IMG/VR virus record: IMGVR_UViG_3300038491_000058
Coordinates: 1-48,147 of that record
DNA length: 48,147 nt
Direction: 5' to 3' (one strand)
Source: a virus
The position numbers and the translations under genes were made by a program. Below are positions 1-48,147 of the stretch, one piece after another. Every line of letters starts with the position of its first letter. Within the stretch, counting starts at the first letter, position 1. The notes under the pieces were generated by a model that was not told the DNA's origin, did not search any database, and saw nothing but the letters and a program-made list of their open reading frames with translations.

Positions 1-623
1 TTATTAAGCTTTAATGGTAACCTCTCTATAACTGATTTTTTTTCATAAACACTGATATCATTAAAATCTAGCGTTATTTCTCCTATTTCGACAGATTGAA
101 CATATTTCATAATCTCATATGTTAGCAATAGACTTACCGTATCTGTCTTTTTTTGATCATCAGACAACTTATTTAATTCCGCCACCAATCTTTTGCATAT
201 AGAAGTATCTGTTGTGAGGGTAGGTATTCGTAAATTGCATGTAATATTATCGCTTGTTACAGATTGAGTTTCAGTAAATGAATTGTAATCGATATCTTTC
301 AATTCATTTAAATCATACTGTTTGTCTTTAATTGTAATGTGATCTTTAAGAGATAACTTTCTCAAATTAATAATAATAACCGGCTTATCAACGATATTAA
401 ATTCAATAGATTCCTTACAATTATTAACTATAAATTCATTATAAAGAATATTACTATTAATAATACCAGTAACACCTTCAAACGCTGTTCTAAGTAATTG
501 CTTTTGCTGATTAACGTTAAACAGATCAAATTCTATACTCTTATTAATAGATGGTACATGTACTACCGCAACTGTGTTATCACCAGTCTTTTCGAGCTCA
601 GTTAGAAATTCTTTAATATCCAC
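1..623 (-). CDS. Baseplate-hub gp26-like protein (3' end outside window)
   Basis: The reading frame is open from a GTG at 623 to the window edge (about 207 codons), so the C-terminus is missing. The N-terminal part has a PS-x2-K-x-hydrophobic stretch followed by a Q-K-x-LL-x-A pattern (HVPSINKSIEF, then QQKQLLRTAF). It resembles the start of the T4 gp26-type baseplate family and of the next gene upstream. GTG is chosen because ATAAATA lies just before it and the ATG two bases further upstream is out of frame and closes after seven codons. The two adjacent genes look like diverged paralogues. Family assignment is by pattern only. Confidence 0.55.
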   Translation of the reverse strand, partial: MDIKEFLTELEKTGDNTVAVVHVPSINKSIEFDLFNVNQQKQLLRTAFEGVTGIINSNILYNEFIVNNCKESIEFNIVDKPVIIINLRKLSLKDHITIKDKQYDLNELKDIDYNSFTETQSVTSDNITCNLRIPTLTTDTSICKRLVAELNKLSDDQKKTDTVSLLLTYEIMKYVQSVEIGEITLDFNDISVYEKKSVIERLPLKLN

Positions 624-640
624 ATTATGTATTTATTAAT
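624..640 (-). promoter_or_regulatory. T4-type late promoter
   Basis: ATAAATA on the minus strand (630-636) with 6 nt to the GTG at 623. It sits in the gap after the upstream gene. Confidence 0.5.
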
Positions 641-644
641 ACAT

Positions 645-1445
645 CTAGTTTTTCAACTCTTTATTTTCATTGTGAATCGTCTTATTATGTATGTTTAAAA
701 ATATCTTAGACTCTATAGGTGATAAATTGTAGAATGTATTTGTACCTGGTAATATTTTCTGGAAGAACATGTATATTAATTCATAATAGGATTTTATATC
801 TACCCTATATATGTTTGAGATAAATTGCATAACACCATTACCTACTATATCAACCTTTATCTCCTCAATACCAAATTGATCATTTTGCTGTATAATTGTA
901 ATATTAAGCAGCTCGTTAGATATATTATCTAAAAATTTATTAATTATAGTGAATACATTAGCTGGTAGTTTACTCATAACCTGATTTTGTTCAGACACAG
1001 TTAAGTCTTTAAATTCTACTCGCTTATTATTAATAGTAATAAATTTAATAACCGATGTTAATAGATCGTCAATATCCTCGAAGAATGAGCAATTTGGTAT
1101 ACCTAAGCCTATTGTAAGATTGTCTACCACTATCTCCGTATCTAAATCTTTAAAGTTAGATTCCAGCTTCTCTAAAACTGTATCTAAGCTAATATCCACA
1201 TTCTTACCATCTTTTGTTGTGAACGATAATGTCTCGCCAACAAACAACATCCTCACATATATCAACATATAAAATCTATCATAAATATCAAGATCTTTAT
1301 CTAAATATAACTCCTCAAATAATTCATTTAACCCAACTAAATCATTATTTTCACAAAACTTTATAATATTTATATATTCCTTATTCTTAAGTTCGCGAAC
1401 TCGCCGCTTTTTATTACTTGGGAGAGTTATTTCTGCTGTAAACAT
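645..1445 (-). CDS. Baseplate-hub assembly protein, gp26-like
   Basis: A 266 aa protein beginning ITLPSNKKRRVRELKNKEY, then a leucine-rich acidic helix region. This is the layout of the T4_baseplate (gp26-like) family found in T4-type marine phages: a beta strand with PS-x-K, then a lysine/glutamate helix. The start overlaps the stop of the upstream tube-like gene by one base (position 1445), so translation is probably coupled. No late promoter motif precedes it. Its likely role is in assembly of the central baseplate hub. The function is inferred from pattern and position among tail genes. Confidence 0.5.
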   Translation of the reverse strand: MFTAEITLPSNKKRRVRELKNKEYINIIKFCENNDLVGLNELFEELYLDKDLDIYDRFYMLIYVRMLFVGETLSFTTKDGKNVDISLDTVLEKLESNFKDLDTEIVVDNLTIGLGIPNCSFFEDIDDLLTSVIKFITINNKRVEFKDLTVSEQNQVMSKLPANVFTIINKFLDNISNELLNITIIQQNDQFGIEEIKVDIVGNGVMQFISNIYRVDIKSYYELIYMFFQKILPGTNTFYNLSPIESKIFLNIHNKTIHNENKELKN

Positions 1446-2194
1446 TATGAGGTGCGGCTAACCCCTTCAACTGTTACAGCACCTCTACTAATATCCTTTA
1501 TTGTGTAATGTGAGAAGATAAATGATACGGTCTTAACTAGTTCATCGAAGCTTAAATCATTATAACTAATCTTATCAGCCTCAATATTTGTAGGAGCGCA
1601 ATCTTTAAACGTTAGTTGCTTGCGAGCTTTATATTCTACTTGTGGTCTAGTTAGTTTTTGCGACGACGCCACCTTATTTTTATAAGATCCCTGTGCGCGT
1701 GAGTATAAGGTAGCTACTATATTACATTTAATAGGTGCCTCATCATCTTCAATAAGCCCTTTATACGAGCATGCAACTACCCACGGTCGTATAAAGAAAT
1801 CAATTATATCTCTATTTGTCTCTAGGAACGATATATCAATCTTATTACTCGAGCCATAATCAGATCGCCTATCACCAACATACCCGGAACCGAATCCACC
1901 TGACCCTGGAACTGGCGCAGTAGTTACACTAAATTCTTCAGCGGGGAAGGATATAGCTTGAGCTAACAAATACCCAACACCGGTTTGATTATCTGTTTGA
2001 TTATCTATTAACTTACTATCAACAGTCCAGACTTGTGGCTCATATAGGTTTACCCAATATGAAATATTGGAACCAAGCTTCGTCATACTAGTACCATCCG
2101 TGGTACTAAAGTCTAATGTCCATAAAAATTTTAGCGGGATGTCATTATCCCAATCCTGGAATAACTTTAGTCTAGATAGAACTGGCTGTGGCAC
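1445..2194 (-). CDS. Tail-tube-fold baseplate protein (gp48/gp54-like candidate)
   Basis: A 249 aa protein with GTG start (2192-2194). Its second half has the tube-protein signature: FLETNRDIIDFFIRPWV, then a beta strand, LTFKDCAPTNI and a C-terminal VKTVSFIFSHYTI strand, as in gp19-fold subunits. It is larger than a plain tube protein (gp19 is about 163 aa in T4). It lies directly downstream of the tail tube gene, which fits a tube-initiator or baseplate tube-like protein. The residue 95-115 region is Gly-rich (PGSGGFGSGYVG). Exact T4 counterpart uncertain. Confidence 0.5.
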   Translation of the reverse strand: MPQPVLSRLKLFQDWDNDIPLKFLWTLDFSTTDGTSMTKLGSNISYWVNLYEPQVWTVDSKLIDNQTDNQTGVGYLLAQAISFPAEEFSVTTAPVPGSGGFGSGYVGDRRSDYGSSNKIDISFLETNRDIIDFFIRPWVVACSYKGLIEDDEAPIKCNIVATLYSRAQGSYKNKVASSQKLTRPQVEYKARKQLTFKDCAPTNIEADKISYNDLSFDELVKTVSFIFSHYTIKDISRGAVTVEGVSRTS

Positions 2195-2206
2195 TTAATT
2201 ATTTAA
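2195..2206 (-). promoter_or_regulatory. Late-type promoter candidate
   Basis: Minus-strand TTAAATAATTAA followed immediately by the GTG at 2194. This is a TAAATA variant of the late motif. Confidence 0.4.
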
Positions 2207-2743
2207 TCACCTAACCTTGTTATAAAAGTGATAAGCTACTGTAGCTTTAACTTCAACAGTTTCACCGGTACCACCAGATATGTTATATTCTATACCGTCA
2301 ATGTTACGTAGAGAGGCTCCAACCAGTTTATATTCAGCAATAGGCTCTAGATCTTTATCAAGTTGCGCTAGGTGGATAAAGAAATCATCATCTGGGGTAC
2401 CAAACTCCCCTGTAGATGTAGTGTCATCAAATAGAGCTCTAGATGCACCCTCAAAGTAATTTCTGAGCTCACTTTTTGCATCTAAGAAGAATGTTAAATT
2501 ATAACCTTCTGAACCTGGATACTTAACACTACCTGGTATATTAAAGTCGAGTCCCATATAAGGAGCTGCAACATTTGTAATAGTTCTACCTGGTAATGCT
2601 GCAGTCTTAACATATACCAACTCATTCTCTGTTAAAGCAGGAACACCCTGTAGTTGCAGCTGCGTTAACCTGAAGAGAAAATCACGACTAAAGTCACGAT
2701 CTGCGGCAACGCGATAAAAGTTTTGAATCGATTGATTGACCAT
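2207..2743 (-). CDS. 19: Tail tube protein
   Basis: A 178 aa protein close in length to T4 gp19 (163 aa). It starts with the short helix NFYRVAADRDFSRDFLFR. It continues with the conserved VYVKTAALPGRTI strand (the xxxLPG motif typical of contractile tail tube subunits), an SEGYNLTFFLDA strand, and a C-terminal VEVKATVAYHFY strand. It should polymerise as stacked hexameric rings forming the inner tube inside the sheath. It has its own late promoter and lies immediately downstream of the sheath gene, as in T4 (gp18-gp19). Confidence 0.85.
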   Translation of the reverse strand: MVNQSIQNFYRVAADRDFSRDFLFRLTQLQLQGVPALTENELVYVKTAALPGRTITNVAAPYMGLDFNIPGSVKYPGSEGYNLTFFLDAKSELRNYFEGASRALFDDTTSTGEFGTPDDDFFIHLAQLDKDLEPIAEYKLVGASLRNIDGIEYNISGGTGETVEVKATVAYHFYNKVR

Positions 2744-2758
2744 AATAATATTTATGTC
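2744..2758 (-). promoter_or_regulatory. T4-type late promoter
   Basis: ATAAATA (minus strand, 2749-2755) with 5 nt to the ATG of the tail tube gene. There is no room for a ribosome binding site. Confidence 0.6.
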
Positions 2759-2825
2759 CTTCAGCTAAATTTACTGAGATGATGATTACATTTTAGTAAA
2801 ATATTTTAGTATGAAGGTCATTACA

Positions 2826-2860
2826 ATAAAAAGCCGTGGCCTTTTAAGGCCACGGCTTGG
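2826..2860 (-). terminator. Intrinsic terminator after tail sheath gene
   Basis: A 9-11 bp perfect G+C-rich stem (GCCGTGGCC / GGCCACGGC) with a TTTTAA loop. On the minus strand it is followed by TTTTTATTG, so it ends sheath transcripts and separates them from the tail tube gene. Confidence 0.85.
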
Positions 2861-2901
2861 AGGGAAGAAATTATACACCAATAATAATTTCTTCCGAGGG
2901 A

Positions 2902-5253
2902 TTACCCACCGATGATCTCCTCAAAGTTTGCATCCGTAGAGGTGGCGTAGAAATTCACCAATATAAATTCTGCTGTACGTACCGGTTTTAGATATATATC
3001 TACAACCAACTCATTCTGGTCAATAACAGTAGGTGTATTGTTACGTTCATCACAAACAATAATATAATCATATAGACCATCATCCGCTTTAACTCTCTCA
3101 AAGAATGGAGTTAATGTATTAACAACACGTGTTCTTGTGAATAGTGTATTATTCTCAAACAAGAAATACTGCATTGTGCGCTTTGTAATCTTTTCCAAGT
3201 AGATGAATGTTCTTCGAACATTGATTCTATCAAACGCACTAGGCTTTCTAAGAAGGGTCTTTTGTCCAAAGAATACATTACCTTGATCTGCGAGAGTTGT
3301 AATAGGGTTTAAATTTGATGTATATAAATCATCTCGCTGTCTCTGGTTTGGTGAGAGTGCAATATCACTAGCATCTGTTATAATACCTCTATTTAAACCA
3401 GCCGGCGCACCCCATGGGCCGATCTGAGCATCTGTACTAGCCATTTTAGCGGAAGCGAAGCCAGACGGTGGTACATACACATATAAACCGGAGTAGTTGT
3501 CATACACCTTCATATAGTTCGCGTAGACAGTTGCATATGAAGTGTTTGCTAGCTCAAACTGATGTCTTAATGCCCAATATGCATGAACATAAAAGTTTTT
3601 AGTTTTATCATCTTGAATTTTGTTATCCTTACCAGTTACTACGATCTGTCTAATCGGGTCTGCAATATATAGAATATCACCTCTACCACCATCTTTAACA
3701 GGTCCACAGAAAGTAGCAAACTTATTAAAGATTGTAGTATATGCTGTCCTAGCTTTTGTACCTGTAGCATTTAGATCATTTGATGTTCTTAGAGCTTCGA
3801 TAGATGTAGTTGTACGAGTATCATCATAACCATACCCGGAGAGCGAAGCACTTGCTGTTTGGTTATATGTCCATATGGAACCAATACCACCCTCAGCAAT
3901 AATATCAATATTAAATTTCCTATCATTCCTGATTCGATCAAGCGCGCGATCCAGTTTCTGTGGAATGTTGCCGGCTACCTTTGTCTCTAAGTTTGTTTCA
4001 CCATAAGCACCTAACGCATATATTGAATCAGCCGTCCCAATGGCATTAATCGCGTCGGTCATAAAGGATCCGTCGGCGTATCCAGCACCAACAATCGATG
4101 ATAAAATATTGCCATTTGTAAAATTATCAGATAAGGATTGAGTTAAAACTCTCAATTTCGTTCTAGGGGTACCATCAGAATTAAGCTTAACACCACTTAT
4201 CTGATCAGACAAAAACGGGTTAACAATAATATCAATATTTCTAGAGTCATTCTCAACATTTTCTAAGAAGTAGTTAATTGGTGCACCACCATTATCGGAA
4301 TTACGTTGTCTATAATAACCGATTGACCCATTATAACCTTCCTCTAATAGATAATCTAGTCTGTTTGCCTCTTTAGAGAAAACAGATTGTCTAAGCTTAA
4401 AGACTCCAATATTGAGAGCGTCATCAAATTCTCTAGTGGAAATGTCATAACCAGTGATTCGATCCTCCATCACTTGTGAGATGGAGTTTGTCGCCGGGTT
4501 ATCGCCAAACTCTGGTGTAGCTGATAGAGCAAATTCCAACCTACTGGTTGGCACTGTTGTATATGAATCAATACCAGATACACTAGCAGACTGTGTTACT
4601 GTCTCAACACTTAGGATAGACTCAAAAGCACGTGCTGGGTTAATATTAGTATTATCTGCAATACCTAAATAATATCCATTAAACTGACCATCAATAACAG
4701 TCTGAGATTTGTTAACTACAATTAAAGCTGCACCTGATAAGGCTGTAAGCGTTTTCCAACTGGTAGGGGCGGTGGCTGCTGAACCCCAACCGACAGGAAA
4801 TAGCTCACCACTTTTAAGTTGTAAGTATTCCTGCTCTGTAATATTATATTGTTTAGGTGCACCTAAGAAATAAGAGCCTGCGCTTACAGTAAAGTTTTGT
4901 GTAGCTACTTCTGCAGTTCTATCATAACCCTTGGCGGGGTATGCTAAAACACTGTAATAAGAACCAAACCCGTCACCACCGGCCTCACCATATGGTAATC
5001 GATTAACTAGCAAACTACCTGTAGAGTTTAGTGCTGCTCTAGCAGTATGATAAAAGTATCTCTCAGCCGGTGTTCTCGGTGATCCGTAAATTTGCTCAAA
5101 TTCAGTAATATTGCTCACCCCAACTACTTCATCTGTTGGACCTTGGTTCGCAAACCCGGTAATGTAGGTAGTTGTACCCTGTGAAACAGTTCTTAGGGAG
5201 AGATCACTTTCTCGGATCTCAACCCCTGGCGATTGTATTGTGCGCTTGGACAT
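2902..5253 (-). CDS. 18: Contractile tail sheath protein
   Basis: 783 aa; T4 gp18 is 659 aa and longer forms are common in marine relatives. The N-terminus SPGVEIRESD is the classic sheath start. It is followed by TTYITGFANQGP and FEQIYGSPRT (domain I). A variable, Ser/Thr/Gly-rich surface domain covers roughly residues 100-480. The C-terminal core has FIYLEKITKRTMQYFLFENN, TRVVNTLTPFFE and the final strand VDIYLKPVRTAEFILVNFYAT. It forms the contractile outer tail around the tube. It has its own late promoter and a strong terminator. Confidence 0.93.
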   Translation of the reverse strand: MSKRTIQSPGVEIRESDLSLRTVSQGTTTYITGFANQGPTDEVVGVSNITEFEQIYGSPRTPAERYFYHTARAALNSTGSLLVNRLPYGEAGGDGFGSYYSVLAYPAKGYDRTAEVATQNFTVSAGSYFLGAPKQYNITEQEYLQLKSGELFPVGWGSAATAPTSWKTLTALSGAALIVVNKSQTVIDGQFNGYYLGIADNTNINPARAFESILSVETVTQSASVSGIDSYTTVPTSRLEFALSATPEFGDNPATNSISQVMEDRITGYDISTREFDDALNIGVFKLRQSVFSKEANRLDYLLEEGYNGSIGYYRQRNSDNGGAPINYFLENVENDSRNIDIIVNPFLSDQISGVKLNSDGTPRTKLRVLTQSLSDNFTNGNILSSIVGAGYADGSFMTDAINAIGTADSIYALGAYGETNLETKVAGNIPQKLDRALDRIRNDRKFNIDIIAEGGIGSIWTYNQTASASLSGYGYDDTRTTTSIEALRTSNDLNATGTKARTAYTTIFNKFATFCGPVKDGGRGDILYIADPIRQIVVTGKDNKIQDDKTKNFYVHAYWALRHQFELANTSYATVYANYMKVYDNYSGLYVYVPPSGFASAKMASTDAQIGPWGAPAGLNRGIITDASDIALSPNQRQRDDLYTSNLNPITTLADQGNVFFGQKTLLRKPSAFDRINVRRTFIYLEKITKRTMQYFLFENNTLFTRTRVVNTLTPFFERVKADDGLYDYIIVCDERNNTPTVIDQNELVVDIYLKPVRTAEFILVNFYATSTDANFEEIIGG

Positions 5254-5266
5254 AAAATTATTTATG
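5254..5266 (-). promoter_or_regulatory. T4-type late promoter of sheath gene
   Basis: ATAAATA on the minus strand (5259-5265), 5 nt before the ATG at 5253. Confidence 0.6.
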
Positions 5267-5304
5267 GTATTTTACACAATAATTGCTAGTTTCTAAAACC
5301 TTAT

Positions 5305-5880
5305 TTATAAATTAAGCAATTTAGTATGTAACTGAGAATAAACAAAAGTCATAGAAGTGTTTATTTCGGCTGCGTCTCTGTAATTATACGCAATATTACC
5401 CAAAACTGTAGGAAATGCTTTAGTGTATGTAAACTGTATTCGTTTGTTTTCATACTCATCAACACCATATATTGTCATATCAGTCTGATAGTTACTATAT
5501 TCACTACTAACAAGATTATCAGCATCATACAGACCCGTTTTATCATCATGCATTAAATCTAACCATTTATATATTACCCAATAGTTATTAAACTCGTTAT
5601 CAACTGTAAAGTCGATAGTAACCGGTGGGTAAGCATCTCTAGCATGTGACGATTGATAGAGGGTATTCCCCGCGTAAGGTATTTTCATAGCAGGTACAAC
5701 TAGCTCTGGAACAACAGTACCATAAATTGAAAATTGGAATGAATCTTCAGAAACATTAAATGATGCCCGAGTATCTCTTTTCTGAACTTTACGTAATGCT
5801 AGTGGTAGCTGGAAAACCATTATAAATTTGTCTATCCGGCCCTTATTGAGTAGGGATTGTTTATTTACATTTGTAGGCAT
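5305..5880 (-). CDS. Second tail-tube-like protein
   Basis: A 191 aa protein with the tube fold pattern: FIMVFQLPLALRKV near the N-terminus, a YGTVVPELVVPAMKIPYAGN strand pair, FTVDNEFNNYWVIYKWLD, and a C-terminal IQFTYTKAFPTVLGNI then MTFVYSQLHTK strand. It is a gp19 paralogue between terminase and sheath, perhaps a tube initiator or tube-cap protein. Together with the genes at 1445 and 2207 it makes three tube-fold proteins within 4.5 kb. It starts at an ATG abutting a late promoter that overlaps the terminase stop codon. Confidence 0.55.
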   Translation of the reverse strand: MPTNVNKQSLLNKGRIDKFIMVFQLPLALRKVQKRDTRASFNVSEDSFQFSIYGTVVPELVVPAMKIPYAGNTLYQSSHARDAYPPVTIDFTVDNEFNNYWVIYKWLDLMHDDKTGLYDADNLVSSEYSNYQTDMTIYGVDEYENKRIQFTYTKAFPTVLGNIAYNYRDAAEINTSMTFVYSQLHTKLLNL

Positions 5881-5893
5881 AATAATATTTATG
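5881..5893 (-). promoter_or_regulatory. T4-type late promoter overlapping terminase stop
   Basis: ATAAATA (minus, 5886-5892) with 5 nt to ATG. It includes the terminase stop codon (5889-5891). Confidence 0.6.
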
Positions 5894-7382
5894 CTAAAGG
5901 CTCATATCCAAACATTGATAGCTCATTCATATCATCTTGAGCTTGATCAGCACCCATACCGAAAACTATAGGCGGTAAGCAAGAATTATTATCACCCACT
6001 ATTTCATTATCTAAATATAAAGATGTTGCATCTTCAAAATATTGAATACCGAAATCCATTTGTTCAATAGTAGCAGGTTTACCTCGCTCATCTAGTTCCA
6101 CAATTTCAAAAAATCTTTCTGTTATTTCTTTCTCTAGAATGAACAGAGCGTATAGCAATGACATCACTCTATCATCATGATGACTTCTCCTAGCCTTCCA
6201 TGTACCGTTTGGCCATCGAACAAAATTCTTAAGCTCAGTTAAAGTTTCTATATCATTAATCTGAACTGCTCGTACATCATTAATAAAATATCGCATGTTT
6301 AATACACCCTGATACTTTGTATTAGTATGAGCAATCATACCTAGCATTATATTTTTCCTATGAGCCGCTTTATTACCATATGATACAATTTTCTCATATC
6401 CCATATCATTCGCTAACCTATCTACAACTTGTGCACCACAATTATTACGCTCAATTAATGCCAACGGCATGCCGTAGTTACGGAGAACAGAATATACCTT
6501 AGTTGCAAATTCAAGAGGAGGTATTTTATTGCTAGTATAACAAGCAACCTGCCGTATATCTTTAATATCTGTTATATCTAATATTTGTATACATGATGAG
6601 TCGGCACCAACACCCTCCGCTGTATCAACACCAGCAACATAAACACGTGATGGGTCTGCCTCTTCCCATATCTTATAATGACCATCATCTAAAATAATTT
6701 TTGGATCTCGAGTCTTAGAAACCATCTCCTCAAATAAATCATCATCAATTGATGATTCACCTGTTGATAAAAATTCGCAATTAAATTCTTGTCTCCACGC
6801 ATCATTTGATCCAATTGCCTGTCTAGTAGATTTAACCCAATCATCATCTCTATCCGGCACTTCATGCCACATAATTTTATCATGCGCCCAGCCATTTTCA
6901 CCATCCACTGCACCCTTATATAATGTATGAAATAGATTATCATTACCATTTGCGGTACTACATACAAATACCTTGGATTTCTTCGACGATGTAATTACTG
7001 GAAAAACTGACTTCCAAAACTCCTCAATTAGGTGAGTGTTATGGGAGAGAATACCGTTAGTATAATACTTATGCGTCCTCTCAACCTCAACAAAATCATA
7101 AACCTTCTCTTCACGACCAATATCAATAATATCAACAACCTCACATAGACCATCTACAGTTTTAATTCTATGACCTATTGAATCACATGCAAGAATAACA
7201 TCCCCAGCTGCATCAATAAACCCATGGTTTTTAGATACGTGTATATAATCACCGTTATCTAAAACAACTTGAAATAGCTTCTTCTTTGAATATTCAGCAA
7301 TACCCTTAAAGTCTCTCCAACCCTCATCTGTTTCTATTTCCCATTCATCATTAGGAATGAATCTTTCTATATCTTCTCGCAT
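5889..7382 (-). CDS. 17: Large terminase C-terminal fragment with split-intein C-half at its N-terminus
   Basis: 497 aa. Residues 1-115 are an intein C-half: WEIETDEGWRDFKGI, VVLDNGDYIHVSKNHGF, and the C-terminal splice block VERTHKYYTNGILSHN ending His-Asn. Thr116 is the first C-extein residue. The extein continues THLIEEFWKSVFPVI and VCSTANG (coupling motif III). The nuclease follows: YVAGVDTAEGVGADSS, LIERNNCG and a late HHDDRVMSLLYALF with catalytic acidic residues, as in gp17 RNase-H-fold nucleases. Its ATG lies inside the 3' end of the endonuclease gene (16 nt overlap), so translation is likely coupled. It should trans-splice to the middle fragment (8551-9018). Confidence 0.9.
   Translation of the reverse strand: MREDIERFIPNDEWEIETDEGWRDFKGIAEYSKKKLFQVVLDNGDYIHVSKNHGFIDAAGDVILACDSIGHRIKTVDGLCEVVDIIDIGREEKVYDFVEVERTHKYYTNGILSHNTHLIEEFWKSVFPVITSSKKSKVFVCSTANGNDNLFHTLYKGAVDGENGWAHDKIMWHEVPDRDDDWVKSTRQAIGSNDAWRQEFNCEFLSTGESSIDDDLFEEMVSKTRDPKIILDDGHYKIWEEADPSRVYVAGVDTAEGVGADSSCIQILDITDIKDIRQVACYTSNKIPPLEFATKVYSVLRNYGMPLALIERNNCGAQVVDRLANDMGYEKIVSYGNKAAHRKNIMLGMIAHTNTKYQGVLNMRYFINDVRAVQINDIETLTELKNFVRWPNGTWKARRSHHDDRVMSLLYALFILEKEITERFFEIVELDERGKPATIEQMDFGIQYFEDATSLYLDNEIVGDNNSCLPPIVFGMGADQAQDDMNELSMFGYEPLA
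7038..7382 (-). other. Atypical split intein 3, C-half (115 residues)
   Basis: The C-intein ends HN followed by Thr. The C-half is much longer than the usual 35-50 residues and carries the block B-like NHGF. Its partner N-half is the 30-residue tail of the gene at 8551-9018. The short-N/long-C layout matches the AceL-TerL class of metagenomic terminase inteins. Confidence 0.85.
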
Positions 7383-8542
7383 AAGTCTTCTTTTGTTATT
7401 ATCTTAAAAGCATAATCATTCTCTCTACACCACAATCGAGCTGCTTCAAACTTCGACTGATTCAAAGGTTGATTTACAAACTCACGTGGCTTTACCTCGT
7501 ATAATACTTTATTTACCTGATCACAAAAATCGACAATGTAAACTCGTTCCTTATTATCATATGTGTAAGGAATTCGAATTAATTCATAATCTAAATGAGG
7601 ATTATTTTCATGAAACATTACCTCCCAACTACTACGATAATTATTAAGTCCAGTTAACTCTGAATATAACTTTTTATTGGAATATCTGTTGTTTGTATTT
7701 GGTGTAAATTCTCCGGTTAAAATCTTATTCCTCATAACATCGCTCATCTTTTTATATATTCCCCTAGCTCTATTTTTTTTTGTGAGTTTATCTCTCTTAT
7801 CTTTTGTCCACGTCTTCTTATTTGACGTAGATATCTTGCTTTTTGTTGTTTCGCTATGATGGTATCCCCTACGAGATTTCACTCTCCGCTCTTTAACATC
7901 ACCAGATTGCAAATAAGACAAATCACGATCCTTCCCAATAGTACTCAAAACATCACTAATACATCGCTTCTTACTACACGTTTTATTCAAGAAGAATGTA
8001 TTCCTATTTTTAAAGCTGCAATAATCACCACATATACAGTATATTGAATCATTACACATACTTGCAAATTTATATTTAATATCCTCAATACCTTCTGTAT
8101 GTTTAGATATATTGTGAATTAAGTCCTTATCATTTAGCAATGATGTATAGGCTGCTCGTTGAACATAGTCAGATAATCGTAGCATCGTCTCATCCGGAGG
8201 CATTGATATACCATCTTCAAAGATACCATCTTTTAATCTATCAATAAAGGATGCAATTGACTTTCCACTAAACGACACACCACCTTTAACATAGCCACGT
8301 TTATAGCTAATAAACTTCAAGTCTGGTAGGTAGTCGACATCATTAACTATATGATATAACTTTTGACCGAGTGGTAGCTCATCTAACGTAGGTGTATCTC
8401 TATAATACTCATTTATAAAATTATAAACCTTCTCACCATCTTCGTATTTATCATACCATGCTCTATAATATGAGTTTTTATTAAGCTTCTTATCCTCAAA
8501 GAAATCAACTATACATGACTGCATATAACGTTTATCGATCAT
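7367..8542 (-). CDS. Free-standing homing endonuclease (NUMOD3 plus Vsr/PD-(D/E)XK-like nuclease)
   Basis: 391 aa. A helical N-terminal region is followed by a Cys cluster (CICGDYCSF ... CSKKRC), which may bind zinc. Next comes a basic NUMOD3-like DNA-binding helix (HHSETTKSKISTSNKKTW, about residue 229). The C-terminal domain has YRSSWEVMFHENN, YELIRIPYTY, RVYIVDF and LYEVKPRE. This is the E...D...ExK layout of Vsr-like nucleases seen in homing endonucleases of fractured intein genes. It fills the break in split intein 3 and would spread it to intein-free terminase alleles. It has its own late promoter and overlaps the downstream C-half gene. Confidence 0.8.
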   Translation of the reverse strand: MIDKRYMQSCIVDFFEDKKLNKNSYYRAWYDKYEDGEKVYNFINEYYRDTPTLDELPLGQKLYHIVNDVDYLPDLKFISYKRGYVKGGVSFSGKSIASFIDRLKDGIFEDGISMPPDETMLRLSDYVQRAAYTSLLNDKDLIHNISKHTEGIEDIKYKFASMCNDSIYCICGDYCSFKNRNTFFLNKTCSKKRCISDVLSTIGKDRDLSYLQSGDVKERRVKSRRGYHHSETTKSKISTSNKKTWTKDKRDKLTKKNRARGIYKKMSDVMRNKILTGEFTPNTNNRYSNKKLYSELTGLNNYRSSWEVMFHENNPHLDYELIRIPYTYDNKERVYIVDFCDQVNKVLYEVKPREFVNQPLNQSKFEAARLWCRENDYAFKIITKEDLCEKI

Positions 8543-8557
8543 ATATTTATTTATGTC
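8543..8557 (-). promoter_or_regulatory. T4-type late promoter of endonuclease gene
   Basis: ATAAATAAATAT on the minus strand next to the ATG at 8542. It overlaps the stop codon of the middle terminase fragment (8551-8553). Confidence 0.55.
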
Positions 8558-9018
8558 TTTTGGATAATATTCTCAATACTTCTTGTGACTATCTCCCCTG
8601 TATTTTTATTACGTAGCCTTACTGTAGTATCTTTAGACACACACTCAATGAAAGCCATCTCATCAATCACTAAGCATTGATGACTTAATACACCGTTAGC
8701 GTAATATGTATGAGTTTTCTCAACTTCTAGCAGCTCGTATACTTTACTATCATCAGTGTAAGTGGCAATATCGGTAATTTCAATACCACCATATAATTTA
8801 TTTTTAATTAAAAGATCTTTTGCATAAACGATCTCCTCGTTTTCTGCTAACAGTTTATGTAGAGGTGTACATATTAACTCTTTATCACTAGAGAGTGTGA
8901 GTTTAATTTTTGAAGGGTTACTACCGATTATAAGCCCTTTAAAGTCTCTGAAACCGTCGTTTGTTAGTACTTGATATTTGCTATTTTTAAAGCATTTATA
9001 TTTTGTTAAGTCTGCCAT
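8551..9018 (-). CDS. 17: Large terminase middle fragment: intein C-half, 11-residue Walker B extein, intein N-half
   Basis: 155 aa in three parts. Residues 1-114 are a C-half (YQVLTNDGFRDFKGL ... VEKTHTYYANGVLSHQ). Residues 115-125, CLVIDEMAFIE, are the only terminase sequence and form the Walker B strand with the catalytic Glu. Residues 126-155 are an N-half starting with nucleophile Cys (CVSKDTTVRLRNKNTGE). This polypeptide must splice at both ends to restore ARGQSVN-CLVIDEMAFIE-THLIEEFW. The first intein ends in Gln rather than the usual Asn. The gene starts 4 nt after the upstream endonuclease stop and lacks a late promoter, suggesting coupled translation. Confidence 0.9.
   Translation of the reverse strand: MADLTKYKCFKNSKYQVLTNDGFRDFKGLIIGSNPSKIKLTLSSDKELICTPLHKLLAENEEIVYAKDLLIKNKLYGGIEITDIATYTDDSKVYELLEVEKTHTYYANGVLSHQCLVIDEMAFIECVSKDTTVRLRNKNTGEIVTRSIENIIQKT
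8554..8643 (-). other. Atypical split intein 3, N-half (30 residues)
   Basis: It starts with Cys (CVSKDTTVRL) after Glu of the Walker B extein and stops after IQKT. It carries block A only. Confidence 0.8.
8677..9018 (-). other. Atypical split intein 2, C-half (114 residues, C-terminal Gln)
   Basis: It ends LSHQ followed by Cys as +1 residue. Asn-to-Gln is a known but uncommon variant of the cyclising residue. Confidence 0.8.
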
Positions 9019-9022
9019 CTTA

Positions 9023-9847
9023 CTATTTTATTTTTGTTTCGAGATTTGTACCTCTTTTTGGGAAGCATTTAGGACAAGCGGGTCTATGACCAATAGATAA
9101 ATCATGATAAAATCTAGCGTCACACTCTTGACATACCCATTTATATTTTTTATACAGTGCAACTCCGTTATACGTCTCATCCAACTTAACGTTATAATCT
9201 GTCTCAATTTTAGAGATTAATTTAACTTGCTTTGTAAAAATGGCGCGCTGCGTAATAGCCTCAGATTGCATTGGGTTATCTACACCATATTTTTCATTCA
9301 ATGTCTTTCGAGCTTTATTTTTATAATCTTCAGTCTGAAAAAAGTGATCAACACCGTATTTTAAGTTATTATGTTTAACTCGTGTTGTCTTAAGCTTAGA
9401 TATATCGCTACACGTTTTATTACTCCATGTATTAATCACTTTACTTTTAAAATCCTCGCTCTGCTGGTATATCTCGCTCCCGTATTTCTCCTGGTTGGTT
9501 GCCTTACTATGTGATTGACCGGCTTTTGATTGCAACCAAGACGTTGCACCATATTTCTCTATATTAGTTAATTTAATCTCCTCAACATTATATTTATTAC
9601 TACATTTACGACAACAAAACTTACCATACCCGGATTTAAAATCCCGGTATTTGAGAATACTATTACACTGCATGCATGTTGGTGTCTCTGATATATTATG
9701 ACACACATTATACGCATTACGAGCAAATGTTAACTCAGAGTCATATAGTTCATGTTGCTTTATAAATGTCACTTCATCACCGTGGAGATATTTCGGAAAA
9801 ACCTTAGGTATATTTGTAAGCGTTAATAGTACACTATTCACATCCAT
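9023..9847 (-). CDS. Homing-endonuclease-like protein lacking a visible nuclease domain
   Basis: 274 aa from the ATG at 9847, chosen because ATAAATA lies 5 nt upstream of it. It has a CMQC ... CCRKC zinc-finger-like cluster, then a series of E-KYG-x5-QS-x-D/A repeats (EKYGATSWLQS, EKYGSEIYQQS, KYGVDHFFQT, EKYGVDNPMQS). A second finger follows (CQEC ... CPKC). Phage homing endonucleases of this layout normally continue into a Vsr-like nuclease after an S/N-x-x-E-x-x-I motif. This one stops at TNLETKIK, exactly there. It fills the break of split intein 2. It is probably a decayed endonuclease, or a DNA-binding remnant. Confidence 0.7.
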   Translation of the reverse strand: MDVNSVLLTLTNIPKVFPKYLHGDEVTFIKQHELYDSELTFARNAYNVCHNISETPTCMQCNSILKYRDFKSGYGKFCCRKCSNKYNVEEIKLTNIEKYGATSWLQSKAGQSHSKATNQEKYGSEIYQQSEDFKSKVINTWSNKTCSDISKLKTTRVKHNNLKYGVDHFFQTEDYKNKARKTLNEKYGVDNPMQSEAITQRAIFTKQVKLISKIETDYNVKLDETYNGVALYKKYKWVCQECDARFYHDLSIGHRPACPKCFPKRGTNLETKIK

Positions 9848-9862
9848 AATAGTATTTATTAC
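9848..9862 (-). promoter_or_regulatory. T4-type late promoter
   Basis: ATAAATA (minus, 9853-9859) with 5 nt to ATG. It sets the start of the gene at 9847. Confidence 0.55.
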
Positions 9863-9899
9863 CCAATTGGGTAAAGCCACCGGTAAAGGTATTATATTT

Positions 9900-11594
9900 T
9901 TAATTGTCCAGGAATATAGGAAGTAACTCCCCACCTTCAAATTCAGCTGCTAACTCCTCCATGGAGCAATCAAATGTTAACCCAGTTTCTTTATCTTTCA
10001 ACGTTATTATTGTCTCCCCGTCGACACAGTTGACGGATTGGCCACGGGCTGCTGACCCGGTCGTAGTAGTAATACCTATACGAGAGCCATTCTCAAGGGT
10101 CATGGACGTTTTGGCATATTCTTTAACAGGCGGCTTAAGCCAGTTAGGTAGTTCCTCATATGCCATCCGAACTCTTTGAAATATTTCAATCGCAGTAGCT
10201 TCTTTGTTAGCTACTAGCAATATTCGCTGATCTGCATTAAAGCATGCTTGCCAGAGGATATAAATTGTCATCATTGTCGAGTTGTGAGTAGGTATATACT
10301 GATTACCTGCGAGAAATTGCGAATCTTCACTATCAACAGTTATACACCTAACAGGAACCGATTCAACAAGCTCTATATTCTTTATAAAGTGATACTGCCC
10401 CCTTATTTTAAAGTTATGCTTCTTCTCTTGATGCTTTATTCTTTTCTGCTTAAACGATAATAGAGCTACATCTTCAATTGGTTTAAATGTTATAGATGAG
10501 CATGGCTTACATTCCACACCATTAAGTGTCGGTATATAGTCTTTTAATGTAACCTTATACCCTAGACTTTCAGTTAACTGCTTTACCTGTCTAGTGAGAT
10601 TCTTATTTGTGTTATAAAACTGACATGTACCTGCTTTATTTATATAGCCATCACTATCAACTAAACCTTGCAGTAACTGTAATCGTTGCTCTCTACTCGC
10701 TAACATATAATCAACGGGTATATGTTTATTATTGAGTAAGTTATTATGTCTTAATAACGAACTAAGACTCTTTGTTTGTATATCAGACTCAACAGTAGGG
10801 CGAATAAAATAATTTTTCGAATTGTAGTTTTTAATAATAAGCTTATCAAATTGCTCTATCTTATCAAATATTTTAATCTGTTCGTCTATATCTCTATGAC
10901 CAACTGTTATTGTACCGGTAGCAGATGTACCATCACCTAACCACAAGCCTAGGACATAGGGATGTATAGGTAATTCTTTCTCTATACCCCCAACACCATT
11001 AATACATGTTGGTATTCTGTGATTAGGCTCAGGTCTCTTCTTACCACTATATAGTGTGTCTAAAATATCTCTTGTTGTCTTAACTGACCCACTACACTCC
11101 TTTCTACGATCACCCCTCGTCTGAGTAAACCATAAATGATCACCATCTGCAACTATCTCCTCCCCGTTATCAAATGTTACTTTATAACAGTCACGATCAT
11201 ATAATACATCATGCGCTTTTAAAACACTACACTGATCACCCTTATTATCGTATATAACATCACCAGATTTAATAGACCCCATATCCATCCACCCGGTTGG
11301 TGTTGGTATTGGTGTATCTAATGCTAGTGCCTTACCTATCTGTCTACTTGCTAGCTGTATAAAGAATCGATTATCTCTCATCTTACGGATGGCTCGCTTT
11401 TGAGCAGGATATAGCTTAATAGTCTCACGCCCACGATCAAGATTAATAATATAGAAATAATTTTCAGCAAAATAGAGTATATTCTGACTCGCTTTCTTAA
11501 GCGCGTTCACTTGCGATGTAGTATATTCACCTTTCCAGTTAACATTTGGTAGGTTTTTGTTACCCATGTAGAACATATTACTTTGCTGAGCCAT
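9900..11594 (-). CDS. 17: Large terminase N-terminal fragment with complete intein in Walker A and split-intein N-half at its C-terminus
   Basis: 564 aa. Residues 1-88 are N-extein with the adenine-binding Q motif region (IKLYPAQKRAIRKM) and half of Walker A (LASRQIGK). Residues 89-438 are a full intein starting Ala (ALALDTPIPTPTGW) with a LAGLIDADG endonuclease (VLGLWLGDG and LLQGLVDSDGYI), ending IPTHN. Residues 439-522 resume the ATPase (STMMTIYILWQACF, LLVANKEATA, SAARGQSVN). Residues 523-564 are a 42-residue intein N-half beginning Cys (CVDGETIITLKDKETG). Spliced Walker A reads SRQIGKSTMMT, matching gp17-type terminases. The strong late promoter TATAAATA lies upstream. Confidence 0.92.
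   Translation of the reverse strand: MAQQSNMFYMGNKNLPNVNWKGEYTTSQVNALKKASQNILYFAENYFYIINLDRGRETIKLYPAQKRAIRKMRDNRFFIQLASRQIGKALALDTPIPTPTGWMDMGSIKSGDVIYDNKGDQCSVLKAHDVLYDRDCYKVTFDNGEEIVADGDHLWFTQTRGDRRKECSGSVKTTRDILDTLYSGKKRPEPNHRIPTCINGVGGIEKELPIHPYVLGLWLGDGTSATGTITVGHRDIDEQIKIFDKIEQFDKLIIKNYNSKNYFIRPTVESDIQTKSLSSLLRHNNLLNNKHIPVDYMLASREQRLQLLQGLVDSDGYINKAGTCQFYNTNKNLTRQVKQLTESLGYKVTLKDYIPTLNGVECKPCSSITFKPIEDVALLSFKQKRIKHQEKKHNFKIRGQYHFIKNIELVESVPVRCITVDSEDSQFLAGNQYIPTHNSTMMTIYILWQACFNADQRILLVANKEATAIEIFQRVRMAYEELPNWLKPPVKEYAKTSMTLENGSRIGITTTTGSAARGQSVNCVDGETIITLKDKETGLTFDCSMEELAAEFEGGELLPIFLDN
9903..10028 (-). other. Atypical split intein 2, N-half (42 residues)
   Basis: It begins Cys-Val-Asp-Gly after the extein sequence RGQSVN and ends in FLDN and a stop. 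The partner C-half starts at 9018. Confidence 0.82.
10281..11330 (-). other. Contiguous LAGLIDADG intein (350 residues), Ala-1 type
   Basis: It begins GCA-CTA-GCA (Ala-Leu-Ala) at 11330 and ends CAC-AAC (His-Asn) at 10281, before Ser. Two LAGLIDADG-like helices flank the endonuclease core. Position 1 is Ala rather than Cys or Ser, as in KlbA-like or class 3 inteins. The insertion is inside the P-loop, a typical target. Confidence 0.88.
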
Positions 11595-11609
11595 TGAAAA
11601 TATTTATAC
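11595..11609 (-). promoter_or_regulatory. T4 late promoter of terminase
   Basis: Perfect TATAAATA (minus, 11601-11608), 6 nt before the ATG at 11594. It is divergent from the promoter at 11616. Confidence 0.7.
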
Positions 11610-11615
11610 CTAGAC

Positions 11616-11627
11616 ATAAATAAATAT
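11616..11627 (+). promoter_or_regulatory. T4-type late promoter
   Basis: ATAAATAAATAT immediately before the ATG at 11628. It forms a compact divergent late promoter pair with 11601-11608. Confidence 0.6.
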
Positions 11628-12629
11628 ATGTCTACAAAAGATTTAATGAATTTAGGTCAGGTATACGGTACAATATTTAACGACTTTAAAAAAACTATTG
11701 TCAAAGAAAGTACCGTGCCTAAAGGTGAAATTGGAAACGCGGATCTCGAGCAGAAAGGTGGTCCTGAAGAGACTGCCGGTTATAGCAGCGATAGAGTTGA
11801 TATAGAAGATGAAGATCAAAAAAGTAATGATTATAACATTAAAGGTCTTTCATACGGTAAGGGTAATAATCCAGGCAATACACAAAGCCCTCAACCAACT
11901 ACAGGTGATGCTGCTCTATTAGGTATTGTAGGTGACGGAGACGAGGATGAGGAAGATACTAAAAATGATGAATATCCATATGAATGTGACTGTGGTGAAA
12001 CGTGGAAGACAAAGGACGCTGCATCGCAATGTAGTACTTGCCAGGGGCACAGTAATATACACGATGAGGATGAAGAAATTTTACATGAAACAGAGAAAAT
12101 TGCGAGGAATGGACTAAATAATTTTATGAAGCGAAAATCAGTCTTTGATAAACTTTACGATAAGGTCATGGTTAGTGAAAACTTTGGTGAATTAGAACCC
12201 AGTGATCTTGACTCCCTCGGGTTAGATGACGCTGTACCAGATAGTGAACTAGGTGATGAAGGTGAAGATGGTGATGAAATCACCGTTACCCTTGATCGTT
12301 CAACAGCCCAAGCTTTATGTGATGTATTGCAAGCAGCTATCGGGCATAGTGAAGATGGTGACGAAGATTTTGGTGCCGGTGATAGTGATGATGGGTTTGA
12401 TGGGTTCGATGGTGAAGAGGATGAAGAGGGCGCACCAACCGCACTAAACACATCTTATAATGATGGAAAGTCCAATAAAGTTGGATCACTTAAAGCAAAA
12501 GGTGGGGCGACATTTAAAGGTACTAACATAAAGGTAGATACAGGCTCCACCCACTCCGGCAGCTATAATGATGGTAAAAATAACAAGGTTGGTAACCTCA
12601 AAACCAATCAATCAGCTTTCGAGCAGTAA
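11628..12629 (+). CDS. Acidic late protein with zinc-ribbon-like motif, unknown function
   Basis: 333 aa and strongly acidic (long Asp/Glu/Gly runs at about 103-112 and 205-275). It contains a four-Cys motif CDCGETWKTKDAASQCSTC (about 125-143). A helix follows, FMKRKSVFDKLYDKVMVSENFG, then an ordered segment EITVTLDRSTAQALCDVLQAAIG. The C-terminus has two copies of SYNDGKxNKVGxLK. Acidic late proteins next to terminase and neck genes are often capsid-core or scaffold-associated, but no family is recognised. A terminator follows. Confidence 0.7.
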   Translation: MSTKDLMNLGQVYGTIFNDFKKTIVKESTVPKGEIGNADLEQKGGPEETAGYSSDRVDIEDEDQKSNDYNIKGLSYGKGNNPGNTQSPQPTTGDAALLGIVGDGDEDEEDTKNDEYPYECDCGETWKTKDAASQCSTCQGHSNIHDEDEEILHETEKIARNGLNNFMKRKSVFDKLYDKVMVSENFGELEPSDLDSLGLDDAVPDSELGDEGEDGDEITVTLDRSTAQALCDVLQAAIGHSEDGDEDFGAGDSDDGFDGFDGEEDEEGAPTALNTSYNDGKSNKVGSLKAKGGATFKGTNIKVDTGSTHSGSYNDGKNNKVGNLKTNQSAFEQ

Positions 12630-12652
12630 TACTAACATATAACACATAATAA

Positions 12653-12687
12653 AAAAGGCCCGCTGGTGTGAATCAGCGGGCCTTTTG
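12653..12687 (+). terminator. Intrinsic terminator
   Basis: A 13 bp stem (AAAAGGCCCGCTG / CAGCGGGCCTTTT) with an 8 nt loop, followed by a T-rich tract. It is near symmetrical and may work both ways. Confidence 0.85.
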
Positions 12688-12689
12688 TA

Positions 12690-12701
12690 TTAAATATATA
12701 C
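12690..12701 (+). promoter_or_regulatory. Late-type promoter candidate
   Basis: TTAAATATATAC next to the ATG at 12702, directly after the terminator. Confidence 0.45.
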
Positions 12702-13028
12702 ATGATTACCTTCCTAGAATATTTTAAAGGTGATAAATATATGAACCCTATGCAGAGATCTGGTAAGAATCTCTACGGTGGTGTAGATAGAAAGCACCAA
12801 AATAATGTAAAGAAGGAATATAATTCAAAATGCCCCCATGTTAACAACTTACTAAATGGTGGAGCAGCTCAAATAAAACTGATGGGTGCACCTCTTATGC
12901 AGACATTATCTTCATATAATATGGACTATCAACCAGGTACAGTAAAGGTGCTAGGCAACTCCGGAGTTGAGGTTAAGATGTACGAAGACGGAGAAAGTAA
13001 TCAATGTGGAATCTTGACTAGACGATAA
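12702..13028 (+). CDS. Late hypothetical protein, 108 aa
   Basis: It starts MITFLEYFKGDKY, a short helix common at the N-terminus of T4-like virion proteins. It continues with a Gly/Asn-rich body (HVNNLLNGGAAQIKLMGAPLMQ) and a short beta C-terminus. It lies between a late acidic protein and the neck protein on the same strand, so a structural role is plausible. No family recognised. Confidence 0.6.
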   Translation: MITFLEYFKGDKYMNPMQRSGKNLYGGVDRKHQNNVKKEYNSKCPHVNNLLNGGAAQIKLMGAPLMQTLSSYNMDYQPGTVKVLGNSGVEVKMYEDGESNQCGILTRR

Positions 13029-13072
13029 CATGGTATGCCTTGAATCTAGACTTATAAAGCAAGCCTGTAGCC

Positions 13073-13084
13073 ATAAATAAATGT
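13073..13084 (+). promoter_or_regulatory. T4-type late promoter
   Basis: ATAAATA at 13073-13079, then AATGT and the ATG at 13085. Confidence 0.6.
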
Positions 13085-13861
13085 ATGCCTTGCAACTCTG
13101 CTCGAATTAATTGCACGCCAGCTGAGATTTTTGCAGCTACTGCAATACCAGCATGTGGTAAGCTTGTCAATCCTGAGAATTTACAAGCAGAGCAGCTCAT
13201 ATATGATCAATCATATAATGACTTAATTAATAATTTTGGCATTGGGGTACAATATTATATTAACCCATTCAACCTATCAGCAGCTAACCTACTATATGGT
13301 GAGGAACCAACAAAGGTATTTAGGGGTCCGATTGATATCCAAATGTATATAGAGTTAGATGAAAACTCTATTAATCTAAGTAAATTTGGTTTTGATGCTG
13401 CTGATGACTTTACAGGTTACGTACATATTGATACATTCACTACAGCGGCGTCTGCTATTTTTGACTATTCAAGTGTTGGTCAAGATATAGAGCCAAAATC
13501 AGGTGACCTTATTGTTATGCAGTCGCTTAGCTGTGATAGACCAAACGGCCGAGGACCAAAAATATATGAGATTACTGAGCGAAGAGATGATGATATATCT
13601 TCAATTAATCCCATGCTTGGTCATTATGTGTATAGGTTAAGAGCTAAGCGATATGAATATTCGTTCGAACCTAACGCGCCAAAAGAGCCAGTAAACGATC
13701 AGATATATGAAAATGCATTTTCTGGTGTACTCTCTACTAACATACCAGGAGATAGTGTATCTGAAAATAAAACATACACATGGGATATAAACGATGAATC
13801 TCAAGTTAACATATATAACATGGATAACAACGATACAGACATATATGGATCTTACTACTAG
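13085..13861 (+). CDS. 14: Neck protein, gp14-like
   Basis: 258 aa. The central pattern E-Q-LIYDQSYNDLINNFGIGVQYYI, then LLYGEEPTKVF, then an acidic strand and LSKFGFDAADD matches the T4 gp14 neck family (helix, YY-hinge, GE-D/P-x-x-x-F, x-KFG). A beta sandwich follows (EPKSGDLIVM, KIYEITERRDD, VYRLRAKRYEYSFEP). In T4 such a protein joins the filled head to the tail. The start at 13085 is set by the late promoter. Similarity is by motif order, not alignment. Confidence 0.6.
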   Translation: MPCNSARINCTPAEIFAATAIPACGKLVNPENLQAEQLIYDQSYNDLINNFGIGVQYYINPFNLSAANLLYGEEPTKVFRGPIDIQMYIELDENSINLSKFGFDAADDFTGYVHIDTFTTAASAIFDYSSVGQDIEPKSGDLIVMQSLSCDRPNGRGPKIYEITERRDDDISSINPMLGHYVYRLRAKRYEYSFEPNAPKEPVNDQIYENAFSGVLSTNIPGDSVSENKTYTWDINDESQVNIYNMDNNDTDIYGSYY

Positions 13862-13904
13862 CCTGTGTTTGAAAGAGGTATTATATTCTTAGGTTGAGCT
13901 AGCT

Positions 13905-14393
13905 TTAGTAATACTCATGATCTTGTGACTTCTTCTGTGCATCTGCTGCTGGTTGTGGAGATGCTGTTGACTGTTTTAAAGGTGTTTTACCCTCTTTAGC
14001 CGGTTTTGTAGACATTTCTATCTGACCAGCATCATTCTTTTTGAATATAACGGGGGATTTAAATTCGACACCATCAGTATCTGTAACGTATACTGACCAG
14101 GTACCCGAGCCTGTTTGGGTGATATCGCCTGGTGATAATCCCCGTTTATCTAAAATATCTACAATTTTACGCTTCTCCGGTGTATTATACTCTTCTATGG
14201 AATGTGGGGCTCTAAGATCGTTCCTAATATTATCAACTATACTTGCAGCTGTAGGCATTGCTGCTCTAGCTAATCTACTAGTAGCTCCTACACCTACTCT
14301 AGCAACTCCTTTAGCAACTCCTTTAGCAACTCCTTTTAAAGTTGCAGCAAACCCCTCAGACGTCAACCGTAATAGTTCTTTTTGTGTTAACAT
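13905..14393 (-). CDS. Late hypothetical protein with Ala/Gly/Lys repeat, 162 aa
   Basis: The N-terminus LTQKELLRLTSEGFAATLK is helical. Next comes GVAKGVAKGVARVGVGA, encoded by a short DNA repeat (three near-identical 12-nt units around 14305-14340). The middle holds a possible winged-helix-like segment KIVDILDKRGLSPGDI, then TGSGTWSVYVTD. The C-terminal 35 residues are Pro/Lys/Gln-rich and likely disordered. A TTAAATA motif precedes the start. Function unknown; probably a minor virion or core protein. Confidence 0.55.
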   Translation of the reverse strand: MLTQKELLRLTSEGFAATLKGVAKGVAKGVARVGVGATSRLARAAMPTAASIVDNIRNDLRAPHSIEEYNTPEKRKIVDILDKRGLSPGDITQTGSGTWSVYVTDTDGVEFKSPVIFKKNDAGQIEMSTKPAKEGKTPLKQSTASPQPAADAQKKSQDHEYY

Positions 14394-14406
14394 ATAGCTT
14401 ATTTAA
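14394..14406 (-). promoter_or_regulatory. Late-type promoter candidate
   Basis: Minus-strand TTAAATA (14400-14406) with 6 nt to the ATG at 14393. Confidence 0.4.
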
Positions 14407-15311
14407 TCAACCAACGTATTTAAAATTGTAGCTGCATCATGTATTTCTGCAGATGTACTATACATACATTCATGAGGTAAGCCATTAAAGCTGTAATCAT
14501 ACAAATATGAATCAACTGTACCTTCCGGATATTGCTTAGTTGGTACAATATTTGTATGAATATCATACCCAAACACAGCTGGCTGTGTTGCAACCCATGC
14601 AACAGTTGAAGGTAAGTTGAGCGCTGCAGCTGCATGTTGGAGTGAGGAATCGATTAATAATCTCTTGGTCGAAAACAATAATAAGCTGATTAAAATTTTC
14701 TTTGGTATAAGCTTATCAACTCGCTGTACATGTTGCAGCTGAGGGTGAGCATCATGACATATATGTACTATATGATAATCTTTATGCAATTCATTTACAA
14801 CCTGCTGAATAACAGTCGGGTGAATATCTCTCATCCAAGAATATGCATATTGTTGGCTACTCGCGGATGGTGCCGGGCCTCCGAATGGTTGTATAATAAG
14901 TATTGGTTTTCCAGCTGGGTTATTAATAAGCTTTAAAGCATCTTCTTGTTCTCTAAAATTGCATGTAATATCGGTAGTAGCTTCTTCACTCGATACATTA
15001 ACTAAATTACACCATGTATTAATTAAATGATCATGCTTACATATATGTGATGTTTCTTTATACGGCTCATGCGCAAATATTTTAATATCTTTATTATAAA
15101 TATAATCTTTATAAAAGTGAGGTACATTACCAATTTTAAATATTTTATAAACATCAGGGTTATTTAAGAAAATCTCTGGCCAAGCGCATACAATAATTAT
15201 ATCTCTGTCTTTATTCTCATGCTTGTAAGCTTTAACTACAGCTGTAGACATTATATGCTTACCGACGCCACCCTCTATATGAAATAGAGTGTATTTTTTA
15301 TTTTCCATCAT
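14403..15311 (-). CDS. Glycosyltransferase family 9-like protein
   Basis: 302 aa, GT-B-like. The N-terminal Rossmann start FHIEGGVGKHIMSTAVVKAYK has the Gly-rich loop of the heptosyltransferase (GT9) family. A PILIIQPFGGPAPSAS strand opens the second domain. The donor-site region is LLIDSSLQHAAAALNLPSTVAW, the family's S-x-x-x-H-x-A-A-x-L-x-x-P-x-V motif. Such enzymes transfer sugars in LPS core or to glycosylated virion proteins. It lies between late genes, so modification of a virion protein or host surface is possible. Two Met codons start the frame; the first is used here. Confidence 0.65.
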   Translation of the reverse strand: MMENKKYTLFHIEGGVGKHIMSTAVVKAYKHENKDRDIIIVCAWPEIFLNNPDVYKIFKIGNVPHFYKDYIYNKDIKIFAHEPYKETSHICKHDHLINTWCNLVNVSSEEATTDITCNFREQEDALKLINNPAGKPILIIQPFGGPAPSASSQQYAYSWMRDIHPTVIQQVVNELHKDYHIVHICHDAHPQLQHVQRVDKLIPKKILISLLLFSTKRLLIDSSLQHAAAALNLPSTVAWVATQPAVFGYDIHTNIVPTKQYPEGTVDSYLYDYSFNGLPHECMYSTSAEIHDAATILNTLVD

Positions 15312-15342
15312 ATATATATATGATTAAATAATATATGGCAAC

Positions 15343-16647
15343 TTAGAGTGAAATTTTTAATGTGCCACCATCATTCCAAACAACTCCTTGTACACCTGGA
15401 TCCGCCGTCGAGAGTGCTGCAGCACTTAACCACAATTTATTTGTATGTAACATGTCAGAGTCTGCTGAAGTAATTGTATTACCTATAATAAACGCGCAAG
15501 TATGCCATGGATTCACAAGGTTATTGCTCCCCGTAACATAAGCTCCAATACCCTGAGCAACGTTGCTACACCCGCCTCCTATAGTAGAATGACTGCCAGT
15601 GATTATATTGTTCTCACCACCACCAATAAAAGAATAGCACCCACTGGCAATGTTATTATATCCCCCTACTATAGTACTATAAGTATTTGGTGCGTTATTA
15701 CTAGCTCCTCCACCTACATAAGAAAACATCCCGGCAGCGCAATTGCACTCACCACCACCAACTGAACTCTGATCAGCACTCGCCACGTTACAATAGCCCC
15801 CAGCGACTGTTGAGTAATTCCCATGTGATTGGTTCTTATAGCCTCCACCAATAGACGAATAATAATCCGTAGAGCAGTTTTGATGTCCACCTGCTACAGT
15901 AGATCTAAAGCAGGAAGATACATTATTGTATCCACCACCAACGACGGCACATGCGCCTGTAGCTTGATTAGTACTACCACCACCTACAAATGACTGCTCC
16001 CCGCTAGACGTATTGTTCAATCCACCTGCAATTGTACTGTGCGCACTTAGAGCGGTATTGCAATGACCACCTACAATACTACTAAACTCACCGGCAGCTC
16101 TATTATCACAACCCCCTCCAATAAATACATGCGCATTACAACTGTCATTACAAGTACCTCCTAATATACCCGAAAAATTACCACATTGTATACAATTATC
16201 ACACCCACCCCCAATAATTGAGCAACCACCGGTAAGGTCATTATTATAACCACCACCAACAAATGATGCGTTACCGTTTATATCATTATAATAACCTGCG
16301 ATTACAGATGAATAAGTACCAGCATTGGAATTTGAATACCCTCCCTGTATACACGTTACTTGAAGTTCACCTTGAATGGTCTGCAACCCGGTAAATGTAT
16401 TTGAAACATTTGTTGAAGCATAGGTTGCAGACCCAGCTGCAAAATTAGTATATGTATTCTCCCAATTACCTGATAAAGCTTCAAGCTCAGACGCTAAAAC
16501 AAATGAACAACTACCGCTTGATAAAAAACTTGTGATTGAATTTAATGGAGCTCGTTTGGTTACACCTGATTGAACTACAGCAACTTGCTCACTACCTACA
16601 AGAGGTGATGTATACTGTGGTAAATCAGATATTTTAACTGTGGCCAT
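15343..16647 (-). CDS. Fibre or adhesin-like protein with about 15-residue GGG-x-x-N repeats
   Basis: About 434 aa from the ATG at 16647, which abuts a CTAAATA motif; an in-frame extension to 16779 would cover the divergent promoter region and is rejected. The N-terminus KISDLPQYTSPLVGSEQVAVV is a common virion-attachment start in phage fibre proteins. About residues 95-390 are some 20 repeats of roughly 15 residues, consensus (S)xxGGGxxNxAxGxxS, as in YadA-head-like or left-handed beta-roll adhesins. Cys is unusually frequent within the repeats (CDNC, CNDSCN, ECNCAAG). Probable receptor-binding or decoration fibre. Confidence 0.65.
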   Translation of the reverse strand: MATVKISDLPQYTSPLVGSEQVAVVQSGVTKRAPLNSITSFLSSGSCSFVLASELEALSGNWENTYTNFAAGSATYASTNVSNTFTGLQTIQGELQVTCIQGGYSNSNAGTYSSVIAGYYNDINGNASFVGGGYNNDLTGGCSIIGGGCDNCIQCGNFSGILGGTCNDSCNAHVFIGGGCDNRAAGEFSSIVGGHCNTALSAHSTIAGGLNNTSSGEQSFVGGGSTNQATGACAVVGGGYNNVSSCFRSTVAGGHQNCSTDYYSSIGGGYKNQSHGNYSTVAGGYCNVASADQSSVGGGECNCAAGMFSYVGGGASNNAPNTYSTIVGGYNNIASGCYSFIGGGENNIITGSHSTIGGGCSNVAQGIGAYVTGSNNLVNPWHTCAFIIGNTITSADSDMLHTNKLWLSAAALSTADPGVQGVVWNDGGTLKISL

Positions 16648-16660
16648 ATAAATATTTAGT
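16648..16660 (-). promoter_or_regulatory. T4-type late promoter (CTAAATA)
   Basis: CTAAATA on the minus strand (16653-16659), 5 nt from the ATG. It sets the start at 16647. Confidence 0.55.
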
Positions 16661-16681
16661 TGCAATGTTGCAATTTTTGTA

Positions 16682-16694
16682 TATAATATAATGT
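16682..16694 (+). promoter_or_regulatory. TATAAT box abutting start codon
   Basis: TATAAT at 16682-16687, 7 nt before the ATG at 16695. The GGAA element is absent. Confidence 0.45.
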
Positions 16695-17411
16695 ATGTTA
16701 AAAGAAACAGATGTCCATTTTGATGAAGCCTCTCATACCTACACGCACAAGACAGTAGGTAAGTTAACATCGGCAACAACGGTGTTAGGAAAATTTAAAA
16801 AACCATTTGATAGATATTACCATGCTAGTAGAATTGCACAGAGAGAATGTGTTGCAGTTGAGTATGTTTTAGAGACATGGGAACATGAAAAGAATAAAGC
16901 TTGTGATCGGGGCACACATATACATAAGCTACTTGAGGATTATATACGCTCCGGTGAAACAGAAGATCATTATAATTGGTTATATAAAGCATATAACAAC
17001 GTTGTAGAGAGCTCTATTGGTTCAATTGATAAAGTGTTATGTGAGAATATCGTACATAGTACTGAATTTAAGGTTGCAGGTATGGCAGATTTGATCTATA
17101 ATATTAAAGGTGATAAGTTTATTGTCGGTGATTTCAAGACAAATAAAAAGTTTAATTTTAACTCACTATATGGTGAACACTTATTAGCCCCTGTAGATCA
17201 TTTACAGAATTGTGAATTTAATATTTATGGTCTACAGTTATCTTTATATGCATACATGTATGAAAAAATGACCGGGAAGAGATGCTCCAAATGTGTTATA
17301 TTTTATCTTAAGGATAATAATTTTATACCATACCATGTTAATTATATGAAAGCCGAAGTTGAATTGTTACTATCTAAATTTAACCAGCAGTATAATAACT
17401 CAGTAGCTTAA
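16695..17411 (+). CDS. RecB/Cas4-like PD-(D/E)XK exonuclease
   Basis: 238 aa. Motifs in order: RGTHIHKLLEDYI (conserved His of the RecB-type nucleases, about residue 75), then FKVAGMADLIYNI (catalytic Asp), KFIVGDFKTNKK (catalytic D-x-K) and LQLSLYAYMYEKMTG (QxxxY-type helix). Single-domain proteins of this kind act as phage exonucleases in recombination or host DNA degradation. It is the first gene of the plus-strand block. Confidence 0.75.
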   Translation: MLKETDVHFDEASHTYTHKTVGKLTSATTVLGKFKKPFDRYYHASRIAQRECVAVEYVLETWEHEKNKACDRGTHIHKLLEDYIRSGETEDHYNWLYKAYNNVVESSIGSIDKVLCENIVHSTEFKVAGMADLIYNIKGDKFIVGDFKTNKKFNFNSLYGEHLLAPVDHLQNCEFNIYGLQLSLYAYMYEKMTGKRCSKCVIFYLKDNNFIPYHVNYMKAEVELLLSKFNQQYNNSVA

Positions 17412-17420
17412 GTAAATCAA

Positions 17421-17624
17421 ATGAAAATACTTAACAAATATAATGATTCAATTGAAAACCTATACACTGCCTTAGACAAAGTTAGAGATGTACTAGACGG
17501 ATTAGAGGATGAAGAGCTAGACTCTCTAACTGATAGGTTTATTGAACAGGTTGAAGATTGTATCAATGACGGTGAGGTAACATGTCATGAGCTCAAGGAT
17601 TTTTTAGAAAATTATGAAGCATAA
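17421..17624 (+). CDS. Small acidic helical protein, 67 aa
   Basis: Two Leu/Glu-rich helices (NLYTALDKVRDVLDGLEDEELDSLTDRFIEQ). The last 11 nt overlap the next gene, which points to coupled translation. Function unknown. Confidence 0.6.
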   Translation: MKILNKYNDSIENLYTALDKVRDVLDGLEDEELDSLTDRFIEQVEDCINDGEVTCHELKDFLENYEA

Positions 17625-18459
17625 CGTACTAATATTAGGAGGCGGGTATATTGGCACCCATTTATATAAAGTGTTAAATGTATCTAATACTGTTACAATA
17701 TTAACTAAAAAGGATATAAATTATAATAATAATTACTTCTTTAAAAAATACCTATCTAATAATAGTTATGACTATGTTATCAACTGTAGTGGATTTTGTG
17801 GTAAACCAAATGTAGATCAGGCTGAGGTTGAGAAGGAGAAGTGTTGGGAGCTTAATGTAACGGGACCAACATCCGTTAATAGTATATGTCGTGAACTAAG
17901 CATACCGTATATCCATGTATCCTCAGGATGTATATACACGGGGTATGATAAGCTGTGGACAGAGAAAGACGCACCCAACTTTGGTGTTTTTAATAATATA
18001 TCTTCGTTTTACTCTAAATCTAAGCACGCATATGAGCTATCAAATAGTGATTATGGGCTAACTATTCGAATCCGGATGCCGTTTGATAATGATGTTACAT
18101 GTAACAGATCTATTTTATATAAGCTACTAAAATATAATAATATTATTGATTTTAGAAACTCAAAAACATATATACCTGATCTTTGTAGTTTCATTCAATC
18201 CTATATACTCCAAAAAAATAATAATACTGATATAATTAATTTTGTTAATCCGGATGCATTGTTTACTACAGAGGTGGTTGATTTACTAACTGAAGCCGGT
18301 AAGATTAATTATAAGTGGAAATATGTTAGTATGAGTGATCTAGATATTACAGCAGATAGGTCAAATTGTGTATTATCAACTACGAAATTAAAAGAGACAT
18401 ATAATTACACCCCGCTAACTGAAACAGCAGCTATTAGAAAATCTTTAAATTTACACTAA
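17614..18459 (+). CDS. RmlD-like NAD(P)-dependent sugar reductase/epimerase
   Basis: 281 aa extended SDR. The N-terminal nucleotide-binding loop is LGGGYIGTHL. YDYVINCSGFCGKPNVDQAE resembles the VINxAAYTxVDxAE block of dTDP-4-dehydrorhamnose reductases. The catalytic part is HVSSGCIYTGYD followed by YSKSKHAYE (Tyr-x3-Lys). The C-terminal substrate region is short. It should reduce or epimerise a nucleotide-linked keto sugar, probably the product of the RmlB-like gene at 19048. Confidence 0.7.
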   Translation: MKHNVLILGGGYIGTHLYKVLNVSNTVTILTKKDINYNNNYFFKKYLSNNSYDYVINCSGFCGKPNVDQAEVEKEKCWELNVTGPTSVNSICRELSIPYIHVSSGCIYTGYDKLWTEKDAPNFGVFNNISSFYSKSKHAYELSNSDYGLTIRIRMPFDNDVTCNRSILYKLLKYNNIIDFRNSKTYIPDLCSFIQSYILQKNNNTDIINFVNPDALFTTEVVDLLTEAGKINYKWKYVSMSDLDITADRSNCVLSTTKLKETYNYTPLTETAAIRKSLNLH

Positions 18460-18507
18460 AACTAACAAAGTGCTGGCAATCAACAAAAAGTTAATTATAT
18501 TAATATA

Positions 18508-19044
18508 ATGTATGACCATGACCACAGTCTATATTACAGGCAACTTAAAGAGAAGGATCCAGACAAAACTATAGTTGCGTTCACGGGTGGAAACTTTGAT
18601 TACATTCACTATGGCTATGTTGTGACCTTCGAAGAAGCAAAGAGACATTGTGATAAGTTCATTGTTTTCTTGCAGAAAGACCCATCATCAACAAGATATA
18701 CTAAGTATAAGCCTATTGTACCATATTATGAGAGGTACAAAACATTAATGTCAATTAAGCATATTGATGAAGTATATATGTATCAAACTGAGAGTGAGCT
18801 GTATGATTTAATTAAATTGTTTAAACCTGATATTAGAATACTCGGCGAAGATTATCTCGGTAAATCATTTACTGGAGATGATTTGCCACCTAAAGTAATT
18901 TATACCACTAGATCTCATGAATGGTCTACAACAAAAATTAAAAATAGGATTGCTGCTATGACGTATGCACAAAATCCAGATATGTTTAAAGGTATAAATA
19001 TTGATCAAATTAAAAATAATAACTTCTCGAGTATAGAACAATAG
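18508..19044 (+). CDS. Cytidylyltransferase-like protein (HYGY in place of HxGH)
   Basis: 178 aa of the nucleotidyltransferase superfamily, like the HldE/RfaE C-terminal domain or TagD. It has FTGGNFDYIHYGYV where the usual catalytic motif is HxGH; the second His is Tyr here. Further blocks are KYKPIVPYYERYKTLMSIKHIDEV, DIRILGEDYLGK and TKIKNRI in place of the ISTTxIxxRI motif. Normally such enzymes make CDP- or ADP-activated polyols or heptoses. The Tyr replacement may change or reduce activity. Neighbours are sugar-nucleotide genes. Confidence 0.7.
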   Translation: MYDHDHSLYYRQLKEKDPDKTIVAFTGGNFDYIHYGYVVTFEEAKRHCDKFIVFLQKDPSSTRYTKYKPIVPYYERYKTLMSIKHIDEVYMYQTESELYDLIKLFKPDIRILGEDYLGKSFTGDDLPPKVIYTTRSHEWSTTKIKNRIAAMTYAQNPDMFKGINIDQIKNNNFSSIEQ

Positions 19045-19047
19045 AGT

Positions 19048-20016
19048 ATGAAAAGATATCTAGTAACAGGTGGCTGCGGTTTCATTGGCTCATACGTGGT
19101 GGAAAAATTATTAAAAGATGAAAATAATTTTATCACCGTTATCGATAAAATGGGTATAGGTTCATCACCAGATAATATTATAAATGGGCATCCAAGAGTA
19201 AATTATATCTTTAGAGATATTGCAACTGGGGATATTGCAGCTGCAATACCATCAGGCAAGATGGATTATGTGATACATCTAGCAGCAGAGTCACATGTTG
19301 ATCGATCAATTGAAGAGTCCTCACCGTTTGTGCAAAGTAACGTAGCCGGTACAGTTAATATATTGAATTATGTTAAAGACGTTGGTTCTAGAATGGTTCA
19401 TGTTTCTACTGACGAGGTGTATGGTCATCTAAATCTTACTTCACCACCTTTTAGAGAGAGTGACTCCCTCCAGCCAAGATCACCATATGCAGCATCTAAA
19501 GCATCCTCTGATTTGTTTGTTCAATCATACTTTAAAACATATAATATTGATGTATCCATTACAAGGTGTTGTAATAATTATGGTCCACGACAGCATCATG
19601 AGAAGCTGATACCTACTATTATTAGATCAATTATATCTGGTAAAAAGGTTCCTATATATGGGAATGGTATGAATATACGAGAATGGATCCATGCAAAAGA
19701 TCATGCTGCAGCAATAATAGAGGTACTATATATGAATGCTCCTGGCACAGTTTTTAATATACCAGGATCAAAACACCTAACCAATATTGATATTACTAAA
19801 AAAATTATTGAAATAGTAGAGAAACAATTACCGTCTATAAAGAGAGACGGGGACGATTATATTGAATTTGTAGTAGATAGGCTCGGGCATGATTTTAGAT
19901 ATGCAGTCGCGACACAATATAATCTACAAGCAGTTGAATATCAGCAAGAGTTTTGTCTTGAAGATACGGTTGCACATTATCTTAAAAAATATAGTGAATT
20001 AAAACAAATACTTTAA
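19048..20016 (+). CDS. rmlB: dTDP-glucose 4,6-dehydratase-like enzyme
   Basis: 322 aa extended SDR. The NAD-binding start is LVTGGCGFIGSYVVEKLL. The RmlB-specific HLAAESHVDRSI and HVSTDEVYGHL carry the Thr-Asp-Glu catalytic residues. The YAASKASSD motif supplies Tyr-x3-Lys. CCNNYGPRQHHEKLIPTII and GNGMNIREWIHAKDHAAAI complete the signature. It converts a dTDP-hexose to the 4-keto-6-deoxy sugar, feeding the RmlD-like enzyme two genes upstream. Its 3' end overlaps the convergent gene by 18 nt. Confidence 0.88.
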   Translation: MKRYLVTGGCGFIGSYVVEKLLKDENNFITVIDKMGIGSSPDNIINGHPRVNYIFRDIATGDIAAAIPSGKMDYVIHLAAESHVDRSIEESSPFVQSNVAGTVNILNYVKDVGSRMVHVSTDEVYGHLNLTSPPFRESDSLQPRSPYAASKASSDLFVQSYFKTYNIDVSITRCCNNYGPRQHHEKLIPTIIRSIISGKKVPIYGNGMNIREWIHAKDHAAAIIEVLYMNAPGTVFNIPGSKHLTNIDITKKIIEIVEKQLPSIKRDGDDYIEFVVDRLGHDFRYAVATQYNLQAVEYQQEFCLEDTVAHYLKKYSELKQIL

Positions 20017-20493
20017 GATAAGATCGTCATCAGTTGGCGGGCTATCGCTATCATCTACCTCATCATCACCAACCTCTTGGTCATCTTGATACTCCTCGTA
20101 ATATGAGTATATATCATTCTCACTCCCCTCATCAAATATAGTCGTCGTGTCATCTGATGAGGGTTGATGCACTACATATTTGTCCTTAATGTCTGCAACT
20201 ATAATTTTCTTAAGGAGTTTAGATTCGGTATTTTTTTTAGCTCTTGCAAGAAAATCCTTTACCTCGTTACTAGTAAATTTACCTTTAAGCTCAACAACAG
20301 GGTCCGTATAAGTTCCCCAAATATGAGTCGTTATATACTTTTTAGTAAGTGTGGCACAATCTCTAATAACAAAGTATGCCGCTTTCTTTTTAATTTCTAC
20401 ACCAATGTCTGGCTTTTCACTAGCCCTACACGCGGGGCTATATATTTTAGCAATAGGGTCTGAGCTATTTTCTAGAATTACCTCTTCGAACAT
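19999..20493 (-). CDS. Late acidic-tailed hypothetical protein, 164 aa
   Basis: The N-terminal half is mixed alpha/beta and basic (VEIKKKAAYFVIRDCATLTKKYI, FLARAKKNTESKLLKKIIVADI). The last 55 residues are very acidic and end DDDLILKYLF. An acidic run ending in a hydrophobic tail resembles sliding-clamp-binding C-termini of T4 proteins; this is only a suggestion. It is the lone minus-strand gene in a plus-strand block. The start is set by a late motif 5 nt upstream. Confidence 0.6.
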   Translation of the reverse strand: MFEEVILENSSDPIAKIYSPACRASEKPDIGVEIKKKAAYFVIRDCATLTKKYITTHIWGTYTDPVVELKGKFTSNEVKDFLARAKKNTESKLLKKIIVADIKDKYVVHQPSSDDTTTIFDEGSENDIYSYYEEYQDDQEVGDDEVDDSDSPPTDDDLILKYLF

Positions 20494-20506
20494 GAGTATA
20501 TTTAGT
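20494..20506 (-). promoter_or_regulatory. T4-type late promoter (CTAAATA)
   Basis: CTAAATA on the minus strand (20499-20505), 5 nt from the ATG at 20493. Confidence 0.55.
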
Positions 20507-20517
20507 GTCTAAGGAAA

Positions 20518-20533
20518 GGAACTCTGATATAAT
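20518..20533 (+). promoter_or_regulatory. GGAAC/TGATATAAT promoter without an adjacent start codon
   Basis: Perfect GGAACTCTGATATAAT. No ATG follows within 60 nt. A second copy occurs at 20581, so this one may serve a short RNA or a longer leader. Confidence 0.6.
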
Positions 20534-20580
20534 AGGTAATAGGTGTTGAACTAGCGTGTATGCCCCTTAAACTACGATAA

Positions 20581-20600
20581 GGAACTCTTATATAATTAAC
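20581..20600 (+). promoter_or_regulatory. GGAAC-type promoter
   Basis: GGAACTCTTATATAAT, 4 nt before the ATG at 20601. Confidence 0.65.
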
Positions 20601-20786
20601 ATGAAGAAAAAATTTCCACGGAAACCGTTTGAGTATGGGAAGTATCTAGTTGAGTATAGCGAGGATACTGAGGATATTCTCAGATTTCTAAAGGAAAAGT
20701 TGGATACTATAGAGGAAGCAAGATCGGCAAGGGACAAGCTTGTCGTTGAAGGATATTACAAACCAAAAATTAAAAAAGTCGGATGA
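20601..20786 (+). CDS. Small charged protein, 61 aa
   Basis: Lys/Glu-rich, two helices (DTEDILRFLKEKLDTIEEARSARDKL) and a basic C-terminus (YYKPKIKKVG). The stop overlaps the next start by 4 nt (ATGA). Function unknown. Confidence 0.6.
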   Translation: MKKKFPRKPFEYGKYLVEYSEDTEDILRFLKEKLDTIEEARSARDKLVVEGYYKPKIKKVG

Positions 20787-21268
20787 TTATACTAACACCA
20801 TCACTAGCAATTCAGAAAGTAACAGGCATTGATTTCGATACTCTAAGTAATATAATTACTTTAGTACTGGAGAAAAATTTCGATAGAGCATTTTACTATC
20901 GTGTGAATATTCACAAATCACGTGACGTAGAACTCTCATCTGTAATTTTACATATTAATCAGCATTACCAGAGAGATTTTAAGATGTTACTATCACCTTA
21001 TGATCATTTAAAGTATAATGAGAATCTGAAGCATAACATTGGTACAATTCTCCATGAGATTAGACATATCATACAGCACACCCTCTTCCGGTACAAGGTA
21101 ACTGCAACATTTGAGACAAACGCGGAATACCACAATTCTACAGAGGAGGTTGATGCTAGAAATTTTGAAAAGCTTACAACTGTTATAACGAATTCATATA
21201 AACTCCTAGCGGAGAATGCGCGACAAATATTCGAGAAAAACAACTTAGGAACTCTGATACAATTATAG
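20783..21268 (+). CDS. Putative zinc metallopeptidase-like protein
   Basis: 161 aa. A clear zincin motif HEIRHIIQHTLF (HExxH, about residue 91) is followed about 24 residues later by the YHNSTEEVDARNF segment. Its Glu/Asp residues could be the third ligand, as in small phage-borne H-E-x-x-H peptidases. The C-terminus GTLIQL is the read-through of a mutated promoter element: TATAAT has become TACAAT, which removes the TAA stop. No signal peptide, so it acts in the host cytoplasm if active. Confidence 0.6.
   Translation: MIILTPSLAIQKVTGIDFDTLSNIITLVLEKNFDRAFYYRVNIHKSRDVELSSVILHINQHYQRDFKMLLSPYDHLKYNENLKHNIGTILHEIRHIIQHTLFRYKVTATFETNAEYHNSTEEVDARNFEKLTTVITNSYKLLAENARQIFEKNNLGTLIQL
21248..21263 (+). 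promoter_or_regulatory. Degenerate GGAAC-type promoter (TACAAT)
   Basis: GGAACTCTGATACAAT, then TATAGAGTAGA. It lies within the end of the peptidase gene. A 55 nt leader leads to the DUF932 gene at 21319. Confidence 0.5.
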
Positions 21269-21318
21269 AGTAGATTAGATAAACATAAACAATACAACTA
21301 TAAACACAAATATATATC

Positions 21319-22146
21319 ATGGGATTTTTTAACCAAATTACATCATTAGACGATATTCCGCAATTCAATGTCAAGAAGGTCAGCTTGTTCGATTCTATGC
21401 AAAGAAAAATTCCTGACACTTACTCCTTGCAGAGAACAGATGATCACACACATCTAGGAATCGTTAAGGATAAGTACGTGCCTATTCAGCTTGAAGAGAT
21501 GGTTGACATTATCGGTCGCGCTTCAGATAAAGTAGGGGATATCAACCACATCGGTTACACTGTTTCACGAGGTGGTAGGAAAGTGTTAATTCAGTCTGAG
21601 TTGAAGGAAACCATTAACGTTGATGATGATTTGATCAAACCACTCTTTTATACTGTTATTGATAATACCGGGGGTGGTGCAAACAAGACAATCCCATCAA
21701 CTATTCGTATTGCTTGTGATAACGCGTTTCATCTAATCAAGCAGAGTGGGGATAATAGTAATAGAGCTTTTCACAACCATTTATTCACCGGGCGAGTTGA
21801 TCTAATGGCAGATAATATCATTAGTTCAATTAAAACCGCGAGAAATTTTACTTCTATTATAGAAAATTTAAAGGGAGTTAAGTTCTCACGTGATGAGATG
21901 GTTAAACTCACACAACGATTGATACCAGTCCAGGAAAATGAATCAGTAAAACGAATGCACAAACGTGAGAAACTAGTTTCTCTATACGAGAGTGGTCGTG
22001 GAAATGTTGGTGAAACAAAGTGGGATGCATTGAATGCAATCACGGAATTTGAAACTCATACAGGTAGGAAATCTCCTGAAAAGCTCATTCGGAATTTAAC
22101 TATGCCAACTCTTTCGAAAACCGGTATTGGTATGCTATGCGCATAG
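21319..22146 (+). CDS. DUF932 family phage/plasmid-like protein
   Basis: 275 aa. It has the DUF932 (TIGR03299-like) pattern: LGIVKDKYVPIQLEEMVDII near the N-terminus, then VLIQSELKETI, an IRIACDNAFHLIKQ block (usually RxxCxN), and a helical C-terminus (FETHTGRKSPEKLIRNL). Proteins of this family occur widely on plasmids and phages; their molecular role is not established. The start at 21319 gives a longer leader than the usual zero-leader genes here. Confidence 0.75.
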   Translation: MGFFNQITSLDDIPQFNVKKVSLFDSMQRKIPDTYSLQRTDDHTHLGIVKDKYVPIQLEEMVDIIGRASDKVGDINHIGYTVSRGGRKVLIQSELKETINVDDDLIKPLFYTVIDNTGGGANKTIPSTIRIACDNAFHLIKQSGDNSNRAFHNHLFTGRVDLMADNIISSIKTARNFTSIIENLKGVKFSRDEMVKLTQRLIPVQENESVKRMHKREKLVSLYESGRGNVGETKWDALNAITEFETHTGRKSPEKLIRNLTMPTLSKTGIGMLCA

Positions 22147-22147
22147 A

Positions 22148-22384
22148 ATGAATAAACATAGAATGTTATTAGCCGACCCAGAAATTCCAGGAGAGGGCGC
22201 ATGTATAGATATAACATGGTATTCAAAAAAACGTGATATAGTAGTTGAAAAAATAGATATATATTTTATAATTAATTATATATTCGGTAATAGTGTAATT
22301 GATAATATAGATAATGTAAGTTACACAATGTTTCTGAATGCAGCACTTAACGAACTTGAAGAAAATAAAAATAAATTAACTTAA
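22148..22384 (+). CDS. Small hypothetical protein, 78 aa
   Basis: MNKHRMLLADPEIPGEGACIDITW, then a Tyr/Ile-rich strand region and a Glu/Lys/Asn helix. The ATG at 22148 follows the DUF932 stop. An in-frame ATG at 22127 would overlap that gene by 20 nt and cannot be excluded, since overlaps of about 20 nt occur elsewhere here. Function unknown. Confidence 0.5.
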   Translation: MNKHRMLLADPEIPGEGACIDITWYSKKRDIVVEKIDIYFIINYIFGNSVIDNIDNVSYTMFLNAALNELEENKNKLT

Positions 22385-22393
22385 ATAAAAATA

Positions 22394-22573
22394 ATGTACA
22401 CAGGAAAAATTGGCGATCTAGAATTCATTCTAGAAAAAGATAATAAATGTAGAATTTGTGTCTATAATAAAGGTAGTGTTGATCCAATAGCATATATCGA
22501 GGTTAGCTCAGCTATCACTGAAAAATCTTTTCATTATGAGATTATGGATTTTGTAGCGAAACATACTAGCTGA
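22394..22573 (+). CDS. Small hypothetical protein, 59 aa
   Basis: MYTGKIGDLEFILEKDNK, then a strand-rich middle (CRICVYNKGS, AYIEVSSAI) and a helical end. It fills the gap between the gene at 22148 and the glycosyltransferase-like gene with short spacings. Function unknown. Confidence 0.5.
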   Translation: MYTGKIGDLEFILEKDNKCRICVYNKGSVDPIAYIEVSSAITEKSFHYEIMDFVAKHTS

Positions 22574-22582
22574 TACCCGGGT

Positions 22583-23665
22583 ATGAAAATAGTAACTTGG
22601 ATATCTAACAAAATTAGGAAGGCTGCCCGCTGGCTCCATGGATTCTTTACGAGCCTGTATATCACACCGGTACTCCAGGGATTCTTTACGAGCCTGTATA
22701 TCACACCAGTCCTAGGATCAGGTTCTGGATATCATACGAGTTCTCGGTATAATGATATTAAATTAATTCGTCATAACAATATTATTGGCAACGGCATGCA
22801 CCGTACAGGTTGGCCTTGGGTACATGATAATCTCAAAACAATACACTCGAGTGAAGGTATTTTGTTTGACGATTTCTTTGAGCAGAATTTTTGCTATAAA
22901 GATAAACCAGACACATATACCGAGCCATGGTCCACAATTATTCATCACCCAGCAAATATACCGTCGTTCGGGAACCATAGAGAGCGTCTCGACATCGCGT
23001 TTGAATCTAAGGCCTTTAAAGATAGTGAACCATATTTAAAACTCGTCTTCGCGCTGTCTGACAGTCTTGCAGATTGGCTTAGAACTAAACTATCTTGTAA
23101 GGTCATATCCTTAAAACATCCACAATTTTTAGATGTTAAGTCTACCTGGTTACCGGGTGAGGACAAGGAGGTATACCAGCTAGGATTTTATTTGAGAAAC
23201 ACAGCTTTATGTGATCAGATAAAACTCCCGGATGGGGTTACAGTTAAAAAGTTATGGAATAGTCTACCATGGCTGGAACCATACCATAATAAGGTCCAAT
23301 CATATTGGGAAGCGAAGGGTAGAAAAACGCGACGTAATACAGAGTGTGTAAGTTTTGCAACACCGTCCAAGTATGATCAGATATTAAACACAAAAATTAT
23401 TATTGCTGAATATTTTGAGGCGTCGGCATCAAATGTGGTGCTGGAATGTATATCTCATCACACCCCCCTTATTGTAAACAGGCTACCAGCATTTGAGCAG
23501 TATCTAGGAAAGGAATACCCACTATTTTACGATAACATTAATGAAATCCCGAGACTAATTGAACAAGCAGCTGAAGGCCACTTTTATCTAAAAACACTAT
23601 CAACACGAGATCTGCAGATAGATTATTTTCTAAATAAGATTAAAGAAGAAATTTACAATATTTAA
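22583..23665 (+). CDS. Glycosyltransferase-like protein with duplicated N-terminal segment
   Basis: 360 aa. The C-terminal third has the GT-B donor-site pattern: ILNTKIIIAEYFEASASNVVLECISHHTPLIV ... FEQYLGKEYPLFYDNINEI, as in glycosyl transferase group 1 proteins. The middle holds WSTIIHHPANIPSF and VISLKHPQF, typical of the N-terminal Rossmann domain. The first 45 residues contain a perfect peptide duplication, GFFTSLYITPVL, caused by a 39 bp tandem DNA repeat. It sits with RmlB/RmlD and a sulfotransferase, so it probably decorates host or virion glycans. Confidence 0.6.
   Translation: MKIVTWISNKIRKAARWLHGFFTSLYITPVLQGFFTSLYITPVLGSGSGYHTSSRYNDIKLIRHNNIIGNGMHRTGWPWVHDNLKTIHSSEGILFDDFFEQNFCYKDKPDTYTEPWSTIIHHPANIPSFGNHRERLDIAFESKAFKDSEPYLKLVFALSDSLADWLRTKLSCKVISLKHPQFLDVKSTWLPGEDKEVYQLGFYLRNTALCDQIKLPDGVTVKKLWNSLPWLEPYHNKVQSYWEAKGRKTRRNTECVSFATPSKYDQILNTKIIIAEYFEASASNVVLECISHHTPLIVNRLPAFEQYLGKEYPLFYDNINEIPRLIEQAAEGHFYLKTLSTRDLQIDYFLNKIKEEIYNI
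22640..22717 (+). repeat. 39 bp tandem duplication inside glycosyltransferase gene
   Basis: Two head-to-tail units (22640-22678 and 22679-22717), both running from GGATTCTTTACGAGCC to ATCACACC, differing only near the end. The duplication keeps frame and adds 13 residues. Confidence 0.85.
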
Positions 23666-23674
23666 TAAACTACT

Positions 23675-24343
23675 ATGAAATCTAAATATGCTATAGTGTG
23701 TGGAAGTAGATCAGGTTCTTCATATTTATGTGACCTGTTAAAATCAACAAACAGAGCTGGTGATCCAAAAGAATACTTTAACACTGATATAACCTTTGAT
23801 CATTTAAGAAACGGCAAAGGTTATATCGATAGCATTGTTAATGGTACTAAAACAGAGAATGATGTTTTTGGAGTTAAGATCGTTGGTAAAAAACAATTGG
23901 CAGCATACGCAGAAAGCTCGTTAGATATTACCCACTGTGTTCTTTTAACACGACACGATACTATTGATCAAGCGATTTCCCGATATAAAGCGTGGAAGAC
24001 AAATATCTGGCATTTTAAGGATGGTATGACATCCATTCCAAATATTGAATACTCTTATGGAGATATCAAATGGTGTTTAGATGAGGTTATTGACGAGAAT
24101 AAATTTTACAAAACTTTATTAAAGGGCACAAATTACCTAGAAATTGTATATGAAGATGATTTATTAGAAAATCCCTCTCAAACAATTGTTTGTATTTTAG
24201 AACACCTAGGAATCTCTATAGAGGAACTTCCTGAACTAGTGTCAACTCAAATTATTTTTCGAAATGAGCAATCTAAACAGTGGAAGACAAAATTCATTCA
24301 AGAACTAAAATATAAAAAAACAGCTATAGATAATTATAGGTAG
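23675..24343 (+). CDS. Stf0-type sulfotransferase
   Basis: 222 aa. The N-terminal PAPS-binding loop is VCGSRSGSSYLCDLLKST, followed by RAGDPKEYFN, the Stf0 (trehalose sulfotransferase family) signature. VLLTRHDTIDQAISRYKAWKT is the 3'-phosphate-binding strand-helix with the RxD..xQAxS motif. The C-terminal IVYEDDLLENPSQTIVCILEHLG completes the fold. It would transfer sulfate from PAPS to a sugar hydroxyl, fitting the sugar cluster upstream. Confidence 0.8.
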   Translation: MKSKYAIVCGSRSGSSYLCDLLKSTNRAGDPKEYFNTDITFDHLRNGKGYIDSIVNGTKTENDVFGVKIVGKKQLAAYAESSLDITHCVLLTRHDTIDQAISRYKAWKTNIWHFKDGMTSIPNIEYSYGDIKWCLDEVIDENKFYKTLLKGTNYLEIVYEDDLLENPSQTIVCILEHLGISIEELPELVSTQIIFRNEQSKQWKTKFIQELKYKKTAIDNYR

Positions 24344-24359
24344 ATAATAAATAGACTAC
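24344..24359 (+). promoter_or_regulatory. Late-type promoter candidate
   Basis: ATAAATA followed by GACTAC and the ATG at 24360. Confidence 0.4.
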
Positions 24360-24695
24360 ATGAGTGAAGAATATCAACAACGACGAGCGTATGTTTCTAA
24401 AATTAAAAACAATAAAGCTCGAACATCAGCATCTAAAGAATACTTTCAATTGATCGTCGAAGATGGTGAGGCATATTTTTTCACCACAGTAGATTTTGAC
24501 AGAGCTAAGAAGCGAGCAAATAAAAATTTAGAAGATATTATCGCGGTTGATTTTAATACTCAGAAACCAACTATTATTGAGAAGATTGTTAGAGTGACAG
24601 TAGCTGAAAAAAGTGTTGAGGTTGAGAAAGCTGTGAAGGCACGCCGGGCCCGGAGAAGATTAACTCTACAGAAATCTTATAAATTAATTAAATAA
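24360..24695 (+). CDS. Basic hypothetical protein, 111 aa
   Basis: Lys/Arg-rich. It has an N-terminal helix RRAYVSKIKNNKARTSASKEYF, strands (FQLIVEDGEAYFFTTVDF), and a strongly basic C-terminus (EKAVKARRARRRLTLQKSYKLIK). Possibly nucleic-acid binding. Function unknown. Confidence 0.55.
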   Translation: MSEEYQQRRAYVSKIKNNKARTSASKEYFQLIVEDGEAYFFTTVDFDRAKKRANKNLEDIIAVDFNTQKPTIIEKIVRVTVAEKSVEVEKAVKARRARRRLTLQKSYKLIK

Positions 24696-24702
24696 CTTTA
24701 AC

Positions 24703-24777
24703 GCGGGTGTAGCTCAGTGGTAGAGCCTCACGTTGCCAACGTGACTGTCATCGGTTCAAATCCGGTCACCCGCTCCA
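24703..24777 (+). tRNA. tRNA-Gly (GCC)
   Basis: Acceptor GCGGGTG pairs with CACCCGC, and CCA is encoded. The anticodon stem TCACG/CGTGA encloses loop TTGCCAA. The T loop is GGTTCAAATCC. All arms are present. Confidence 0.95.
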
Positions 24778-24783
24778 TTTAAA

Positions 24784-24936
24784 ATGATATTAAAATATTT
24801 AAGAATTGGTTATATTAAATGTAGTATTAAAATTTTTATACTTAAATTAAGAATTAAGCTTAAATTCAGTCAACTAACAACATATCAAAAAAAACTAATT
24901 AAAGACTGTATAACTCAATATAACAACCTTTTTTAG
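24784..24936 (+). CDS. Possible small basic protein, 50 aa
   Basis: MILKYLRIGYIKCSIKIFILKL start, Ile/Lys-rich, ending YNNLF. It fills the 200 nt between the tRNA and the porin gene. The composition is A+T-driven and it may be fortuitous. Confidence 0.3.
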   Translation: MILKYLRIGYIKCSIKIFILKLRIKLKFSQLTTYQKKLIKDCITQYNNLF

Positions 24937-24954
24937 TTGTAATCTAATTAATTG

Positions 24955-24977
24955 ATGTTATATTATAAATATAACAT
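24955..24977 (+). promoter_or_regulatory. Perfect palindrome abutting the porin start codon
   Basis: The 10 bp arms ATGTTATATT / AATATAACAT with a 3 nt centre end exactly at the base before the ATG at 24978. A candidate operator or start-site hairpin. Confidence 0.55.
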
Positions 24978-25751
24978 ATGACAAAACATATTATACTAAC
25001 ATTGTTGGCCGCTATAGCTACTGCTGCAGCGGGTGTAACTACCGGAAATCAACTATCTGTTGATACCGGTTATATTGAAAATAGTCTTACAGCGCCGAGC
25101 ATCTCACTAGATGCAGCATTCACATCTCAAGAACTATGGCGAGGTGTGACTAGGGGGGATGATAGTACTCAAGTCTCCGCGTTTAGTAATATTACCTTTT
25201 CAAATAATATTAACACATACGCAGGTGTAACACTACGAAATACAGATGATACAGATTCTGAGTATATATTTACCGGTGGGGTAAGTAAAGACTTTAGTGC
25301 TCTAGGGCTTACTGGCACCAGTTTAGGAGTAGTTTTTAACTATTACACAGAAGGTACAAGTGTTGTGGGTGATATTACTAGCGAAGTTGGTGTAATACTA
25401 TCTCAACGATTTGATTGCTTTCTATTGGATAAAGCAGCTATTACGCAATACTTTACCATGGAAGGTGAAGGTCAGGGGTATGGTGAGCTGCAGCTAGTAA
25501 AGACTGTCAATATTTTAGGTTTAGATGTTGATCTCACTGGGGTTGTTGGTTATCTCGCTGATGAGAGTGAGCTTACTCATTCTCAATTAACAATTAGTAC
25601 TGACTGTAAAACAGGTGTTAATGATTTAGTCGTTACACCGTTTGTAACTACTCTGTTCTCTTTAACAGATGACTCAAATGGTGCGCGTGGAATCTATTCA
25701 GGCGCAGAGGATGAGGTTGCAGTCGGATTCCAGATTGGTTATAAGTTTTAA
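24978..25751 (+). CDS. TorF/Gcw_chp-like outer-membrane beta-barrel protein
   Basis: 257 aa with a Sec signal peptide (MTKHIILTLLAAIATAAAG). After it, SISLDAAFTSQELWRGVTRGD resembles the F-x-S-x-x-x-RG start of TorF-like putative porins. Alternating hydrophobic strands follow, ending in VAVGFQIGYKF with a C-terminal Phe, the outer-membrane assembly signal. Two Cys (about residues 137 and 214) could pair. A Gram-negative host is implied. A phage-encoded porin might alter permeability or block superinfection. It is followed by a strong terminator, so it is its own transcription unit. Confidence 0.7.
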   Translation: MTKHIILTLLAAIATAAAGVTTGNQLSVDTGYIENSLTAPSISLDAAFTSQELWRGVTRGDDSTQVSAFSNITFSNNINTYAGVTLRNTDDTDSEYIFTGGVSKDFSALGLTGTSLGVVFNYYTEGTSVVGDITSEVGVILSQRFDCFLLDKAAITQYFTMEGEGQGYGELQLVKTVNILGLDVDLTGVVGYLADESELTHSQLTISTDCKTGVNDLVVTPFVTTLFSLTDDSNGARGIYSGAEDEVAVGFQIGYKF

Positions 25752-25770
25752 TTAAATATAAACCTTAATT

Positions 25771-25808
25771 ACCCCCCGTGTTTATATTATATAAACACGG
25801 GGGGTTTA
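25771..25808 (+). terminator. Intrinsic terminator
   Basis: A 15 bp stem (ACCCCCCGTGTTTAT and its complement) with a short loop, then TTTAGTT. It isolates the porin gene from the deaminase-like gene. Confidence 0.85.
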
Positions 25809-25850
25809 GTTATTGGCTATTACATTGCATAATGTAATACTATATTATTT

Positions 25851-25872
25851 GGAACTTCAATATAATAGTAGT
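25851..25872 (+). promoter_or_regulatory. GGAAC-type promoter, diverged spacer
   Basis: GGAACTTCAATATAAT, then 6 nt, then ATG. The TGA extension is CAA here. It sets the start of the deaminase-like gene at 25873. Confidence 0.6.
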
Positions 25873-26274
25873 ATGGCTATTAACTTTAAGCGATTGGAGA
25901 AGATAACGAGAAGTCTTAAACCAATTTGCCAATCTGGCAAATCCTTTCACGCAACGTTTGTCTATAGAAAAAACAAGCTTGTATGTACCGCGTATAATAA
26001 TTATAAAAAGCAACACCCATATTATAAATTTGGTACTTACAAATCCACAAAACGGGGTAGTGTAAATTATATACCAGGTATACACTCAGAGGTAGCTGCA
26101 TTACTAAAAATGGGTAGAGTAGACTGCTCAAATTTAACATTTATAAATGTTCGGATTGATAATTCGAATAATGTAGCGATCTCAAAGCCGTGTCCTAACT
26201 GTCAAAGACTGTTAGATAGTATAGGTTATAAAAAAATATGGTATTATACTGGTAATAAATATATTTGCTGTTAA
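25873..26274 (+). CDS. Cytidine-deaminase-fold protein
   Basis: 133 aa from the ATG placed 6 nt after the TATAAT box. Zinc-site motifs of the CDA superfamily are present: IHSEVAALLKM (H-x-E, catalytic Glu) and KPCPNCQRLL (P-C-x-x-C), with a strand FINVRIDNSNNV between. The N-terminus FHATFVYRKNKLVCTAYNNYKK provides the first two strands. The short length suits a free nucleotide or nucleic-acid deaminase. Phage dCMP deaminases are usual, but the KxxPYYKFGTYKS insertion is not typical, so the substrate is open. Confidence 0.65.
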   Translation: MAINFKRLEKITRSLKPICQSGKSFHATFVYRKNKLVCTAYNNYKKQHPYYKFGTYKSTKRGSVNYIPGIHSEVAALLKMGRVDCSNLTFINVRIDNSNNVAISKPCPNCQRLLDSIGYKKIWYYTGNKYICC

Positions 26275-26282
26275 ATATAGGT
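26270..26282 (+). promoter_or_regulatory. Late-type promoter candidate
   Basis: GTTAAATATAGGT before the ATG at 26283, overlapping the deaminase stop codon. Confidence 0.45.
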
Positions 26283-26774
26283 ATGGGTACAAATAATAGA
26301 TTATCATGGTGGCGCCGCATCCAACGTTTCTTTAACTGGTATAGGTCACCATCACCGCCGCGATATATATCACCATCACTTACGTCATCATCGACGCAGG
26401 TTATATCACCATCATTGACACCATCATCATCGACCCCGGTTATATCACCATCATTGACACCATCATTGACACCACCATCATCGACCCCGGTTATATCACC
26501 ATCATCGACCCCGGTTATATCACCATCATTGACACCACCATCATCGACCCCGGTTATATCACCATCAATGGCACACCCAATAGCACCACCATCGACGCCG
26601 GTACCGGCGATATCTACACCCATCTCACCAGTATTAGGTGCGTGTATTAATGAGATTACAAGTAGAACTACAGTAGGTGCATGTGCACATGAATCTGCTA
26701 GAGTATCTGTGCTAGGAGTTAATATACATAATTTGTCTAAGCAAAATACAGCTGGTTATAGTGACTGGTACTAA
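26283..26774 (+). CDS. Ser/Thr/Pro-repeat protein, probable late gene
   Basis: 163 aa. A basic aromatic N-terminus (LSWWRRIQRFFNWYRS) is followed by about 75 residues of ISPSLTPPSSTPV-type repeats (residues 23-95). A Cys-containing C-terminal part (GACINEITSRTTVGACAHES) is probably ordered. The repeats are encoded by near-identical 15-39 nt units. Such linkers are typical of surface-exposed or stalk-like proteins. Function unknown. Confidence 0.55.
   Translation: MGTNNRLSWWRRIQRFFNWYRSPSPPRYISPSLTSSSTQVISPSLTPSSSTPVISPSLTPSLTPPSSTPVISPSSTPVISPSLTPPSSTPVISPSMAHPIAPPSTPVPAISTPISPVLGACINEITSRTTVGACAHESARVSVLGVNIHNLSKQNTAGYSDWY
26345..26575 (+). repeat. Tandem in-frame repeats, units related to CCATCATCGACCCCGGTTAT
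   Basis: Repeated blocks of ATATCACCATCATTGACACC and CATCATCGACCCCGGTT keep the Ser-Pro-Thr frame. They are probably unstable in copy number. Confidence 0.8.
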
Positions 26775-26816
26775 CACTTTAATTATAAAATAGTTGATTT
26801 AAACATGGTTAAATGT

Positions 26817-26828
26817 TATAATTTAACA
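26817..26828 (+). promoter_or_regulatory. TATAAT box 6 nt before start codon
   Basis: TATAATTTAACA then ATG. The spacing matches the leaderless class and selects the start at 26829. Confidence 0.5.
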
Positions 26829-27257
26829 ATGACTAAATTATTATATTTTACATTAATTGTAGTAATACTATATACAAACACAGGTTGTGTTGATACAGTA
26901 TATGCTGCACCACCTGCATCTAACACGCGTGTAGTAAATGCTAGAATTACATATTACTGTGGCCGTGATAAGTGGGGATCCCGTGTAGCGTGTCCAAAGA
27001 CGATAAGAGCAAATCGAGGGTTAACTGTAGCGGCACATCCCGATTTTAAATTTGGACAGAAAATTTATATCCCAAAGCTCAAGAACATTATTGGGGATGG
27101 TTATTTCAATGTACAGGATAGGGGAAGCGCTGTTACGTCCCGGCTCGCATCAAAAGGTAAGGCATATGTGTTTGATGTATATGTTAGCTCGTATAATGAG
27201 CTAAAGCGGAATTCTCGTAAGCTGCCAATGTATATGGACGTGCACATCTCTCGATAA
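26829..27257 (+). CDS. 3D-domain (RlpA/MltA-like barrel) lipoprotein
   Basis: 142 aa. The signal sequence MTKLLYFTLIVVILYTNTGC ends in a possible lipobox Cys. The body has ARITYYCGRDKWGSRVACPKTIRANRGLTVAAHP, FGQKIYIP, YFNVQDRGSAV and VFDVYVSS. This is the 3D domain (double-psi barrel with conserved Asp residues) found in peptidoglycan-active proteins. The start at 26829 is preferred over 26805 because of promoter spacing. A role in cell-wall degradation or lysis is inferred. Confidence 0.7.
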   Translation: MTKLLYFTLIVVILYTNTGCVDTVYAAPPASNTRVVNARITYYCGRDKWGSRVACPKTIRANRGLTVAAHPDFKFGQKIYIPKLKNIIGDGYFNVQDRGSAVTSRLASKGKAYVFDVYVSSYNELKRNSRKLPMYMDVHISR

Positions 27258-27258
27258 A

Positions 27259-27280
27259 GGAACTCTTATATAATAATAAT
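27259..27280 (+). promoter_or_regulatory. GGAAC-type promoter, leaderless spacing
   Basis: GGAACTCTTATATAAT, then AATAAT, then ATG. Confidence 0.7.
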
Positions 27281-27526
27281 ATGACTTGTAAATGTGGTAG
27301 AAAAATTGAACAACCAAGGGTAGAATTTAGTTTGAAGAACTGTGCTGCATGCGCTCATGCGCAGCCTGATGTTCCCAAGCTTAAAGGTGTTTTAAGATAT
27401 GCTCATAAGACAGGGGCCGAGATTCAAATTATGTCTGAAGAATGTTTTAACTCGCAAAAAATATATTGGACCCCTCAGGGAGCTAGGAGCGCAGTTAAAA
27501 ACTTCTCTAAGAATATTAGTTGCTAA
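27281..27526 (+). CDS. Zinc-binding C4-type small protein
   Basis: 81 aa. MTCKCGRKIEQPRVEF then NCAACAHAQPDV forms a C-x-C ... C-x-x-C zinc ribbon like the DksA/TraR finger. The rest is KGVLRYAHKTGAEIQIMSEECF. Similar small C4 proteins occur in marine T4-like phages, but no function is established. Confidence 0.65.
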   Translation: MTCKCGRKIEQPRVEFSLKNCAACAHAQPDVPKLKGVLRYAHKTGAEIQIMSEECFNSQKIYWTPQGARSAVKNFSKNISC

Positions 27527-27542
27527 ATTAATACTATACCAT

Positions 27543-27554
27543 TATAATAGATAT
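27543..27554 (+). promoter_or_regulatory. TATAAT box 6 nt before start codon
   Basis: TATAATAGATAT then ATG at 27555. There is no GGAA element. Confidence 0.5.
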
Positions 27555-27737
27555 ATGAGCGAAATTATTAAATCAATGCCATCAAATAAAGCATGGTTAA
27601 GTAACTACGATAGAGCGTTTCTTAAATTGACTCCTAAAGATTGGGCGAAGTTGGAAGATGTAGAGTGTACAAGTTCATTAACCCGTAAAATGTCTTTTAA
27701 AGAGTTTCAAAATCTTATACTAGGGGGTGTTGTATAG
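27555..27737 (+). CDS. Small hypothetical protein, 60 aa
   Basis: MSEIIKSMPSNKAWLSNYDRAFLKLTPKDWAKLEDV, mostly helical. The start is set by the TATAAT box rather than by the longer frame that overlaps the preceding gene. Function unknown. Confidence 0.55.
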   Translation: MSEIIKSMPSNKAWLSNYDRAFLKLTPKDWAKLEDVECTSSLTRKMSFKEFQNLILGGVV

Positions 27738-27748
27738 ATAATTACAAT

Positions 27749-28384
27749 ATGGGAATACAAAATAATACAGTCGAACTATTAGGTTATTATGGAAGCGATG
27801 AAATTATCGCTTGTAGCGCTTGGACATCAACATCAAGAAAACTTACCAATGAAAAGAGAGAACGGATTCCTAAACTCATCGATATGCTCTGGCGAGAAGG
27901 GCACCACACGCCCTTTGAAAAAGCTACATGTCACTTTCTTGTTAATTGTGATATTGCTAGTCATATTCATCTACTCAAGCATCGCGTTGCTTCTATTAAT
28001 GCTGAATCAGCTAGATATAAAGAGTTAAAGGAGGACAAATATTACATTCCAACTGACTGGAGCAATAAATGGAGAGAGAAATTAGAACAGTTTAACAAGG
28101 ATGCAAACAACCTCTACCATGAATGCTTAGAAGAGCTTGAACCAGAGATTGGTAGGAAAAGATCTAAAGAATCGGCTAGATTTTTTAAACCATATGCATC
28201 ACAAATACAGGCAGATATTATGTTTAACTTTAGATCGTTTGCAAACTTTTTAAAGTTACGTAATAATGAACACTCACAACTTGAGATTAGAGAAATTGCT
28301 CAACAGATGATAACCCTAGTTGAAAATATTGAAGGTAATCCATTTAAACATACAATTACATCATGGAAACAACATTTAAATTAA
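27749..28384 (+). CDS. thyX: Flavin-dependent thymidylate synthase ThyX
   Basis: 211 aa. The ThyX signature (RHRxxSxNxxSxRY) is present as HLLKHRVASINAESARYKEL, Lys replacing the first Arg. Also visible are HHTPFEKATCHFLV (substrate and FAD site) and FNFRSFANFLKLRNNEHSQLEIR near the C-terminus. It makes dTMP from dUMP using FAD and methylene-THF, supporting phage DNA synthesis. The final 22 nt overlap the next gene. Confidence 0.92.
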   Translation: MGIQNNTVELLGYYGSDEIIACSAWTSTSRKLTNEKRERIPKLIDMLWREGHHTPFEKATCHFLVNCDIASHIHLLKHRVASINAESARYKELKEDKYYIPTDWSNKWREKLEQFNKDANNLYHECLEELEPEIGRKRSKESARFFKPYASQIQADIMFNFRSFANFLKLRNNEHSQLEIREIAQQMITLVENIEGNPFKHTITSWKQHLN

Positions 28385-28599
28385 AAGGTTATTGTAGGGT
28401 AGTATCTGCAGATGATACAGAGAGAAAAAATTGGTTAGATGTTCCACGTGCACCTGAGTTTGAAACGTATGCAGGTGCACAGCGATATTATATAGAAACT
28501 ACTGCTAGCGGCGTCGATACTAGACGCTGGGATATGTTTGAACAGGTTGCTATATTTGAAGAGAGTGAATCAAGCAAATTTATGGCAACTATATCCTAG
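28363..28599 (+). CDS. Small hypothetical protein, 78 aa
   Basis: METTFKLKGYCRVVSADDTERKNWLDVP, then a Tyr-rich helix and EQVAIFEESES. It begins inside thyX (22 nt overlap), so translation is probably coupled. Function unknown. Confidence 0.6.
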   Translation: METTFKLKGYCRVVSADDTERKNWLDVPRAPEFETYAGAQRYYIETTASGVDTRRWDMFEQVAIFEESESSKFMATIS

Positions 28600-28639
28600 T
28601 ACTGACATAAAATAGTTTTACATTCAAAATAATTTTTAA

Positions 28640-28651
28640 TATAATAATATT
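28640..28651 (+). promoter_or_regulatory. TATAAT box 6 nt before start codon
   Basis: TATAATAATATT then ATG at 28652. It lacks GGAA upstream. Confidence 0.5.
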
Positions 28652-29170
28652 ATGCAAGTATATTTTATTGCTGACCCTCATCTGGGTCATACAAATATTA
28701 ATAAATTTAGATGGATAAATGAGCCCTTCACTAACGATGATCTTATTCTCCGTCACTGGCGCATGCTGCCTAAAAAGAGTCTAATATATGTTCTCGGGGA
28801 TGTGGCGTTTAATGATAAATCTCTTTTACAGTTAGTCGACATGCCCGGTAGAAAAATTCTAATATCAGGCAACCATGATGATATGACATCACAGGGAGCG
28901 CAAAGAGAGGTTTTTGAGTCTGTATACGGGTTCTTAAGATATAAGGGAATGTGGGTGTCTCATGCCCCTGTTCATCCAGATACAATCCTACAGTCGCGAT
29001 GCTTTGTAAATATTCATGGACATACTCATAAAGATGAGCCGAGTTCTGATCTCTATTTCTCTGTGGATCCTGAGGTTCTAATGAGCAAAGGATTGAAACC
29101 GTTTGTGACTCTTGAGAAAATGCAGGAGCATATAAAGGGGTATATACCAAATACACAAAAGGAACTTTGA
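28652..29170 (+). CDS. Calcineurin-like metallophosphoesterase
   Basis: 172 aa. Metal-site motifs in order: FIADPHLGHTNI (D-x-H), YVLGDVAF (GD), LISGNHDD (GNHD), WVSHAPVH and NIHGHTHKDE (GHTH). It ends in Lys-Glu-Leu, produced by the promoter element of the next gene. Compact phage and bacterial enzymes of this type hydrolyse small phosphoesters, but the substrate cannot be told. Confidence 0.85.
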   Translation: MQVYFIADPHLGHTNINKFRWINEPFTNDDLILRHWRMLPKKSLIYVLGDVAFNDKSLLQLVDMPGRKILISGNHDDMTSQGAQREVFESVYGFLRYKGMWVSHAPVHPDTILQSRCFVNIHGHTHKDEPSSDLYFSVDPEVLMSKGLKPFVTLEKMQEHIKGYIPNTQKEL

Positions 29171-29183
29171 TATAATATAGGAG
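29161..29183 (+). promoter_or_regulatory. GGAAC-type promoter embedded in phosphoesterase 3' end
   Basis: GGAACTTTGATATAAT, 7 nt to ATG. It is exceptional in having AGGAG between box and start, which could be a ribosome binding site if transcription starts early. Confidence 0.65.
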
Positions 29184-29366
29184 ATGAGAGTACAACTAAC
29201 TAAAGAAGAAAAGGATTATGCAATCCGTAACAATATCTCGTTTGCAGATATGAGTGATTTCGTCTCAGATAAAGTTATGGAAGATGAAGTTATGAGATCT
29301 TGGGAAATTATTAAAAATCGAGATGCATTCGATTATAGCTATACACAATTCTTCCCACGCAAGTAA
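29184..29366 (+). CDS. Small hypothetical protein, 60 aa
   Basis: MRVQLTKEEKDYAIRNNISFADMSDFVSDKV, helical and acidic, ending FPRK. Function unknown. Confidence 0.6.
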   Translation: MRVQLTKEEKDYAIRNNISFADMSDFVSDKVMEDEVMRSWEIIKNRDAFDYSYTQFFPRK

Positions 29367-29377
29367 CATCGTAGGAA

Positions 29378-29393
29378 GGAACTCTGTTATAAT
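29378..29393 (+). promoter_or_regulatory. GGAAC-type promoter with 34 nt leader
   Basis: GGAACTCTGTTATAAT followed by AAAGAGTAGAAAGAAACCTT. The leader resembles those at 29808 and 39769. Confidence 0.65.
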
Positions 29394-29427
29394 AAAGAGT
29401 AGAAAGAAACCTTAACACATATAACCT

Positions 29428-29790
29428 GTGAATATTCTTCATATTATTCTAATTACTAGCTCTACCACACTTACTGTAATGGGTCGACCCCCTAAAAAGG
29501 CGTTTAAGCAACCAACCTTGCCTCAGGGAGAGAGATATATCTCCAGTGCACTGCTTGGTGTTGCATCCGGTGACCCCGGCTTGATAGTAGTTACCGTGTC
29601 TCCCACGGAGACGACACGTAGTGCACGTACTAGCACAGCTGTAGTATTACCGACCCAAACAGCGCTCGCGAGCAGACGCGCACGTGCTAAGGCGAGGTTA
29701 GAGCGAGCGTCTAAAATCAATCGAAAAATCATATCTGAGGTAGGCTGGTCACCAGAAGCAGAATTCCAAAAACTTGATGATGCGCGATGA
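29428..29790 (+). CDS. Basic hypothetical protein, 120 aa
   Basis: GTG start at 29428, preferred because it lies 34 nt after the promoter box, as in the RadA-like and DUF6745-like genes (35 nt). An ATG at 29479 (MGRPPKKAFKQP) is the alternative. A hydrophobic first 18 residues precede a Thr/Val/Ala-rich middle. An Arg-rich helix follows (ASRRARAKARLERASKINRK). Possibly DNA-binding. Function unknown. Confidence 0.5.
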   Translation: MNILHIILITSSTTLTVMGRPPKKAFKQPTLPQGERYISSALLGVASGDPGLIVVTVSPTETTRSARTSTAVVLPTQTALASRRARAKARLERASKINRKIISEVGWSPEAEFQKLDDAR

Positions 29791-29807
29791 GCGAGTGAAT
29801 CTCAAAA

Positions 29808-29823
29808 GGAAATCTGATATAAT
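29808..29823 (+). promoter_or_regulatory. GGAAA-type promoter with 35 nt leader
   Basis: GGAAATCTGATATAAT then AATAGAGTAGAAAGAAACAT, leading to the RadA-like gene. Confidence 0.7.
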
Positions 29824-29858
29824 AATAGAGTAGAAAGAAACATTAACAACCTTATAGA

Positions 29859-30764
29859 ATGAACTTAATTGAAGAAAGCACAGCGTTTACTAAAGTTTCA
29901 GATATTAACATCCCGTCGACGTTTTATAACCGAATGAAGACCGGTATTGCGGAATTTGACATGATCTTCGGTGAAGGTATTTTACCTGGATCCTCAGCTA
30001 CTATGACAGCTCAACCCGGGAGTGGTAAGACTACACTACTACTTCAATTATTGGAGACTTTAACTAGTCAAGGATACGCTACAGGATACGCTTCCGGAGA
30101 AGAAAATATGTATCAGTTAGCTTATACTTGTAAACGATTACATGTTGAGAATGTTCAAATTGCAAACGAAACTAATATTGATACCTTAGCAAATGCTATG
30201 GAGAACCTCGATATTTTGGTTGTGGATTCATTCCAAGCTCTAACAACTACAACAAAGAAGAATTCTCGTGAGCTTGAGAGGTACGCGGTATCAACTCTAT
30301 GTAAAAGAGCTAAAGAAACAGAGTGTACCTTAATTTTTGTACTACACCTTACACAGGCTGGTAAGCTTAAGGGATCAACACTCATTCCTCATTCCGTTGA
30401 TGTTAATATTCAGATTACACACGACACGGAATCAGAAGATGAGAACACGAGAATTATTTCTACTTACAAAAATCGATTTGGAGCTACAGTTGATATTGAG
30501 GCGACGATTGGTAGTGGTGGATTTACTCTATCCGGGAAGAAAAAGGTTGAGAAAGGTAAGTCGAAAAAATCTCGTAAGGCTGAACTGCTCGATAATATTC
30601 TTAAGCTTGATCCACCGATCATTACTAAGGCTAGTATTATGAAACTATTTTCCCTTACTGGGTCACAAGCCTACTTAGCTCTTAAAGAGCTTACTGATAG
30701 TGGTAAGTTAATTAAGTATGGTCGCGGTAGTGTCACAACATTTAAAAAAACATTGATAAGTTAA
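29859..30764 (+). CDS. RadA-like RecA-fold ATPase
   Basis: 301 aa. TGIAEFDMIFGEGILPGS leads to Walker A AQPGSGKTTLLLQLL, then GYASGEENMYQLA (the RadA/Sms SxEExxxQ segment), a Walker B-like LDILVVDSFQAL, and LHLTQAGKLKGS. The RadA hallmark KNRFG is present (YKNRFGATVDI, about residue 205). The N-terminal zinc finger and the C-terminal Lon-like domain of bacterial RadA are absent. Instead there is a basic linker and a winged-helix-like C-terminus (SIMKLFSLTGSQAYLALKELTDSGKLIKYG). Probably promotes recombination or branch migration in replication. Confidence 0.8.
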   Translation: MNLIEESTAFTKVSDINIPSTFYNRMKTGIAEFDMIFGEGILPGSSATMTAQPGSGKTTLLLQLLETLTSQGYATGYASGEENMYQLAYTCKRLHVENVQIANETNIDTLANAMENLDILVVDSFQALTTTTKKNSRELERYAVSTLCKRAKETECTLIFVLHLTQAGKLKGSTLIPHSVDVNIQITHDTESEDENTRIISTYKNRFGATVDIEATIGSGGFTLSGKKKVEKGKSKKSRKAELLDNILKLDPPIITKASIMKLFSLTGSQAYLALKELTDSGKLIKYGRGSVTTFKKTLIS

Positions 30765-30777
30765 TCAATAACCTATA

Positions 30778-30799
30778 GTAACTCCTATATAATAATATT
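30778..30799 (+). promoter_or_regulatory. GTAAC-type promoter variant
   Basis: GTAACTCCTATATAAT, then AATATT, then ATG at 30800. Confidence 0.55.
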
Positions 30800-30913
30800 A
30801 TGAACAACCGAGATCGTTTACTATTTTTAGTTGAATTTCTAATTACTTGTACTATTATATATGGTGTTATATATATTATGTATGGTGTTATAGCAACCGG
30901 CTTGAAGCCTTAA
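30800..30913 (+). CDS. Single-span membrane peptide, 37 aa
   Basis: MNNRDRLLFLVEF, then a hydrophobic segment of about 22 residues (LITCTIIYGVIYIMYGVIA), then TGLKP. Promoter spacing supports the start. Possibly a small membrane modulator. Confidence 0.5.
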   Translation: MNNRDRLLFLVEFLITCTIIYGVIYIMYGVIATGLKP

Positions 30914-30925
30914 TATAATAATAGA
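30914..30925 (+). promoter_or_regulatory. TATAAT box 6 nt before start codon
   Basis: TATAATAATAGA then ATG at 30926, starting just after the preceding stop codon. Confidence 0.5.
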
Positions 30926-31090
30926 ATGAAGAAGCCACTTAAGGTTAAGAGAGTTAAGCGCAACACAATGGAGGTCCGTAATTTGACTAGACATACGGTA
31001 ACACCACCTACATTTTCATTTAAAGATAAGAAAAAAGCTGCTAACAGAAAGGCATGCAGAAAGCGAAATTATGAGAGAGACAGAGATTAG
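30926..31090 (+). CDS. Very basic small protein, 54 aa
   Basis: MKKPLKVKRVKRNTMEVRNL, then PPTFSFKDKKKAANRKACRKRN. About a third of the residues are Lys or Arg. Basic peptides of this size are frequent in T4-like phages; this one may bind nucleic acid. The stop lies inside the next gene (20 nt overlap). Confidence 0.55.
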   Translation: MKKPLKVKRVKRNTMEVRNLTRHTVTPPTFSFKDKKKAANRKACRKRNYERDRD

Positions 31091-31346
31091 TCGGGAGTTA
31101 TTAGAAACAAATCCTTTGCTGTGGATTAAAGAGAAGGATAAAATATACTTAAAAGGTACAAATGTACAGGATTTAAATTCAGATGGAGTCGTGCAGAGTA
31201 TTGTTAGTGAAGATGGTAGCTGGTTTGTTAATGTTGAAACAGAAGCAGGAGAATCAATTCATGTTAATTTAAGTGATGTTATTAGTGTTAAGATATTTAA
31301 AGATACACCTGACGCAAATAGTACAACCGGCACTTTATCTGTCTAA
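31071..31346 (+). CDS. Small hypothetical protein, 91 aa
   Basis: Beta-rich (KDKIYLKGTNVQDL, GSWFVNVETEAGESIHVNLSDVISVKIF), like a small SH3-type barrel. It begins within the upstream basic-protein gene. Function unknown. Confidence 0.6.
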   Translation: MRETEISRELLETNPLLWIKEKDKIYLKGTNVQDLNSDGVVQSIVSEDGSWFVNVETEAGESIHVNLSDVISVKIFKDTPDANSTTGTLSV

Positions 31347-31385
31347 TTACCTGAACGCATATTAACCACTAACAAATAAAATAAA

Positions 31386-32087
31386 ATGAAACCCGAAACT
31401 ATTTCAAATATGTCAATTAAAATTGCTGGTCATGTCCTATTATGGTACAGTGTTTGTGTTGTAGTATACTGCTCATGGGCATATATTACAAAAGGTGAAC
31501 GTGAGGTAAGAGGCAAACAATGGGAGTTAAGACAACTACCAATAGCACCAGCTGTATCTCAATCTAGGAGGGATGAGGATGTAGGTGATAATGCATTTAA
31601 TACAAGCCTGCTCGGGTATAATGAAAATGAGTATTTAGATAGTCGCCCATTACAGGAAGGGTATAAGCAGGTCGATCTAGAGTGGGGTTGTTCTGAAGAT
31701 GAACTTAAAGAGCTGTTCCGCGTTATTAAGAAAAATATACCCGACCGCAAAACTCAAGCATGGTGCGCGGCAGTAACATATGTGGAATCTCGAGGTCGAC
31801 CACATCTTATTGGTGATAAGTCGTCTAGCGGATCATATGGTGGGTGGCAGATTAATAAGAAATATCACCCTGAAATTATTAATGATATGGGTAATGACTG
31901 GGATGATTATGAAATGAATCTACTTGGGTTTCTATCTGTTATCCAGAAACAAGCGCAGTGGCGTGAAGGTCGTGATGATTATCACGGAATGTCTAGCTAT
32001 TATAATGCGGGTGGGTCATGGGATACAGACGGCAAGGTGTATGCAGATCTGGTGATGAACGCGATGAGCTCAATTTTAGAGTCATAA
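31386..32087 (+). CDS. Membrane-anchored lytic transglycosylase
   Basis: 233 aa. A signal-anchor helix covers residues 11-33 (AGHVLLWYSVCVVVYCSWAYI). A linker leads to an SLT domain from about residue 100. It contains WCAAVTYVESRGRPHL (catalytic Glu in the E-S-R/x-G motif), SSSGSYGGWQINKKYHP (GxxGxxQI-type) and MSSYYNAGG (YNAG). It cleaves peptidoglycan glycan strands. The uncleaved anchor suggests SAR-endolysin-like or virion-independent release. Together with the 3D-domain lipoprotein it suggests a lysis module. Confidence 0.78.
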   Translation: MKPETISNMSIKIAGHVLLWYSVCVVVYCSWAYITKGEREVRGKQWELRQLPIAPAVSQSRRDEDVGDNAFNTSLLGYNENEYLDSRPLQEGYKQVDLEWGCSEDELKELFRVIKKNIPDRKTQAWCAAVTYVESRGRPHLIGDKSSSGSYGGWQINKKYHPEIINDMGNDWDDYEMNLLGFLSVIQKQAQWREGRDDYHGMSSYYNAGGSWDTDGKVYADLVMNAMSSILES

Positions 32088-32101
32088 GTGTAGATAACAA
32101 A

Positions 32102-32123
32102 GGAACTCTGATATAATAATAGT
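32102..32123 (+). promoter_or_regulatory. GGAAC-type promoter, consensus
   Basis: GGAACTCTGATATAAT, AATAGT, ATG. Confidence 0.75.
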
Positions 32124-32351
32124 ATGATCACCTCATGTAAGCGATACAGAACCAAAGTTGAATTCTGTAATAGAGTAGATGCGGTATGTGCATATTTTAA
32201 CACACAGCAGGAAGCGGTTGATCATCTGCACGCGTGGTCAGATAAACAAAAAGGTTATTCCGTTGAGCATATTGAAATAACTACCGTTAATGGTAACTCT
32301 TCAAGGCTAGTTTCGGAGTGGTGGAATCGTGATTGCTGCCCGGAACATTGA
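32124..32351 (+). CDS. Small hypothetical protein, 75 aa
   Basis: MITSCKRYRTKVEFCNRVDAV, then a helix, VEHIEITTVNGNSSRLVSEWWNR and CCPEH. Several Cys/His residues could bind a metal. Function unknown. Confidence 0.6.
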   Translation: MITSCKRYRTKVEFCNRVDAVCAYFNTQQEAVDHLHAWSDKQKGYSVEHIEITTVNGNSSRLVSEWWNRDCCPEH

Positions 32352-32364
32352 TTAATAACTAGAT

Positions 32365-32571
32365 ATGGAGTTTGCAGATAGAGCACATATTGTACAATTT
32401 AAAAACCATTGCAACGTATGGATAACAGAAACAGTTGAGTTAGAGCCCGAGCCGGCGTTCCGCCGCGCAAGTTACTTATTACAATTTGAATATAATATAG
32501 TGAGAGTTATAACACCAGATGGTATAGTAATTGAAGACGAAGATATTGACATGTCAGGCTATATATTTTAA
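32365..32571 (+). CDS. Small acidic hypothetical protein, 68 aa
   Basis: MEFADRAHIVQFKNHCNVWIT, TVELEPEPAFRRASYLLQFEYN, and the acidic end VIEDEDIDMSGYIF. It is followed after 3 nt by the next gene, suggesting one transcript. Function unknown. Confidence 0.55.
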   Translation: MEFADRAHIVQFKNHCNVWITETVELEPEPAFRRASYLLQFEYNIVRVITPDGIVIEDEDIDMSGYIF

Positions 32572-32574
32572 AAA

Positions 32575-32877
32575 ATGAAAAACACATTATATATTTTGAG
32601 GGGCCCGGACGAAGATGCTCGGGCCAAATACATTCACAAACGCAAATTTAAATGTTGCTTTGAGGTAAAGAAAGTTGATGAGGAGATGCAGAGAACGGTT
32701 GAAGGTGTGTTAAAGGCAGGTAAAAACAAAACTGTAGTCGTCTCCAGTACATTTGATCAATTCTATATAATGGCACCCTATCTAGCGCTCGGTAGGAAGT
32801 ACCAATATGATATCGAGGTGTTAAGACTACCTCATCTAAAAGGCAACCAATACGGGGGCGAGATATATGTTTGCTAG
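32575..32877 (+). CDS. Hypothetical protein, 100 aa, possible degenerate P-loop kinase
   Basis: It begins NTLYILRGPDEDARAKYI, where phage polynucleotide-kinase-like proteins have LYILRGxPGSGKS. The Walker A Lys is missing. KTVVVSSTFDQFYIMAPYLALGRKYQYDIEVLRL follows, reminiscent of the kinase V-x-D strand. It may be a remnant or a noncatalytic relative. Confidence 0.45.
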   Translation: MKNTLYILRGPDEDARAKYIHKRKFKCCFEVKKVDEEMQRTVEGVLKAGKNKTVVVSSTFDQFYIMAPYLALGRKYQYDIEVLRLPHLKGNQYGGEIYVC

Positions 32878-32995
32878 CTACACTGCTACTAGTGTATACA
32901 GATGCATGAGTGCTTAAGTTGGGTTGTAAATATAGAGGAAATATTACCTGTTAACGAATATAGCTTGCAGGTAAAAAATTAGCAAATTAATTATT

Positions 32996-33208
32996 ATGGC
33001 AGATATAGACTGGGGAATGGCGATTGATCAATACGAGCACGGATATGGCGAGGAGGGCAGCGGTTCTTACGGGTGGGGCGAGAAGAGATGTAAGTTCTGC
33101 GGGAAGGGATTTCTGCACTGGGAGCAGCGAGATGATAGGTGGGTATTAGTTAATGGTCGTGGGGAGACTCATAAGTGTATTAAACCTCAGGGAACAACAT
33201 CTCCCTAG
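32996..33208 (+). CDS. Small zinc-finger-like protein, 70 aa
   Basis: MADIDWGMAIDQYEHGYGEEGSG, then CKFCGKGFLHWEQRDDRWVLVNGRGETHKC (C-x-x-C ... H-x-C). A one-zinc treble-clef-like layout is seen in many phage small proteins. Function unknown. Confidence 0.6.
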   Translation: MADIDWGMAIDQYEHGYGEEGSGSYGWGEKRCKFCGKGFLHWEQRDDRWVLVNGRGETHKCIKPQGTTSP

Positions 33209-33297
33209 CTAGCTCAATAACATCACATGCATACCAACTTACCATATTAATACAGCTAACAGGTAGATTAAATTGTATCTAGGCATATATAGTATTA

Positions 33298-33522
33298 ATG
33301 GGGGGCACTGACAATGAATTTACTGAGAAGAGCCGTAAAGCATTTCAACAATGGTATGAGGATGATTCACTACCATTGGAACACTCAAATTGGTTCCGGA
33401 GAGATGAAGATATGGACTATATAATCAATCACGTTGATGCAGCATGGAGAGGGTGGCATGCAGCATATAATCATGTAGTAGATACAGAGTACAATAATTT
33501 TAAACAACAAGAAGAGCTTTAA
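33298..33522 (+). CDS. Small hypothetical protein, 74 aa
   Basis: KAFQQWYEDDSLPLEHSNWFRR, then AAWRGWHAAYNHV. Trp-rich helical pairs like this are frequent in phage early proteins. It ends with a Gln/Glu tail and is followed by AAGGAG before the next ATG. Function unknown. Confidence 0.55.
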   Translation: MGGTDNEFTEKSRKAFQQWYEDDSLPLEHSNWFRRDEDMDYIINHVDAAWRGWHAAYNHVVDTEYNNFKQQEEL

Positions 33523-33530
33523 GGAGACTC

Positions 33531-34019
33531 ATGACAGCACACCATAGGCAACAACTACTATTTAGTAATATTTTTCAAGTAGCTAGCAATATAAACGAAA
33601 TAGTAGCTGGTAGTTTTTCCGGTCACCTCATTTGGTCTGAGATTTATAACAACACTACTGATTTAATACCTAGTAGGCTCGTCTCAAACCGGGGTGAAGC
33701 GTTTAATATAACACAACCTGAAAGGGAACTCCTATATAATATATATATGAGCGTCGTCGGTTGGATAATCAAATGGACATGTGGGTTAGTGTTGCTGATA
33801 ACCACTCTCATCTGGATAACAGGCTGGTTAATTTTGATCTGGGCCACCATCGGCTTGAATCCCATAGAAGTGCGTCCGGATAACTCCCAACCTATACAAC
33901 ACTCTGTAGAGTATAATGCAGAGGTAGAGATAATATCCCCTGTTATTGTAGGTGCACCTAAGAAAAGCAAAGTATCAAACATTTACAACAACCCTAAACT
34001 ACCACCAAGAAAGAACTAA
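33531..34019 (+). CDS. Membrane protein, long form (internal start at 33747)
   Basis: 162 aa, preceded by AAGGAG 5 nt before the ATG, one of the few good Shine-Dalgarno sites in the window. The first 72 residues are soluble. Residues 73-105 hold one or two hydrophobic helices (WTCGLVLLITTLIWITGWLILIW), followed by a Pro/Lys-rich tail. A GGAAC-type promoter with leaderless spacing occurs in frame at 33725, so a 90 aa short form from 33747 is also expected. Either or both may be real. Confidence 0.5.
   Translation: MTAHHRQQLLFSNIFQVASNINEIVAGSFSGHLIWSEIYNNTTDLIPSRLVSNRGEAFNITQPERELLYNIYMSVVGWIIKWTCGLVLLITTLIWITGWLILIWATIGLNPIEVRPDNSQPIQHSVEYNAEVEIISPVIVGAPKKSKVSNIYNNPKLPPRKN
33725..33746 (+). 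promoter_or_regulatory. GGAAC-type promoter inside a reading frame
   Basis: GGAACTCCTATATAAT, then ATATAT, then the in-frame ATG at 33747. Confidence 0.65.
33747..34019 (+). CDS. Membrane protein, short form, 90 aa
   Basis: MSVVGWIIKWTCGLVLL start, hydrophobic to about residue 35, then a periplasmic or cytoplasmic tail IEVRPDNSQPIQHSVEYNAE. Promoter spacing supports this start. It is nested in the frame starting at 33531. Confidence 0.55.
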   Translation: MSVVGWIIKWTCGLVLLITTLIWITGWLILIWATIGLNPIEVRPDNSQPIQHSVEYNAEVEIISPVIVGAPKKSKVSNIYNNPKLPPRKN

Positions 34020-34020
34020 T

Positions 34021-34164
34021 ATGAAAAATACTATCAAAAAATTAATTAAACGCTTCCGCAATAAGAGGGAGTCAGTATATGGACCAGCTATATTCCATGT
34101 AAGGCCTTGGCTAGATAAAGAAGTTGATGAGCAATTGCACAAAAGAGCTTTTAAATTGTGGTAG
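34021..34164 (+). CDS. Small basic protein, 47 aa
   Basis: MKNTIKKLIKRFRNKRESVY basic helix, then GPAIFHVRPWLDKEVDEQLHKRAF. It starts one base after the preceding stop (TAAT-ATG). Function unknown. Confidence 0.5.
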   Translation: MKNTIKKLIKRFRNKRESVYGPAIFHVRPWLDKEVDEQLHKRAFKLW

Positions 34165-34209
34165 ACCGTAGGCCTAGAAACAATTACTGATCTTAGATTT
34201 ATTCAAGAC

Positions 34210-34398
34210 ATGCAAATCACAGGAGACCATAATATATCCACTAAACTTAGAAATAGTATCACCGATTTACATTTGCGTGTGGCTGATAAGGTATATGAAC
34301 ATGTTACAGAAGAGGTTTGGTACGATACCCGTTCTAATGTTTGGCACACTGTACTGGTTAGCGTTCGAGACAGCATACGTGATGTGTTAGACAGATGA
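34210..34398 (+). CDS. Tetrapeptide-repeat array member A (diverged), 62 aa
   Basis: MQITGDHNISTKLRNSITDLHLRV, then DKVYEHVTEEVWYDTRSNVWHTVL. Val/Ile at every fourth residue is only partly kept. It is the first gene of the array. No promoter element is seen before it. Confidence 0.5.
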   Translation: MQITGDHNISTKLRNSITDLHLRVADKVYEHVTEEVWYDTRSNVWHTVLVSVRDSIRDVLDR

Positions 34399-34404
34399 AA
34401 GTAG

Positions 34405-34424
34405 GGAACATATATAATACAGAT
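34405..34424 (+). promoter_or_regulatory. GGAAC-type promoter, short spacer variant
   Basis: GGAACATATATAAT then ACAGAT then ATG at 34425. Confidence 0.55.
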
Positions 34425-34637
34425 ATGAAAGTAGGTGATATATCTTATGAGATACGTAATAAAATGCAGGGCGAAGTGGGGTTTGAGTTGTGGGATAAGG
34501 TATTGTGCGAGGTAGGAGATGATGTATGGGATGAGGTCTGGCAAGAGGTCTGGCATGAGGTGGGGCGATCGGTGAGGTTTGGGCTAAAGGATGTGATAGA
34601 TTATAATGTAGGGAACTCTAGCATAATAAGGTTATGA
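34425..34637 (+). CDS. Tetrapeptide-repeat array member B, 70 aa
   Basis: MKVGDISYEIRNKMQGEVGFELWDKVLCEV, closely related to member G (MRVDQISYELCSKMQVEL). DDVWDEVWQEVWHEV repeats follow. It ends NVGNSSIIRL, where the next promoter is embedded; the stop overlaps the next ATG. Confidence 0.6.
   Translation: MKVGDISYEIRNKMQGEVGFELWDKVLCEVGDDVWDEVWQEVWHEVGRSVRFGLKDVIDYNVGNSSIIRL
34612..34633 (+). promoter_or_regulatory. GGAAC-type promoter (CATAAT box)
   Basis: GGAACTCTAGCATAAT, then AAGGTT, then ATG. Confidence 0.6.
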
Positions 34638-34822
34638 TTTTAAAGGAGGTAAGATATAAAGTATGGAACAAAATATGGCGTAAGGTAGAGAATGAGGCTC
34701 GGCAAACGATACAGGGTAAGGTAATACACGAGCTTTGGAATGAAGTAGAGGATGCGGTAGAGTATAGCCACTACATAGCAGATACGGTAGAAGATAAGAT
34801 AAGAAACTCTACCATAACATAG
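34634..34822 (+). CDS. Tetrapeptide-repeat array member C, 62 aa
   Basis: MILKEVRYKVWNKIWRKVENEARQTI, then VIHELWNEVEDAV and TVEDKIRNSTIT. The embedded downstream promoter has changed (CATAAC), altering the usual RNSDII end to RNSTIT. Confidence 0.6.
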   Translation: MILKEVRYKVWNKIWRKVENEARQTIQGKVIHELWNEVEDAVEYSHYIADTVEDKIRNSTIT

Positions 34823-34824
34823 AT
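34803..34824 (+). promoter_or_regulatory. Diverged promoter copy (GAAACTCTACCATAAC)
   Basis: It retains the 6 nt ATAGAT spacer before the ATG at 34825. Activity is doubtful. Confidence 0.4.
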
Positions 34825-34995
34825 ATGAATTTAACTAGTATATGGTGTGAGGTAGAGGATGAGGTAGAGGATGGGGTAGAGGAAGAGGTATGGCGTGAGG
34901 CATGGCGCGCGGTGGAGCATAAGGTATGGTATGAGGCCACTCATGAGATGAGAAGTACGGTAAGAGATAGGGTAAGGAACTCTGATATAATATAG
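34825..34995 (+). CDS. Tetrapeptide-repeat array member D, 56 aa
   Basis: MNLTSIWCEVEDEVEDGVEEEVWREAWRAV, ending VRDRVRNSDII, with V or A at every fourth position. The MNL start is shared with E, F, H, J and K. Confidence 0.6.
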   Translation: MNLTSIWCEVEDEVEDGVEEEVWREAWRAVEHKVWYEATHEMRSTVRDRVRNSDII

Positions 34996-34997
34996 AT
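34976..34997 (+). promoter_or_regulatory. GGAAC-type promoter, consensus, before a two-codon ORF
   Basis: GGAACTCTGATATAAT, ATAGAT, then ATG-GAA-TGA. The real next gene starts 30 nt later at 35028. Confidence 0.65.
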
Positions 34998-35027
34998 ATG
35001 GAATGAGGTAGAAGATGCTGTATAGAT
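34996..35027 (+). pseudogene. Decayed tetrapeptide-repeat copy
   Basis: In frame without ATG it reads I-W-N-E-V-E-D-A-V-stop, a fragment of an array member between D and E. Confidence 0.5.
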
Positions 35028-35216
35028 ATGAATTTAGAAGAGTTTAGGTATGAGATAGGGAACAAAATACGGCACAAGTTACAGCATGCGGCTTATTATA
35101 AGTTAGTGAGTAGTATAAGGGGTGAAGTAGGGCATGAGATATCAAGCAAGGTAAGGGTTGAGGTATGGGGCAAGGTATGTAATAAGGTAGAACATGCGGT
35201 ATGTAATAAGGTATAG
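35028..35216 (+). CDS. Tetrapeptide-repeat array member E, 62 aa
   Basis: MNLEEFRYEIGNKIRHKLQHAAYYKL, then VRVEVWGKVCNKVEHAVCNKV. The promoter-encoded RNSDII tail is missing; it ends directly in the repeat. Confidence 0.55.
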   Translation: MNLEEFRYEIGNKIRHKLQHAAYYKLVSSIRGEVGHEISSKVRVEVWGKVCNKVEHAVCNKV

Positions 35217-35230
35217 CATGCGGGTTGGGC

Positions 35231-35254
35231 GAACAGCTTTAACATAATATGAGT
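35231..35254 (+). promoter_or_regulatory. Diverged promoter copy (CATAAT box)
   Basis: GAACAGCTTTAACATAAT, 6 nt, then the ATG at 35255. Confidence 0.45.
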
Positions 35255-35473
35255 ATGGGAATAGATATGAATTTAGCTGGAGTAAGGAGAGAGTTGGTGG
35301 CCAAAGTAAGGCATGAGTTGCGGGGTGAGATAAGGAGTATGGTGAAGGATGAGGTATGGGGTGAGGTAAGAGATAACATATGGAGTGGGGTAGAGAACGA
35401 GATATGGAATGAGGTAAGGCGTAATGTATGGAACAGGGCATGGAATGAGGTGAGGAGCTCTAATATAATATAG
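35255..35473 (+). CDS. Tetrapeptide-repeat array member F, 72 aa
   Basis: MGIDMNLAGVRRELVAKVRHELRGEI, then VWGEVRDNIWSGVENEIWNEVRR, ending VRSSNII. The start at 35255 is chosen by 6 nt spacing; an internal MNL at 35267 matches the family start. It shares NEVRRNVWNRAWNEV with member J. Confidence 0.6.
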   Translation: MGIDMNLAGVRRELVAKVRHELRGEIRSMVKDEVWGEVRDNIWSGVENEIWNEVRRNVWNRAWNEVRSSNII

Positions 35474-35475
35474 AT
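35454..35475 (+). promoter_or_regulatory. GGAGC-type promoter
   Basis: GGAGCTCTAATATAAT, ATAGAT, ATG at 35476. Confidence 0.6.
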
Positions 35476-35670
35476 ATGAGAGTAGATCAGATATCGTATG
35501 AGCTGTGTAGTAAAATGCAGGTAGAGTTAGGGGCTAAGTTATGGGATAAAGTATTGAGTAGGGTAGAAGATGCTGTATGGAGTGAGGTATGGGTTAAGGT
35601 AGAAGATGCTGTATGGGGTGAGGTTTGGGATAAGGTAGAGCGTAAGGTAAGGAACTCTAATATAATATAG
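35476..35670 (+). CDS. Tetrapeptide-repeat array member G, 64 aa
   Basis: MRVDQISYELCSKMQVELGAKLWDKVLSRVEDAV, then VWSEVWVKVEDAVWGEVWDKV, ending RNSNII. Paralogue of member B. Confidence 0.62.
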   Translation: MRVDQISYELCSKMQVELGAKLWDKVLSRVEDAVWSEVWVKVEDAVWGEVWDKVERKVRNSNII

Positions 35671-35672
35671 AT
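35651..35672 (+). promoter_or_regulatory. GGAAC-type promoter
   Basis: GGAACTCTAATATAAT, ATAGAT, ATG at 35673, embedded in the 3' end of member G. Confidence 0.7.
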
Positions 35673-36023
35673 ATGAATTTGAATGAGATACAGTGTAAGG
35701 TGGAGGATAAGGTATGGGATGAGATCTGGGATAAGGTATGGGATGAGATCTGGGATGAGGTAAGGGGTGAGGTAGGGGATAAGGTATGGGGTGAGATATG
35801 GGATGAAGTATGGGGTGAGGTAGAGGTTAAGGTAAGGGATGAAGTATGGGATGAAGTATGGGATGAAGTATGGGATGGGGTATATGATATCATCTGGGGT
35901 GAGGTATATGATAACATATTGAATGAGATATGGGATAAGGTAAGGTGGGGAGTAGAAGATAAGGTAAGGGGTGAGGTATTTGATAAGGTAGGGCGTAAGA
36001 TAAGGAACTCTAATATAATATAG
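35673..36023 (+). CDS. Tetrapeptide-repeat array member H, longest, 116 aa
   Basis: Val or Ile stands at residues 6, 10, 14 and so on to 110: 27 positions in unbroken register of four. Consensus unit (V/I)-(W/R/E)-(D/G)-(E/K). The coding DNA is a 12 bp repeat (GATGAGGTATGG-like) almost free of C. A helix with a hydrophobic residue every four positions would wind a slow stripe, suited to a solenoid or self-associating coil. It ends RNSNII. Confidence 0.65.
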   Translation: MNLNEIQCKVEDKVWDEIWDKVWDEIWDEVRGEVGDKVWGEIWDEVWGEVEVKVRDEVWDEVWDEVWDGVYDIIWGEVYDNILNEIWDKVRWGVEDKVRGEVFDKVGRKIRNSNII

Positions 36024-36025
36024 AT
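36004..36025 (+). promoter_or_regulatory. GGAAC-type promoter
   Basis: GGAACTCTAATATAAT, ATAGAT, ATG at 36026. Confidence 0.7.
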
Positions 36026-36262
36026 ATGAATAAGGTATGGGATAAGGTAGGGGATGAGATGGAGGATAAGATAAGGGATAAGGTAAGGGATGAGGTATGG
36101 GGTGAGGTAGAGCGTAAGGTATGGGGTGAGGTAAGGGATAAGGTAAGGTATAAAGTAAGGGATGAGGTATGGGGTGAGATAAAGTGTAAAGTATTTAATA
36201 AGGTAGAAGATGCTGTATGGGGTGAGATATGGGATGAGGTAAGGAACTCTGATATAATATAG
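36026..36262 (+). CDS. Tetrapeptide-repeat array member I, 78 aa
   Basis: MNKVWDKVGDEMEDKIRDKVRDEVWGEV, then repeated VRDKVRYKVRDEVWGEI and VFNKVEDAVWGEIWDEV, ending RNSDII. It lacks the MNL start. Confidence 0.63.
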   Translation: MNKVWDKVGDEMEDKIRDKVRDEVWGEVERKVWGEVRDKVRYKVRDEVWGEIKCKVFNKVEDAVWGEIWDEVRNSDII

Positions 36263-36264
36263 AT
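36243..36264 (+). promoter_or_regulatory. GGAAC-type promoter, consensus
   Basis: GGAACTCTGATATAAT, ATAGAT, ATG at 36265. Confidence 0.72.
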
Positions 36265-36462
36265 ATGAATTTGAATACGAAGATAGGGTATAAGATATGG
36301 AATGAGGTAAGGCGTAATGTATGGAACAGGGCATGGAATGAGGTATGGTACGAGGTAAGGGATGAGGTAAGAGAAGAAGTATGGGGTAAGGTAAGGTATG
36401 AGGTAGGGGGTGAGGTAGGGGGTAAGGTAGAGCGTAAGATAAGGAACTCTGATATAATGTAG
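36265..36462 (+). CDS. Tetrapeptide-repeat array member J, 65 aa
   Basis: MNLNTKIGYKIWNEVRRNVWNRAWNEVW, then VRDEVREEVWGKVRYEVGGEVGGKV, ending RNSDIM; the last codon changes because the box continues as GTAG. Confidence 0.62.
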   Translation: MNLNTKIGYKIWNEVRRNVWNRAWNEVWYEVRDEVREEVWGKVRYEVGGEVGGKVERKIRNSDIM

Positions 36463-36464
36463 AT
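36443..36464 (+). promoter_or_regulatory. GGAAC-type promoter
   Basis: GGAACTCTGATATAAT, GTAGAT, ATG at 36465. Confidence 0.7.
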
Positions 36465-36614
36465 ATGAATTTGAATGAGGTAGGGAGTGAGGTATGGGGT
36501 GAGGTAGAGCGTAAGGTAAGGGATAAGGTAGAAGATGCTGTATGGGGTGAGATATGGGATAAGGTAAGGGATAAGGTAAGGTATAAGATAGGTAACACTG
36601 ATATATCGATATAA
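36465..36614 (+). CDS. Tetrapeptide-repeat array member K, 49 aa
   Basis: MNLNEVGSEVWGEVERKVRDKVEDAV, ending YKIGNTDISI; the embedded promoter is degenerate here (GTAACACTGATATATC). Confidence 0.55.
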   Translation: MNLNEVGSEVWGEVERKVRDKVEDAVWGEIWDKVRDKVRYKIGNTDISI

Positions 36615-36685
36615 ATTTGAATACGAAGATAGGGTATGGGGTATGTAATAAGGTAGAGTTTAGTAAAGTTATAGTAAATTTATAA
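36611..36685 (+). pseudogene. Decayed array member, start codon lost
   Basis: The sequence repeats the start of member J (NLNTKIGY) but ATG has become ATA. The frame reads on GVCNKVEFSKVIVNL to a stop. Its promoter is also degenerate. It marks the end of the array. Confidence 0.6.
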
Positions 36686-36804
36686 AAACGTATAATAATG
36701 GTGGATGGTTAAGAGATGGCTAAGTTATTAACTATAAACATGCTATAACTAAAAGGTGAGGTGTATAAATGTTTAAATACAGAAATAGTTAGAGATCATC
36801 TAAA

Positions 36805-36816
36805 TATAAATAGAGT
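36805..36816 (+). promoter_or_regulatory. T4 late promoter
   Basis: Perfect TATAAATA (36805-36812), 4 nt before the ATG at 36817. The protease should be a late gene. Confidence 0.6.
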
Positions 36817-37497
36817 ATGAAAAAATATGTAAGAAGATACCCGACAAAATACCGATATAATCAAATGGGATTATCGAAAGAGACAGGCTATTTTAAATAC
36901 GTGGATGTTAATATATGTGCTGGATGCGCGGTAGCGAGCGCGTGTCAATCTCTATTAGATGTGCGTGGATACAATGCAATAGGTGACTATGCTCTAGGAA
37001 TATATGAGCGCGCGAAGAAAGCGATCGGATCTCAGAGAACCGGTCTTCGAATATATCCCGCAGTGACTGAAGCAATATATACATTCAATGAAGAGAAGCG
37101 ATATATAGATATTACAGCTACTAAGTTGGCGCCGCGAAGTAAGTCTCTGAGAGATCATCTACTCAATAATGGCACCGCGGTCGCTGGATTCCGATGGTAT
37201 GAAGGTATGATGTATCCTACACCTATTATCCCACCAAATACTCCATGGTATCGTCGTATATGGTACCATCTCAGAGCCCCACGATATGCATCAGCCTCCG
37301 GAGACATTGCAGGTTATCATGCAGCAGCCGTGATGGGTGTAGATGATCATAAGCAAGCATTTGTAATACAGAACTCATACGGGTTAGGCTACGGTAATAA
37401 AGGCAATGTCTATATGAAGTATGATGACTTCGACGCATCATGCGTCCAAGCTTATGGTTTTGACACTGTGGAGGAAAGAAAAGGAACTCTGATATAA
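36817..37497 (+). CDS. Papain-like (C1 family) cysteine protease
   Basis: 226 aa, no propeptide. Active-site regions: VNICAGCAVASACQSLL (candidate nucleophile Cys near residue 37, with the helix that follows in papain), then SASGDIAGYHAAAVMGVDDHKQAFVIQNSYGLGYGNKGNVYMKYDDF. The latter carries the G-x-H-A-x-x-x-x-G-x-D His block and the QNSYG-x-G-x-G-x-x-Y Asn block (papain NSWGxxWGxxGY, Trp replaced by Tyr). It ends KGTLI, encoded by the next promoter. It could process virion or host proteins. Confidence 0.72.
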   Translation: MKKYVRRYPTKYRYNQMGLSKETGYFKYVDVNICAGCAVASACQSLLDVRGYNAIGDYALGIYERAKKAIGSQRTGLRIYPAVTEAIYTFNEEKRYIDITATKLAPRSKSLRDHLLNNGTAVAGFRWYEGMMYPTPIIPPNTPWYRRIWYHLRAPRYASASGDIAGYHAAAVMGVDDHKQAFVIQNSYGLGYGNKGNVYMKYDDFDASCVQAYGFDTVEERKGTLI

Positions 37498-37504
37498 TAT
37501 AGAT
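37483..37504 (+). promoter_or_regulatory. GGAAC-type promoter, consensus
   Basis: GGAACTCTGATATAAT, ATAGAT, ATG at 37505. It is read as KGTLI-stop in the protease frame. Confidence 0.72.
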
Positions 37505-38182
37505 ATGATGAAACAGAAAGCTCCGATACTAAGCGCGGTTACCGCGCCGCGGCGATGGGTGACGAGGAATAATCTCAAACTAAATATGAATCGTCTAGCA
37601 GTGTTGTTGTTTTTTGCAACATTCGCTAACCAGTGGTCGATCGGTCAATCAGTTAAACTGGCTTGGGACGCTAGCGAAGATGAACGTGTAACAAGCTACC
37701 AAGTGAGGTATGGCACTTCAAGTAGCGTCCATCCATCGATGGTCGACGTGGGGAAAAACACCACAGCAACCATTACGGGCTTATCCTTCAGTGTTGATTA
37801 CTACTTTGTGGTGTATGCTCTCACCGCTTCAGGCCTGATAAGCCTACCGTCTAACGAAGTCTATACCATCGTAGAGCCGCCGCCTTCATCGCGCGCCTAT
37901 ATAGGCTATCATATACGGATTCAGACGTCAGGGGAGTTTGAACTCCAGCAGTCTGTAGACATGGTTAACTGGATTACGGTAAAGCAGGCAAGTGACTATT
38001 TGGATATAGTGATTCCAACCTCAGGTGTACACCGATCCTTTTACCGAGTCACGCCATGGAACGGAGAAACTCTCTTCGAAGGTAGGTCATTTTACATTAA
38101 CCAAACTAACTCGAGTGTAGACGATCATAAGCAAGCATTTGTAATTCAGAACTCATACGGCTTCGACACAAAGGAACTCTGA
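37505..38182 (+). CDS. Secreted fibronectin type III protein with a protease-derived tail
   Basis: 225 aa. A basic N-terminus of about 28 residues precedes a signal-like segment (MNRLAVLLFFATFANQWSIGQS), so export may start from the Met near residue 28. An FnIII domain follows: VKLAWDASEDERVTSYQVRYG ... TATITGLSFSVDYYFVVYALTASGLISLPSNEV. A second beta region covers 135-200. The last 22 residues, VDDHKQAFVIQNSYGFDTKEL, repeat the His/Asn region end of the upstream protease without function, showing a fusion or insertion event. Confidence 0.6.
   Translation: MMKQKAPILSAVTAPRRWVTRNNLKLNMNRLAVLLFFATFANQWSIGQSVKLAWDASEDERVTSYQVRYGTSSSVHPSMVDVGKNTTATITGLSFSVDYYFVVYALTASGLISLPSNEVYTIVEPPPSSRAYIGYHIRIQTSGEFELQQSVDMVNWITVKQASDYLDIVIPTSGVHRSFYRVTPWNGETLFEGRSFYINQTNSSVDDHKQAFVIQNSYGFDTKEL
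38118..38160 (+). repeat. Duplicated 3' fragment of the protease gene
   Basis: 38118-38160 matches 37338-37380 with only two visible differences (VDDHKQAFVIQNSYG). The flanking GGTTTTGACAC/GGCTTCGACAC and promoter also match. Confidence 0.85.
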
Positions 38183-38194
38183 TATAATATAGAT
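38173..38194 (+). promoter_or_regulatory. GGAAC-type promoter, consensus
   Basis: GGAACTCTGATATAAT, ATAGAT, ATG at 38195. It gives the FnIII gene its KEL end. Confidence 0.72.
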
Positions 38195-38527
38195 ATGAAA
38201 GCAACCGGTGCACGTTTTAAAGTACGGCATAAATTATGGAATAGGGTCAGGGGATCGATACAGAGTGGTGTGTGGGAAGAGGTAAAGAAGGCCGTCCAGG
38301 ACCTGGTACATAATAGAATACCGAACAAGGTTCAGAACAAGGTACAGAATAAAGGCCATAATGAGATATATCATGATGTAGAAGATGATGTATGGAATAA
38401 GGTATATAAGAGGGTAGAAGATAAGGTATGGAATAATGTATGGAATAAGCTACATAATACTGGAATAGCCTCAACGAAAAAGGCACTCAAAAGGAACTCT
38501 GATATAATAGATATACAGAAGAGATAA
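38195..38527 (+). CDS. Outlying tetrapeptide-repeat protein (member L), 110 aa
   Basis: MKATGARFKVRHKLWNRVRGSIQSGVWEEV, then NKVQNKVQNKGHNEIYHDVEDDVWNKVYKRVEDKVWNNVWNKLHN. Same four-residue register, but more basic and Asn-rich. It ends RNSDIIDIQKR because the embedded promoter is followed by a different spacer. It is separated from the array by the protease and FnIII genes. Confidence 0.6.
   Translation: MKATGARFKVRHKLWNRVRGSIQSGVWEEVKKAVQDLVHNRIPNKVQNKVQNKGHNEIYHDVEDDVWNKVYKRVEDKVWNNVWNKLHNTGIASTKKALKRNSDIIDIQKR
38493..38508 (+). promoter_or_regulatory. GGAAC-type promoter without adjacent start codon
   Basis: GGAACTCTGATATAAT then AGATATACAGAAGAG. The next gene (38566) has its own TATAAT box, so the product here is unclear. 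Confidence 0.55.
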
Positions 38528-38553
38528 TTAGTTGAACAATAGCAAACTTAGAC

Positions 38554-38565
38554 TATAATATATAT
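38554..38565 (+). promoter_or_regulatory. TATAAT box 6 nt before start codon
   Basis: TATAATATATAT then ATG at 38566. Confidence 0.5.
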
Positions 38566-38916
38566 ATGAGCAACCAACCTAACAAAACACCTGGCGTTAT
38601 TCTACACGGTGAAGCAATGATCTTCCAATCTCCCATTCCAGAAGGAGCTACAGAGATCAAATCATCCTCCACTAATATGCACATCATTGCAGATTCTGAG
38701 ACTACCGGTAACCACCACGTTATCGATACTGTGCCAGGTACTAAGTACTTTAAACACGGTGATACAATGTACATGGAGAACACAAATGAGACCCGTGTGA
38801 GGTGCGTTCTAGCTGATCGTCACGATGCTATTACACTTGATCCTGGTACGTGGGAGTTTGGAATTCAAAAAGAATTTGATCATCTAACTCAACAGTTACA
38901 TAATGTAGCTGACTGA
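38566..38916 (+). CDS. Conserved-looking phage hypothetical protein, 116 aa
   Basis: Beta-rich, with VILHGEAMIFQSPIPEGATEI, NMHIIADSETTGNHHVIDTV, FKHGDTMYMENTNETRVRCVLADRHDAITLDPGTWEF. The pattern S-E-x-T-G-N-H-H resembles proteins common in marine T4-like phages, function unknown. Confidence 0.65.
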   Translation: MSNQPNKTPGVILHGEAMIFQSPIPEGATEIKSSSTNMHIIADSETTGNHHVIDTVPGTKYFKHGDTMYMENTNETRVRCVLADRHDAITLDPGTWEFGIQKEFDHLTQQLHNVAD

Positions 38917-38923
38917 ATTAACC

Positions 38924-38997
38924 GCGGGTATAGCTTAATGGTAAAGCTGCAGCCTTCCAAGCTGACTATGTGAGTTCGATCCTCTCTACCCGCTCCA
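38924..38997 (+). tRNA. tRNA-Gly (TCC)
   Basis: GCGGGTA/TACCCGC acceptor with encoded CCA. Anticodon loop CTTCCAA, T arm GAGTTCGATCCTC. There is one mismatch at the top of the anticodon stem. Together with the GCC tRNA it covers all Gly codons except GGG by wobble limits. Confidence 0.92.
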
Positions 38998-39016
38998 TTT
39001 AAATATATAATACATT

Positions 39017-39397
39017 ATGAGATATATAACCCTCGCGTTCCTGTTAGCTGTTACATCTATGGTATTAGCTGCCTGGCTCCTCATTGGTGAAGTAGGCTAC
39101 TACGTAGTTGACATGTCACAATCTAAGTGGCCTAGACTATCAGATAAACCAATCACAACTAACGTATTAATACCACTATTTAAGATTCATGTTTTAGGTG
39201 ATGAAAAGGAAAAGTCCCGGTTTGAGGCTGTACCTGAAAGTAAGTATGTTACGTTAGGGTTTAATATTAAACCTAATACCATGGCGAATGGTGAGCCGGA
39301 GCCGATGGACAATGTTCCGGAGGAGGTTAGCGATAAACTCTCCTGGAGATATCTCCGCGGAGTGCCCCTACAAACTGACATTTCCCTGTTAAAATAA
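39017..39397 (+). CDS. Membrane-anchored hypothetical protein, 126 aa
   Basis: An N-terminal hydrophobic helix (ITLAFLLAVTSMVLAAWLLIGEVGYYVV) is followed by a soluble, strand-rich domain (KYVTLGFNIKPNTMANGEPEPMDNVPEEV). A TATAAT box lies 5 nt before the ATG. Function unknown. Confidence 0.55.
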   Translation: MRYITLAFLLAVTSMVLAAWLLIGEVGYYVVDMSQSKWPRLSDKPITTNVLIPLFKIHVLGDEKEKSRFEAVPESKYVTLGFNIKPNTMANGEPEPMDNVPEEVSDKLSWRYLRGVPLQTDISLLK

Positions 39398-39483
39398 TTC
39401 CCCTTACATAATAATAAATTAACTATAGTAACTATACTCATTATCGTGATACATGCGACCCGTTTAGATAATTATCTATTACA

Positions 39484-39495
39484 ATAAATATTAAT
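39484..39495 (+). promoter_or_regulatory. T4-type late promoter
   Basis: ATAAATATTAAT before the ATG at 39496. Confidence 0.5.
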
Positions 39496-39783
39496 ATGGA
39501 TAGCGAACTCGAACTGTGCTACAAGTCAACAACATTCTGTGATGGTAATGGAGGTAGGTGTCTAAAGTTTAAAACATGCCCGCTAGCGCTAACAGATGAT
39601 GTGCGTCAGAAAGCTGACCGCTGGTGGGTGGCTAATGGTGATTCTATAGATGAAGATGTTCCTTTAGCAATTTTTAATGCTCCGCGGAAGTTGGATTGTT
39701 ATGAGCCGCCTATTAAAGTGCCGGTGCCGGCACCATCCGATGAAGCTGATGACTCGAACACTGAGAAAGGAACTCTCATATAA
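39496..39783 (+). CDS. Cys-containing hypothetical protein, 95 aa
   Basis: ELCYKSTTFCDGNGGRCLKFKTCPLAL has four Cys, then a Trp-rich helix, and a Pro/Ala-rich C-terminus ending EKGTLI from the next promoter. Possibly metal-binding or disulfide-bonded. Function unknown. Confidence 0.58.
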   Translation: MDSELELCYKSTTFCDGNGGRCLKFKTCPLALTDDVRQKADRWWVANGDSIDEDVPLAIFNAPRKLDCYEPPIKVPVPAPSDEADDSNTEKGTLI

Positions 39784-39784
39784 T
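39769..39784 (+). promoter_or_regulatory. GGAAC-type promoter with 35 nt leader
   Basis: GGAACTCTCATATAAT then AAGAGAGTAGAAACAATACT. It drives the DUF6745-like gene. Confidence 0.68.
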
Positions 39785-39819
39785 AAGAGAGTAGAAACAA
39801 TACTAACCAGATACAAGAG

Positions 39820-40788
39820 ATGAAAAAGATTACTAAAATGACCGAGGAGGAGCATGCGAAAATGCCTGAGTATGTAGAGAAGTGGATCAAGATCGGGACT
39901 GATACTACCCGGCTGGATCCAGCTACCACGGAGAAGATTGTTAATAACATTCGAAACCTGATTGATATGGAGCCGGGTGTACCGTGTTTGATTGTCGATA
40001 ACCCTATTGAGGCTTGGGTAATGTCATACCTATCTCTTAAGCAAGGTGTGGCTATAGAGGATTTACATTCTGAGATGGTAAGTATCTTTAATGGTAACCC
40101 GAAGAAGTACGACGTCCCACGATGTGAACTTCCATGGATGACTGGATCGTTCTTTGCCTCTACGTTTGCCTTTTACGACTTTATGATTGAAGAGCTTGGT
40201 GTAGAGTTAGAGAAAGAGCTCTGGACAAAGTATAAGATATGGGAAGCTTCGTCCTGTCTTGGGTGTGTATATCCTCTAGATAGTTGTACGATCGTTAGTC
40301 AAAAGCCTAAGACCGTCTTCCTACAAGATGGCAAGCTTCATAAGGACGGTGAGCCAGCTCTAACATATGATGGTTTAGGTGAGTTAGTGATCTGGTCGTT
40401 AAATGGTGTTGAGGTACCGGAGTGGCTCGCTAAGACGTCCGCGCAGGATCTTACACTAGATGATTATAGCAAACTAGATAACGCGGACGTTAAAGCTGAG
40501 TTCGTACGTAAGGTTGGTATTGAGCGCTTTATTGATCAGGGTAAGATAGTCGATTCATTCAACGAGTATGATATTGCTACTCATGAGTGGTGGCACAAGT
40601 CTGAGTACGAGCTCGTAGATATGAACTCGTTGTTTAGTACATTAGACTACGCACCATATCTTAAGATGGTTAATCAGACAACTGGCATTTTCCATATGGA
40701 GGGTGTGTCGCCATCATGTCGAACAGTTGGTGAAGCTCTTAAAGAGCGCTTCGGTGGTAAGGATTTCGTTATCAACTCAATCGCCTAA
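39820..40788 (+). CDS. DUF6745-like protein without internal repeats
   Basis: 322 aa. The N-terminal part is MTEEEHAKMPEYVEKWIKIGTDTTRLDPATTEKIVNNI. The middle is SPIEAW-like (VDNPIEAWVMSYLSL), then FASTFAFYDFMIEELGVELEKEL. The C-terminal part is CTIVSQKPKTVFLQDGKLHKDGEPALTYDGLGELVIWSLNGVEVPEWLA then KAEFVRKVGIERFI. This order (LT-x-E-x-x-LP-Y, SP/NP, DFF/F, ERP-L-H-DGPA, HGV-VP-W, RR-E-G) matches DUF6745 as I recall it. Those proteins usually carry VWDQVRDQV-type repeats between the SP block and the FYDFF block; here they are missing, yet similar repeats form the separate gene array upstream. Function unknown. Confidence 0.65.
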   Translation: MKKITKMTEEEHAKMPEYVEKWIKIGTDTTRLDPATTEKIVNNIRNLIDMEPGVPCLIVDNPIEAWVMSYLSLKQGVAIEDLHSEMVSIFNGNPKKYDVPRCELPWMTGSFFASTFAFYDFMIEELGVELEKELWTKYKIWEASSCLGCVYPLDSCTIVSQKPKTVFLQDGKLHKDGEPALTYDGLGELVIWSLNGVEVPEWLAKTSAQDLTLDDYSKLDNADVKAEFVRKVGIERFIDQGKIVDSFNEYDIATHEWWHKSEYELVDMNSLFSTLDYAPYLKMVNQTTGIFHMEGVSPSCRTVGEALKERFGGKDFVINSIA

Positions 40789-40790
40789 AA

Positions 40791-40812
40791 GGAACTCTGA
40801 TATAATAATAGT
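40791..40812 (+). promoter_or_regulatory. GGAAC-type promoter, consensus
   Basis: GGAACTCTGATATAAT, AATAGT, ATG at 40813. Confidence 0.75.
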
Positions 40813-41046
40813 ATGACGCAATTAACTATAGACCATGACATTACTACTCTCAATAAGCTGCAGCTCGAGCAGTTAGTTGTGAGCTTCCAACAACTCGCCA
40901 CTGAAGGGTCGGTGGGTATGGTCGAGGAGGGTATTATTCTCCCAGAGCAAGCTAATATGGTTAGTAACTACTTAGTAGAAGCTATCAATATCGCTGCGCT
41001 CGAGCTGCGACGTGATGCTCTAATCGACGCTCTTAATCGCGATTAG
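40813..41046 (+). CDS. Small helical protein, 77 aa
   Basis: MTQLTIDHDITTLNKLQLEQLVVSFQQLA, then a helix with EQANMVSNYLVEAINIAALELRRDALIDAL. Function unknown. Confidence 0.62.
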   Translation: MTQLTIDHDITTLNKLQLEQLVVSFQQLATEGSVGMVEEGIILPEQANMVSNYLVEAINIAALELRRDALIDALNRD

Positions 41047-41116
41047 AGCATATGAGCTAATTAAAATAATTAGTTGCTTTTAATTAAAACTACATTATAA
41101 TATATAAACAATTTAC

Positions 41117-41192
<76 letters not shown>

Positions 41193-41230
41193 TTTAAATC
41201 AAATAAGACACAACTTAATAACGTATTAAT

Positions 41231-41353
41231 ATGCAATTATTGACTTCAATATTTACCATAATTGGTATAATCAATGTAACGGGGGCCCTTGTAATTGGTA
41301 TACTCTTTCTTCTAGAATATATTAGTATGAAGGGTGAAGAGGGAGATGAATAG
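41231..41353 (+). CDS. Small membrane protein, 40 aa
   Basis: MQLLTSIFTIIGIINVTGALVIGILFLLEYI, a single long hydrophobic stretch, then an acidic end (MKGEEGDE). It overlaps the start of the lipoprotein gene. Possibly a holin-like or inner-membrane spanin partner, though very short. Confidence 0.5.
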   Translation: MQLLTSIFTIIGIINVTGALVIGILFLLEYISMKGEEGDE

Positions 41354-41534
41354 ATTATATATCATTAGCATCGTGTTATTATTACCCAGCTGTGCTAGCA
41401 ATCCACAAAGTCCTTCATTACTGGATCAATACCGAGCAGTGAAAGACTTACTGGGGCTCTATGATAGAAACATCACACCAGCAGAAGCCACCCCGGACGA
41501 GCCTATATGGCTCCCTCGATATGAGACGCCCTAA
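41346..41534 (+). CDS. Small lipoprotein, o-spanin-like
   Basis: 62 aa from the ATG at 41346, which has AGGGAG just upstream; a GTG at 41334 is possible. The signal peptide MNRLYIISIVLLLPSC ends in a lipobox Cys, then a short Pro-rich periplasmic part (PAEATPDEPIWLPRYETP). Size and lipobox fit an outer-membrane spanin subunit (Rz1-like), but no convincing inner-membrane partner is adjacent except the 40 aa protein. The last 7 nt are the start of tRNA-Arg. Confidence 0.55.
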   Translation: MNRLYIISIVLLLPSCASNPQSPSLLDQYRAVKDLLGLYDRNITPAEATPDEPIWLPRYETP

Positions 41535-41601
41535 TAGCTTAACTGGATAAAGCATCGTGCTTCTAACGCGATCGATGGGGGTTCGAGTCCCTCTTAGGGT
41601 A
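41528..41601 (+). tRNA. tRNA-Arg (TCT)
   Basis: Acceptor GCCCTAA pairs with TTAGGGT; CCA is not encoded. Anticodon loop CTTCTAA; T arm GGGTTCGAGTCCC. The 5' end overlaps the lipoprotein stop codon. Confidence 0.92.
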
Positions 41602-41612
41602 TTATAATTTAT

Positions 41613-41801
41613 ATGAAAATTAACTTAGAGCAGGACGAAATTGACTTTATTACAGAGTGTATCGAAACACGAATCGTTAACGATGCATCGCGTACAGATG
41701 TACCTATAGAGTATATTAATATTATCGAGTCATGGAGGGCTGAGGGGCAGATGATCTTAGCTAAGCTTGAGAGATGTGAAGACAGTAAAAAGGAACATTG
41801 A
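41613..41801 (+). CDS. Small acidic protein, 62 aa
   Basis: MKINLEQDEIDFITECIETRIVNDASRTDVP, then IIESWRAEGQMILAKLERC. A TATAAT box (41603-41608) lies 4 nt before the ATG, inside the end of the tRNA region. Function unknown. Confidence 0.58.
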   Translation: MKINLEQDEIDFITECIETRIVNDASRTDVPIEYINIIESWRAEGQMILAKLERCEDSKKEH

Positions 41802-41813
41802 TATAATATTGGT
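41792..41813 (+). promoter_or_regulatory. GGAAC-type promoter
   Basis: GGAACATTGATATAAT, ATTGGT, ATG at 41814. It ends the preceding gene with TGA. Confidence 0.68.
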
Positions 41814-42173
41814 ATGAAGACATATAGCAATTTAGGAGATCCAAATGTAGTCGTTATTAACATTACTATTTTGGAGGTATATAAACACCTCGCGGCAGCT
41901 CTATTCGATATGGGGGTTGACGGCGGAGGAAGCCTCTTCGGCAAACATCTAGCAGAATGTTATGAGGGACTTAAGTCGCTACCAGATCTAGAGAACGAGG
42001 AGTTGACCGAGGCTAGCGAAAAAGCGAGAGGGCGCGTTCGTAAGTTGTTTACTGATGGTAATACAATGCTAATGATTCCCAATTGGGATGAGTCGTGTAA
42101 AACAGAGCTTCGTATTACTAATTCAAAAGGAGTTTCAGTGTTAGTATTAGTAGATGGAGAACTTAATTGTTAA
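41814..42173 (+). CDS. Hypothetical protein, 119 aa
   Basis: VVVINITILEVYKHLAAALFDMGVDGGGSLFGKHL, an acidic helix SLPDLENEELTEASEKARGRVRKLF, and beta C-terminus KTELRITNSKGVSVLVLVDGEL. Function unknown. Confidence 0.6.
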   Translation: MKTYSNLGDPNVVVINITILEVYKHLAAALFDMGVDGGGSLFGKHLAECYEGLKSLPDLENEELTEASEKARGRVRKLFTDGNTMLMIPNWDESCKTELRITNSKGVSVLVLVDGELNC

Positions 42174-42465
42174 CATGGATCGCCCTAACGAGATACTCAA
42201 CCCGATTATCCGAGAGATAGCTGAATATTATGAGATGTCCATCGGGTGGGATAAGTCTCAAGACTCAGCCTGGTTGAGATGCACCATCACACATGAGGAT
42301 ATGGGTAAGCATTTCTACTGGACTAGTGATGGTAGATGTAGTAGTAGGAGATCGTTTGAGCTGTTTATGGACAAGCTTCAAGAGTTCTTTATCGAAGTTG
42401 GGGAAGAATTCAGCCCCGTGGGGCTGATCAGCCCCGTGCCGAAAGACACCGGCGCGCCGTGGTAG
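42154..42465 (+). CDS. Hypothetical protein, 103 aa
   Basis: It overlaps the preceding gene by 20 nt; a second in-frame ATG at 42175 lies just after that stop. EILNPIIREIAEYYEMSIGWDK, then HFYWTSDGRCSSRRSFELFMDKLQEFF. The C-terminus SPVGLISPVPK is encoded by a CAGCCCCGTGGGGCTG palindrome and repeat. Function unknown. Confidence 0.55.
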   Translation: MENLIVNMDRPNEILNPIIREIAEYYEMSIGWDKSQDSAWLRCTITHEDMGKHFYWTSDGRCSSRRSFELFMDKLQEFFIEVGEEFSPVGLISPVPKDTGAPW

Positions 42466-42471
42466 GGAAAA

Positions 42472-42493
42472 GGAAACCTGATATAATATTATT
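42472..42493 (+). promoter_or_regulatory. GGAAA-type promoter
   Basis: GGAAACCTGATATAAT, ATTATT, ATG at 42494. Confidence 0.72.
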
Positions 42494-42655
42494 ATGGAAG
42501 AAATTAAAAAAGAATTGTTTGATAAGATGAGTTATGATGTTAGTAATGGATTTGGAAGGAAGGAGTTGAAGGAATGGTATGGAGAGGAGAATGTTAAGTT
42601 GTATTTAGAATATGGGAAGAAGAAGGATTTGTTTGAAGGTGAGTTGGAGGGGTAG
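42494..42655 (+). CDS. Small Lys/Glu-rich protein, 53 aa
   Basis: MEEIKKELFDKMSYDVSNGFGRKELKEWYG, then EENVKLYLEYGKKKD. Codon use is nearly C-free, like its two downstream neighbours. Function unknown. Confidence 0.55.
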   Translation: MEEIKKELFDKMSYDVSNGFGRKELKEWYGEENVKLYLEYGKKKDLFEGELEG

Positions 42656-42665
42656 GTTTTAAAAA

Positions 42666-42687
42666 GGAAATCTGATATAATAATAGT
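42666..42687 (+). promoter_or_regulatory. GGAAA-type promoter
   Basis: GGAAATCTGATATAAT, AATAGT, ATG at 42688. Confidence 0.75.
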
Positions 42688-42954
42688 ATGCAAGTAATTA
42701 ATAAAGAAAGTAAGATGAAAGAAGTAGTTGTTGTTGGATATGAGGAGATTGGATTCGAGTTTAGTTTATGTGATGAGTTATATGAAGATGGGTGTGGAAA
42801 AGATATTGAAGGTAGGTTTTTAGATGTAGAATTTTTAAAGATTATGTTTGACAGTAGGTTGGAGAATGAAGAGGATACATCTAAAATTGATAAGATTGAT
42901 GATATGTTAGTAAGTATTAAGGATTTGAATAATGAAGTGTTAGTTGAGTTTTAA
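42688..42954 (+). CDS. Hypothetical protein, 88 aa, shares first codons with gene at 43035
   Basis: MQVINKESKMKEVVVVGYEEIGFEFSL, an acidic body and IDKIDDMLVSIKDLNNEVLV. The first ten codons match those of the gene at 43035 almost base for base, while the rest is unrelated. Function unknown. Confidence 0.58.
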   Translation: MQVINKESKMKEVVVVGYEEIGFEFSLCDELYEDGCGKDIEGRFLDVEFLKIMFDSRLENEEDTSKIDKIDDMLVSIKDLNNEVLVEF

Positions 42955-43008
42955 TAAGTAAGGGGGAGGAGTTCCGAAAGGAACGAACCGGGGGGAGTTA
43001 GTTAAAAA

Positions 43009-43034
43009 GGAAACCTGATATAATAAATAATAGT
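43009..43034 (+). promoter_or_regulatory. GGAAA-type promoter, 10 nt spacer
   Basis: GGAAACCTGATATAAT then AAATAATAGT before the ATG; a 4 nt insertion lengthens the usual spacer. Confidence 0.65.
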
Positions 43035-43235
43035 ATGAAAGTAATTAATAAAGAAAGTAAGATGAAGAGAGAAGAAGTTGTTAAGTTGGTTGAAGATTGT
43101 AATAAGAAGTTGAGAGAGTTGCGTAAGTTGTATATGAATGATTTTTTAGATGATGAAGGAGATGAGATTGTTGAGAACTTTTTTTATGAAGTGAGGGATT
43201 TGGTTGAGGAGGATTGGGCTTCAGAGGATTATTAG
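43035..43235 (+). CDS. Small acidic helical protein, 66 aa
   Basis: After the shared start VINKESKMK it reads REEVVKLVEDCNKKLRELRKLYMNDFLDDEGDEIVENFFYEVRDLVEEDW. It is a paralogue of the gene at 47287 (KELVNDCYKKFRELNRLYKQDFLDEAGDNVVEEFLYDL). Function unknown. Confidence 0.6.
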   Translation: MKVINKESKMKREEVVKLVEDCNKKLRELRKLYMNDFLDDEGDEIVENFFYEVRDLVEEDWASEDY

Positions 43236-43245
43236 GTTTTAAAAA

Positions 43246-43267
43246 GGAAACCTGATATAATAATAGT
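43246..43267 (+). promoter_or_regulatory. GGAAA-type promoter
   Basis: GGAAACCTGATATAAT, AATAGT, ATG at 43268. Confidence 0.75.
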
Positions 43268-43546
43268 ATGAACAAATTAACATATAAGACACCAACAGCA
43301 AGAGACGTTAAAGTAGCATTCACCGCACTTGGGCATGATGTTACAGATGCGCGCACCTTTAATGATCCTCGGAAATTCGGACGCCGAATCAAGCTTACAA
43401 CAACTGTAGCATCAGCTGATCTAAACAATGTATCTGAGCTGCTAGTGAAGATGTTTCCAACATATAAATTTAATGTGAGTGAGTGTACCAATGCAGGATT
43501 AAGTTGCTATAACTACACCTCAGTACAGTGCCTTTTAACCAAGTAG
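43268..43546 (+). CDS. Hypothetical protein, 92 aa
   Basis: PTARDVKVAFTALGHDVTDARTFNDPRKFGRRIKLTTTVASADLNNVSELLVKMFPTYKF: alternating helix and strand, basic. Composition is balanced, unlike the C-poor genes just upstream. Function unknown. Confidence 0.6.
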   Translation: MNKLTYKTPTARDVKVAFTALGHDVTDARTFNDPRKFGRRIKLTTTVASADLNNVSELLVKMFPTYKFNVSECTNAGLSCYNYTSVQCLLTK

Positions 43547-43578
43547 GACAAAACCAAAACAAACAAACAAACAAACAT

Positions 43579-43788
43579 ATGAAACGTAATAAAGAATGGC
43601 TCGCTAACAAGAACGCAACTAAGAATCCTAAGTTGTTTAACGTTAACATCTATCGTGATGCATCTGGTGAACTGCACCTTGTCGGTGGAGACACGGAAGT
43701 ATATGATAAGCGCACTCAGGAATGGATGCCAGTTAACACACGAGCATTTGGCAATATGATTAATAGCCAAGGGATTCATACAGCATAA
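43579..43788 (+). CDS. Small basic protein, 69 aa
   Basis: MKRNKEWLANKNATKNPKLFNVNIYRDASGELHLVGGDTEVYDKRTQEWMP. The start at 43579 follows a run of CAAA repeats (43554-43576), a C/A-rich leader unlike other genes here. A longer frame from 43528 would translate that run and overlap the gene before. Function unknown. Confidence 0.5.
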   Translation: MKRNKEWLANKNATKNPKLFNVNIYRDASGELHLVGGDTEVYDKRTQEWMPVNTRAFGNMINSQGIHTA

Positions 43789-43830
43789 GGTAAGACGTCC
43801 TGAGCATGACATAAAACTGCTCCGTGTATA

Positions 43831-43864
43831 GCCCGGACGCACGTTAAAGATACCCGGGCACACT
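43831..43864 (+). terminator. Possible weak terminator
   Basis: GCCCGG ... CCGGGC hairpin with a 17 nt loop, followed by ACACTTTTAAATT. It lies in the 106 nt gap before the promoter at 43873. Confidence 0.35.
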
Positions 43865-43872
43865 TTTAAATT

Positions 43873-43894
43873 GGAAATCTGATATAATAATAGT
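43873..43894 (+). promoter_or_regulatory. GGAAA-type promoter
   Basis: GGAAATCTGATATAAT, AATAGT, ATG at 43895. Confidence 0.75.
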
Positions 43895-44146
43895 ATGAGC
43901 GATATAAACGAGTTAGTTGAGTTATTTGAAGATGCAGTGTATGAAAGACCATCAGAAAGAGATAGTGTATGTGAAGTTACTACTGCAATAGGGTATAGTT
44001 GTTTAGAGCACTTCCTAGATGATAATCCAGGCGCATGCGAGAAGATTCTGGAATTTATCACTGATCATTGCAAACTCTATGTTGAGTCGAACGCAGATGA
44101 GCCAGCATTCAAAGAGTTTGTAGGTGATGGTGAAGAGAGATATTAA
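43895..44146 (+). CDS. Small acidic protein, 83 aa
   Basis: MSDINELVELFEDAVYERPSERDSVCEV, GYSCLEHFLDDNPGACEKILEFI, FKEFVGDGEERY. Three Cys and helical. Function unknown. Confidence 0.6.
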   Translation: MSDINELVELFEDAVYERPSERDSVCEVTTAIGYSCLEHFLDDNPGACEKILEFITDHCKLYVESNADEPAFKEFVGDGEERY

Positions 44147-44168
44147 GGAACTCTGATATAATATTAGT
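44147..44168 (+). promoter_or_regulatory. GGAAC-type promoter, consensus
   Basis: GGAACTCTGATATAAT, ATTAGT, ATG at 44169. Confidence 0.75.
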
Positions 44169-44348
44169 ATGAGCAAATTACAAAACGACATGTATCAACG
44201 AATTGATGGGCTAGTAAATATCAAATTGGTCGACGAATTTATCGACCAATTTGCGGCGATCTGCACTGATGTACAGAATGAAGAGCCATTTGAAACTGCA
44301 GATGTTATCAAATATCTCACAGCAAGGATGCAAGAAACGGAACTCTGA
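44169..44348 (+). CDS. Small hypothetical protein, 59 aa
   Basis: MSKLQNDMYQRIDGLVNIKLVDEFIDQF, then DVIKYLTARMQETEL. The last three codons (GAA-CTC-TGA) are part of the next promoter. Function unknown. Confidence 0.58.
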   Translation: MSKLQNDMYQRIDGLVNIKLVDEFIDQFAAICTDVQNEEPFETADVIKYLTARMQETEL

Positions 44349-44360
44349 TATAATAATAAT
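44339..44360 (+). promoter_or_regulatory. GGAAC-type promoter embedded in 3' codons
   Basis: GGAACTCTGATATAAT, AATAAT, ATG at 44361. Confidence 0.75.
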
Positions 44361-44666
44361 ATGAAGATGATCAAATTAGGTAAATTTAAATTAGTGTTTG
44401 GCCAAATTGGCAATTGCATTACTAACATCCTCCACGTGAAGCTGCACAAGCTCATGGCTGGTAAGAAGACTGTTAAGGTTGGATGGCGTGGTAGTGATTG
44501 GGATGAGCTCGATGCTAGTATTACACTCAACAAGTGGTACGTACCGATCAGCGCTACCTGGAATTCAACAAAACTAGCCAAGCGATTTGGCACACCATTT
44601 GAAGCTCCGTTCGGCACGTATCATGTCTGGGACTCAAAACTTCTCGGAGAACATATCGAACTCTAA
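44361..44666 (+). CDS. Hypothetical protein, 101 aa
   Basis: KMIKLGKFKLVFGQIGNCITNILHVKLHKLMAGKKTVKVGWRGSDWDELDASITLNKWYVPISATW: beta-rich and basic. Function unknown. It is followed closely by an exported protein gene. Confidence 0.58.
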   Translation: MKMIKLGKFKLVFGQIGNCITNILHVKLHKLMAGKKTVKVGWRGSDWDELDASITLNKWYVPISATWNSTKLAKRFGTPFEAPFGTYHVWDSKLLGEHIEL

Positions 44667-44686
44667 ACCACAACACATACAACATA

Positions 44687-45001
44687 ATGAACAAAGTCCT
44701 ATTACTACTAGTATTGTTAATTGTCAACGCGACCGCTGCTGAGAACGTTGTGAAGTTGGAAGCAGGTATGAACCAGAAAGAGCGGGTCCAGCTCCGCTTA
44801 GCTCGAGCGCGCATGCCAGAGATTACCAAGTACTCTCCAGCATGGTTTAACGTCACCCGTACTGAAGCTGTATCCATCTCGACCGGGGCACGTGTACGTT
44901 GTGCAGTAGTTCGTCTCCGCTCCAATGGAGCTGTATACAAGACAATCTTATTCAAGCCCTTCCAAGCGTCGGTGCTAGAGTATTGGAATCCATCCGAATG
45001 A
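44687..45001 (+). CDS. Exported hypothetical protein, 104 aa
   Basis: Signal peptide MNKVLLLLVLLIVNATAAE, then a helix rich in Arg (QKERVQLRLARARMPEI) and a beta-hairpin region (GARVRCAVVRLRSNGAVYKTILF). The stop overlaps the next start (ATGA). A periplasmic role is likely. Function unknown. Confidence 0.58.
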   Translation: MNKVLLLLVLLIVNATAAENVVKLEAGMNQKERVQLRLARARMPEITKYSPAWFNVTRTEAVSISTGARVRCAVVRLRSNGAVYKTILFKPFQASVLEYWNPSE

Positions 45002-45195
45002 CCGGGAGCAACCAACCACACCTCCCCATACTCGTTTTGCTTATAGCATTAATGAACTTGGTACTTAGCGCAGCGAATGGAGTTATTGGCGTTTGGTATT
45101 CATCTAGCGCGTTGGTAATGGCAACACATATATGTATGTCATTTATTGGGCTAGGCGGAGTAGCTCTATGCACCTATGCAATTCTTAAGAAGTAA
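44998..45195 (+). CDS. Two-span membrane protein, holin-like candidate, 65 aa
   Basis: Two hydrophobic helices (HLPILVLLIALMNLVLSAANGVIGV and MATHICMSFIGLGGVALCTYAIL) with a short loop and a basic end (KK). It is coupled to the exported protein gene by ATGA. Size and topology fit a class II holin, but many phage membrane proteins look like this. Confidence 0.5.
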   Translation: MTGSNQPHLPILVLLIALMNLVLSAANGVIGVWYSSSALVMATHICMSFIGLGGVALCTYAILKK

Positions 45196-45218
45196 ATAAG
45201 CGCGCTCAAAAATCAAAA

Positions 45219-45240
45219 GGAAATCTGATATAATATTAAT
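45219..45240 (+). promoter_or_regulatory. GGAAA-type promoter
   Basis: GGAAATCTGATATAAT, ATTAAT, ATG at 45241. Confidence 0.75.
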
Positions 45241-45417
45241 ATGAAGATACCAGCATATGAACAAGCAGAAATTGTTAAGCGTCTAGACGCTGATACGCGA
45301 TTGAAACGTCTAGTACAGGAGGCGACTGAGAGATGTGGTCACGAGTTAGGACTAGATGATGTTGTAGATATTCAGAATAGGTTCGAACAACGCTCCCTGA
45401 TCATGATCAACCAATAG
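45241..45417 (+). CDS. Small hypothetical protein, 58 aa
   Basis: MKIPAYEQAEIVKRLDADTRLKRLVQEATERCGHELGLDDVVDIQNRFEQ: all-helical and charged. Function unknown. Confidence 0.58.
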   Translation: MKIPAYEQAEIVKRLDADTRLKRLVQEATERCGHELGLDDVVDIQNRFEQRSLIMINQ

Positions 45418-45419
45418 AA

Positions 45420-45441
45420 GGAAACCTGATATAATAATAGT
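45420..45441 (+). promoter_or_regulatory. GGAAA-type promoter
   Basis: GGAAACCTGATATAAT, AATAGT, ATG at 45442. Confidence 0.75.
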
Positions 45442-45663
45442 ATGCAGGAAGACAAATTAGAAGTTGGGTGTGAAGTGTTAACATCAGATGGTACCATTCA
45501 TAGTATTGTATCAGTAGAATTTGGTGAAGCATGGGCTGAGTGGAAGAATGATGTAAGGCCATACTGGGAGATAGAATGGCCTTATACAGTAGGAATAGTT
45601 GGAAGTCCAGAAGTGGTAGCAGTAACTTGGCCACTCCGGAGCCCAGTATCACGAATCAAATAA
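45442..45663 (+). CDS. Small hypothetical protein, 73 aa
   Basis: LEVGCEVLTSDGTIHSIVSVEFGEAWAEWKNDVRPYWEIEWP: an SH3-like beta pattern and several Trp. Function unknown. Confidence 0.58.
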   Translation: MQEDKLEVGCEVLTSDGTIHSIVSVEFGEAWAEWKNDVRPYWEIEWPYTVGIVGSPEVVAVTWPLRSPVSRIK

Positions 45664-45677
45664 AATGCCACTAGTAT

Positions 45678-45683
45678 TATAAT
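45678..45683 (+). promoter_or_regulatory. TATAAT box upstream of sigma gene
   Basis: TATAAT without GGAA. The sigma ATG is 23 nt downstream, so this gene differs from its neighbours in having a short leader. An 8-codon ATG frame (45684-45710) overlaps the sigma start. Confidence 0.45.
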
Positions 45684-45706
45684 ATGGGAAAATTAAAAAC
45701 TAACGG

Positions 45707-46609
45707 ATGAGGGTGATATCATCGAAGGAAGAAGCATCTAAATATGGCGCTCTAGATGATCCAGTAAAGATGTATTTCAAGCAGATGGGTAAAGCTCCTC
45801 TGCTGAACCGAGAGCAGGAGATTGAGATATCTAAGCGCATCGAGACAGCAGAGAGTAAGGCCATCATGATGAACGACAGCCCCGAGCGTCATCAGCATTG
45901 GATGCAGGAAGCGCAACGAGCCAAGACTGAGATGGTTGAAGCGAATCTCCGGTTGGTGATCTCCATTGCCAAGAAGTATATGAATCGTGGTCTACCGTTC
46001 CTCGATTTGATCCAGGAAGGTAACCTAGGGTTGATGAAGGCTGTGCGCAAGTTTGAGTATCGCCGCGGGTACAAATTCTCAACCTACGCCACGTGGTGGA
46101 TTCGTCAGGCGATCACTAGCTCAATTGCCGACCAGTCAAGAACGATTCGTATACCGATGCACGTGCTAGAGCTGATTAACAAACTTAGGCGCGTGGAGAA
46201 GCAGCTCGTACAGGAGTATGGTTACGAGCCAACCACTGAAGAGATTGCTGCAGAGGTTCATCTACCAGTTGGGCGTGTACGTTCTGTCATGACAATGGCT
46301 CAACAGACCATCTCCCTTGAAGCACCCGTTGGTGGGAGTACTACCACGTTTGGTGATTTCATTGAAGGTCATGCCGCTGAAGAGTCGGCAGAAGAGAATA
46401 GCTTATCACACCTCCATGATACAGTCCAACATGTGCTGAACACTCTGACAGAGCGTGAGCGCGAGATCATAGTTCTTCGCTCCGGGTTGATCGATGGTCG
46501 CAGCTCCACCCTCGAGGAGGTAGGGAGACAATTTCAAGTCACGCGTGAGCGCATTCGTCAAATCGAAGCGAAGGCTCTCCGGAAGATGCGCGCGGTTATG
46601 CCACGCTAG
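45707..46609 (+). CDS. RpoD-like sigma-70 family factor
   Basis: 300 aa. Region 1.2: [30 protein letters not shown]. Regions 2.1-2.4: [57 protein letters not shown], essentially primary-sigma-like including the -10 melting aromatics. Region 3: [20 protein letters not shown] and TTEEIAAEV. Region 4: [18 protein letters not shown] and helix-turn-helix [28 protein letters not shown]. Region 1.1 and the nonconserved insert are absent. It lies amid about 40 repeated promoters and is a candidate to recognise them. Composition is more G+C-rich than the small genes around, hinting at host origin. Confidence 0.93.
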
Positions 46610-46615
46610 CAAAAA

Positions 46616-46637
46616 GGAAATCTGATATAATAATAGT
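46616..46637 (+). promoter_or_regulatory. GGAAA-type promoter
   Basis: GGAAATCTGATATAAT, AATAGT, ATG at 46638. Confidence 0.75.
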
Positions 46638-46847
46638 ATGACGGAAGACAAATTAGCTCGATTGGTTAAAGAATATTTCAACGATGAACTCGAATGTGCC
46701 AAGGCAATGGCCAAGGACGAGGAGAAGGTCATTACCGATGATGCAAACTTCAAGCGAGATATCTATATAGATGCGATTGAAATGCTCATCGCTGACATCG
46801 ATTCGATCCAACGCTGTGAAGAAGATTTCGAATATGTAACTAGCTAG
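46638..46847 (+). CDS. Small acidic helical protein, 69 aa
   Basis: MTEDKLARLVKEYFNDELECAKAMAKDEEKVITDDANF, then DAIEMLIADIDSIQRCEEDF. Function unknown. Confidence 0.6.
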   Translation: MTEDKLARLVKEYFNDELECAKAMAKDEEKVITDDANFKRDIYIDAIEMLIADIDSIQRCEEDFEYVTS

Positions 46848-46848
46848 A

Positions 46849-46870
46849 GGAACTCTGATATAATAATAGT
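46849..46870 (+). promoter_or_regulatory. GGAAC-type promoter, consensus
   Basis: GGAACTCTGATATAAT, AATAGT, ATG at 46871. Confidence 0.75.
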
Positions 46871-47095
46871 ATGACCGATAAAGAAAAGAAGACACGTTTC
46901 ATCTTAACACGCCGCCCAGAGTTGCTAGCTAAGATGACCAAAGAACAGCTCATCGCAGCACGTGAGCATGTACAAGAGATGGACAGTACAGCACTGTGGG
47001 AGTGTTGGGCAACACATTTCAAACCTCTGTATGAACATAAAGTAACTGGCGCACGTTTGTCCAGACCTATTGCAGACAAACGTACTAGTCTCTAA
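46871..47095 (+). CDS. Small hypothetical protein, 74 aa
   Basis: MTDKEKKTRFILTRRPELLAKMTKEQLIAAREHVQEMDSTALWECWATHF: helical and charged. Function unknown. The last of the consensus-promoter genes in the window. Confidence 0.58.
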   Translation: MTDKEKKTRFILTRRPELLAKMTKEQLIAAREHVQEMDSTALWECWATHFKPLYEHKVTGARLSRPIADKRTSL

Positions 47096-47273
47096 CACAC
47101 CCCCCTCAGAAAAGATGATGGCTCTCTCTACCACACCCTTCTCTGAGAGAGCGGGGTCTATAGACAACGGCGTTCGAGATTGCTGTATATATGAGAAGGG
47201 GGAAAAGTACCTGCACCCCATGGCTCCACAACCGATTTTTTTCGCGGAAACTTCTAAATATCGGTTAACCTTT
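47096..47273 (+). other. Probably non-coding stretch with an upstream element of the next late gene
   Basis: C-rich at first, with CTCTCTACC / CTCTGAGAGAG segments. No convincing gene is seen; a 70-codon frame through it has no start signal. It contains CCGATTTTTTTCGCGGAAA (47232-47250), which resembles a segment before the late gene at 47718. Confidence 0.4.
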
Positions 47274-47286
47274 TATAAATAATATT
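47274..47286 (+). promoter_or_regulatory. T4 late promoter
   Basis: Perfect TATAAATA (47274-47281), 5 nt before the ATG at 47287. Confidence 0.65.
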
Positions 47287-47532
47287 ATGAGAAACAAAGA
47301 TCGGCTGATTTGGGAAGCATTTCAATCTAATAGTACGAGTAAGTTAAATAAAGAACAAACTAAAGAGTTGGTTAACGATTGTTATAAAAAGTTCAGAGAG
47401 TTAAATAGGTTGTATAAGCAAGATTTTTTAGATGAAGCCGGTGATAACGTTGTTGAGGAGTTTTTATATGATTTGCATGCTTCGATTGAGTTGGATCTTG
47501 GCATTGCCACTCGGCCCCATCAACGCGGGTAG
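47287..47532 (+). CDS. Late paralogue of the 43035 gene, 81 aa
   Basis: MRNKDRLIWEAFQSNSTSKLNKEQTKELVNDCYKKFRELNRLYKQDFLDEAGDNVVEEFLYDLHASIELDL. Residues 25-68 align with the early gene at 43035. The N-terminus RLIWEAFQS resembles the xLxEAYxx start of late T4-like virion-associated proteins. Function unknown. Confidence 0.6.
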   Translation: MRNKDRLIWEAFQSNSTSKLNKEQTKELVNDCYKKFRELNRLYKQDFLDEAGDNVVEEFLYDLHASIELDLGIATRPHQRG

Positions 47533-47700
47533 GTTTAAAAGGTAAATCTGAATACCTGAAAACACTACCTAGGTAGTAAACAGAATTACAGTTAACTATA
47601 AACAATTAGGGTTGGGAGATCTAAAGGAGAGCGCACGTCACATAGGTATTTCAGAAGTCTCGATGCCACACCATTTTTTCGCGAAATATCTTACCCCTAC
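47533..47700 (+). other. Probably non-coding stretch
   Basis: No gene recognised. It contains the decayed promoter (47541) and CCATTTTTTCGCGAAATA (47670-47687), similar to the element before the late gene at 47287. Confidence 0.4.
47541..47556 (+). promoter_or_regulatory. Degenerate GGAAA-type promoter
   Basis: GGTAAATCTGAATACC: the TATAAT box is lost. A decayed copy following the gene at 47287, as with its paralogue. Confidence 0.4.
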
Positions 47701-47717
47701 TATAAATAAATTTATAC
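47701..47717 (+). promoter_or_regulatory. T4 late promoter
   Basis: Perfect TATAAATA (47701-47708) with a longer 9 nt gap to the ATG at 47718. Confidence 0.6.
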
Positions 47718-47981
47718 ATGAGCGCAAAAGATTTACAGTACATTAAAGAGGCCTGGGAAGGTATGAACTCGACGTCGAGTTCAAACTCGACCCCGGCTGA
47801 AACTGCCCACCAAGCAGCAGATAAGAGTGTTATTAATATCGATGGGTGGGCCGAAGAGCTGGCTGATTCTCTGGGTGATGATTCTCTAGAATATTTTATT
47901 AACAACTTCGAGCTAGTTTCAGGTACCCTTATGGAAGCGTTAAAAGACGAGCATCAGTACCGGACTAGTCCGAGAGACTAA
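47718..47981 (+). CDS. Late hypothetical protein, 87 aa
   Basis: MSAKDLQYIKEAWEGMNSTSSSNSTPAE, then INIDGWAEELADSLGDDSLEYFINNFELVSGTLMEALKDE. The N-terminal helix with a following Ser-rich linker resembles prohead-targeting starts of late T4-like proteins. Function unknown. Confidence 0.6.
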   Translation: MSAKDLQYIKEAWEGMNSTSSSNSTPAETAHQAADKSVINIDGWAEELADSLGDDSLEYFINNFELVSGTLMEALKDEHQYRTSPRD

Positions 47982-47990
47982 CTAACAAGA

Positions 47991-48029
47991 CCCCGGATAT
48001 TCTATTACCAGTGTAACCGGATATCCGGG
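47991..48029 (+). other. Inverted repeat after the last gene
   Basis: CCCGGATAT ... ATATCCGGG arms with about a 20 nt loop. No T tract follows, so a terminator role is uncertain. The rest to 48147 shows no gene. Confidence 0.4.
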
Positions 48030-48147
48030 TTGCTGATCTCTAGAGCTTCCGAATTTGGTAGATATCTTTATAACACTCGGGAAGAGGTAGTGCACTGGGA
48101 GCAATCGGAGTTTAGGGGTACCGGTGCATGAGGAGGCCGGGGCCAGG

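Follow-up and report, generated by a model that had tools for sequence, protein, structure and literature searches.

In fractured genes, reportedly described by Dassa and colleagues in 2009, the split intein halves are separated by a free-standing endonuclease gene. Trichodesmium DnaE combines one split intein with contiguous inteins in a single host protein, and is hence made of two pieces. Other split inteins are atypical in having a short N-half and a long C-half, as do AceL-TerL, GOS-TerL, VidaL, and Cat; a review gives N- and C-half lengths of 37/115 amino acids for GOS-TerL and 25/104 for AceL. Interruptions of the phage large terminase (TerL) have been reported in several forms: a crAss-like phage TerL consists of three in-frame fragments with two inteins between them in a recoded ORF (PMC7886860), terL of Campylobacter phages IBB_35 and CP21 is described by its authors as carrying an intein and an intron (PMC3322345), and Jug phage terL lies in two to three pieces through group I introns (PMC12363816). 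In our own analysis, the IBB_35 and CP21 genes carry an intein at Walker A, are split where Walker B begins, and have another Walker B intein just 8 residues beyond the split; IBB_35 terL comprises three coding pieces. Among the listed matches in the open-access literature, we found neither a gene joined by two split inteins nor natural split inteins making more than one break in a gene, and within those matches the view of the original prediction that two splits plus a cis intein had not been described in one terminase holds.

The window analyzed here is a stretch of viral DNA of 48,147 nucleotides (IMG/VR record IMGVR_UViG_3300038491_000058), on the minus strand of which we identified a T4 gp17-type TerL split over three ORFs; the parts of this gene and of its gaps given below all lie on that strand. 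The N fragment (9900..11594; 564 amino acids, with terminase PHROG matches and a TAA stop) is composed of extein E1a (11331..11594; residues 1–88, ending in the SRQIGK of Walker A), a contiguous intein of 350 amino acids at site a (10281..11330; Ala1 to Asn, with Ser at +1 and a LAGLIDADG endonuclease domain), extein E1b (10029..10280; 84 amino acids, STMMT...ARGQSVN), and the 42-residue N-half of split intein b (9903..10028), which starts with Cys1 and has homologs in other contigs that sit at this extein position. The middle fragment (8551..9018; 155 amino acids) contains the 114-residue C-half of intein b (8677..9018; ending HQ, with Cys at +1, and matching intein_Cterm and CatC), the 11-residue extein E2 (8644..8676; CLVIDEMAFIE), which is the Walker B strand, and the 30-residue N-half of split intein c (8554..8643), which also starts with Cys1 and is conserved in two related IMG/VR clusters, L084 and L057. 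The C fragment (5889..7382; 497 amino acids; Terminase_6C, E-value 7.1e-10) is made of the 115-residue C-half of intein c (7038..7382; ending HN, with Thr at +1, and matching intein_Cterm) and extein E3 (5892..7037; 382 amino acids, starting THLIEEFW), which holds the remainder of the ATPase and the nuclease domain. Every element of the three-piece TerL with two atypically split inteins and one contiguous intein was thus found where it had been predicted.

Each of the three fragments has a TAA stop of its own. The N and C fragments are in one frame, although stops and 2.5 kb separate them; the middle fragment uses another. Joining of the pieces by an alternative code or by read-through was rejected because adjacent pieces are in different frames and have endonuclease ORFs between them. 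An ATAAATA motif directly precedes the start of the N fragment and of both endonuclease ORFs, whereas none precedes the middle and C fragments. The neighboring ORFs 2902–5253 and 5305–5880 may, judging by T4 gene order, encode the tail sheath and tube. An assembly artefact is an unlikely source of this layout because a near-identical stretch (15,377 of 15,382 bases equal) is present in a second IMG/VR record, 3300038760_000071 (80,259 bp).

Comparison with the systems above reveals both likenesses and differences. As in fractured genes, a conserved enzyme gene is broken at a conserved motif, with intein halves on both parts and a free-standing endonuclease-type ORF in each gap; unlike fractured genes, the gene is fractured twice in the window and three times in L084 and L057, and two of the breaks lie an 11-residue extein apart. 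The window inteins share the short N-half and long C-half of AceL-TerL, GOS-TerL, VidaL, and Cat. Their proposed membership of the AceL-TerL class thus stands for the mode of splitting but not for the insertion site: they occupy sites b and c, at Walker B, whereas site d (EFN^CEFL), which we take to be the AceL and GOS-TerL insertion site, is empty. CatC itself groups with site-d halves, both by nearest neighbor and in the tree. The 42-residue N-half b exceeds the 15–37 amino acids given for atypical N-halves in one report (PMC13014065). Like the crAss-like TerL, the window TerL has more than one intein, but it consists of separate ORFs with split inteins instead of in-frame fragments. Finally, it resembles IBB_35 and CP21 terL in its Walker A intein and in being split where Walker B starts, and differs in that their second Walker B intein is contiguous in CP21 and has its C-half out of frame in IBB_35 as deposited.

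The joined exteins form a protein of 565 amino acids, which we aligned to T4 gp17 (3ezk; E-value 3.6e-59, residues 7–479 to 3ezk 85–549). The alignment has no gap at any of the three splice points; gp17 is shorter by 2 residues, starting one residue beyond junction c. At site b, the E2 sequence CLVIDEMAFIE pairs ungapped with MIYIDECAFI of gp17. Both domains of a T4-type large terminase, a Walker A/B ATPase fused to an RNase H-like nuclease, are aligned, so that the joined exteins do read as the continuous gp17-like ATPase anticipated by the original prediction. Chance resemblance is excluded because, in addition to the gp17 match, the middle and C fragments match intein_Cterm, C-half b matches CatC, and the split-intein pieces recur one by one, in the same layout, at 63–95% identity in L084 and L057.

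Site a lies between the GK and the S of Walker A, and its intein runs from ALALDTP to IPTHN. The Ala-1 LAGLIDADG intein expected inside Walker A is therefore present (Pfam LAGLIDADG_3 and Hom_end are both above cut-off), and further detail could be added. Its two ends align to the DnaB inteins 6rix and 6bs8, the latter named class 3 in its title, and Ala1 (no nucleophile), HLW, VPVRC, and PTHN all align with class 3 DnaB inteins. Class 3 inteins are defined by a W-C-T triplet (PMC7891396), and by its sequence the site-a contiguous intein is class 3-like in this respect.

Inteins b and c have the structure of natural split inteins, with their halves on separate ORFs and at one extein position. 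The halves carry Cys1, T/S..H, and HTYYANG..HQ-C (b) or HKYYTNG..HN-T (c), which we take to be blocks A, B, F, and G; the Cys-starting N-half of 42 residues and the 115-residue C-half ending HN, both part of the original prediction, were read directly in the sequence. The split is atypical in each case, with lengths of 42/114 amino acids for b and 30/115 for c, the latter assigned by length and homology only. N-half b is 95% identical to its homolog in L057 and 78% to that in L084, and N-half c is 80% identical in L084 and 63% in L057. Both C-halves match intein_Cterm above cut-off and Pfam Intein_splicing below it (E-value 1.8e-6 for b, 2.3e-4 for c), and C-half c is 86% identical in L084. 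In sequence searches, C-half b also matched CatC (6dsl; E-value 7e-5) and, weakly, VidaL (E-value 0.07). The AF2 model of the middle fragment has a mean pLDDT of 83.4, and the best PDB match found by Foldseek for its C-half b is again 6dsl (E-value 2.4e-6, TMt 0.76), the Cat intein with an atypical split site; the predicted fold of C-half b matches both Cat and VidaL. The final residue of C-half b is Gln instead of Asn, an ending that looks tolerated because HQ is the commonest one at site b (23 of 45 among the matches listed). The C-halves of b and c are 30% identical to each other, and their N-halves share 9 of 30 positions in an ungapped comparison. In the AlphaFold model of the middle fragment, the strands of the second N-half are predicted with fair confidence (pLDDT 83–88) in one model with C-half b; cross-association of C-half b and N-half c within this fragment is conceivable.

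The ORF in gap b (9023–9940, with homing endonuclease PHROG matches) encodes 274 amino acids from its first in-frame ATG (9023..9847; DUF7487) and lacks about 285 C-terminal residues found in its L055 homolog. The TnsA-like endonuclease in gap c (7367..8542; 391 amino acids; Tn7_TnsA-like_N, E-value 2.8e-10) matches phrog_15427 (endonuclease) and has homologs in the same gap of L084, L057, L091, and L155. Self-splicing introns with endonucleases of their own have been shown for ICP1 terL and gut jumbo phages, and the gaps might likewise be introns whose removal joins the pieces at the RNA level. Such joining appears exceedingly improbable. A search for group I/II intron cores gave no Rfam match at E≤1 over 5000–12600 on both strands, and RNA introns were rejected on this ground as an explanation for the gaps; Jug phage terL is also in several pieces but is joined by RNA splicing, whereas this search revealed no intron in the window. 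Moreover, each gap opens with a coding N-half and closes with a coding C-half at a precise extein position. Among the listed junctions of related loci (see below), the gap is shorter than 200 bp in 27 of 108, or in 25, with no fused endonuclease, once L253 and L254 are left out.

We then compared the window with other loci in a census of at least 255 loci plus the window, in which 254 of 256 sequences were matched and gave 154 clusters; most were fetched with C-half queries, so that the sample is enriched for inteins and its fractions are not prevalence. By reading, the two sequences without a match, L001 and L002, derive from the window itself. Among the matches listed, at least one ORF-initial C-half is present in 101 clusters, with two in 17 and three in 2. 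After cleaning, at least one TerL split was retained in 101 clusters and at least two in 16, or in 15 of 154 once L171 is dropped; L171 has many in-frame stops and was left off the multi-split list, but its two halves still contribute to the tree and to the counts per site. The second C-halves of L202 and L206 sit in a gene with no TerL match, one junction, in L200, was assigned to no site, and no piece was seen upstream of the first C-half in L211. At site d, the split of L245 was read by eye (one TAA, followed about 13 codons later by an ATG in the same frame). In L253 and L254, which may be recoded, the pieces are same-frame neighbors with one stop between them, and the N fragment carries the endonuclease as a fusion; both were counted as single splits only.

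A TerL with two splits is not unique to the window: sites b and c are both split in three more IMG/VR clusters (L084, L057, and L155), and a third split in L084 and L057 leaves their TerL in four pieces. Site d (EFN^CEFLS) is uninterrupted in the window and split in L084, L057, and L055. Outside these clusters, the cultured Escherichia coli phage JK32 has a Walker B split that is unrecognized as such in its annotation, and a Walker B split in HY03 is indicated by annotation and C-half match only. The inteins cluster by insertion site. With copies over 95% left out, 116 of 125 C-halves have their nearest neighbor at their own site (shuffled mean 34, maximum 54; among the matches listed), and the C-half tree requires 10 label changes against a shuffled mean of 64 (among the matches listed), although it is built from few columns and has many open forks. 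In the free tree, the halves of sites b, d, c, and b2 do not each form one clade; for c, a better tree in which they are held together was found. Across the four genomes compared, identity between C-halves is 28–34% when their sites differ, and the window, L084, and L057 halves reach 69–93% with their best match at the same site.

The intein halves are under purifying selection. Against L084, dN/dS is 0.09 for N1, 0.17 for C1, 0.16 for N2, 0.15 for C2, 0.18 for endonuclease c, and 0.16 for E3; against L084 and L057 together, it is 0.03–0.16 for unsaturated exteins and 0.09–0.21 for intein halves, these being single pairs analyzed by a simple method in which many extein comparisons are saturated at synonymous sites. 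Such values, together with three open ORFs and a layout kept in L084 and L057, argue against a decayed gene with dead inteins, in a phage that uses another terminase or is itself a defective relic. The truncated gap-b endonuclease and the partial records would fit decay, which we regard as quite unlikely. Neither the 48 kb record nor the 80 kb sister record, both probably genome fragments, was found to contain the intact second terminase against which the original prediction had set its reading. Two family searches (PF03237 and phrog_2) were made over nine records: PF03237 matched in five, the window record not among them, probably because the N-terminal domain is too fragmented there, and phrog_2 matched in all nine, in the window and sister records only in the fragmented gene.

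Selection on the intein halves also bears on whether the fragments could work unspliced, the three polypeptides assembling noncovalently into an active motor. PMC10448857 cites a phage ribonucleotide reductase that an endonuclease gene has broken and that is functional as two peptides. In the window, however, the middle extein is a single Walker B strand of 11 residues amid 144 intein residues, and the junction residues recur at each site, so that unspliced assembly is very unlikely here.

We consider it highly probable that the three polypeptides are converted by three splicing reactions into one gp17-like motor, and that the inteins were acquired in separate homing events; splicing, orthogonality, and homing are what we infer. 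Excision of the class 3-type intein from the N fragment would restore Walker A (GK-S). The 42-residue N-half and the 114-residue C-half of b would form one HINT domain and join ...GQSVN to CLVIDEMAFIE, and the 30- and 115-residue halves of c would join CLVIDEMAFIE to THLIEEFW, the three reactions yielding a single motor of 565 residues. The two split inteins would need to be orthogonal, because pairing of N-half b with C-half c would yield a terminase without Walker B. Pairing of C-half b with N-half c on one middle fragment would cyclize the 11 residues; this order, C-half then N-half, is used in the laboratory for cyclic peptides. The simplest explanation of the arrangement is that inteins homed repeatedly into conserved ATPase motifs. 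Separate events would have targeted the most conserved of these, driven by a free-standing endonuclease encoded between the two halves, and the fracture would outlast the decay of the endonuclease, in keeping with the junctions whose gaps leave no room for one. The homing signal of the c cassette rests on the L084 comparison, in which pS is 0.32–0.50 for the cassette and 0.70–0.82 for the exteins; against L057, cassette and exteins have diverged to about the same degree.

Fragmentation might instead be useful in itself, with splicing gating motor assembly according to timing, dose, or host-cell state, and not merely a burden of homing. Splits do remain without an endonuclease-sized gap, both at the 25 listed junctions mentioned above and at sites b and d of L057, and ATAAATA precedes the N fragment and the endonucleases but not the other two fragments. 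On the other hand, terL is interrupted in only 10 of 80 loci, and close relatives therefore manage without fragmentation; exact removal of a split cassette is hard, and persistence therefore requires no benefit. A benefit of this kind is thus unlikely. In its strongest form, an essential motor repeatedly built in nature from three or four pieces by mutually orthogonal split inteins, obligatory trans-splicing would act as a checkpoint on packaging-motor assembly, with Walker A broken and Walker B on a separate piece until splicing; we regard this as doubtful. A cyclic Walker B peptide is a possible by-product of the middle fragment if both inteins cross-react.

On the reading by splicing after separate homing events, an essential enzyme would require two trans-splicing events and one cis-splicing event, and in L084 and L057 three trans-splicing events. 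The orthogonality of natural split inteins would become directly testable, because a single cell holds two or three pairs whose cross-reaction would delete Walker B. The new inteins with short N-halves cover five sites (a, b, b1, b2, and c) beside the AceL/Cat-type site d; they have differing junction residues and could serve in protein ligation. Finally, these splits can explain why annotations of such genomes, those of cultured E. coli phages included, break terL, a usual marker gene of tailed phages, into pieces or fail to recognize it.

In the window, a virus record of 48,147 bases, the gene for the large terminase subunit (TerL) is distributed over three ORFs on the minus strand, each closed by its own TAA stop. 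The N fragment (9900–11594) comprises a first extein (E1a, residues 1–88, ending in SRQIGK), a contiguous intein of 350 residues, a second extein (E1b) of 84 residues ending in ARGQSVN, and a 42-residue tail that starts with Cys (N-half b). The middle fragment (8551–9018) consists of a 114-residue segment ending in HQ (C-half b), the extein CLVIDEMAFIE (E2) and a Cys-starting tail of 30 residues (N-half c), and the C fragment (5889–7382) of a 115-residue segment ending in HN (C-half c), followed by THLIEEFW and the remaining enzyme (E3). Two further minus-strand ORFs occupy the gaps, one of endonuclease type in gap b (9023–9940; homing endonuclease match, phrog_3339, DUF7487) and one with a TnsA-like endonuclease match in gap c (7367–8542). 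Adjacent pieces are never in the same frame, since the middle fragment is read in one frame and the two outer fragments both in another. This layout bears out the original prediction of a terminase in three pieces with one contiguous intein, and the predicted continuity of its exteins also held: once joined, their 565 residues hit PDB entry 3ezk, which is T4 gp17, at E 3.6e-59 over residues 7–479, with GK-S of Walker A over GK-T of gp17 and CLVIDEMAFI over MIYIDECAFI. All three splice points are free of gaps in this alignment, gp17 being two residues shorter from one residue beyond junction c; given their positions, Walker A is broken and Walker B lies on a piece of its own until splicing.

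The middle and C fragments matched the NCBIfam model intein_Cterm above its cut-off; with the Pfam model Intein_splicing, E was 1.8e-6 for the middle and 2.3e-4 for the C fragment, both short of the cut-off. C-half b also resembled Cat, an engineered consensus intein (E 7e-5), with a weaker hit to VidaL (E 0.07). The fold that AlphaFold predicts for the middle fragment (from a 19-row alignment; mean pLDDT 83.4) suggests the same relatives, its best PDB match being 6dsl, the Cat intein with an atypical split site (E 2.4e-6, TMt 0.76), and its fourth VidaL. The first residue of the contiguous intein is Ala. Both of its ends align with the DnaB inteins 6rix and 6bs8 (the latter class 3 by its PDB title), and it retains their Trp in HLW, Cys in VPVRC and Thr in PTHN; class 3 is defined by W-C-T in the portion of PMC7891396 consulted. 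These alignments and the end residues point to three predicted chemistries in one protein: a class 3 cis intein (Ala1, Ser+1), intein b, which would use Cys1, a terminal Gln and Cys+1, and intein c, which would use Cys1, a terminal Asn and Thr+1.

The favoured reading is that three splicing reactions yield one TerL: the contiguous intein would excise itself, and the split inteins b and c would ligate E1b to E2 and E2 to E3. Removal of the gaps by RNA splicing, which is known in other phage terL genes (excerpts of PMC10448857 and PMC12363816), is disfavoured by an Rfam search of both strands over 5000–12600, in which no family matched at E ≤ 1. In comparison with a related locus, L084, dN/dS was 0.09 and 0.17 for the N- and C-half of intein b, 0.16 and 0.15 for those of intein c, 0.18 for the gap c endonuclease and 0.16 for E3. 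Such selection on the pieces, together with a middle extein of only 11 residues, argues against a dead gene and against fragments that assemble non-covalently; an adaptive role for the fragmentation is possible. With the pieces joined by protein splicing, a reaction between N-half b and C-half c would remove Walker B, and one between C-half b and N-half c would cyclise the 11-mer. Since cross-splicing would be this costly, the two split inteins are predicted to be orthogonal.

A scan with the C fragment returned 92 relatives, of which 80 loci were kept. Their piece map revealed an interrupted terL in 10, some of which are near-copies and one of which, from an 80 kb sister record, is nearly the window itself (15,377 of 15,382 bases equal); the other 70 had no interruption over the covered part of terL. 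In L084, added with others by a middle-fragment scan, terL is spread over four ORFs, with joins at sites b and c, in the Walker B region, and d (EFN^CEFL). L057 combines the same three splits with part of the Walker A intein at the contig edge, L055 splits at b and d with the contiguous intein, and L155, whose E3 is 50% identical to that of the window, splits at b and c. The site d N-half of L055, L057 and L084 allows a reading with Ser1 and Cys+1, the residues given for GOS-TerL in the part of a review consulted (PMC11766414).

Three further scans, for which the C-halves of sites b, c and d were aligned and used as queries, brought the set to 255 loci, searched with TerL and C-half HMMs on ORFs of the match strand; 254 of the 256 sequences (loci plus window) formed 154 clusters. 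TerL is split at least once in 101 of these and at least twice in 16 (15 after dropping L171), counts that are not frequencies in nature because the set was gathered mainly by C-half queries. The assigned split C-halves numbered 45 at b, 42 at d, 11 each at a (Walker A) and c, six at b2 and four at b1, two from L171 included, and the b plus c combination occurred in four clusters (window, L155, L084 and L057). Junction residues varied with the site, the commonest being HN^S/T at site a, HQ^C at b, HN^T at c and HN/SN^C at d. Site a holds two intein types, Cys1 split inteins (L138, L181, L182, L223 and L245) as against the class 3-like contiguous intein of the window. In some contigs the fragmented terL has additional ORFs beside it that match the ATPase region of TerL: L199 (3436–4272), L143 (2095–2793) and L150 (2594–3178). 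In L206 (13064–14323) and L202 (5217–6461), a gene lacking a TerL hit begins with an intein C-half followed by the P-loop-like SGKS, so a second gene besides terL may be split in these phages.

A set of 125 C-halves was compared, of which IMG/VR clusters supplied 119 and four cultured phages five, the last being CatC. For 116 of them the nearest neighbour below 95% identity sat at the same site; with shuffled labels the number averaged 34 and never exceeded 54. Placing the six site labels on the C-half tree takes 10 changes, where the minimum is 5 and shuffling gives 64 on average, though b, d, c and b2 do not each resolve as a single clade; halves of different sites are 28–34% identical in the four genomes compared. 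Inteins b and c of the window belong to distinct groups. CatC lies nearest to site d halves in both the neighbour comparison and the tree, which fits an identity of site d with the known AceL/Cat site.

Eight cultured-phage regions were fetched and ORFs read in five (CP21, IBB_35, JK32, SRB7757 and Va1). Shigella phage JK32 (Krischvirus; L262, 1745–4856) has two terminase CDS whose translations carry a Walker B intein half at each edge, and Escherichia phage HY03 (Tequatrovirus; L263, 1034–3886) is annotated with terminase large subunit, endonuclease and terminase large subunit in a row, its C-half matching that of JK32 at 58.7%. Judged from sequence, these are cultured E. coli phages with a TerL broken at Walker B by an atypically split intein, HY03 by annotation and C-half match only. 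The JK32 C-half matched 82 phage records (E ≤ 1e-5), not all of them split; SRB7757, for one, has a contiguous intein. In Campylobacter phage CP21 one intein lies in the Walker A region, terL is split where Walker B begins and, after eight extein residues (CNIIVVDE), a second Walker B intein follows, which is contiguous. The order is the same in Campylobacter phage IBB_35 (L256, 1538–6784), where the second intein contains an endonuclease ORF and, in the sequence as deposited, has its C-half out of frame. The IBB_35 publication describes terL as carrying one intein and one intron (excerpt of PMC3322345); its supposed intron resembles a pair of split intein halves accompanied by an endonuclease ORF.

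Among the matches listed for open-access literature on combinations of intein, terminase and split, none of the text retrieved described two split inteins assembling one natural protein, in keeping with the original view that a terminase with two splits plus a cis intein was not described. The closest case among those matches, with IBB_35/CP21 and the terL RNA-splicing cases, is a crAss-like TerL whose two inteins are in frame (excerpt of PMC7886860), whereas the two of the window are split across separate ORFs.

The motif NATAAATA, which resembles the T4 late promoter, ends 5–6 bases before the ATG of minus-strand ORFs starting at 2743, 5253, 5880, 8542, 9847 and 11594 and of plus-strand ORFs starting at 11628 and 13085. 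Of the 49 ATG ORFs of at least 100 codons, 12 have it in the 30 bases before the start (about 0.4 expected from motif density); Shine-Dalgarno-like sequences are rare, preceding four of the 49. In this ORF scan of the window, the TerL middle and C fragments had no upstream NATAAATA.

Synonymous difference from L084 was 0.32–0.50 over C-half b, N-half c, endonuclease c and C-half c, and 0.70–0.82 over the exteins, a pattern that would follow from transfer of the cassette between phages at a later date than the divergence of the host genes. Relative to L057, the c cassette (0.54–0.71) was about as diverged as the exteins (0.58–0.70); N-half b was nearly the same (0.19) and C-half b was not (0.56), so the halves of intein b may be exchanged separately; many pairs with other loci were saturated. 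Gaps shorter than 200 bp, too short for an endonuclease gene, were found at 27 of the 108 junctions with both sides visible, or 25 once L253 and L254, with an endonuclease fused to the N fragment, are set aside. The gap b endonuclease of the window (9023–9940) is itself truncated, with 305 amino acids (274 from ATG) against 569 in L055, the C-terminal half of the protein being lost. A split can therefore outlive its mobility gene.
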